From the NCBI GenBank assembly GCA_030041075.1, contig JASHOP010000090.1, forward strand, positions 1 to 32,288: DNA of 32,288 bases. Direction: 5' to 3'. The stretch comes from Thermoplasmata archaeon. Lineage in GTDB: Archaea; Thermoplasmatota; Thermoplasmata; Lutacidiplasmatales; UBA184. The notes under the pieces were generated by a model. The model was not told where the DNA came from. It made no database searches and was given only the letters and a program-made list of their open reading frames with translations. This document shows, piece after piece, positions 1-32,288 of this stretch. Both the position numbers and the translations under genes were made by a program. Each line of letters opens with the position of its first letter. Positions within the stretch are counted from its first letter, which is position 1.

Positions 1-1523
1 ACGTCCGTCCCGGCGTCCGCCGCGACGTCCGGTACGCCCCGCTGGGTCCCGGTGGTCCCCGGCCCGACCTGCCACCAGGGGCGCGCGAACGGGGAGAACC
101 CGCCACCGGAGCCGCCGGGGTTCCCGGAGCACCCGGGGGAGGTCGCTCCCGAGGCGTTGCCGGACCACCCGGACTCGCCCTCGTAGCTCCCGCGCGAGGA
201 GACGGAGAGCACGGTGCCGCCGACGCTCGTGACGTACGGGTCCGAGGCCGGAAAGAACGTCGAGTCGCCCGCCGTTCCGCCCGCCGCTCCGCAGTCGCCG
301 CTCGCCGCCAGCACGGTGATCCCCTCCGCGGCGGCGAGCTCGAGGACCGGTCCGAGGACGGCGTACGACCCGTCGGTGGACGCGTTGCACGCGACGTCGC
401 AGGGACCGAGGTACGGCTCGAAAACGCCGACATCGGGCTCCCCCCAGCTCAGCGAGATCACGTCCGCGCGATCCCCCCCGACGAGCCAGTCGATCGCGGC
501 GTAGAGACCCGCGCCCCCGTCCGGCGAGAACGTCATCTCGATCGACGCCCCGGGGGCCATCGCCCGCGCCCACTCGAGGTCGAGCGCGTCCTCGTACGAC
601 CAGGCCGCGTTGGTCTGGCTCGAGTTCAGGTCGACCGACGTGGCCACGGGGTACAGGTACGACACGTTGCCCACGGCGAGGTCGTTCGCCTCCGTGAACG
701 TCGTCAGGTCGGCCTCGAGCCGGTCCTGCGTCTGGTCCCCGGAGTAGGCGTCCACGACCGCGAGCCGGTACCCCGCGCCGTCGGTCCCGTTCGCGAGCAG
801 CGGCTCGACCGAGTAGGCGGTCTGGATATCGCACGGGGTCAGTCCGTCGGCCCCGGCCGAACAGCCGGCCGCCGACGGAATCTCGGACCCCGCGGTCGAC
901 GGGACCGCCGACGGGGCGAACGAGCTGACGTTGCCGAGTCCCAAGACCCCGGACCACGGCACGATCGCCGGCAGGACCGCCGGCGTAGGGTGGCTGACGA
1001 ACGTCCGGCCGCTGGGCGACCGGTACTCGTCGAACGTCGTCCCGAACGCCTGACCGACGGCGGCGCTCGGGCCGTCGACGTACAGGAGGAGACCGTCGGG
1101 AGCGGACGAGACGGTCAGCCCGTACCCTGCGAAGTACGCCGCCGCGGTCTGCACCTCGTCGGCCGGCGCCCCGAAGCGGGCGATCGCCGCCGCGGCCGTC
1201 AGGTGGCTCCGATACGCCGGCGTGCCAGGAGCGCTCTCGGCGTCGACGAACGCGGCCAGGCCGGCCGGGTCGCGTGACGCGATCCCGACCACCACCTCCA
1301 GCGGGCTTTGCGACGGGAGCGCGCCGATCCGCTCGGTCCCGCTGGGCGGGACGTACGCGGGAGCCACGCGGGTCGTCGACGAGGGAACGGAGGAGACCGA
1401 ACCACCCGCCCCGGTCTCGGGGTCCCGTCCCGGAGCCCATGGCGACAGCCCGCCGGGGAGCGACGCCGAGACCACGGCGATCGCCGCCGCGGCGACGGCC
1501 AGGAAGACGCCCAGGGTCCGCAC
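1..1523 (-). CDS. S53 (sedolisin/kumamolisin) secreted peptidase, 3' end cut by window edge
   Basis: Acid-acting serine-carboxyl endopeptidase, expected outside the cell. I translated the minus strand from a GTG at 1523; 507 codons are visible and the frame is open to the edge. Residues 1-24 form a signal peptide (VRTLGVFLAVAAAAIAVVSA). Residues about 75-200 match the pro-kumamolisin activation domain. The catalytic domain shows E311 and D315 in YEDALDLEWA, the Glu-xxx-Asp pair of the Ser-Glu-Asp triad, and oxyanion Asp410 in AASGDCGA. SDPYVTSVGGT and the GVPDVAADAG stretch before the active site are also family hallmarks. The catalytic serine (SGTS block) should lie just beyond the left edge, so activity cannot be confirmed here. 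It is divergent from the M50 protease gene. No ATG precedes the GTG in frame, so the start is a best guess. A second S53 gene lies at 16767-19151. Confidence 0.9.
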   Translation of the reverse strand, partial: MRTLGVFLAVAAAAIAVVSASLPGGLSPWAPGRDPETGAGGSVSSVPSSTTRVAPAYVPPSGTERIGALPSQSPLEVVVGIASRDPAGLAAFVDAESAPGTPAYRSHLTAAAAIARFGAPADEVQTAAAYFAGYGLTVSSAPDGLLLYVDGPSAAVGQAFGTTFDEYRSPSGRTFVSHPTPAVLPAIVPWSGVLGLGNVSSFAPSAVPSTAGSEIPSAAGCSAGADGLTPCDIQTAYSVEPLLANGTDGAGYRLAVVDAYSGDQTQDRLEADLTTFTEANDLAVGNVSYLYPVATSVDLNSSQTNAAWSYEDALDLEWARAMAPGASIEMTFSPDGGAGLYAAIDWLVGGDRADVISLSWGEPDVGVFEPYLGPCDVACNASTDGSYAVLGPVLELAAAEGITVLAASGDCGAAGGTAGDSTFFPASDPYVTSVGGTVLSVSSRGSYEGESGWSGNASGATSPGCSGNPGGSGGGFSPFARPWWQVGPGTTGTQRGVPDVAADAGTD

Positions 1524-1599
1524 CCCGATCCCTCGAGTAGGGAGAAGAACGCCGACGCCGGGATATCCACCTTGCCCGCGGCCCGCCGGAGCGCAAGAG

Positions 1600-1607
1600 C
1601 TCATAAC
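1600..1607 (+). promoter_or_regulatory. Possible TATA box for the M50 protease gene
   Basis: The sequence ctcataac stands out in a GC-rich 113-bp divergent spacer and is centred about 33 nt before the GTG at 1637, which would give a leader of only several nucleotides. A weaker AT patch, ggatatcc at 1561-1568, could serve the opposite S53 gene. Both are read by eye only. Confidence 0.35.
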
Positions 1608-1636
1608 CCGGGCCCGAACTCTCCGCACGGAGCTCC

Positions 1637-2977
1637 GTGAACCCCTATCTCGGGTACGCGATCGCCGCCCTGGCGGTCGCCGTCTACGCGGGTATCCTCT
1701 ACGCGCTCTGGGCGACCGGGCGGATCGGACCCGACCGGTCGCTGACGCTGCTGGGGCCGGCGCTGATGGTCAAGACGAAGAAGGGCCGCTCCGCGCTCGA
1801 CCGATGGGGTCGGTTCGTCCGGTTCTGGACCGCGGTCTCGGATGCGGGGATCGTCCTGGCCGCGGCGGCGATGGCGGTGATCGTCGCGCTCCTCGCTCTG
1901 GACGCGGTCGAGTCGTTCCGCCTCACGCCCGCCACGGCCCCGAGCCCCACCGAGGCGCTCGGCCTGCCCGGCATCAACCCGGTGATCCCGCTCGGCTACG
2001 GGATCGTCGCGCTCGTGATCGGCGTCGTGCTCCACGAGCTGATGCACGGGGTGATCGCCCGGTCCCAGAAGATCGGGGTCAAGACCCTCGGGGTCCTCTG
2101 GTTCGTCGTACCGGTCGGCGCGTTCGTCGAGCAGGACGACGCCGACATGATGGCGGCGTCGCGCCGCCGCCGCGACCGCGTCGCGGCCGCCGGGGTCCTC
2201 GCGAACTTCGTCCTCGCGATCGTCTTCTTCGCCGCCCTCTCCGTCCTGGTCGCGACCTCCGTCCAGCCGAACGCCGCGGGCGTCGGGGTGGCCGCGGTCG
2301 AGTCGGGCTACCCGGCGGCGAACAACTCGACGCTCGCCCCGGGGGACATCATCACGTCCGTCAACGGCTCGTCCACGAGTTCGGTCGACCAGTTCGAGTC
2401 GGCGCTGGCGGCCACGTATCCGGGCGAGAACATCACGATCGGGGTCTACAAGCCGTCCCTGGGGTACGTGACGGACGAGGCGGTCACCCTCGCCCCGAGC
2501 CCGACGGTGAAGGGGCGGGGGTTCCTCGGCGTCGAGGTCTACTCGCTGACCCCGGCCCAGCTGAAGCAGACGCTGGTCTGGCCGTGGGGGTCGCCCGCGG
2601 GCTCGCTGACCGGCAGCATCGACTGGGTCGTCCTCCCGCTCGCGACGATCGAGCCCGTCGCGGGCCCGACGGCCGGGTTCTTCCACCTGTCGGGCCCGCT
2701 CGCGCACGCGAGCCCGAGCGCGTTCTGGGTCGGGGCGAACCTCCTCTACTGGCTCTCCTGGATGAGCCTCCTCCTCGGGCTGTCGAACAGCCTTCCGCTC
2801 GTGCCCCTCGACGGCGGCCTCCTGTTCCGCGACTTCGCGCAGAGCGTCGCGGCGCGCTTTAAATCCGGCTGGGACGCCGCCCGCCTCGACCGGTTCGGGG
2901 GCCGGGCGGTCGCCGCGTCGTCCACCCTCGTCCTGGTCCTGCTCGTATGGCAGTTCGTGGTACCTCGGCTCCTGTAG
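1637..2977 (+). CDS. M50 (site-2 protease family) membrane metalloprotease with PDZ domain
   Basis: Intramembrane zinc metalloprotease of 446 aa, expected to cut membrane-anchored substrates. The zinc motif HELMH is at 133-137 inside a hydrophobic segment. The third zinc ligand motif NSLPLVPLDGG is at 384-394, with Asp392. Between them lies a PDZ-like insert at about 210-300 (TLAPGDIITSVNGSS). Membrane segments are visible at about 4-27, 70-90, 118-140, 150-163, 186-207, 366-390 and 426-446. The order of HExxH, PDZ and LDG is that of RseP/S2P relatives. The start is a GTG; no closer ATG fits. Its last 31 bp overlap the priL start, so the two are probably co-transcribed. Its substrate is unknown, and linkage to the divergent S53 peptidase is only positional. 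Confidence 0.88.
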   Translation: MNPYLGYAIAALAVAVYAGILYALWATGRIGPDRSLTLLGPALMVKTKKGRSALDRWGRFVRFWTAVSDAGIVLAAAAMAVIVALLALDAVESFRLTPATAPSPTEALGLPGINPVIPLGYGIVALVIGVVLHELMHGVIARSQKIGVKTLGVLWFVVPVGAFVEQDDADMMAASRRRRDRVAAAGVLANFVLAIVFFAALSVLVATSVQPNAAGVGVAAVESGYPAANNSTLAPGDIITSVNGSSTSSVDQFESALAATYPGENITIGVYKPSLGYVTDEAVTLAPSPTVKGRGFLGVEVYSLTPAQLKQTLVWPWGSPAGSLTGSIDWVVLPLATIEPVAGPTAGFFHLSGPLAHASPSAFWVGANLLYWLSWMSLLLGLSNSLPLVPLDGGLLFRDFAQSVAARFKSGWDAARLDRFGGRAVAASSTLVLVLLVWQFVVPRLL

Positions 2978-4131
2978 ACGCGGGTTCGCTCTTCGCGGAG
3001 TACCCGTTCCTCCCCGGCGCCGACGCGCTCTTGGGCGGGGAACCGGTCTCCGTCCGCTCCCTCCTCGAGGAGGCGGCGTACGAGCGCCCCCGCGCGATCG
3101 GCCGCGCGCGGGTGCTCGCGGCCGCCGACGATCCCCGGGCGCTCCACGACATCGACGAGCTCAACGCGGCGGCGGCGGACGTCCGCTACCTCTCGTTCCT
3201 GTTCGCACGCCTCGTCCTCTCCGCGGCGCCCTCGCCGGCCGCCCTCCGCCGGTGGGCGGTCGCGGAGGCGAAGCGCGGCTACGGCCGCCTCGCCCGGGCC
3301 CCGGCGAACGAGCTCGAGGAGATCGCCCGCCGGCTCGGGTTCCCGGGCGAGCTGGACGGAGGGAGCGTGACGCTCGACGTCGCCGACTACGTCCGGCTCG
3401 CCTCGCCGATCCGCGAGGCGGAGTTCCGTCTCGCGCGCCAGCCGGTCCGCGCGGGCCGGGTCACGGTCCCGGCGGTCCGCGCCGCGCGGCTCCTCCAGGA
3501 GGCGATCCGAAGGTCGCTCGCGAGCCCCCTGCCGCTCGCGGAGCCGGTCGTCGCCCTGGTCCGGGAGCGCGAGGCGGAGCTGTTCGGCGACCTCGCCCGC
3601 CGGATGCCGGCGCCCGTCGGCCGCGCGGGGGTCGCGCCGGGGGCGCTGCTCCGGGACCGGTTCCCGCCGTGCATCCGCAAGATGCAACGGACCCTCGAGA
3701 AGGGCGAGAACCTCTCCCACGCCGGGCGGTTCTGCCTCGCGGCGTTCCTCCATCGCGTCGGGGCGGATGCCGAGACGATCGTCGATGCGTACCGGGGGGC
3801 GCCCGACTTCGACGAGTCGGTCACGCGCTACCAGGTCGATCACATCACGTCGCACCACGATGGGGCCGGCTACGAGCCCGCCTCCTGCGACACGCTGCGG
3901 AGCCACGGGCTCTGCGCGCGGGAGGGCGACCCGACGGCCCCGACGCCGGCCGACCGGGGCCGGGACGAGCTCTGCTTCCGGCCCGTGCTGCGGCACCCGC
4001 TCCAGTACTACCGCCTCAGGGGCGGGACCACGATGGAGTTGCCCGGCGACGGGTCCGGTCCGGTCACGTCGGGGGCAGCGCCCGGTACGTCCGACGCGCC
4101 CGGGCGAACGCCGTCCACTGGCCGGCGATGA
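2947..4131 (+). CDS. priL: DNA primase large subunit PriL
   Basis: Regulatory, iron-sulfur-binding subunit of the archaeal/eukaryotic primase, which works with PriS to make RNA primers for replication. The 394-aa protein starts with the typical SLFAEYPFLPGA block. Its C-terminal half holds the 4Fe-4S cysteines C242 (RFPPCIRKMQ), C314 (GYEPASCDTL), C323 (HGLC) and C343 (ELCFRP), with YQVDHI and HPLQYYR nearby, all recognised PriL features. The ATG at 2947 lies inside the end of the M50 gene, and the conserved N-terminal block starts about 14 residues later, so this start is plausible. Its 3' end overlaps the convergent CDP-alcohol phosphatidyltransferase gene by 68 bp, and the last ~35 residues (Gly/Ser/Pro/Thr-rich) look non-conserved. 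PriS is not in the window. Confidence 0.93.
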   Translation: MAVRGTSAPVDAGSLFAEYPFLPGADALLGGEPVSVRSLLEEAAYERPRAIGRARVLAAADDPRALHDIDELNAAAADVRYLSFLFARLVLSAAPSPAALRRWAVAEAKRGYGRLARAPANELEEIARRLGFPGELDGGSVTLDVADYVRLASPIREAEFRLARQPVRAGRVTVPAVRAARLLQEAIRRSLASPLPLAEPVVALVREREAELFGDLARRMPAPVGRAGVAPGALLRDRFPPCIRKMQRTLEKGENLSHAGRFCLAAFLHRVGADAETIVDAYRGAPDFDESVTRYQVDHITSHHDGAGYEPASCDTLRSHGLCAREGDPTAPTPADRGRDELCFRPVLRHPLQYYRLRGGTTMELPGDGSGPVTSGAAPGTSDAPGRTPSTGRR

Positions 4132-4723
4132 CGAAGTAGACGAACGCGACGTCGATCACCGTGAACCCGATCCCGCCGACGTGGAACCGGGCCCACGGCT
4201 CCGACGGCGCCCACGGCCACGGCAGCGACCAGTCGAACTCGAGGAACGCCGCGGCCGCGAGCACGACGAGGCGGTCGGCGCGGGCGAGGAGCCCCGCGTA
4301 CGCCCGCCCCTGGCCGACCGCCTGCGCCTGCGTCCCCATGTAGCTCGTGAGCAGGAGGCTCGCGAGGGCGAGCAGGGCGAGGACCGGGTTCGCGTAGCTC
4401 GACACGGCGAGTCCGACGACGATCGCGAAGTCGGCGTACCGGTCGAAGACGTGGTCGAGGAGATCGCCCCGGGGGCCGGCCCGCCCCGTCGAGCGGGCGA
4501 CCTCGCCGTCCAGGACGTCGAACGTCCCGCTGAGGAAGATCAGGACGCTCACCGGGAGGAACAGGAGGGGGGTCGACCATCGCACGGCCGCCGCGAGGAG
4601 GGCCGCGGCGACCGCGAGCGAGAGCGCGAGCAGGCTCAGGCGGTCGGGCTCCCAGCCGAGGAACGGGCGCGCGAGGCGCGCCACGTACGGCCGGACGCGG
4701 GCCCGGTATCCCTCGAGGACCAT
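4064..4723 (-). CDS. CDP-alcohol phosphatidyltransferase family membrane protein (archaeal phospholipid head-group enzyme)
   Basis: Integral membrane enzyme of 219 aa that transfers an alcohol phosphate to a CDP-activated lipid. The complete family motif D69-x2-D72-G73-x2-A76-R77-x8-G86-x3-D90-x3-D94 is visible (FDVLDGEVAR then GDLLDHVFD). Hydrophobic segments flank it at about 28-48, 52-68, 98-108, 112-126, 145-160 and 183-202. In archaea such proteins make archaetidylinositol phosphate, archaetidylglycerol phosphate or archaetidylserine. The inositol-phosphate type is my preferred reading because it sits beside an AK6-like kinase, as I recall from other Thermoplasmata, but substrate cannot be set from sequence alone. 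It starts 9 bp after the kinase stop, so the two probably form one unit. The 3' end overlaps priL tail to tail. Confidence 0.88.
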   Translation of the reverse strand: MVLEGYRARVRPYVARLARPFLGWEPDRLSLLALSLAVAAALLAAAVRWSTPLLFLPVSVLIFLSGTFDVLDGEVARSTGRAGPRGDLLDHVFDRYADFAIVVGLAVSSYANPVLALLALASLLLTSYMGTQAQAVGQGRAYAGLLARADRLVVLAAAAFLEFDWSLPWPWAPSEPWARFHVGGIGFTVIDVAFVYFVIAGQWTAFARARRTYRALPPT

Positions 4724-4732
4724 CGCGGCCCA

Positions 4733-5278
4733 CTACGTCGGGGGGTCCAAAAGGTGCGCGGTCACGCCGGGATCGGAGAGCCAGTCGACCGCCCCCTCGC
4801 GCGTCGGGCCCCGGTGCCGGAGTCGGCGCGCCACCGACCGCGCGACGGCGTCGATCGAGCGGCCGGTGGTGTCGATCTCGTAGACCCGGCGGCCGAGCGC
4901 CCGGGCCTCGATCGCGATCGCGTCGGTCGCCTCGCAGACGTAGTTCGCCGCGCGATCCCGGGGCGTCCCCCGGTGGGCGTGTCGCAGGCGGGCGAGGAGC
5001 TCCCGCGGATGGCAGCGGAGGACGATCGCGTCGGGGATCGGCAGGAGGTGGGCGAGGTGGCCGACGACCAGGTCGACCCCCCGGAGCGCGCCCGGGCGCC
5101 GCACGGCCCGGGCGAGGGCGACCAGGTCGACCTCCACCCCCGGCCCGTCAGGGGCCGCCGCGCGGAATGCGCGGGCCAGGTCCGCCACCTCGACCGCGCG
5201 CCACCGCGAGGCGAGGCGCCGTGCGACCGAGCTCTTCCCGCTGCCCGGCGTTCCCGTGAGCGCGACGGGCCCGGTCAT
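4733..5278 (-). CDS. AK6/Fap7-like adenylate kinase family NTPase
   Basis: Small P-loop kinase of 181 aa. The Walker A motif GTPGSGKS occupies residues 9-16 right after the start. A later segment, IVLRCHPRELLARL, is the typical lid-region text of the AK6/Fap7 family, followed by EATDAIAIEA and YEIDTTGRSID. Eukaryotic and archaeal members bind nucleotides and assist small-subunit ribosome maturation through uS11. I chose the ATG at 5278, which puts the P-loop at the usual distance from the N-terminus; an upstream GTG at 5305 would add nine unconserved residues. It lies between the glyA-like gene and the CDP-alcohol phosphatidyltransferase, all on one strand with short gaps. An ordinary adenylate kinase role is less likely given the short lid. 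Confidence 0.85.
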   Translation of the reverse strand: MTGPVALTGTPGSGKSSVARRLASRWRAVEVADLARAFRAAAPDGPGVEVDLVALARAVRRPGALRGVDLVVGHLAHLLPIPDAIVLRCHPRELLARLRHAHRGTPRDRAANYVCEATDAIAIEARALGRRVYEIDTTGRSIDAVARSVARRLRHRGPTREGAVDWLSDPGVTAHLLDPPT

Positions 5279-5328
5279 CGTCGGGGATCGGCCGCGCGGC
5301 ACCAAGAGCTCGTCGCCCGCCCGGGCCG

Positions 5329-6561
5329 TCAGCGGAACCGGAGCCCGGGGAACGTGCGCCGCCAGGCGCGAGCCTCCCGTCCGACGGACTCGGACCGGAG
5401 GCCCCCCCGGACGATCAGGTCGGCGAGGCGGGGCATGTCGCCCGGGGTCAGGCCGAGCCGCGTCGCCTCCGCGGTCCCGATCCGGCCTACGAGGTCGATC
5501 AGGAGCCCCTGGCGCTCGAGCCGGCGGGCGAGGGCGGCGGGTCCGACGGCGCCGGCCGCCCGGAGCCGCGGCCGGTCGACGTGGAGCTGGTGCGATCGGG
5601 TGAACCCGTCCGACCGGGCGACCAGCGGTAGACCGTTCGCCTCGAGCGCGGCGCCGAGGGCCCGGGCGTTCGCGACGACCGTCCGCGCGTACTCGCCGCC
5701 GAACCGCTCGAGCTCGAGGATCGTCTGGGCGAGGCCCGCGATCCGGTTCCAGTGCGCATTGTCGAACACCCGCCAGACCAGCGCCGGGTCGATCTGGCCG
5801 AACAGGTCGTCGCGGTCGGTGGCGATGATCCCGCCCTGGGGTCCCGGGAACGACTTGTGGGTGCTCCCGAACAGCACGTCCGCCCCCTCGCGCAGCGGGT
5901 CCTGGAACTCGCCCCCGGCGATCAGCCCGAGGACGTGGGAGGCGTCGTACAGCACGAGCGCGCCGACCGAGTGCGCCGCCTCGGCGATCGCGGCCAGCGG
6001 GTAGGGGAAGAGGAAGAAGCTCTGGCCGAGGACGACCGCCTGGGGGCGTTCCCGGACGATCTCGCGGCTCGCCGCCTCCGCGTCGACGCGGAACCCGGGG
6101 CCGTCCGCCGGCAGCGGCCGGACCGTGTGCCCCAGCAGCGCCGGGACGAACCCCGGCGCGTAGCCGTCGTAGCCGCCCTGCTCGGGCGGGATCGCGAGCA
6201 GCCGGGACCGAGGCGGGAGCAGGGGCGCGAGCACGGAGAGCGCCGCGACGTGGCCCGAGAGCGGCCGGGTCGTCGCGTGGCGGGCCCGGAAGAGCCGGGC
6301 GGCGGCCGCGTTGGCCAGCGCCTCGATCCGGTCGGTGTAGCGGGTCCCCGTGTAGCTGTTGTCGATCGTCTCGCCGTCGATCCGGGTCTCGATCGGCAGC
6401 GTGTAGCGTCCCGCGAGGTCGCTGCCGAGGTAGCGGCGCGCGGTCGGCGAGAGGGCGTTCTCGCTCGGGAGGAGGTTGAACACCTCGCGACCGCGCCAGC
6501 GGTCGTGCGCCCGGACGAGCCGGGCGAGCCGCGCCTCGTCGTCAGTCGTCGGCGGGTCCAT
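5329..6561 (-). CDS. glyA: Serine hydroxymethyltransferase-like PLP enzyme
   Basis: Fold-type I PLP enzyme of 410 aa, expected to interconvert serine and glycine with a tetrahydropterin cofactor. The Schiff-base lysine is K236 in GSTHKSFPGPQGG. The cofactor Asp-x-x-His is D206-H209 in YDASHVLGLIAGG. The block GEFQDPLREGADVLFGSTHK closely follows methanogen GlyA. The N-terminus has LPSENALSP (residues 31-39), the SHMT SEN motif. The usual YAEGxPGKRxYxG loop is replaced by a longer segment (about 50-75) in which only Y70-x-G72 seems kept, so substrate range could differ. It overlaps the end of csl4 by 20 bp, suggesting translational coupling. Alternative call: an SHMT-related aldolase. Confidence 0.85.
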   Translation of the reverse strand: MDPPTTDDEARLARLVRAHDRWRGREVFNLLPSENALSPTARRYLGSDLAGRYTLPIETRIDGETIDNSYTGTRYTDRIEALANAAAARLFRARHATTRPLSGHVAALSVLAPLLPPRSRLLAIPPEQGGYDGYAPGFVPALLGHTVRPLPADGPGFRVDAEAASREIVRERPQAVVLGQSFFLFPYPLAAIAEAAHSVGALVLYDASHVLGLIAGGEFQDPLREGADVLFGSTHKSFPGPQGGIIATDRDDLFGQIDPALVWRVFDNAHWNRIAGLAQTILELERFGGEYARTVVANARALGAALEANGLPLVARSDGFTRSHQLHVDRPRLRAAGAVGPAALARRLERQGLLIDLVGRIGTAEATRLGLTPGDMPRLADLIVRGGLRSESVGREARAWRRTFPGLRFR

Positions 6562-7135
6562 GCGCGCCGGGGCGGAGCGGCCGGGGTCCCTTCGCCAGCT
6601 TGCGCCGCTCGGTGTGTCCGCACCGCGGGCAGACGAGCTCCTTCGGACCGAGGGTCAAGAGCGCGTGGCACGCCTGGCACCGGGCGGAGACGACGCCCAG
6701 GGTCGCGGCCGCCGTGCTGAGCTTGATCGACGGGTGGGACTGGAGGACCCGGCAGAGGAGGATGTCCCCGACCGCGAACTCGCCCTGGAGGGTCTCCGTG
6801 TAGCCCTCCTTCGCCTTCGAGATGTGCACCGTCCCCTCCGGGAAGCCGGGCACGGGGCGCTTGCTCGTCGCGGTCGCGAGGACCTCGACGATCGCCATCG
6901 CGGTCTTGATCTCCTCGACGCGCGCGTAGACGAGGTCGTCCTCGCGGACCTCGGGGACGGCGTTACGGGCCTCGATGCGGACGGTCCGGTCCCGGGGATC
7001 GACCGCGGGCTGCCCGAGCACCGACGCGTAGATCCGGCCCCGGTCCTCGTACGTCCCCCGTCCGGGGAGGAACTGCTCGGCCGCCCCGAGATAGTCCCCG
7101 GGGAGGACGAGCTTCGGCAGCTCCGGATCGCTCAT
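6542..7135 (-). CDS. csl4: Exosome RNA-binding subunit Csl4
   Basis: Cap subunit of the archaeal RNA exosome, a 197-aa protein that recruits RNA and DnaG to the Rrp41-Rrp42 core. The N-terminal domain carries LVLPGDYLG and FLPGRGTYE at residues 9-30, typical Csl4 text. An S1 RNA-binding domain spans about 63-140 (GTVHISKAKEGYTE, then VGDILLCRVL). A zinc ribbon follows with C153-x2-C156 and C169-x2-C172. The basic C-terminal tail is unconserved. Its ATG overlaps the stop of the upstream methyltransferase gene by 4 bp (ATGA), and its end overlaps glyA, so the three look translationally coupled. The Rrp41/Rrp42 genes are not in the window. Confidence 0.94.
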   Translation of the reverse strand: MSDPELPKLVLPGDYLGAAEQFLPGRGTYEDRGRIYASVLGQPAVDPRDRTVRIEARNAVPEVREDDLVYARVEEIKTAMAIVEVLATATSKRPVPGFPEGTVHISKAKEGYTETLQGEFAVGDILLCRVLQSHPSIKLSTAAATLGVVSARCQACHALLTLGPKELVCPRCGHTERRKLAKGPRPLRPGAHGPADD

Positions 7136-7743
7136 CGGTCGCCCTCCGTTCGGATCGCCCAGAGGTCGACGTCAAGCGGAACCCGCGACCGGGCGTGGTG
7201 CGCGAACGTTCGCGGCAACGCCCAGGGTACCGGCTCCACCCCGACGACTTGAGCGGCGCGTGCGACCGCGCCCCGCGCTATAAAGCTTCGGGAGGCGCCG
7301 AGGGCGAACGCGTAGATGCTGCGCGTCGCGCGGGCGTACGCGGCGTCCCAGAACGGCCGATCGGCATGGCGCGTCTGCGCGCCGAACGGCGGGTTCATCA
7401 GCACGATCTCGACGCGCTCCGGCGCCGCGGAGACGTCCCCCGACCGGAACGCGACGCGCGCGCCCAGCGACCGCGCCGACGCGCGGGCGACGGAGACCGC
7501 GGAGCGATCGACGTCGATCGCGACGACGGGGTCCGCGCCGAGCAGCGCCGCGCCGATCGCGAGCCGCCCGGTCCCGCATCCCAGGTCGGCCACCGCACGG
7601 CCGGCGAGGCCGTCCAGCCGGTCGGCGGTCGCGAGGAGCGTCGCCGCCGCCTCGGCCGGGGTGACGACCTGCTCGAGGTCGGCGCGGGGGTGGGGGAACG
7701 GAGGTACCCGTTCCAGCAGGCGGACGAGCTCCGAGCGTCGCAC
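7132..7743 (-). CDS. METTL5-like N6-adenine RNA methyltransferase
   Basis: Class I SAM-dependent methyltransferase of 203 aa. SAM motif I is DLGCGTGRLAIGA (residues 53-65), an acidic ribose-binding residue sits in VVAIDVD, and the catalytic NPPF tetrad is N117-P118-P119-F120. An N-terminal LEQVVTPAEAAATLL matches the LEQYxTPA signature of archaeal METTL5 homologues. Eukaryotic METTL5 modifies one adenine of 18S rRNA, so small-subunit rRNA is the likely target (family knowledge). It starts with GTG and no TATA-like box is visible in the 61 bp between it and the tRNA, so it may be read from the promoter of the PRC-barrel gene through the tRNA. It overlaps csl4 by 4 bp. Confidence 0.87.
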   Translation of the reverse strand: MRRSELVRLLERVPPFPHPRADLEQVVTPAEAAATLLATADRLDGLAGRAVADLGCGTGRLAIGAALLGADPVVAIDVDRSAVSVARASARSLGARVAFRSGDVSAAPERVEIVLMNPPFGAQTRHADRPFWDAAYARATRSIYAFALGASRSFIARGAVARAAQVVGVEPVPWALPRTFAHHARSRVPLDVDLWAIRTEGDR

Positions 7744-7804
7744 GCCGCCACCAGCGGCCGGCGGCAGAAGACGATGCGCCCCGTCGGGCTCCCGGGCGTC
7801 GCGA

Positions 7805-7913
7805 TGCGGGGAGCCGGATTTGAACCGGCGAACGCCTGACGCGACAGGATCTCTCCGGGGGGTTTCGCCCCCCGTTTAAGTCCTGCGCCGTTACCGGGCT
7901 TGGCTATCCCCGC
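7805..7913 (-). tRNA. tRNA-Leu (anticodon UAA) with an intron in the anticodon loop
   Basis: Read by hand on the minus strand. The acceptor stem GCGGGGA (7913-7907) pairs with TCCCCGC (7812-7806), with discriminator A at 7805 and no encoded CCA. The D arm is GCC...GGC. The anticodon stem CAGGA/TCCTG closes a loop that, after removing 24 nt, reads CTTAAAA with anticodon TAA. A 15-nt variable region (class II, as expected for Leu) precedes the T arm GCCGG-TTCAAAT-CCGGC. The mature tRNA is 85 nt. It starts 5 bp after the stop of the PRC-barrel gene, with no AT-rich box at the usual distance, so it is probably processed from a longer transcript. Confidence 0.93.
7851..7874 (-). other. 24-nt tRNA-Leu intron at position 37/38
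   Basis: The insertion in the anticodon loop contains a seven-pair hairpin, CGGGGGG and CCCCCCG around a CGAAA loop, followed by GAGAG. Next to the anticodon stem, CTT can pair with GAG (one G-U pair), leaving three-base bulges AAA and AGA on opposite strands. This is a slightly relaxed bulge-helix-bulge of the kind cut by archaeal tRNA splicing endonuclease. Exact ends could shift by one or two bases. Confidence 0.8.
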
Positions 7914-7918
7914 GCCGG

Positions 7919-8215
7919 TCAGCGCGCGGGAACGGCGTCTTCCTCAGCCGGGGCGGGGCGGGCCGGGGCCTTCTTCAGCGAGACCCGCTTCGGGAAGTAC
8001 TTGAGGAGGACCACATCGTTCACCGCCGCGACCCAGCGGTACGGGACGTTGGTGGCGCGCGAGTCGTCCACTAACATGGGGCTCGTCTCGCCCACGTAGA
8101 GACCGTCGATCTTGGACCCCTCCACGTCGACGACGACGTTGTCGACCTCGCCGAGAAGCCGTCCGTCCGGCGTGTAGATCTGGCGCCCCATGAGTTCGGT
8201 CATTTCGACGAGCAT
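7919..8215 (-). CDS. PRC-barrel domain protein
   Basis: Small 98-aa protein with a PRC-barrel fold over residues about 5-75: LMGRQIYTPDGRLLGEVDNVVVD followed by KIDGLYVGE (shown in part). The first segment is the typical domain opening. A basic/Pro/Ala tail follows (KKAPARPAPAEE). PRC-barrels occur in ribosome maturation factor RimM, photosynthetic reaction centre H subunits and many small archaeal proteins; in archaea some affect cell division, but no specific role can be set here. Start options are ATG at 8215 or ATG at 8203, the latter giving MTELMGRQ. A TATA-like box at 8251-8256 favours a short leader before 8215. The tRNA-Leu follows after 5 bp. Confidence 0.8.
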   Translation of the reverse strand: MLVEMTELMGRQIYTPDGRLLGEVDNVVVDVEGSKIDGLYVGETSPMLVDDSRATNVPYRWVAAVNDVVLLKYFPKRVSLKKAPARPAPAEEDAVPAR

Positions 8216-8248
8216 CGCCTGTTCCCGCGGCCCGCGACGCGGCTCGAC

Positions 8249-8276
8249 CTTCTTATGCCTTTGGGCGGAAAGGCAT
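8249..8276 (-). promoter_or_regulatory. TATA-like box overlapped by a perfect 8-bp-arm inverted repeat
   Basis: On the minus strand CATAAGAA (about 8257-8250) lies about 38 nt before the ATG at 8215. The arms atgccttt (8255-8262) and aaaggcat (8269-8276) are perfect complements around six bases, and the left arm runs into the TATA-like box. This position suits an operator covering the TFB/TBP site. It could instead be a stem-loop behind the ligase gene, but no T-run follows. Confidence 0.5.
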
Positions 8277-8351
8277 CTCGCCGGCGGGACGACGCGCGGC
8301 CGCCCGGCGTCGACGGCCCGCGGCGTCCTTCCCCGGCCGCGGGGCGCCCGT

Positions 8352-10148
8352 TCAGTCGCCCGGCTCCGGGTCCGCGCCGGAGGATGGCGCGGCGTGCCGG
8401 ACCTGGTGCCGGTACAGCTCGAGAAGCTCGTGGGCGGTCGTCGCCTCGGTCGGTCCCTTGTCGTCGCGGATCCGCCCGGTGAACCGCGGGAACCGCAGCG
8501 CGAGGCCCGTGCCCGGACGGATCGCCCCCGGCGCGGCCCGGTGGACCGGGCTGAGCGTGAGCTCCGCCCCCTGGACCTCGAGGACCAGCCCCGGCCGGAA
8601 CCACCGGTCCGGCGCCAGCCCTGTCTCGACCTCTTCCGGGGGAACCGGCGACGCGAACGGTGCGAGCCGCTTCGGCATCTCCGCGAGCCGGGCGTCGTCG
8701 AATCCGCTCCCGACCTTGCAGAACGACTCGAACCGGGCCCGCTTCGGGTCGTAGACGGCGAGGAGGAAGGCGCCGAAGAGGCCCGCGCGGCGGCCCCGTC
8801 CCGCGAACGCCCCGACGACGACCCCGTCGATCGAGTCGGTCAGGCCCTCGGTGTAGTCCCGCTTGTACTTGATCCACCAGTAGCCCCGCGCGCCGGCCCG
8901 GTAGGCGCTGCCGGTCTTGAGCGACTTCGCCATCACCCCCTCGCCGCCGGCGGCGACCGCCTCCTCGAGGAACTCGGTCGCCCCGGCGACGTCCGAGACG
9001 ACCCGCTGGGTGGCGAGCCGCACGCGGTCGGACGGTCGCACGGCCGCCTCGAGCCGACGGCGGCGGTCGGGGAAGTCGTCGGCGTAGACCGGTCGCCCCC
9101 CGGCGAGGAGGATGTCGAACAGGAACAGGCAGACGGGGATCTCGGCCTGCACCCGGTCGAGGTCGTGCTTGCGCCCCCGACGCCGGGAGACCTCCTGGAA
9201 CGGCTGGATCTCGTCGGTGTCCGGGTCGATCGACACGCACTCGCCCTCGACGATCGCGGGGGGGGCGACGATCGCCTTCGGGAGCTCGGCGACGAGGTCC
9301 GGGAACTGGGCGCCGATCTCCTCGAGCCGTCGCGAGAACAGCCGCACCGTGCCGTCGGCCGCGACGTGGGCCTGGACGCGCAGCCCGTCGTACTTGTACT
9401 CCAGCGCCGTCCGTCCCCCCATCCGCTCGAGGACCTCGGCAAGCGTCGGCTCGCGCTCCGCGAGCATCGGGCGGACCGGCCGTCCGACCGTGAGCCCGAT
9501 CGTATCGAGGCCGGCGACCCCGTGCTCGGCCAGGGCCGTCGCGACACGGCCGAGGTCGCTCGACAGGTTGTACGCGCCCTCGATCCGGGTCCGCGCCTCC
9601 TTCGTCCCCGACGCGAACGCCTCCGCGAGCGCGTCGACGATCGTCATCTCCCGCACGCCGACGCGGAGCGTTCCGAGGACGAACCGGACGAGGAACTTCG
9701 CCTCGAGCGGGGACGCCCGGGCGAGGAGCTCGACCAGCGTCCGGACCTTCGCCTCCTGCGAGCCTTCCCCCTTCGCCGAGGCGATCCGCTCGAGGTCGGC
9801 GTAGACGCCCGCGACCGTCAGCGGGGCGCCGGCCCGGGCTTCCGACCGGCCGCCGACCAGCTCCTGGGTCGTCGTGCCGAGGTCGCCGGTCTCCCGGCTG
9901 CGCGTCGCGACGCGCGGCTCCTCCGTGCCGGTCGCGAGCGCCACCGCCCGGCGGGCGAGGGAGTCGGCGACTCCCAGCTCGACGCCCTCGTACTCGGGCC
10001 GGAGCAGGCCCTGGGACAGGTAGACGACCTTCGCGAGGTCGCCCGCGCCGAGCGGGCGGAACAGCTCGGCGAGGATCGAGCGCATCGCGAGGCGCCCGGA
10101 GGTCCCCTCGAGGCGCTCGTAGGCGGCGGCGAGGTCAGCGAACCGCAC
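8352..10148 (-). CDS. lig: ATP-dependent DNA ligase
   Basis: Replicative/repair DNA ligase of 598 aa, the usual length of archaeal ligases. The DNA-binding domain covers about 1-210 (GVREMTIVDALAEAFASG is in it). The nucleotidyltransferase domain carries the AMP-accepting lysine K252 in EYKYDGLRVQAH. Further motifs are LFSRRLEE (motif III), VEGECVSID, GGEGVMAKSL (motif IV) and WWIKYKRDY (motif V). An OB fold follows, with RFPRFTGRIRDDKG and the final LYRHQ block. It overlaps the end of rpe by 14 bp and no separate promoter is visible, so it is probably the second gene of an rpe-lig operon. NAD-dependent ligase is excluded by fold and motifs. Confidence 0.95.
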   Translation of the reverse strand: MRFADLAAAYERLEGTSGRLAMRSILAELFRPLGAGDLAKVVYLSQGLLRPEYEGVELGVADSLARRAVALATGTEEPRVATRSRETGDLGTTTQELVGGRSEARAGAPLTVAGVYADLERIASAKGEGSQEAKVRTLVELLARASPLEAKFLVRFVLGTLRVGVREMTIVDALAEAFASGTKEARTRIEGAYNLSSDLGRVATALAEHGVAGLDTIGLTVGRPVRPMLAEREPTLAEVLERMGGRTALEYKYDGLRVQAHVAADGTVRLFSRRLEEIGAQFPDLVAELPKAIVAPPAIVEGECVSIDPDTDEIQPFQEVSRRRGRKHDLDRVQAEIPVCLFLFDILLAGGRPVYADDFPDRRRRLEAAVRPSDRVRLATQRVVSDVAGATEFLEEAVAAGGEGVMAKSLKTGSAYRAGARGYWWIKYKRDYTEGLTDSIDGVVVGAFAGRGRRAGLFGAFLLAVYDPKRARFESFCKVGSGFDDARLAEMPKRLAPFASPVPPEEVETGLAPDRWFRPGLVLEVQGAELTLSPVHRAAPGAIRPGTGLALRFPRFTGRIRDDKGPTEATTAHELLELYRHQVRHAAPSSGADPEPGD

Positions 10149-10827
10149 GCCGGGCTCCCTCCTCGACCGCGATCCGGAGCCGCCGGAGGTTCTCGGCGAC
10201 GGGCCCTCCGCCGAAGACGGAGTGGCCGCAGACGAAGAACGACGCGCCCGCCTCGGCCGCCGGGACCGCCGTCTCGGGCGTCACCCCGCCGTCGATCGAC
10301 ACGTCCGCGGCGCGGCCGTCCTTCGCGAGACGCGCCCGCGCCGCCCGGACCTTCGGGAGCACCTCGGGGAGGAACTTCTGTCCCGAGAACCCCGGCTCGA
10401 CGCTCATGACCAGGACCTGGTCGAGCCGGTCGACCCACGGCTCGATCCGGGAGAACGGCGTCGCCGGCCGGATCGCCGCCCCGACCGCAGCCCCCAGCCG
10501 TTTCACGGCCCGGATCACCGCGTCCGGCTCCGAGCTCGACTCCACGTGGAAGACGAGGGTGTTCCCCCCGGCGCGGTGGAACGCTTCGACGTAGCGCAGC
10601 GGGTCGTCGATCATCAGGTGGATGTCGAGCGGGAGCCGGGTCCGGGCCCGGACGGCGGCGACCAGCGCCGGCCCGAACGACAGGTTCGGGACGAAGTGGC
10701 CGTCCATCACGTCCAGGTGGAACGAATCGGCCCCACCGGCCTCCGCCGCGCGGATCGCCTGCGCGAGGTCCGCGAAGTCGGCGCTCAGGAGGGACGGGGC
10801 CAGTCGAAGAGGCGGCGCGTTCGGCAC
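10135..10827 (-). CDS. rpe: Ribulose-phosphate 3-epimerase
   Basis: TIM-barrel epimerase of 230 aa converting ribulose 5-phosphate and xylulose 5-phosphate in the non-oxidative pentose phosphate pathway. Signatures visible are APSLLSADF (10-18), metal ligands and catalytic Asp in FHLDVMDGHFVPN (36-48), H70 in DIHLM, MSVEPGFSGQKF (143-154) and the second catalytic Asp D181 in SIDGGV. The phosphate-binding end is FVCGHSVFGG. It starts with GTG at 10827, about 26 nt after a clear TATA-like box, so a leaderless transcript is likely. It is first in the operon with lig. Confidence 0.94.
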   Translation of the reverse strand: MPNAPPLRLAPSLLSADFADLAQAIRAAEAGGADSFHLDVMDGHFVPNLSFGPALVAAVRARTRLPLDIHLMIDDPLRYVEAFHRAGGNTLVFHVESSSEPDAVIRAVKRLGAAVGAAIRPATPFSRIEPWVDRLDQVLVMSVEPGFSGQKFLPEVLPKVRAARARLAKDGRAADVSIDGGVTPETAVPAAEAGASFFVCGHSVFGGGPVAENLRRLRIAVEEGARRAVR

Positions 10828-10848
10828 CGCGCCCGGGACTCCCGGGGC

Positions 10849-10857
10849 GTATTTAGG
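10849..10857 (-). promoter_or_regulatory. TATA box of the rpe-lig unit
   Basis: The minus strand reads CCTAAATAC here, the most AT-rich spot of the intergenic stretch. Its centre is about 26 nt before the GTG at 10827, which puts transcription start at or next to the start codon. Confidence 0.6.
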
Positions 10858-10881
10858 AGGCGCCGGACCGGGCGCGCCGGT

Positions 10882-11352
10882 TCAGAAGAACTCCTTGAGG
10901 TCGGGGCCGCCGTCCGCCGAGACCGGCGGGCCGCCGGTCCGGGCTTCGGCCGCCTCCGGCGTCCACCGCCCGATCGCCACGAGGCGGAGCGGGCCGGGGC
11001 GGAACGGCCCCCGTGTGGGGCGGTACACGTCCGGACGGTACCACAGTAAGCGCCAGAGGAGAAACTCCGCGTAGACGACGCCCCCGACCGAGAGCCCCAG
11101 GCCGAGGTAGTCGCCCGCCTCGAGCCAGAACGTTGCGACAAGGACGATCGCGATGAGGCAGCCGAGTCCGACGTACCACTTCGCCCCCTGGAACAGGAAC
11201 CATTCTCGCCACGAGGGGCCCGGGTGGACCAGCGCGAGACGTTTCTCCTCGCGGACGAGGTCGAGCCGTTCCTCGAGGGCGGTCTCTTCCTCCGGGGTCG
11301 GTCCGGAGCCGTCGGCTCCCGCGTCCGATCGGTTCCGGTTGAACCCCCACAC
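10882..11352 (-). CDS. Small membrane protein with two predicted helices, function unknown
   Basis: I do not recognise a named family in this 156-aa protein. Residues 19-40 are acidic and helical (EEETALEERLDLVREEKRL), possibly a short coiled coil. Two hydrophobic helices follow at about 58-75 (WYVGLGCLIAIVLVATFW) and 80-104 (DYLGLGLSVGGVVYAEFLLW). The C-terminus is Pro/Gly-rich and ends in DLKEFF. Both ends may face the cytoplasm if the helices form a hairpin. It starts with GTG only 3 bp after the stop of the ABC ATPase gene, so the two are surely co-transcribed, but nothing else in the window links it to transport. Confidence 0.7.
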   Translation of the reverse strand: MWGFNRNRSDAGADGSGPTPEEETALEERLDLVREEKRLALVHPGPSWREWFLFQGAKWYVGLGCLIAIVLVATFWLEAGDYLGLGLSVGGVVYAEFLLWRLLWYRPDVYRPTRGPFRPGPLRLVAIGRWTPEAAEARTGGPPVSADGGPDLKEFF

Positions 11353-11355
11353 GGT

Positions 11356-12636
11356 TCAGCGGTCCGCGTCGGAGCGCAGCGGCTCGGGGGGCGCCGGCTC
11401 CGACGGAGCCGCCTCCGACTCGAGCGGCTCCGGGGGCCGTAGCTCGGGGAACGCGTCGTGGGACTCGGCGAGCGGGGTCCCGAGGGTCGCGGCGCGGCTC
11501 GCCGGCGCCCCGCTCCACTCGGCCGGATAAAGGTGGCAGGCGACGAAATGGTCCGGGCGGACCTCGATCAGCGGCGGCTCGACCTTCGAGCAGACCGGCA
11601 TCACGGCGGGGCACCGCGTGTGGAACCGGCATCCGGGGGGCGGAGCGGCGGGGCTCGGGACGTCCCCCTGGAGGACGATCCGCTCCCGCTTGAGGTCGGG
11701 GTCCGGGATCGGGATGGCGGAGAGCAGCGCCTGCGTGTACGGGTGCAGGGGGGTCGAGAACAGCGAATCGGTCGTCGCCCGCTCGACGACCTTGCCCAGG
11801 TACATCACCACCACCCGCTGGCTCATCGCCCGGACGACCGAGAGGTGGTGCGAGATGAACAGGTAGGAGAGCCGCTGCTCGTTCTGGAGATGGCGGAGGA
11901 TGTTCAGGATCTGCGCCTGCACGGAGACGTCGAGCGCGCTAGTCGGCTCGTCGAGGACGATGAACTCCGGCCGGAGCGCGAGCGCGCGCGCGATCCCGAT
12001 CCGCTGCCGCTGGCCCCCCGAGAACTCGTGCGGGAACCGCCACTCGTGCTCGGGGTTCAGCCCGACCTGGCCGAGGAGCTCCGTCACGCGCCTCCGCCGC
12101 TCGGCCCGACGGCCCGCGTGGTGGATCTCGAGCGGCTCGGCGATGATGTCCCGGACCAGCATCCTCGGGCTCAGCGAGCCGAACGGGTCCTGGAAGACGA
12201 TCTGGAGCTTCCCCCGGAGGTCCCGCATCGCGCGGTTCTTCTTGCGGTAGAGCGAGTACTGCTTCGCGATCTCGTCCAGCTCGTGCAGGGAGGCGCTCGC
12301 GTCGGCGGGAAGCGTCCCGCCGTTGTTCTGCGCCTCAGCGTACGGGTTGAGCACCCCGTACAGCGCCTCCAGCCGGGCCATGACGTCGGGTGGGGGGCGG
12401 TAGAACGTGTGTCCCGACGACGGCTCGATCAGCCTCAGCAGGAGCCGGCCGACCGTCGTCTTGCCGCACCCGGACTCGCCGACGAGCCCGACCGTCTCGC
12501 CCTCATGGACGTCGAAGCTGACGCCGTCGACCGCGCGGACGTCGCCGACCTTGGTCGAGAAGACCCCGCCCCGGATCGGAAACCACTTGCGCACGTTGCG
12601 CGCGGCGATGACGACCGGTGGGCTCCCGGCGGCCAT
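11356..12636 (-). CDS. Oligopeptide/dipeptide-type ABC transporter ATPase (OppF/DppF class)
   Basis: Cytoplasmic ATPase of a peptide importer, 426 aa. Walker A is GESGCGKTT (53-61), Q-loop Q149 in QIVFQDP, signature FSGGQRQR (205-212), Walker B FIVLDE (225-230) and switch His in ISHH (261-264). The C-terminus has the oligopeptide-ATPase cysteine cluster C336, C342, C349, C367. An insert of about 40 residues (roughly 76-140, including [15 protein letters not shown]) separates Walker A from the Q-loop, as I recall for archaeal OppF proteins. The last 55 residues are acidic and proline-rich. No permease, binding protein or OppD partner is in the window, so it is an orphan here. The start is ATG at 12636. 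Confidence 0.92.
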
Positions 12637-12672
12637 ACGGTGGTTGCTACCCCCTCTACCACGAGTCGATGC

Positions 12673-12693
12673 CGCCCGTATAAATAGCGGGCG
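12673..12693 (-). promoter_or_regulatory. TATA box inside a 6-bp-arm inverted repeat, upstream of the ABC ATPase
   Basis: The AT-only stretch tataaata (12679-12686) is the strongest TATA-like site in the window and lies about 46 nt before the ATG at 12636. It is flanked by cgcccg (12673-12678) and cgggcg (12688-12693), perfect complements. The arrangement would let a dimeric repressor or a hairpin cover the box. The 171-bp gap to pth2 shows no other feature except weak G/C-rich repeats. Confidence 0.55.
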
Positions 12694-12807
12694 ACGGTCC
12701 GGCGCCCCCGCTCGGACGGACCGGCGCGCGTCGCCCCGCGGGCCGGCTGCCTCCCGAGCGTACCCGCGGAGAACGCCGCGTCGCCGGGCACGCGAGGCCC
12801 GGGCACC

Positions 12808-13185
12808 CTACAGGAGCGGAAGGCCCCCGGTGATCGGGTCGAGCCTCGACGAGGGAGCCGGGCCGAGGCCCAGGCACGTCCGGGTGCCGGGCGGGACCTC
12901 CGTGAACCCGGCGTCCTCGACCCAGACCGACGGGATCCCGGCCGCGCGCGCCTTCCGCTGGAGCGCCTCCATCTCCTCGAGGGTCGGGACCTCGAGCGCG
13001 ACCTTCTTCCCGCCCTCCGCGAGCCAGGCCTCGAGCTCGGCGACCGCATGCGACTCCGCCCGTCGCACGAGGAGGACGGCCGCGTGCGCCGCCTGGACCG
13101 CGGCCTTGCCGGCCGTGAGCCTGAGCTCCCCACGCAGGACCAGGACCATCTTCCGCGCGGCGGGATCGCCCCGGCTATAGGTCAT
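12808..13185 (-). CDS. pth2: Peptidyl-tRNA hydrolase, archaeal type (Pth2)
   Basis: Releases peptides from prematurely dropped peptidyl-tRNA; 125 aa, close to the family length. [20 protein letters not shown] (residues 12-31) followed by AAHAAV is the Pth2 N-terminal signature, including the catalytic-site Lys and the GK-x-AxQxAHA text. The later block [19 protein letters not shown] and [15 protein letters not shown] match the family's C-terminal half. The ATG at 13185 adds about 12 residues before the conserved part; an internal ATG at 13149 is the alternative. It overlaps the preceding DUF1616-like gene by 11 bp, so it is the last gene of an srp54 unit. Confidence 0.94.
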
Positions 13186-13711
13186 ACTCCGCCTCCCGAC
13201 GGTCCTGGATCGCTCGGACCTCGCCCCGAACCGCCGCGAGCCGGCGTTCGAGGTCGCCGTGCGCCGCGGTGTCGGCCCCTACCCCCGCGAGCTCGCGGAC
13301 GATCCGTCGCTCCTCGCGCGCGAGGCGATCGAGCTCGCGGGAGAGCTCCCAGGCGCCGGCCGCTCCGGGCTCAGGCGGGGCCGGCGCGGGGGGCGCGGTA
13401 GCGTACGCCCCCTCCAAGTATCCGACGGCGAACGCGACGATCGCCACCGCTCCGAGACAGGTCTCGAGAAGCGGGTCGCTCCAGCTCGCGGCGAAGCCGC
13501 CCGGCGCGAGCCGGAGGAGGGCGAACCCGACGAGCACCGTGAGGACGACGCTCAGCGTGAACGAGAGCGCCACCGTCTCGAGGGCGCCGCGAAGGCCGTC
13601 CGGTCCGCGGAACCGGAGGCGCGGGAACGTGGCGCGCGCGACCGCGAACCCCGGGACGAAGAACAGGAGGGCTCCGCCGAGCACCGCCTCCGGGACGACG
13701 AGCGGGTTCAT
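13175..13711 (-). CDS. DUF1616-like membrane protein with coiled-coil tail
   Basis: Predicted membrane protein of 178 aa. Hydrophobic segments lie at about 4-27 (ending [14 protein letters not shown]), 43-67 and 83-105. The text [11 protein letters not shown], then a second helix ending LVGFALL, resembles the N-terminal part of the DUF1616 family. A Pro/Ala linker (107-118) leads to a charged helical segment, about 120-178 ([15 protein letters not shown]), likely a coiled coil. It sits between srp54 (13-bp gap) and pth2 (11-bp overlap), so a role near membrane targeting or translation is possible but only by position. The family has no established function. Confidence 0.7.
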
Positions 13712-13724
13712 CGAGGCCCGGCGC

Positions 13725-15065
13725 TCACTCCGCCGATCCTCCGGTCGCTCCGAGCTGGTGTTCGATCTGGCGCCGGAGGCGGCGGTTCGACACGATGCCG
13801 TGCGCCGACTTGCGCGTGAGCTCGAACTGCTTCAGGAGGGCCCGGACCTCCTGCGTCGTCTGGCCGCTCCCCCGGGCGATCCGGTGGATCCGCTCCGCCT
13901 TGATGATCGCCGCGTCGGAGAGCTCGTCGGGGGTCAACGAGTCGAGGATCGCCCGGAAGCGGCGGAGCCGCCGCTGGGAGTCCTCGAGTTGCTTGTCGTC
14001 GAGCTTGCCGGCGCCGAACTGCGGGAGCAGCGACATCACCTTCGAGAACGGTCCCATCTGGCCGAGCGAGTCGAGCTGCGAGCGCATGTCGCGGAGCGTG
14101 AACCGGCCCGAGATGAGGTGCTTCGCCGCCTCCTCCGCCGCCTCCTTGTTCGACAGCTCCTCGAACCGCTCGAGGAGGGTCTGGATGTCCCCCATGCCGA
14201 GGAGCCGGGAGACGAACCGCGTCGGCTCGAACCGCTCGAGCTCGTCGAGGTGCTCGCCGGTCCCCAGGAAGACGATCGGAGCGCCGCTCACCGCGACCGC
14301 GGAGAGGGCCCCCCCTCCCTTCGCGGACCCATCGAGCTTCGTGAGGATCACCCCGTCCAGACCGACCGCCTTGTGGAACGCCTCGGCGCTCCGTCCCGCC
14401 GATTGCCCCATCGCGGCGTCGAGGACGAGGAACACCTCGTCCGGCCCGAGGGCGGTCTTCACCCGCTTCAGCTCCTCGATCAGCTCGGCGTCGATGCCGC
14501 TCCGGCCGGCCGTGTCGACTACGATCGCCAGGTGCGGGGGGAGCTTCGCGAGCGCGGCCCGAACGATCGCCTCCGCCCGCTTCTCGGAGCGGTCCGCGTA
14601 GAAGTCCGCGCCGATCTTCTTCGCGAGCTGCTCCAGCTGGTCGATCGCCGCGGGGCGGTGGACGTCCGCGGCGACGAGCCCGACGCGGACCCCCTTCTTC
14701 TGGAGGTAGCGGGCGAGCTTCGCCGCGGTGGTCGTCTTTCCCTGGCCGAAGAGCCCCGCCAGGAGGATCTTCTTCGGCTTCGCCTCGAACGGTCGATCCT
14801 TCCCGAGGATCGCGCGGATCTCCTCGTAGATGATCCGGACGAGGAAGTCGCGCAGGCTGGCCCCGGCGGGGGGCTTCTCCTCAGTCGCCCGCCGGCGGAC
14901 CCGCTGGGTCAGCTCGAGGGTCAGCTGGACGTTCACATCCGCCTGGAGCATCGCGCGCTGGATGTCCCGGACGACCTCCGAGAGGAGCGCCTCGTCGACG
15001 ACCGACCCGCGGGCGATCTTCTGGAGGACGCCCCGCAGCGACTTTCCGAGCGCGTCGAGAACCAT
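13725..15065 (-). CDS. srp54: Signal recognition particle 54 kDa protein
   Basis: GTPase that binds signal sequences and 7S RNA and docks ribosomes at FtsY. With the start at 15065 it is 446 aa, the normal length. The N domain opens with the classical MVLDALGKSLRGVL. G-domain motifs are GLFGQGKTT (104-112), VAADVHRPAA, DTAGR (184-188), and TKLDGSAKGG (242-251). The M domain covers about 296-446, with the RNA-binding GSGQTTQEVRALLKQF near 399-414 and the flexible Gly/Met part near 335-355. An ATG at 15116 in frame would add 17 unconserved residues and lies upstream of the predicted transcription start, so I reject it. First gene of the unit with the DUF1616-like gene and pth2. Confidence 0.95.
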   Translation of the reverse strand: MVLDALGKSLRGVLQKIARGSVVDEALLSEVVRDIQRAMLQADVNVQLTLELTQRVRRRATEEKPPAGASLRDFLVRIIYEEIRAILGKDRPFEAKPKKILLAGLFGQGKTTTAAKLARYLQKKGVRVGLVAADVHRPAAIDQLEQLAKKIGADFYADRSEKRAEAIVRAALAKLPPHLAIVVDTAGRSGIDAELIEELKRVKTALGPDEVFLVLDAAMGQSAGRSAEAFHKAVGLDGVILTKLDGSAKGGGALSAVAVSGAPIVFLGTGEHLDELERFEPTRFVSRLLGMGDIQTLLERFEELSNKEAAEEAAKHLISGRFTLRDMRSQLDSLGQMGPFSKVMSLLPQFGAGKLDDKQLEDSQRRLRRFRAILDSLTPDELSDAAIIKAERIHRIARGSGQTTQEVRALLKQFELTRKSAHGIVSNRRLRRQIEHQLGATGGSAE

Positions 15066-15123
15066 CGCGTACCCTCGCGGGCGGCCGGCGTCCGACCGAC
15101 GGCCTGCCGGCGACATCGGCGCT

Positions 15124-15132
15124 CCTATATCT
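15124..15132 (-). promoter_or_regulatory. TATA box of srp54
   Basis: The minus strand reads GATATAGGA here. A start of transcription about 25 nt downstream would be near 15103, after the ATG at 15116 and about 38 nt before the one at 15065, which supports the shorter protein. Confidence 0.55.
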
Positions 15133-15186
15133 CGGACGCGGGGGACGGGGGGTTCGACCGCGATGGACCGGGCCCGTCTCGGGGAC

Positions 15187-15194
15187 GATAAAGG
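15187..15194 (+). promoter_or_regulatory. Possible TATA box of the GltD-like gene
   Basis: The sequence gataaagg is centred about 39 nt before the ATG at 15229 and lies back to back with the srp54 box in a 163-bp divergent spacer. A second AT patch, tcataa, follows at 15195-15200. Confidence 0.4.
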
Positions 15195-15228
15195 TCATAA
15201 CGGCCGGTCGGGCTCAAAATCGTGGTGC

Positions 15229-16704
15229 ATGCCGCCGGAAACCGCCGCCACCCCTGCCGTCCCGGCCCCGAGGCCGGTGCCGCCGAAGCTGAACCCCGTC
15301 CGGGTAACGGTTCCCGAGGAACCGGTCGCGCAGCGCACGGCCGACTTTCGCGAGGTGCTGCACGCCTACTCGAGGGACGACGCGATCCTGGAGGCGAAGC
15401 GATGCATCCAGTGCCGCCGGCCGTGGTGCGTCGAGGCGTGCCCGATCGACCAGGACTGCCGCGAGTACATCCGACTGATCGCGGCGGACGACTTTGACGG
15501 CGCGGCCCGCGTGACCCTCCGGGAGAACCCGCTCTCGACCTGTCTTTGCAAGGTCTGCTACCACTACTGCGAGGAGGCGTGCGTGATCACCAAGAAGGGG
15601 GTCCCGATCGCGATCCGACATCTCAAGCGCGCGGCGCTCGACTTCGGCCGGAGCGACCTCGTCTACGTCCCGTCGAAGCCGAAGGGACAGCGGGTCGCGG
15701 TCGTCGGGGCCGGTCCGGCGGGGCTGATGGCCGCCTGGGAGCTCGGCGTCCGCGGCTACTCGGTCACGGTGTTCGAGCAGGAGCCGCGCCCCGGCGGCCT
15801 CATGAAGACGATTCCCGCCTACCGGATGACGGACGCCGACGTCGAGACCGACCGGGACCGGCTCCGGGATCTGGACGTCACGTTCGTCGACGGCACGAAG
15901 ATCGGCCGGGACGTTCCGGTTCCGCGCCTGCTCGCGGACGGGTACCAGGCGGTCCTCCTGACCGTCGGGACCCCGGCCCACCGCACGCTCGGCGTCCCCG
16001 GCGAGGACCTTCCCGGCGTCCTGCCCGCGCTCCGGTTCCTCAAGGACACCAACGCCGGCCGCCCGCCCCGCGTCGGGCAGGAGATCGTGGTCGTCGGCGG
16101 CGGGGACGTCGCGATGGACTCCGTGCGAACCGCGCTCCGGGAGTCCGGAGGGGGCCACGTCACCCTCGTCTACCGTCGGGGACGCGAGGAGATGCCCGCC
16201 GACCCCGAGGAGATCCACGGCGCGGAGAACGAGGGGATCCGGTTCGTGTTCCAGCGCGCTCCCGTCCGGATCGTGGGGAACGGCCGCGTCGAGGGTATCG
16301 AGGTCCGGACAATGGAACTCGGCCCTCCGGACGCCGGGGGCCGCCGGGCGCCGGTCCCCGTGTCGGGGTCGGAGGCGACGATCCCGTGCGACACCGTGAT
16401 CGTGGCCGTCGGGCAGAAGGCGGACCTCACGGGATTCGGCCCCGAGCTCGACCTCAAGATCACCTCCCAGGGATGGCCGGAAGGGAAGAAGCCCGGCTTC
16501 GAGACGGGCGTGCCGGGGGTCTTCGCCGTCGGGGGGCGCTCGGTCGTCTACGCGATGGGATCGGCGACCGACGCCGCCGAAGCCGTCGACGCGTATCTCT
16601 CGGCAAAGCGCGGGGAGTCTCCGACCCCGTCGCGCCCCGATCCGTTCGGGGGCGAGGGAACGTTCCAGTTGCCGGCCGGGTACACCGCTCCGATCCGGTC
16701 GTAG
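15229..16704 (+). CDS. gltD: GltD-like NAD(P)H-dependent flavoprotein (glutamate synthase small-subunit family)
   Basis: Iron-sulfur flavoprotein of 491 aa that passes electrons from NAD(P)H. The N-terminal region has two cysteine groups, CIQCRRPWCVEACP and CLCKVCYHYCEEAC, fitting two 4Fe-4S clusters. An FAD Rossmann motif VAVVGAGPAGLMAAWEL and the following EQEPRPGGLMKTIP come next. A second nucleotide motif IVVVGGGDVAMDSVRTA binds NAD(P)H, and the end has GVPGVFAVGG. These are the marks of GltD, the NfnB/SudA ferredoxin-NADP reductases and PreT. No glutamate synthase large subunit or NfnA partner is in the window, so glutamate synthesis is only one option. The proline-rich N-terminus (residues 1-30) looks unconserved. 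Start ATG at 15229. Confidence 0.88.
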   Translation: MPPETAATPAVPAPRPVPPKLNPVRVTVPEEPVAQRTADFREVLHAYSRDDAILEAKRCIQCRRPWCVEACPIDQDCREYIRLIAADDFDGAARVTLRENPLSTCLCKVCYHYCEEACVITKKGVPIAIRHLKRAALDFGRSDLVYVPSKPKGQRVAVVGAGPAGLMAAWELGVRGYSVTVFEQEPRPGGLMKTIPAYRMTDADVETDRDRLRDLDVTFVDGTKIGRDVPVPRLLADGYQAVLLTVGTPAHRTLGVPGEDLPGVLPALRFLKDTNAGRPPRVGQEIVVVGGGDVAMDSVRTALRESGGGHVTLVYRRGREEMPADPEEIHGAENEGIRFVFQRAPVRIVGNGRVEGIEVRTMELGPPDAGGRRAPVPVSGSEATIPCDTVIVAVGQKADLTGFGPELDLKITSQGWPEGKKPGFETGVPGVFAVGGRSVVYAMGSATDAAEAVDAYLSAKRGESPTPSRPDPFGGEGTFQLPAGYTAPIRS

Positions 16705-16734
16705 TCCCGCGCCGGGGCGTTCCGGCCGCACGAA

Positions 16735-16742
16735 GCTATTTG
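16735..16742 (+). promoter_or_regulatory. Possible TATA box of the second S53 peptidase
   Basis: The sequence gctatttg is centred about 28 nt before the ATG at 16767, which would leave almost no leader. Confidence 0.4.
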
Positions 16743-16766
16743 AGCGGACACGGGACCGTATTGAGC

Positions 16767-19151
16767 ATGCGGCGCTCCCCCCGGACGGGCGGGATCCGGT
16801 TGTTCCTCGTCCTCGCACTCGCGTTCGTCCTCGTCAGCGTCCTCGCTCCCGTCGAGGGGGCGACATCCGGGGGCACGCCGGCCGCCACCCCGTCCGCGAT
16901 CGCATCGTCCCCCCGGGCCAGCTTCGCGGCGCGAGCCGGCTACCAGCCGACGGTGGACCCGCTCGTCACCGGTGCGCATGCTCCCGCGCGGCTCATACCG
17001 GTGGACCTGGTCTTCGATCCCGCTCCCGCGTCGTCCGCCGCCCCGGTCGGTCCGGTCTCGTCCGGTGCGTTCGCGGCGGAGTACGGCCTCTCCTCCGCCG
17101 CGTACTCCGAGGCGGCTCAGTACTTCCGCGGGTACGGCATCGAAGTGACCCACGAGTGGCCCGATCGCCTGGTGCTCTCGCTGGCGGGTACGCCGGAGGA
17201 GCTCGATCGGGCGTTCGGAACGACCCTCGTCGCGGGGAGATACGAGGATCGCAGCGTGGTCTACCCCGCGAGCCCGCCGGCGCTCCCCGCGTCGATCGAG
17301 CCGCTCGTGGCGGGGGTCGTCGGCCTCTCGTCGGGATTCACGTCGTTCTCGATCGATCTCGCTCCCGCGCCGCCCGCGGCCCCGGAGGGGCCCGGCCAGA
17401 CCACGGAGAACGAGATCTACCCGGCCGTCGCCCGGAACATCTACGGGATCTCGAGCCTGTACAATCTCACCGGAACCTCGAACTACCCCGTCAACCAGAC
17501 GATCGCCCTTCTCCTCTGGGGGAACGGCTACGACCCGGACGACATCCAGACGTTCTTCGACAACTACCTGGGCTCGGGGGTCCCGAAGCCCGTCGTCGCG
17601 CCGTACCCGGTCGACCAGAAGGTATTCCCCAACACGTCGGCGCCGACGTCCCAGGACCCGAAGGCGGTAGAAGAGCTGACGCTCGACCTCGAATGGGCCG
17701 GTTCGTCCGCCCCCGGGGCGACCCTCGACGCCGTCTACGCGCCGAACGGACCGGCGGACCAGAACTACTCTCCCCTCCCCTCCCAGATCACCGACGCGCT
17801 CGAGGAGGCCCTCTCCCTCCCCAACGTGAGCGTCCTCTCGATGTCGTTCGGCGTGGGCGAGTCGGGCGACCAGTCGCTCGCCTCGTCGTGGAACGCGCTG
17901 CTGGAGGAGGCGGCCGACCGCGACATCACCGTCCTCGCGGCGACCGGGGACCTCGGGGGCGACGCCGACGACGGGTGCGCCGGAGGGACCTCGATCGATT
18001 ACCCGGCGTCCTCGCCGTACGTCCTCGCCGTCGGGGGGACGAACGTGACGCTGGACTACGTCGCGGGCATCTATTCGGGGTTCGGCGAGACCGCGTGGTC
18101 CGGCAGCGACGGCGGCTTCTCCACCCAGTTCGGCGCCCCGAGCTGGCAGGAGGTGGGGAGCGCCGCCGCACCGGTCGAGTCGAGCGGGCACCGCGGCGTG
18201 CCGGACGTGAGCGCGAGCGCCGCGGACGATTTCCTCTACTTCGATGGCACCGACATGACCGCGAAAGGAACGAGCTTCGCCTCGCCGTTCTGGGCCGGCA
18301 TCGTCGCGTCGATGGACCAGCAGTACGGCCGCCCGCTCGGGTGGGTCGACCCGCAGATCTACCACGTGGGCGCGAGCCAGCCGAGCGGCCAGATCGGGAT
18401 CGGCCTCGCCGCCACCAGCGGCGGCAGCAACTGCGTGGCGACCGCGAACGGGGGGTGGAACGCCGTCACGGGATGGGGGTCGCCCCGCGGGATCCCCCTC
18501 TACGAGGACCTGGTCGGCTCGTACGTCAACCTCTCCCTCGCCGTGACGCCGGCGACCGTGGCGCCCGGCGGCGCGATCACGGTCGTGACCGAGCTCTCGA
18601 ACCGCACCACCGGGATCCCGATCGCCGACACCCCGGTGCGCATCGCGGCGGTGGCGGACACGACGGTCGGTCCGTGCACCGGGACGTTCTCCACCGCCGA
18701 CCCGGAGACGAACGCGACCGGCTGGGCCGAGGCGAAGTTGTCGGTGCCGATCTGCTATCTCGGCGCGCATGCGAACGTCACGGTGATCGTCACGACCGAC
18801 CGGCTCTACGGGACGAACCAGCGGACGGTCGCCGTGAACCTGCTCGGCCTCTACCCGCCCCTCGAGGCGATCGACCAGGCGCCCTGGTCGTACGTCAGCT
18901 ACGCCGGGATCATGACCGCCGCCGTGGCCGTCGGGAGCTGGGCCGGCCGCGGCGGACCCCGGCCACCCTCGGGCACGGCCTCGGCGCCCGCGACGGAGTC
19001 CGGACCGCGCCCCGCTCCCGCGCAGTCGAGCCCGCATCCGGCCCCCGGGGGGACGCCGCCGGATCCGGCCTCGATGCCCGGGCCGCCGGGACCGGGCCCG
19101 GCCGGGACCCCTCCGTCGGAGGCTCCCCGAAAATCCACCCAAAGCACTTAA
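16767..19151 (+). CDS. S53 (sedolisin/kumamolisin) peptidase with C-terminal membrane anchor
   Basis: Complete secreted serine-carboxyl peptidase of 794 aa. A signal peptide occupies 1-32 (RLFLVLALAFVLVSVLAPV). A pro-domain covers about 75-190, with EAAQYFRGYGIEVTHE and LDRAFGTTL as in pro-kumamolisins. The triad is E303 and D307 in VEELTLDLEWA, and S503 in GTSFASPFWAG. The oxyanion Asp is D395 in AATGDLGG, and TGWGSPRG near 568-575 ends the catalytic domain. A beta-rich domain (about 588-695, with NLSLAVTPATVAPGG) follows. A hydrophobic stretch at 706-727 probably anchors it, and the last ~65 residues are Pro/Ser/Gly-rich. All catalytic residues are present, so it should be active, most likely at acid pH. 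Many N-x-S/T sites suggest surface glycosylation. Confidence 0.94.
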   Translation: MRRSPRTGGIRLFLVLALAFVLVSVLAPVEGATSGGTPAATPSAIASSPRASFAARAGYQPTVDPLVTGAHAPARLIPVDLVFDPAPASSAAPVGPVSSGAFAAEYGLSSAAYSEAAQYFRGYGIEVTHEWPDRLVLSLAGTPEELDRAFGTTLVAGRYEDRSVVYPASPPALPASIEPLVAGVVGLSSGFTSFSIDLAPAPPAAPEGPGQTTENEIYPAVARNIYGISSLYNLTGTSNYPVNQTIALLLWGNGYDPDDIQTFFDNYLGSGVPKPVVAPYPVDQKVFPNTSAPTSQDPKAVEELTLDLEWAGSSAPGATLDAVYAPNGPADQNYSPLPSQITDALEEALSLPNVSVLSMSFGVGESGDQSLASSWNALLEEAADRDITVLAATGDLGGDADDGCAGGTSIDYPASSPYVLAVGGTNVTLDYVAGIYSGFGETAWSGSDGGFSTQFGAPSWQEVGSAAAPVESSGHRGVPDVSASAADDFLYFDGTDMTAKGTSFASPFWAGIVASMDQQYGRPLGWVDPQIYHVGASQPSGQIGIGLAATSGGSNCVATANGGWNAVTGWGSPRGIPLYEDLVGSYVNLSLAVTPATVAPGGAITVVTELSNRTTGIPIADTPVRIAAVADTTVGPCTGTFSTADPETNATGWAEAKLSVPICYLGAHANVTVIVTTDRLYGTNQRTVAVNLLGLYPPLEAIDQAPWSYVSYAGIMTAAVAVGSWAGRGGPRPPSGTASAPATESGPRPAPAQSSPHPAPGGTPPDPASMPGPPGPGPAGTPPSEAPRKSTQST

Positions 19152-19152
19152 T
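19146..19152 (+). promoter_or_regulatory. TATA-like box of pheS, overlapping the end of the S53 gene
   Basis: The sequence acttaat is centred about 25 nt before the GTG at 19174, so the message is probably leaderless. The box includes the stop codon of the upstream peptidase gene. Confidence 0.45.
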
Positions 19153-19173
19153 CCGGGCTTCCCTCGCGGCGTC

Positions 19174-20700
19174 GTGTCCGGCGTGCCGGGGGACGCCCCC
19201 GAGCGGGGCACCCCGATCGCCCTGTCGGGGCCCGAGCGCTCGGTGCTGTTGGCCCTTCGCTCGATCGGGGGTTCGCCGGTCGACGAGGACGAGCTCGCGC
19301 GCCAGGTCGGTCTCGGGATCGACGCGGTCCGTGGGAGCCTCCAGCGCCTCCGGTCGAAGCACCTGGTGGTGGTCGAGGAGGAGCACGCGACGAGCGTGGC
19401 GCTCACCCCCCGCGGCCGGGAGGCGCTGGCCCAGGGACTTCCCGAGCACCGCCTCCTCGACGCGCTCCGGCGCCGCGGCCCGATCGCGATGGAGGACCTG
19501 GCCGCGCTCGACCTCGAACCGGACGAGCGGTCGGCCGCGATCGGGATCCTCCGGAGGCGGGGGGTCCTCGCGGACGGCGTGCCGCTCCGGTTGAGGGACG
19601 GCCCGATCCCGCCCCCGGGGCCCCTCCCCGAGGAGCTCGTCCTCCGCCAGGTGGAGAACGAGGAGTCCGACGTCGACCCGCCGATCGTCGAGGCGCTCGA
19701 GCGACGCGGGCTGGTCCGGACCCAGCACCGCTCGGTCAAGCGGTGGAGCCCGTCGGACGAGGGCCGTCGCCTCGCCCTGGTCGATGAGGGCGGTACGTCG
19801 ATCGGAGCGCTCACGCCGGCCCTGCTGTCGAGCGGGACGTGGCGCGAGCGCGTCCTCCGTCCGTACGACGTGCGGGCCCCGGTCCCCCTCGTGGGGGGTG
19901 CCCGCCCCCATCCGTACGTCGCGTGGCTCGACGAGTTCGCGGAAGTGTTCCTCGGCCTCGGGTTCGAGGAGGCGGAGGGACCGTTGCTCGAGACCGAGTT
20001 CTGGAACAACGACGTGCTGTTCATGCCGCAGGACCACCCCGCGCGGTCGATCCACGACGCGCTCGCCGTCGAGGGGATCGACGGCCACCCGCCGCCGACC
20101 GACCTCCTCGCCCGGGTCGCGGCCGCCCACGAGGGACGGCCGCTGCCGGGGGAGGCCACTCCGATCGGGCCGGGCTGGTCCGCGTCCTACGACCCGGCGA
20201 TCGCCGCCCACCCCGTGCTCCGCTCCCAGACGACCGCGGTCTCGGCCCGGTTCCTCGCGCGCCGTCCGGAGCCCCCGTTCCGGATGTACTCGATCGACCG
20301 GAACTTCCGCCGGGAGGAGGTGGACGCGCAGCACCACCTCGAGTTCCAGCAGGCCGAAGGGATCGTGGGCGGCGAGGGACTGACGATCCGCCACCTCGTC
20401 GGGCTGTTCCGGTCGCTCGCCGAGGCGATCGGAATCCGCGAGCTCCGGATCCGACCGAGCTACTTCCCGTTCACCGAGCCGTCGATCGAGGGGTACGTTC
20501 GCCACCCCCGGCTCGGCTGGATGGAGGTGTTCCCCGGCGGGGTGTTCCGACCCGAGGTCCTGCGGCCGCTCGGGATCGACGTGCCCGTGCTCGCGTGGGG
20601 GGTCGGGGTCACCCGGCTCGCGATGGTGGCGCTCGGACGGAACGACATCCGCGAGCTGTTCGCGGACGACCTCGACGCGCTGCGCGGGCGGGGAGAGTGA
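19174..20700 (+). CDS. pheS: Phenylalanyl-tRNA synthetase alpha subunit
   Basis: Class II synthetase catalytic subunit, 508 aa, forming the (alpha-beta)2 enzyme that charges tRNA-Phe. The N-terminal ~220 residues carry winged-helix-like repeats (ALSGPERSVLLALR, LALVDEGG) as in archaeal/eukaryotic PheS. The catalytic domain shows FEEAEGPLLETEFWNNDVLF with QDHPAR (motif 1 region, parts shown), FRMYSIDRNFRREEVDAQH (motif 2) and LAWGVGVTRLAM (motif 3). HHLEFQQAEGI contributes to the active site. The GTG at 19174 lies 22 bp after the S53 stop. It ends 3 bp before pheT. No truncation or missing motif was seen. Confidence 0.95.
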   Translation: MSGVPGDAPERGTPIALSGPERSVLLALRSIGGSPVDEDELARQVGLGIDAVRGSLQRLRSKHLVVVEEEHATSVALTPRGREALAQGLPEHRLLDALRRRGPIAMEDLAALDLEPDERSAAIGILRRRGVLADGVPLRLRDGPIPPPGPLPEELVLRQVENEESDVDPPIVEALERRGLVRTQHRSVKRWSPSDEGRRLALVDEGGTSIGALTPALLSSGTWRERVLRPYDVRAPVPLVGGARPHPYVAWLDEFAEVFLGLGFEEAEGPLLETEFWNNDVLFMPQDHPARSIHDALAVEGIDGHPPPTDLLARVAAAHEGRPLPGEATPIGPGWSASYDPAIAAHPVLRSQTTAVSARFLARRPEPPFRMYSIDRNFRREEVDAQHHLEFQQAEGIVGGEGLTIRHLVGLFRSLAEAIGIRELRIRPSYFPFTEPSIEGYVRHPRLGWMEVFPGGVFRPEVLRPLGIDVPVLAWGVGVTRLAMVALGRNDIRELFADDLDALRGRGE

Positions 20701-20703
20701 TCC

Positions 20704-22398
20704 GTGCCCCGCTCCACGCTCTCGCTCCGCCGGGTCGTCGAGCTTCTCCCCGACGGAGTGACCGACGCCGCGCTCGAGGAGATGCTGTTCTCGTCCAAGG
20801 CCGAGATCGAGCGCCGCGTGGGCGACGAGCTCGAGCTCTCGGTGACGCCGGACCGCCTCGACCTCCTGTCCGAAGGGGGCCTCGCGCTCGCCCTCCAGGG
20901 GATGTTCGGGGCGGCGTCGGGTCTCCCCCCGATCCGGCGCGCGCACGCGACGGTCCGGGCCTGGTCGTTCGAGGTGGACGCATCCGTCGACCCGATGCGA
21001 CCGTGCATCGCGGGGGCCCGGGTCCGGGCCCCCGCGGGGCATCCGCTCGACGCCGGACTGCTCGCCGAGGCCGTCCGGTTCCAGGAGATCCTCCACGCCA
21101 CCGTCGGCCGAGAGCGCCGGGCGATGAGCCTCGGCATCTACCCGACCCGACGGATCGCCCCGCCCGTGCGGTACGCGGTCGAGGAGATCGCCTCCGTCCG
21201 GTTCGTGCCGCTGCGCGGCGGTTCCGAGGTGTCGGGCCCCGAGTTCTTCGCGAACGACCCGATGGCGGCCCGCTACGGACCGCTCGGCTCCGGCGGGGGA
21301 AGGTGCCTCACCCTGCGTGACGCCGGGGGAAGGCTGCTCAGCCTCCCGCCGATACTCAACAGCCACGACGCGGGCGAGGCCGGCCCCGGCGACCGCGAGC
21401 TCCTGCTCGAGGCGACCGGGACCCGCTCCCGGGCGGTGCGGGAGGGGCTGCGGCTCCTCCTCGTGGTGTTCTCCGCCCGCGGCTGGTCGGTTGCCCCGAT
21501 CCCCGCCCTGCGGGCCGGGTCGGAGCCGGCGGACGGGAGCCCGATCGTCGCGCCGACCGAGATCGAGCTCCCGTCGGCGCTCCTCGAGCAGATCGCCGGG
21601 ACGTCCCTCGAGCGGTCCGAGGTCGTCCGGATGCTCGGACGCGCTCGCCTCGGGGCGCGAACGGTACGGCACGGCTTCCGCGTCTCGGCGCCGCCCTGGC
21701 GGCCCGACCTTCTCGCTCCGGTCGACCTGGCGGAGGAGGTCGTCCTCGCCCGCGGCGTCCGCCCCGAGGACGGGGTCGTCCCGTCGACGCCGACGCGCGG
21801 AAGGCGGCGGGCCGAGACGGTGTTCCGCCGGCGCGTGGCCACCCTCCTGCTCGGGCTCGGGCTCGCCCAGCCCCACACGCCCCTCCTCGTCTCGGAGGCG
21901 AGCGTCGCCCGCCTGGACGGGGCGGCCCCGATCCGGCTTCGCAATCCGGTCTCGTCGGAGTTCAGCCACCTTCGCGACCGCCTGCTGCTGTCGCACGTCG
22001 AGGTGCTCGCCCACAACACCCGGCGGGGCTACCCCCAGCGATTCGCGGAGGTCGCCCCGGTCGTGGTCCGGAACCCCGCGGCGGAGTCGGGCGGCGAGAC
22101 CCGCTACCACGCGGGGACGATCGTCGCGCAGGACTCCGCGGGCTTCGCGGACGCGGCCGCGCTCGTGGAGTACGTGCTCGGGGAGCTCGACGTCGGGGCG
22201 GTCCGCGAGCCGGCCGAGCTTCCCGGGACGATCGCCGGACGGGCCGCGCGGGCGCGCGTGGCGGGGGAGGTCGTCGCCGAGATGGGCGAGGTCCACCCCC
22301 GCGTCCTCGCGGAGATCGGCGTTCCCGTGCCGACGGCGTGGGCCGAGCTCGACCTCACGGCCCTCTGGCCGCTCGTCGCGCGCCGCGACACCGCTTAA
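20704..22398 (+). CDS. pheT: Phenylalanyl-tRNA synthetase beta subunit (archaeal type)
   Basis: Partner of PheS, 564 aa, the short archaeal/eukaryotic form without the bacterial N-terminal tRNA-binding domain. Visible features are the B1 start STLSLRRVVELLP, LELSVTPDRLDLLSEGG (the DRxDLL motif), the B3/B4 editing region (about 95-270, with LPPILNSHDAG), the B5 domain (about 280-365, ending APPWRPDLLAPVDLAEEV) and the catalytic-like core with IRLRNPVSSEFSHLRDRLL. The end WAELDLTALWP is typical. It starts with GTG 3 bp after pheS. Within the B3-side region the coding DNA contains a perfect 13-bp-arm palindrome. Confidence 0.95.
   Translation: MPRSTLSLRRVVELLPDGVTDAALEEMLFSSKAEIERRVGDELELSVTPDRLDLLSEGGLALALQGMFGAASGLPPIRRAHATVRAWSFEVDASVDPMRPCIAGARVRAPAGHPLDAGLLAEAVRFQEILHATVGRERRAMSLGIYPTRRIAPPVRYAVEEIASVRFVPLRGGSEVSGPEFFANDPMAARYGPLGSGGGRCLTLRDAGGRLLSLPPILNSHDAGEAGPGDRELLLEATGTRSRAVREGLRLLLVVFSARGWSVAPIPALRAGSEPADGSPIVAPTEIELPSALLEQIAGTSLERSEVVRMLGRARLGARTVRHGFRVSAPPWRPDLLAPVDLAEEVVLARGVRPEDGVVPSTPTRGRRRAETVFRRRVATLLLGLGLAQPHTPLLVSEASVARLDGAAPIRLRNPVSSEFSHLRDRLLLSHVEVLAHNTRRGYPQRFAEVAPVVVRNPAAESGGETRYHAGTIVAQDSAGFADAAALVEYVLGELDVGAVREPAELPGTIAGRAARARVAGEVVAEMGEVHPRVLAEIGVPVPTAWAELDLTALWPLVARRDTA
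21009..21036. repeat. Perfect inverted repeat (13-bp arms, 2-bp centre) inside pheT
   Basis: The left arm cgcgggggcccgg (21009-21021) and right arm ccgggcccccgcg (21024-21036) are exact complements around GT. In RNA one more U-G pair is possible outside. It lies in codons for A-R-V-R-A-P-A, a poorly conserved loop, so the protein tolerates it. Confidence 0.85.
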
Positions 22399-22400
22399 TA
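22394..22400 (+). promoter_or_regulatory. TATA box of the mutase-epimerase-enolase-rpsB unit
   Basis: The sequence cttaata is centred about 26 nt before the ATG at 22422 and includes the pheT stop codon. The spacing predicts a leaderless transcript. Confidence 0.5.
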
Positions 22401-22421
22401 GCGTTCCCCGGTCGACGGCCG

Positions 22422-24098
22422 ATGACGCGCCCTCGCCGGGCGTTGCGCCCCGATCCGCGGCGGGCCCGGTGGGAGCGCGACGCCCGAGCGGCGATCGGCG
22501 ACCGGGTCGACGGGGGCCGGATCCCCCTCCTGCTCCCCCCGACGGACGATCCGGACGAGGCGTTCCTGGCGCAGGTCGGCTTCCCCGGCGAGGCCCCGTT
22601 CACGCGGGGGATCCAGCCGACGATGTACCGGGGCCGGTTGTGGACGGTCCGGCAGTACTCGGGGTTCGGGAGCGCGGAGGCGACGAACCGCCGGTTCCGG
22701 TTCCTCCTGCACGGCGGGCAGACCGGGCTCTCCGTCGCGTTCGACCTGCCGACGCAGAACGGCTACGACTCGGACCACCCCCGGGCGGCGGGCGAGGTCG
22801 GGCGCTGCGGCGTCCCGATCGCGTGCCTCGGCGACATGCGGACCCTGTTCCGCGGGATCGGGCTCGACGCCGCGACCGTCTCGATGACGATCAACGCGAC
22901 CGCCCCGATCCTCGTCCCGCTCCTCGTCGCGGTGGCGGAGGAGGGCGGGGTGCCCCGGTCCCGGCTCGGCGGGACGGTGCAGAACGACATCCTCAAGGAG
23001 TACGTCGCGCGGGGGACGTACATCTACCCGCCCTCGGCGTCGATGCGGCTCGCCGTCGACCTGATCGAGTTCTCGACGCGCGAGATGCCGCTCTGGAACT
23101 ACATCTCCGTCTCGGGCTACCACATGCGGGAGGCCGGCGCGACCGCGGCCCAGGAGGTCGCCTTCACCCTGGCCAACGCGGTCGCGTACGTCCGGGCGGT
23201 CCGCGCGCGGGGCCTCGACCTCGAGAGCTTCCTCCCGCGGCTCTCGTTCTTCTTCTCGTCCGACATCCACTTCCTCGAGGAGATCGCGAAGTTCCGGGCG
23301 GCCCGGAGGCTGTGGGCGCGCCTCGTCCAGGAGACGTTCGGCGTGACGAGCGGACGGTCCCGCCAGCTCCGGTTCCACACGCAGACCGCCGGCTCGAGCC
23401 TGACGGCCCAGCAGCCCGAGCTCAACGTCGTGCGGACGACGCTCGAGGCGCTTGCCGCGACGCTCGGCGGGACGCAGTCGCTGCACACGAACGCCCTCGA
23501 CGAGGCCCTCGGCCTCCCGACGGAGCCGGCGGCGCGCCTCGCGCTGCGGACCCAGCAGGCGCTCGCGGAGGAGTCGGGCGTCGCGAGCACGGTGGACCCG
23601 GCGGGGGGAGCGTACGCGATCGAGGAGGCGACCGACCGGATCGAGAGCGAGGCGCGGGAGTATCTCGCGCGGGTCGAGGCGATGGGCGGGGCCGTCGTCG
23701 CGATCGAGCGGGGGTTCTTCGCGGGCGAGATCGCCCGCGAGGCGTACCGCGTCGCCCGCGCGCGCGAGCGCGGGGAGGAGACGGTCGTCGGGGTCAACCG
23801 CTACCGCGAGGACAACCCGTCGTTCTCGCTGTTCCCCGGCCCCGGCCGGGGCGTCGCGGCCGAGCGGATCTCGCCGGACGACGAGGCGGCCCAGGTGCGG
23901 CGGGTCGCCCGCTGGCGGCGCGAGCGGGATCCCGCCCGCGGCCGGGACGCGCTCGACCGGCTGCGTCGGACCACCGAGTCCGGCGCGAACGTCGTCCCGG
24001 ACGTGCTCGCCGCGGTGGTGGTCGGATGCACGCTGGGCGAGGTCGCCGACGTCTGGCGGTCGGTCTTCGGCGAGCAGCCGCCCTCGCACGCGTTCTAG
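22422..24098 (+). CDS. mcmA1: Methylmalonyl-CoA mutase, large (catalytic) subunit
   Basis: Adenosylcobalamin enzyme that interconverts methylmalonyl-CoA and succinyl-CoA. The 558-aa protein is the substrate-binding TIM barrel only, the normal length for the split archaeal large subunit. Typical text includes FTRGIQPTMYRGRLWTVRQY, GLSVAFDLPTQNGYDSDHP, GTVQNDILKEY, the catalytic His in SGYHMREAGA, RFHTQTAGSSLTAQQPE, and SLHTNALDEALGLPTE. The cobalamin-binding DxHxxG domain is absent and no small subunit is in the window, so it must be encoded elsewhere. I chose the ATG at 22422, after the pheT stop. The epimerase gene follows 11 bp later, which supports the methylmalonyl assignment over isobutyryl-CoA or ethylmalonyl-CoA mutase. 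Confidence 0.92.
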   Translation: MTRPRRALRPDPRRARWERDARAAIGDRVDGGRIPLLLPPTDDPDEAFLAQVGFPGEAPFTRGIQPTMYRGRLWTVRQYSGFGSAEATNRRFRFLLHGGQTGLSVAFDLPTQNGYDSDHPRAAGEVGRCGVPIACLGDMRTLFRGIGLDAATVSMTINATAPILVPLLVAVAEEGGVPRSRLGGTVQNDILKEYVARGTYIYPPSASMRLAVDLIEFSTREMPLWNYISVSGYHMREAGATAAQEVAFTLANAVAYVRAVRARGLDLESFLPRLSFFFSSDIHFLEEIAKFRAARRLWARLVQETFGVTSGRSRQLRFHTQTAGSSLTAQQPELNVVRTTLEALAATLGGTQSLHTNALDEALGLPTEPAARLALRTQQALAEESGVASTVDPAGGAYAIEEATDRIESEAREYLARVEAMGGAVVAIERGFFAGEIAREAYRVARARERGEETVVGVNRYREDNPSFSLFPGPGRGVAAERISPDDEAAQVRRVARWRRERDPARGRDALDRLRRTTESGANVVPDVLAAVVVGCTLGEVADVWRSVFGEQPPSHAF

Positions 24099-24109
24099 GG
24101 GAGGACGGC

Positions 24110-24505
24110 GTGCGGATCGACCACGTCGGGATCGCCGTCCCCAACCTCGCGCAAGCTATCGACCGGTGGAAACCCCTGCTGGGCGGGCCCGACTCCCCGC
24201 CCGAGGAGCTCCCGTCCCAGCGGGTCCGGGTCGCGTTCGTCCGGGCCGGGGAGTCCCACATCGAGCTCCTCGAGCCGACCGCCCCGGACTCCCCCGTGGG
24301 CCGGTTCCTCGCCTCCCGAGGGGAGGGGATCCACCACCTCGCCTTCCGGGTCCCGAGCGTCGACGACGCCCTCGCGGGAGTGGTCCGGCGCGGGGATCGG
24401 GTCGTCGACCCGACCGGCCGGCCGGGCGCGCGGGGCCGGCGGGTCGGCTTCGCCCACCCGAGCGCGTTCGGCGGAGTCCTCGTCGAGTTCGTGGAGGTCC
24501 CGTGA
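24110..24505 (+). CDS. mce: Methylmalonyl-CoA epimerase
   Basis: Vicinal-oxygen-chelate (glyoxalase) fold protein of 131 aa that interconverts the R and S forms of methylmalonyl-CoA for the mutase encoded just upstream. RIDHVGIAVPNLAQAI opens the first half with the metal-binding His. ESHIELLEPT supplies an acidic ligand. GIHHLAFRVPSVDDAL is the second His block, and VLVEFVEV ends the protein with the last Glu. Start GTG at 24110 follows a good ribosome-binding sequence, ggggagg at 24098-24104, with 5 bp spacing. Its stop overlaps the enolase start by 4 bp (GTGA). Length and motifs match the family fully. Confidence 0.93.
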   Translation: MRIDHVGIAVPNLAQAIDRWKPLLGGPDSPPEELPSQRVRVAFVRAGESHIELLEPTAPDSPVGRFLASRGEGIHHLAFRVPSVDDALAGVVRRGDRVVDPTGRPGARGRRVGFAHPSAFGGVLVEFVEVP

Positions 24506-25713
24506 GCCGCATCGTCGCCGCCGACCTCGAGGCGATCTTCGACGGCCGCGGCCATCCGACCGTCGAGGCGACGATCGTCCTCGAATCCGGGGCCCGAGGC
24601 CGGGTGGGCGCCCCGAGCGGGGCGAGCACCGGAGCGCACGAGGTGCGCGCCTTCCCGGAGGGCGGGGCCGCGGAGGCGATCCGCCGGTTCCCCCGATCGG
24701 TGGCGCCCCGGCTCGCGAACCTCGACGCCGCCGACCGGGCCGGCGTTGACGCCGCGCTCCACGCGGCGGACGGGACGCCGGAGTTCTCCGCGATCGGCGG
24801 CAACACGGCGACGGCCGTCTCCGTCGCGGCGGCGACAGCGCACGCCGCCGAGCGGGGCGTGCCGCTCTGGCGCGTCCTCGCGCGCCCGGGCGTCGAGCGC
24901 GCGTCGTTCCCGGCGATCGTCGGCAACTGCCTCAACGGAGGGCGGCACGCGATCGGCGGCCCCGACATCCAGGAGTTCCTCGCGTTCGCCGAGGCGCCGC
25001 GCCCCGAGGACTCGATCCGGGCCGCGGTCCGCGTCCACGCGCTCCTCGGCGAGGCGATCCACCGACGGTACCCGGCGCTCGCCCTCGGGCGCGGCGACGA
25101 GGGAGGATGGGTCGCCCCGATCGGGAACGTCGAGGCGCTCGAGCTGCTCTCGGCGGCGTGCGCGAAGGCCCGGGACGAGCTCGGAACCTCGGTGCATCCC
25201 GGGATCGACCTCGCGGCGAGCGAGTTCTTCCGGGACGGGAAATACCGCTACCGGGACCGGACCCTCGACCCCGAGGACCAGGTGGCGTTCGTCGCGCAGC
25301 TCGTCGACGACCACGGGCTCCGGTACGTAGAGGATCCGCTCGACGAGGAGGCGTTCGACGACTTCGCGGCCGTGACGCGCGCGATCGGCGACCGCGCGGT
25401 CGTCGTCGGCGACGACATCTACTGCACGCGCGTCCCCCGGCTCGAGCGGGGGATCGCCCTCGGCTCGAGCAACTCGGCGCTGATCAAGGTGAACCAGGCC
25501 GGGACGCTCTCGGACACGTTCGCGGCGGTCGACCTCGCGCGGGCGCACGGCCTCTCGACCGTGACGTCGCACCGGTCGGGCGACCTGCCCGAGGGGTGGC
25601 TCGCCCACCTCGCGGTCGCGACCGCGGCGCGGGGGCTCAAGTGCGGCGTGCTCGGCGGCGAGCGCGTGGCAAAACTAAATGAACTCCTGCGTCTCGGCCG
25701 CGCCACCGGTTGA
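24502..25713 (+). CDS. eno: Enolase
   Basis: Converts 2-phosphoglycerate to phosphoenolpyruvate; 403 aa, slightly shorter than the ~420 common in the family. Features: [17 protein letters not shown] at the N-terminus, [12 protein letters not shown] (the mobile loop with catalytic-site Ser), [10 protein letters not shown], the acid-base Glu in GDEGGWVAP, Mg ligands in [21 protein letters not shown] and VVGDDIYCT, catalytic Lys in [19 protein letters not shown], and the second Lys in LKCG. All key residues appear present. The start GTG overlaps the epimerase stop. In archaea eno often precedes rpsB, as here; the mutase and epimerase upstream are less usual neighbours. Confidence 0.95.
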
Positions 25714-25720
25714 CCGCCTG

Positions 25721-26377
25721 ATGCCCGACGACGCACCGATCGCGGAGGAGCCCGTGAGCGCGTCCGACGGCCAGGACATCCGCCCGGGCGAGCTCCTGAT
25801 CCCCGAGGACACCTACCTCACCTCGGGCGTTCACATCGGCACCCAGCAGAAGTCGGCGTCGATGCGCCGGTTCGTCTACAAGATCCGGTTCGACGGGCTC
25901 CACGTCCTGGACGTCCGTGAGACCGACCGTCGGATCCGGATGGCGGCGCGGTTCCTCGCCCGCCTCCCCGCGGACCGGATCCTCGCGGTCTCCCAGCGGC
26001 AGTACGGCCAGAAGCCGGTCCGCATCTTCGCCAAGACCGTCGGCGCGGTCTCGTTCGCGGAGCGGTTCGTCCCGGGCTGCCTCACCAACCCGAACCTCCC
26101 CGAGTACTTCGAGCCGAAGGTCCTCGTCGTCACCGACCCGGCGACGGACCAGCAGGCGCTCAGCGAGGCGGTGTCGATCGGCATCCCCGTCGTCGGCCTG
26201 TGCGACGTCAACAACGAGACGCGCGACGTCGACCTCGTGATCCCGGCGAACAACAAGGGCCGGGTCGCGCTCGCGACCGTCTACTGGCTGCTCGCCCGGG
26301 AGGTCCTCCGGGCCCGCGCCGGCGGGGCGGAGCCCGAGTACCCGCTGACGATCGAGGATTTCCAGGCCGCCCTGTAG
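25721..26377 (+). CDS. rpsB: 30S ribosomal protein S2 (uS2), archaeal type
   Basis: Small-subunit ribosomal protein of 218 aa. After an acidic N-terminal extension (residues 1-30) come [20 protein letters not shown], then [20 protein letters not shown] and the block [26 protein letters not shown] and PKVLVVTDP, then [14 protein letters not shown] and VIPANNKGR finish the recognised core of archaeal/eukaryotic S2/Sa. I chose the ATG at 25721, 7 bp after the enolase stop; the frame is open further up into eno, with an ATG at 25679, but that would overlap enolase and add unconserved residues. Last gene of its unit. Confidence 0.95.
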
Positions 26378-26402
26378 CCCGCGGGCGTCGTTCCGGCACC
26401 GT

Positions 26403-26429
26403 CTTATCGCCTACGCGCCTTCCCGGCGC
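26403..26429 (+). promoter_or_regulatory. TATA box and 5-bp-arm palindrome before the TrmB-type gene
   Basis: The sequence cttatc (26403-26408) is centred about 25 nt before the ATG at 26430. Between box and start codon lies gcgcc-ttccc-ggcgc (26415-26429), an inverted repeat touching the ATG. That is where a self-repressing regulator would bind. Confidence 0.45.
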
Positions 26430-27704
26430 ATGGGCCGCTCCGGCTCGGGGCTCCTCGAGCTCCTCACCGAGCACGGCGTGCCGGAGAAGGGGGCCCGCCT
26501 CTACCTGGCGGCGTGCCGCGGGGGGCCCCAGACGGCGAGCGAGCTCGCGCGCGTCTCCGCCATCGGCCGGGTCGAGGCGTACCGGATCATCAAGCAGCTC
26601 GCGGGCGAGGGGCTGCTGACCGCGACCGGGACCCGCCCGCGCCGGTTCGCCGCGCTCCCGCCCGCGCAGCTCGTCGACCGGTGGATCCAGCGGGCCTCCG
26701 AGCGGGTCCGACAGCTCGAGCACGGGCGGCCGAAGATCCTCGCCGACTGGGAGGCGGAGCGGACCGACCTCGACGAGCGCGACCCCCGGAAGTTCGCGGT
26801 GCTCGACGGATCCGAGGCGATCCGGAGCTTCCTCCGCAAGCGGGCGGGGACCGCCGAGAGCCAGATCCTCGTGAGCGCGAGCGGGCCGTTCCTGTCGTCG
26901 ATGATCGAGGGGGGGATCGACCGGGCGTTCCGGGAAGCGGTCGGCCGGGGCGTCAAGGTCCGGGTCGTCACCGAGGTGTACCGGTCGAACCTCGTCCCGG
27001 CGAAGCACTTCGCGGGGTTCTCCGAGCTCCGGCATACGGGGGGCCCGCTGTCGAGCCGGGCGGTGGTGATCGACCGGGTCGGCGCGCTCGTGACCGTCGC
27101 GGGGGAGGACGGGTGCGGCTCCCCGGTGGACGGGGAGGTCGCCCTCTGGTCGACGGCGCCCGAGTTCGTGCGCCGCGTGCGGGCCCGGCACCGCCGGATC
27201 TGGACGTCCGCGCTCAAGGCGGAGAACCGGTTCGTCGAGCTGGAGAACCCGCCGTCGGCGATCCTCCCCGTGGTCGGGGGCCGGGAGGCCGTCCCGTTCC
27301 AGCGGCTGAAGGAGATCGCGAAGCTCGGGATGCGGGCGTCCGGCGTCCGCGAGTTCGAGCTCCCGCTCCCCGAGATCATCGAGACGATCGCCCGCCAGCT
27401 CGGTCGGGAGATCGCGGAGGAGGTCGCGGGCGAGACCGTCGAGGAGGTCGCCCGGTCGCTCGCCCGGTACTACGCGACCCACACGATGGGGCACCTCGGG
27501 GTCGTCAAGGACCACCCGCTGACGCTCCGGGTCACCGGGTGCTTCGCGTGCACGAGCGACTCGCCCGAGATCGGGCGCGTCGTCTGCCCGCAGCTGTTCC
27601 GCTCCGTGCTCGAGACCCGCCTCGGGGGCCGCTGGGACGTCTCAAAGCCCGACCCGACCAAGCACGCGGTCCGCGGGTGCGTGTTCACGGCGACGGCCGC
27701 GTGA
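26430..27704 (+). CDS. TrmB-family transcriptional regulator with cysteine-rich C-terminal domain
   Basis: DNA-binding regulator of 424 aa. The TrmB winged helix spans about 5-80 (GLLELLTEHGVPEKGARLYL and ASELARVSAIGRVEAYRIIK), followed by a helical linker. The TrmB effector region lies at about 112-245 (ILVSASGPFLSSMIEGG, VKVRVVTEVYRSNLV). The C-terminal third, about 290-424, is not part of standard TrmB proteins; it has GCFACTSDSPEIGRVVC and ends RGCVFTATAA, giving C371, C374, C386 and C417. It recalls the V4R (4-vinyl reductase) small-molecule-binding family, but I am not certain. The four cysteines suggest a bound metal or redox sensing. Probably leaderless; regulated target unknown. Confidence 0.82.
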   Translation: MGRSGSGLLELLTEHGVPEKGARLYLAACRGGPQTASELARVSAIGRVEAYRIIKQLAGEGLLTATGTRPRRFAALPPAQLVDRWIQRASERVRQLEHGRPKILADWEAERTDLDERDPRKFAVLDGSEAIRSFLRKRAGTAESQILVSASGPFLSSMIEGGIDRAFREAVGRGVKVRVVTEVYRSNLVPAKHFAGFSELRHTGGPLSSRAVVIDRVGALVTVAGEDGCGSPVDGEVALWSTAPEFVRRVRARHRRIWTSALKAENRFVELENPPSAILPVVGGREAVPFQRLKEIAKLGMRASGVREFELPLPEIIETIARQLGREIAEEVAGETVEEVARSLARYYATHTMGHLGVVKDHPLTLRVTGCFACTSDSPEIGRVVCPQLFRSVLETRLGGRWDVSKPDPTKHAVRGCVFTATAA

Positions 27705-27965
27705 CGGGAACGCGCGTGGGCGGGCGGACCGGATCGGACGCGCCCGGCCCGCTCGAACGCCGATCGGCCGGGAGCTCCCGGCCGTCCGGCCGCTCGCGGG
27801 GACCGGAGCGGTCTTGCCGGGACCGTGCCGGCGACACCGGATCCCGGCCCGGGTCGCCGTCCGCGGCCGGCCCGACGGCGTTCCCCGGTCGGCGGCCGCG
27901 GGCCGCACCCATTATCTTGCGGTCGGCCGTCGCGCTCCGCAGCCGCTGGACCCGACGTACCCGCC
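27705..27965. other. Intergenic stretch with a strong stem-loop at 27861-27901 and a TATA-like box
   Basis: No convincing gene is visible in these 261 bp. Positions 27861-27869 (ccgcggccg) and 27893-27901 (cggccgcgg) pair perfectly, and an inner stem ccgac/gtcgg (27872-27876 with 27888-27892) continues the fold with a 2-nt bulge and an 11-nt loop. Ten bases later, attatctt (27911-27918) is a TATA-like box about 52 nt before the ATG at 27966. Confidence 0.6.
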
Positions 27966-28340
27966 ATGTCCGACTCCCGGATCGGTCGATTGCCGCTCGG
28001 GGTCGCGATCCTCGCGATCCTGATCGGGCTGTTCGGGGTCTTCGTGTTCCTCGTCGGGATCTTCGCGTTCCTGGCCGGCGTGGGGGTCGGCACCGCGGGC
28101 CCGGTCAGCGTCTTCGACCTGACGGGCACCCTCGCGGCGCTCATCGTGGCGGTCGTCGGGATCTTCCTCCTCGCGGTCGCCTCGGGCCTCTGGAGCCAGG
28201 AGATCTGGGCGCTCGCGCTCGCGATCATCGTGCTCGTCTTCTACGGCGTCATCGAGTTCCTCGCGGCGTCCTGGCTCGGGCTGCTCCTCGTCGTGCTCCT
28301 GCTCGCCTACCTCGCCGCGGTGTCGTCGCGGTTCGACTGA
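27966..28340 (+). CDS. Small four-helix membrane protein, function unknown
   Basis: Predicted 124-aa integral membrane protein with hydrophobic segments at about 8-41, 51-71, 77-97 and 98-118, and short polar ends (MSDSRIGRLPLG and SSRFD). No named domain is recognised. The even pattern of short helices resembles small archaeal DUF membrane proteins. The ATG at 27966 fits the TATA-like box at 27911-27918. It is followed after 16 bp by the glycosyltransferase gene on the same strand, so the two are probably one transcript; a role at the membrane in glycan assembly would be inference from position only. Confidence 0.7.
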   Translation: MSDSRIGRLPLGVAILAILIGLFGVFVFLVGIFAFLAGVGVGTAGPVSVFDLTGTLAALIVAVVGIFLLAVASGLWSQEIWALALAIIVLVFYGVIEFLAASWLGLLLVVLLLAYLAAVSSRFD

Positions 28341-28356
28341 CGGAGGCGTCGCGCCG

Positions 28357-29502
28357 GTGAGGATCGCCCACGTCACGGTCCGGTTCGGCCCCGGCGGAGG
28401 GATCGTCCAGATCATCCGCGAGACGTCCCGGCGGCTGCGCGCCCTCGGGGACGAGGTCGAGGTGTTCACGAGCCGACCGGTGCTGCCCGGGCCGGCGCCC
28501 CGCGCGGACGCGCCGAGCGCCCCGGAGGAGCTGCCCGTCCACCGGTTCCCGTACGGACGCACGGAGCGGCTCAAGTTCCCGTTCTACGTCGGGCTAAACG
28601 AGGCGCTCGCGCGGAGCGGGGCCGACGTGATCCACGCCCACCAGCACCGCAACGCCTACGTCCTTCAGGCCGCCCACGCCGCCCGGCGCCTGAAGGTCCC
28701 GCTCGTCGTGTCCACATACTACCATCCGGCGTACCGCCGGGAGCCGCTCCCGAAGCGCGCGACGATCCGGCTCCTCGACTTCGGGTTCGGCCTGATGGCG
28801 TACGAGAGGGCCCAGGGCCTGATCGCGCTGTCGAACCTCGAGGTCGGGATCGTGCGCCGGTTCGCCCCCACTCCCCCGATCCATGTCGTTCCCCCCGGGA
28901 TCGATTTCGCGCGCTGGTCCGACGCGTCGTCCGATCTCCCCGATCCGCGCCGCCCGCCGGAGTACTTCCTGTACGCCGGCCGGATCGATTGGACGAAGGG
29001 GCTCGTCTACCTCCTTCGGGCGATGGCCCTCCTGCCGCCCGGCGTGCGGCGTCCCCTCGTCCTGGCCGGTCCGGACTGGGGGGTCCGCGCCGAGCTCGAG
29101 GCGGAGGCCCGCCGGCTCGGGATCGGCGACGCGGTGACGTTCCTCGGCCACGTGCCCGACGACCGGGCGTACCGCGGGATCATCCGGGGAGCGACCGCGC
29201 TGGTCCTCCCGTCCGAGTCGGAGTCGTTCGGGATCGTCCTCCTGGAGGCGATGGCGGCCCGGACCCCGGTCATCGGCTCGAACGTCTGGGCGATCCCCGA
29301 GGTTCTCGACGGGGGCCGGGCGGGGCGGCTGGTCCCGTACGCGGACCCGAACGCCCTCGCCGCGGCCCTGGCGGCGGTGGTCCGGGAGCCCGACGAGACC
29401 CGGCGTCAGGTCGAGCGCGGGTTCGAGCGGGCCCGATCGATGGACTGGTCGGTGACGACGCGGGCGTTCCGGGCGATCTACGAGGAGATCGTCCGCCGCT
29501 GA
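28357..29502 (+). CDS. GT4-family glycosyltransferase (GT-B fold)
   Basis: Retaining glycosyltransferase of 381 aa, acting at the cytoplasmic face on lipid-linked or other glycans. The N-terminal domain begins RIAHVTVRFGPGGGIVQ, with the acceptor-side glycine loop, and includes ADVIHAHQHRNAYV. The C-terminal donor domain has YAGRIDWTKGLVYLL (207-221), VTFLGHVPDD, and the EX7E motif E289 to E297 in ESFGIVLLEAMA. Donor sugar cannot be predicted with confidence; GDP-mannose-derived sugars are possible because the neighbouring convergent gene is gmd. The GTG start follows a ggagg sequence at 28342-28346. Confidence 0.92.
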   Translation: MRIAHVTVRFGPGGGIVQIIRETSRRLRALGDEVEVFTSRPVLPGPAPRADAPSAPEELPVHRFPYGRTERLKFPFYVGLNEALARSGADVIHAHQHRNAYVLQAAHAARRLKVPLVVSTYYHPAYRREPLPKRATIRLLDFGFGLMAYERAQGLIALSNLEVGIVRRFAPTPPIHVVPPGIDFARWSDASSDLPDPRRPPEYFLYAGRIDWTKGLVYLLRAMALLPPGVRRPLVLAGPDWGVRAELEAEARRLGIGDAVTFLGHVPDDRAYRGIIRGATALVLPSESESFGIVLLEAMAARTPVIGSNVWAIPEVLDGGRAGRLVPYADPNALAAALAAVVREPDETRRQVERGFERARSMDWSVTTRAFRAIYEEIVRR

Positions 29503-29541
29503 CTCGCCGCGGGGGCCCGACGACCGCCGGACCGCCCCCGG

Positions 29542-29556
29542 CCGGGGTTGCCCCGG
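29542..29556. terminator. GC-rich stem-loop between convergent genes, possible terminator
   Basis: The sequence ccgggg-ttg-ccccgg forms a 6-bp perfect stem in the 78-bp gap between the glycosyltransferase and gmd stops. No T-run follows on either strand, and archaeal terminators normally need one, so this is weak. Confidence 0.25.
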
Positions 29557-29580
29557 GGCGCGGGCCGGGCGCCGTCCCGG

Positions 29581-30561
29581 CTAGCGCCGGCCCTGCGCCC
29601 GGAGCCGAGCGAGGTCGGCGTCGACCATGATCCGGACGATCTGCTCGAACTTCGTGGACGGGGTCCAGTGGAGCTCCCGAGCCGCCTTCGCGGGGTTCCC
29701 CCGCAGGTTGAACACCTCCGAGGGCCGCTGGAACCGGGCGTCGGAAACGACCCGCTTCGACCCGTCGTCGATCCCGGCGCATCGGAAGGCGACCTCGACG
29801 AACTCCCGGACGGTGTGCGACTCGCCGGTGGCGCCGACGAAGTCGTCCGGCGTCCGGTGCTGCAGGATCCGCCACATGAACTCGACGTACTCGGGCGCGT
29901 AGCCCCAGTCCCGCTTCGCGTCCAGGTTGCCGAGGGTCAGCGTCTTCGCCTGGCCGAGGGCGATCCGGGCGACGGTGTCCGTGATCTTCCGGGTGACGAA
30001 CTCCATCCCGCGTCGCGGCGACTCGTGGTTGAACAGGATCCCGTTGCTGACGAACATCGAGTACGCCTCCCGGTAGTTCACGGAGGCCCAGTAGGCGTAG
30101 ACCTTGGCGACGCCGTACGGGCTGCGGGGGTGGAACGCCGTCGACTCGTCCTGGGGCTCGGTGCGGACGTGGCCGAACATCTCGCTGGACGACGCCTGGT
30201 AGACGCGCGCCTGGGGGGCATGCAGCCGGACGGCCTCGAGCAGGCGAAGCGCCCCGAGGCCGGTGACCTCTCCCGTGAGCAGCGGCTGGGCGAACGAGGT
30301 CGCAACGAACGACTGGGCGGCCAGGTTGTAGACCTCGTCCGGGGCGGCCTGCCGGACGGCCTGGTTCAGCGAGCCCTGGTCCATCAGATCGCCGTCGAGG
30401 ATCTCGACGGAGTCCCGCACCGCGGCGAGGTGCGACATGTTCGGCGTGCTCAGCCGCCGGACCAGGCCGAAGATCCGGTACCCCTTCTGGGCAAGGAGCT
30501 CGGCGAGATACGAACCGTCCTGGCCGGTGATGCCGGTGATCAGCGCGGTGCGGTTCGGCAT
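29581..30561 (-). CDS. gmd: GDP-mannose 4,6-dehydratase
   Basis: Short-chain dehydrogenase of 326 aa that converts GDP-mannose to GDP-4-keto-6-deoxymannose, the precursor of rhamnose- or fucose-type sugars. The NADP motif is G10-x2-G13-x2-G16 in ITGITGQDGSYLAELL. The catalytic residues are in YQASSSEMFG (S125, E127) and Y149-x3-K153 in SPYGVAKVYAYW. NHESPRRGMEFVTRKI, GNLDAKRDWGYAPEYVE and RPSEVFNLRGNP are all family text. The ATG at 30561 gives the normal N-terminus. The next enzyme (reductase or epimerase/reductase) is not in the window. Confidence 0.95.
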   Translation of the reverse strand: MPNRTALITGITGQDGSYLAELLAQKGYRIFGLVRRLSTPNMSHLAAVRDSVEILDGDLMDQGSLNQAVRQAAPDEVYNLAAQSFVATSFAQPLLTGEVTGLGALRLLEAVRLHAPQARVYQASSSEMFGHVRTEPQDESTAFHPRSPYGVAKVYAYWASVNYREAYSMFVSNGILFNHESPRRGMEFVTRKITDTVARIALGQAKTLTLGNLDAKRDWGYAPEYVEFMWRILQHRTPDDFVGATGESHTVREFVEVAFRCAGIDDGSKRVVSDARFQRPSEVFNLRGNPAKAARELHWTPSTKFEQIVRIMVDADLARLRAQGRR

Positions 30562-30867
30562 CGGAGCCCATCCCCCGGGCCGGTGCGCGGGAGGGTGGTT
30601 CGCAGATAAAGGTGCCTCGCCATCGACGCGGCGCCGCCCCCGACCCGCCGCCTTGCGACCGAACTGGGGCCAAACCGCGCTCCGTCGGGAGAGGGTCGAC
30701 CGGCCGGGCGGTCCGCAGGACAAGACACTGGCCCCCGCGGCGGCCGGATCCGCGCCCGCGAGCCGGCGGGGACGTCGCGGGAGCACGCGCTCGGCCGACG
30801 GTCGGAGCTACGCTCCGCGAGGCGGGCGCACGAGATCGACGAGGCGTGACCCCCGTCCGCGATGGGA
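30562..30867. other. Noncoding stretch between gmd and the LLM oxidoreductase gene
   Basis: Apart from the gmd TATA box at 30604-30612 and a small perfect hairpin cggagc-tac-gctccg at 30803-30817, I see nothing recognisable in these 306 bp. Open frames exist on both strands, as everywhere in this GC-rich DNA, but none looks like a protein. The hairpin is about 50 bp past the LLM stop and could be an end-of-transcript structure. Confidence 0.5.
30604..30612 (-). promoter_or_regulatory. TATA box of gmd
   Basis: The minus strand reads CCTTTATCT here, centred about 47 nt before the ATG at 30561, predicting a leader near 20 nt. Confidence 0.5.
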
Positions 30868-32013
30868 CTACCGGCCCCGGGCCACCGCGGCCGCGACCCG
30901 CAGTCCGGCCCCGGCGGAAGCCGGAACTCCCGCCAGCTGGGCCAGCTCGGCCAGCGACGGTGTGACCAGCTCCGGGCGCAGCCCGCCAAAATCCGGGATG
31001 GCGAAGACGTCGGAGATGCCCGTCGCGGCGATCGCCTTCAGCTGCCGGCGCACGGTCGACGGGGTCCCGATCACGGCCAGGTCCCGTCGCACGAGGTCGG
31101 CCGCCGTCACCTCGACGGACGCGGAGCGCTCCCGGGGGGGTAGGTGCGCCGTCCCGTCCGAGCGCTTCTGCGCGAGGAAGCGGTCGAGCGCGTCGAGGGC
31201 CGGCCCCGGCTCCGGCCCCACGTACGTCGGAAACGCCGCCGCGATCCGGGGGAGCGGGCGCCCGTCCAGGGCGGCGTGGATCTGGCTCACCTGGGTTGCC
31301 AGCGCCGCGAGCTCGGGCATCGTGGCGAACGGCGGTCCCAGCGCGATCGAGTGTCCCTGGGACGCGAAGCGGACCGCGACCTCGGTCCGCCCTGCCGCCA
31401 CCCAGACCCTCGCGCCGAGAGGTCGGATCGGCTCGATCGGGATCCGGACCGAGCCGGCGGGGTGGTGCGGGGCCGACACGGACCCTCCTTCCACGGCCGA
31501 GAGAAACGCGGGGACGGCTCCGTCGAACGCCTCCCGCTTGCGGGAGACCGGGTCGGGGTACAGCCCGAACGCCACGTGCTCCTGGAGCACGTTCCCGCTG
31601 CCGACGCCGATCTCCACCCGGTCACCGCAGAGGCGGTTGGCGAGCAGCGTCTGCTCGGCCAGGCGGACCGGGTTCCGGAACGCGAGGTTCGAGACCATGG
31701 GACCGAGCCGGATGCGACCCGATCGGGTCCGCTCGCTCGCCGCGGCCACCAGGAGCCAGGGGTCCGGCACCACGCCGTGGGGGTCGAAATGGTGCTCGGC
31801 GAAGAAGAACGCCCAGTACCCGAGGCGTTCGGCCTCCTCGACGTACGCCAGGATTTCGGCGTAGCGGTCGGTCCTCCGCTCGGCACCCGGGACGTTGTCG
31901 GCCACGGTGAACAGCGACCATCTCAGGTCGGGCGCCCTCGCCCGGGATCCCGACCCGGCGGGAGGAGTTGGGGCCGGGCGCGCCGGCGGTCGCCGGGCCG
32001 GGGTCGGTGGCAT
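30868..32013 (-). CDS. LLM-class (luciferase-like) flavin-dependent oxidoreductase
   Basis: TIM-barrel flavin enzyme of 381 aa; relatives use FMN or coenzyme F420. Typical text is YVEEAERLGYWAFFFAEHHF (58-77 region), RIRLGPMVSNLAFRNPVRLAEQ, then DRVEIGVGSGN (the phosphate-binding part) and the later LAVIGTPSTVRRQLKAIAATG at the end of the barrel. The first ~30 residues are a Pro/Ala/Arg-rich extension, so the true start may be further in, though no good ATG follows. The substrate is unknown; the family includes alkanal monooxygenases and F420 reductases. It starts 4 bp after the rhodanese stop, so the two are one unit. Confidence 0.88.
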   Translation of the reverse strand: MPPTPARRPPARPAPTPPAGSGSRARAPDLRWSLFTVADNVPGAERRTDRYAEILAYVEEAERLGYWAFFFAEHHFDPHGVVPDPWLLVAAASERTRSGRIRLGPMVSNLAFRNPVRLAEQTLLANRLCGDRVEIGVGSGNVLQEHVAFGLYPDPVSRKREAFDGAVPAFLSAVEGGSVSAPHHPAGSVRIPIEPIRPLGARVWVAAGRTEVAVRFASQGHSIALGPPFATMPELAALATQVSQIHAALDGRPLPRIAAAFPTYVGPEPGPALDALDRFLAQKRSDGTAHLPPRERSASVEVTAADLVRRDLAVIGTPSTVRRQLKAIAATGISDVFAIPDFGGLRPELVTPSLAELAQLAGVPASAGAGLRVAAAVARGR

Positions 32014-32017
32014 GAGC

Positions 32018-32288
32018 CTACCCGCTCCCGGAGCCGGGGATCGAGGCCCGGGGCCGTTCCCAGGCCTCCGGCCCGTCGACGACGTGCCGGACCTGGGGGA
32101 ACCCCAGCTGCTCGAGCACGCTCGCGGCGATGCCGGCCCGCCAGCCGGATTGGCAGTGGACGTACAGCGGGAGCGACGGGTCGAGGCGCGACCGAGCCTG
32201 CTCGGGGAGGTCCGGAAGAGGGATGTTCACCGCGCCGGGGAGGAGGTCGAGGGCCGCCTCGCTCGACTCGCGGACGTCGAGGAGCGTG
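32018..32288 (-). CDS. Rhodanese-domain protein, 5' end cut by window edge
   Basis: The frame is open to the right edge and the visible 89 codons read as the C-terminal part of a rhodanese (sulfurtransferase) domain: LLDVRESSEAALDLLPGAVN, then IPLPDL and the active-site loop YVHCQSGWRAG with the catalytic Cys followed by the Gly-x-Arg positions. A GTG at 32230 would begin inside the domain, so the real start lies upstream beyond the window. The protein may be a single rhodanese or the tail of a metallo-beta-lactamase/rhodanese fusion. It is transcribed towards the LLM oxidoreductase gene, 4 bp away. Confidence 0.88.
   Translation of the reverse strand, partial: TLLDVRESSEAALDLLPGAVNIPLPDLPEQARSRLDPSLPLYVHCQSGWRAGIAASVLEQLGFPQVRHVVDGPEAWERPRASIPGSGSG

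Follow-up and report, generated by a model that had tools for sequence, protein, structure and literature searches.

The window analysed here, a stretch of 32,288 nt, belongs to a 1.6-Mb MAG of the Lutacidiplasma (UBA184) family of the Thermoplasmata; GTDB lists as its relatives Thermoplasmata MAGs, among them UBA184, UBA61 and Candidatus Lutacidiplasma silvani, and the order Lutacidiplasmatales is one of acid soils (PMC9287336). The locus is read on the minus strand, with the following features in the direction of transcription:

8248-8268, minus strand: BRE/TATA-like promoter element CCGCCCAAAGGCATAAGAAGG upstream of the PRC gene (core AAAGGCATAA at 8253-8262; 14.4 bits with the tRNA promoter motif)
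7919-8215, minus strand: gene for a PRC-barrel (CdpB-like) protein of 98 aa (Pfam PF05239, 3e-8; PDB 8qzo/8onw, E 6e-13)
8072-8074, minus strand: UUA codon 48 of PRC, the sole UUA in the gene and cognate to the downstream tRNA (codon comparison)
7914-7918, minus strand: 5-nt gap from the PRC stop to the tRNA 5' end, the putative RNase P site (sequence; at most 13 nt in 85/89 relatives)
7805-7913, minus strand: tRNA-Leu(UAA) gene with intron (RF00005, 48.1 bits; ARAGORN -i; R1, 92.9 bits)
7876-7878, minus strand: anticodon UAA (Rfam RF00005 match and ARAGORN -i)
7851-7874, minus strand: 24-nt intron at 37/38 whose bulge-helix-bulge is relaxed, with three of the four central pairs (RF00005, ARAGORN, 89-member comparison)
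7132-7743, minus strand: gene for a METTL5-like N6-adenine methyltransferase (PDB METTL5 6h2u, 4e-21; 1wy7, 8e-30)
6542-7135, minus strand: gene for exosome subunit csl4, sharing a 4-nt overlap with METTL5 (NCBIfam NF034126, 1.6e-48)

Once the 24 nt at 37/38 are removed, positions 7913 to 7805 give the complete fold of an archaeal intron-containing tRNA-Leu(UAA), and the region has a fold z-score of -3.8. ARAGORN recovers the gene, with its 24-nt intron, when introns are allowed and misses it when they are not; the intron-bearing tRNA-Leu(UAA) proposed in the initial annotation is confirmed. Several relatives were called tRNA-Ser, tRNA-Pro or tRNA-Ala by ARAGORN; these calls were discarded because the introns had been joined wrongly in sequences that are tRNA-Leu(UAA). 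A search of plasmid DNA gave no match.

Comparison of the 89 family members pairs the end of the intron with the anticodon loop through C32-G (89/89), U33-R (87/89) and U34-R (84/89), with A35-U in 9/89 and a 3' bulge reading AG^A in 77. The central helix has three pairs in the window, as was initially described, and likewise in 75/89 relatives, with four pairs in 8/89; the canonical 3-4-3 motif of two 3-nt bulges and a four-pair helix is not formed by the window tRNA. Because single-sequence MFE folding of the window tRNA prefers three pairs in another register, the register is taken from the comparison, which supports splicing at 37/38, the central helix having three pairs in most members and the full four in eight. 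Moving the intron to 36/37 would bring back G37 but was rejected: seven relatives would acquire U37 (AT^A in five, GT^A in two), and C32-G22 pairing holds in 89/89. With splicing at 37/38, residue 37 (window position 7875) would be A in the mature tRNA of 84/89 members. Every intronless tRNA-Leu(UAA) seen from other Thermoplasmata families has G37, and m1G37 modification would be lost with A37.

The host genome contains an RNase P RNA and a 354-aa ORF in which PF01974 and PF02778 each match two stretches, a predicted two-domain splicing endonuclease resembling the alpha'2 type (two domains per chain, one of them putatively catalytic). The 37/38 site, the alpha'2-type endonuclease and the 3-nt bulges are common to this locus and to known archaeal bulge-helix-bulge tRNA introns (PMC6379350, PMC7714728), whereas the three standard central pairs of most members differ from the strict motif that alpha'2 enzymes, with their narrow specificity, reportedly require (PMC6379350).

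The protein identities first proposed for the neighbours, namely PRC-barrel protein, methyltransferase and Csl4, were borne out by homology, which returned a PRC protein, a SAM-methyltransferase and Csl4. The PRC protein appears to be of CdpB type by its homology to PDB entries 8qzo and 8onw (E 6e-13 to 5.5e-11), which we take to be archaeal CdpB structures. The position of the tRNA between the PRC-barrel stop and the METTL5-like start also stands, 5 nt past the former and 61 nt before the GTG at 7743.

In a family sample of 103 genomes, PRC orthologues were found in 92 and their surroundings searched with a tRNA-Leu model; three loci (L072, L235, L236) that end or are broken at contig ends were left out, and 89 were readable past PRC. 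Comparison of these shows an intron-bearing tRNA-Leu(UAA) directly 3' of PRC, on the same strand, in 89/89 loci of seven genera, across a gap that is usually 4 nt: 1-13 nt in 84 loci, 17-20 nt in four and a 10-nt overlap in one. Within the window's genus the gap is 1-6 nt in 62/66 loci (exactly 4 nt in 35 of them), and outside it 3-17 nt. The overlap occurs in L178 (G077), where the PRC frame runs into the tRNA and RNase P cleavage would take away the stop codon. METTL5 lies downstream of the tRNA in 79/88 loci. Because some nine species have lost it there while PRC and the tRNA have never been separated, METTL5 linkage is, from these gene orders, not the conserved core of the locus; the PRC-tRNA pair is intact in several species (L073-L075) where METTL5 sits elsewhere. 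Outside the family, none of the PRC orthologues examined stands beside a tRNA-Leu(UAA); that tRNA is intronless there and has its own AT-rich box upstream in most families sampled. In a sister family (f2; L082, L083), a tRNA-Thr(CGU) lies divergently just upstream of the PRC orthologue.

A promoter motif (AAAGGCTTAA-like) was learned solely from the 22 other tRNAs of the host genome, and weak promoters may escape it. At these tRNAs, an AT-rich box stands some 26-38 nt before the gene (AT content of 0.58 at -31..-26, vs 0.24 at the tRNA linked to PRC, taken across species), and 18/22 score at least 6.7 with the motif. Upstream of PRC the motif has a median of 12.7 bits and reaches at least 8 bits in 75/82 species. 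It reaches 8 bits in none of 82 species in the 75 nt before the linked tRNA, and it occurs in 0/89 inside the PRC region from -150 to -66 relative to the tRNA, the pattern of a dicistronic mRNA-tRNA transcript with no promoter between ORF and tRNA. Before METTL5 it is recognisable in just 2/69, and the tRNA is followed by no T-run of six or more and no T-tract terminator. On this comparison, PRC and the tRNA very probably share one transcript and, because the motif stands before PRC while it is lacking before the tRNA, inside PRC and mostly before METTL5, with no T-run to end transcription, the promoter at 8248-8268 most likely serves PRC, the tRNA and often METTL5-csl4. The impression that the tRNA lacks any visible promoter of its own is thus placed on a quantitative footing, and its proposed excision from an mRNA gains strong support from the family-wide adjacency to PRC together with the lack of a proximal or internal promoter. 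The further suggestion, that maturation splits the METTL5-csl4 message off that of PRC, is possible: the frequent METTL5 linkage, the scarcity of promoters before METTL5 and the missing terminator favour it, and the species without METTL5 at the locus speak against it as the conserved core.

The most informative feature of the locus, missed by the initial annotation, is the UUA codon in PRC. In these high-GC genomes, the background frequency of UUA lies near 0.57 per 1000 codons (46/81,083 codons, counted over 226 genes of 20 sampled stretches of 20 kb, the genes being called by a crude GC3 rule), and the other ORFs of the PRC-tRNA loci hold 9 in 19,831 codons. PRC has a UUA in 83/89 species, against 4.3 expected from its number of leucines, an excess of about 20-fold. 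The codon lies at position 47 or 48 and nowhere else in 72 species, with a second UUA in 0/72. Among the 17 species without UUA at 47/48, 11 have a single UUA elsewhere, where 0.69 would be expected (binomial 5e-12, counting species); when collapsed to lineages, which were grouped by position and genus and with no tree, the count is 7/11 (binomial 5e-8). Outside codon 48, the positions occupied are 9, 29, 39, 47, 70, 71, 96 and 101-104. Six species lack a UUA in PRC, some of them with a tight gap (e.g. L078, L079). PRC paralogues of the same genus have UUA in 0/20, the unlinked PRC orthologues of 20 outgroup genomes of lower GC (0.36-0.60) have it in 6/20 and never at 47/48, and it is absent from the ORF that stands before tRNA-Leu(UAA) in sister family f2. 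The idea that a local DNA or RNA element causes the TTA at codon 48 was rejected, since the codon relocates, and so was a general AT bias of PRC, since other A/T-ending codons show no similar enrichment; the rare codons TTT, AAA, ATA and AGA are not enriched in PRC. Comparison of the species shows retention of the codon, and the simplest account is that selection keeps one UUA somewhere in PRC rather than a local element.

Because a promoterless tRNA stands a few bases past a gene that keeps almost exactly one UUA, the best reading is that the two form a self-coupled unit: translation of PRC would sense the supply of the tRNA freed from the same RNA, and this direction of coupling is the one that we infer. 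We give functional coupling of PRC translation and tRNA-Leu(UAA) within one transcript a probability of roughly 0.55. The single strong promoter would produce PRC and tRNA-Leu(UAA) as one transcription unit; RNase P would cut 4-5 nt past the PRC stop, leaving the PRC message its stop codon, and the tRNA would be completed by a 3' tRNA endonuclease cutting before METTL5 and by the splicing endonuclease taking out the intron. Since PRC keeps one UUA, its translation would depend on the tRNA released from its own RNA. With little charged tRNA-Leu(UAA) available, ribosomes would stall at the UUA, and folding and cleavage of the tRNA part could proceed unhindered; with an ample supply, they would arrive at the stop codon and their footprint would mask the nearby RNase P site. 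As a tentative extension, which we hold with less than even confidence, the transcript may be an autogenous regulator, in which translation reaching the PRC stop represses tRNA maturation and which thereby gauges and sets its own level of tRNA-Leu(UAA). The ribosome footprint extends about 12-15 nt past the A site, and this step would fit gaps no longer than about 13 nt. Two observations from the sequence comparison weaken it: six species lack UUA, and four loci have gaps of 17-20 nt, which exceed most of the footprint, and yet keep the UUA. Leader-peptide attenuation of the trp, his and leu operons offers a parallel, as cognate codons in an upstream ORF sense charged tRNA there; enrichment of the cognate codon upstream is found here as well, and could likewise sense charged tRNA and control the downstream part. 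Here, however, the upstream ORF specifies a conserved protein of 98 aa, and what would be controlled is the tRNA itself.

The bldA gene of Streptomyces encodes a tRNA-Leu(UAA) in a high-GC genome in which UUA is rare, as a separate gene acting in trans. High GC, rare UUA and a tRNA-Leu(UAA) that could gate UUA genes recur here, whereas the tRNA and the UUA gene form one unit and about 15% of the sampled genes have a UUA. Gating of the same kind with no feedback, PRC being made only when tRNA-Leu(UAA) is available, would make the linkage one of joint production and leave the gap without a role. Such gating fits the persistence of so rare a codon in PRC, its relocation in several lineages and its retention in species with wider gaps, but would leave the 4-nt spacing and the promoterless tRNA of every genus unexplained, and we consider it unlikely.

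The locus could also be a plain dicistronic operon in which the tRNA serves as punctuation in the PRC (and METTL5-csl4) mRNA and the UUA is incidental. The secG-leuU transcript of E. coli is a dicistronic mRNA-tRNA of this kind. In T. kodakarensis, a tRNA-Lys in the 5'-UTR of TK0306 is cut from protein-coding RNA (PMC4247193), and in Haloferax, where 39/52 tRNAs have a proximal start, one tRNA-Gly is suspected to come from protein-coding RNA (PMC4983044). The likeness to the T. kodakarensis and E. coli cases is a tRNA without its own start, which would be cut from protein-coding RNA; in contrast to the 5'-UTR tRNA of T. kodakarensis, the tRNA here lies 1-13 nt past the 3' end of an ORF, family-wide, and that ORF holds a cognate rare codon. 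Other tRNAs abut ORFs as well, about 6/30 in the sister-family genome G037 and 2-3/30 in G051. This precedent lends the plain operon some plausibility, but a UUA excess limited to linked PRC, with the codon reappearing at other positions, makes it improbable. The dicistronic arrangement is thus of a known kind, and family-wide fixation together with the cognate rare codon sets the PRC-tRNA pair apart; our search of open PMC papers found no other pairing of a tRNA with an ORF bearing its cognate rare codon, which does not prove absence.

Further abutting tRNAs were observed. In f2 (L237, L238, L240, L241, L246, L247), tRNA-Leu(UAA), (UAG) and (CAG) directly follow or overlap zinc ribbon, CorA-like and HypB-like ORFs, whose stops lie as far as 39 nt within the tRNA. 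In two different families (L354, L382), a gene identified by eye as ribosomal protein S3Ae is followed, after 1 and 8 nt, by an intron-bearing tRNA. In G037 (L335, L355), a tRNA-Thr(GGU) begins 1 nt past a NAC-like gene, and a zinc/helix-hairpin ORF precedes an intron-bearing tRNA-Tyr by 2 nt.

Separate transcription of the tRNA from a cryptic promoter within the PRC coding sequence could draw on the AT-richer codons about 62 and 90 nt upstream of the tRNA and on the frequency of internal starts in archaea, but is very improbable, as nothing before the tRNA reaches 8 bits with the tRNA promoter motif (0/82 and 0/89), while 18/22 other tRNAs score at least 6.7. Least probable of all is that the UUA, as a rare codon before a structured RNA, merely slows ribosomes while the nascent tRNA folds, its decoding identity being irrelevant, since of the rare codons only the cognate UUA is enriched.

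These results suggest that in an uncultured acid-soil archaeal family a tRNA-Leu(UAA) and a message read with the help of that tRNA form one self-coupled unit. How the supply of rare tRNAs is matched to demand in cells is a largely open question, above all in archaea, and a conserved unit that combines a single promoter and protein ORF with one cognate rare codon and its tRNA would make it directly testable through the change of a single codon. The relocating cognate codon is an evolutionary signature that can be sought in other mRNA-embedded tRNAs, and the linkage to PRC connects tRNA-Leu(UAA) with a protein of cell-division type.
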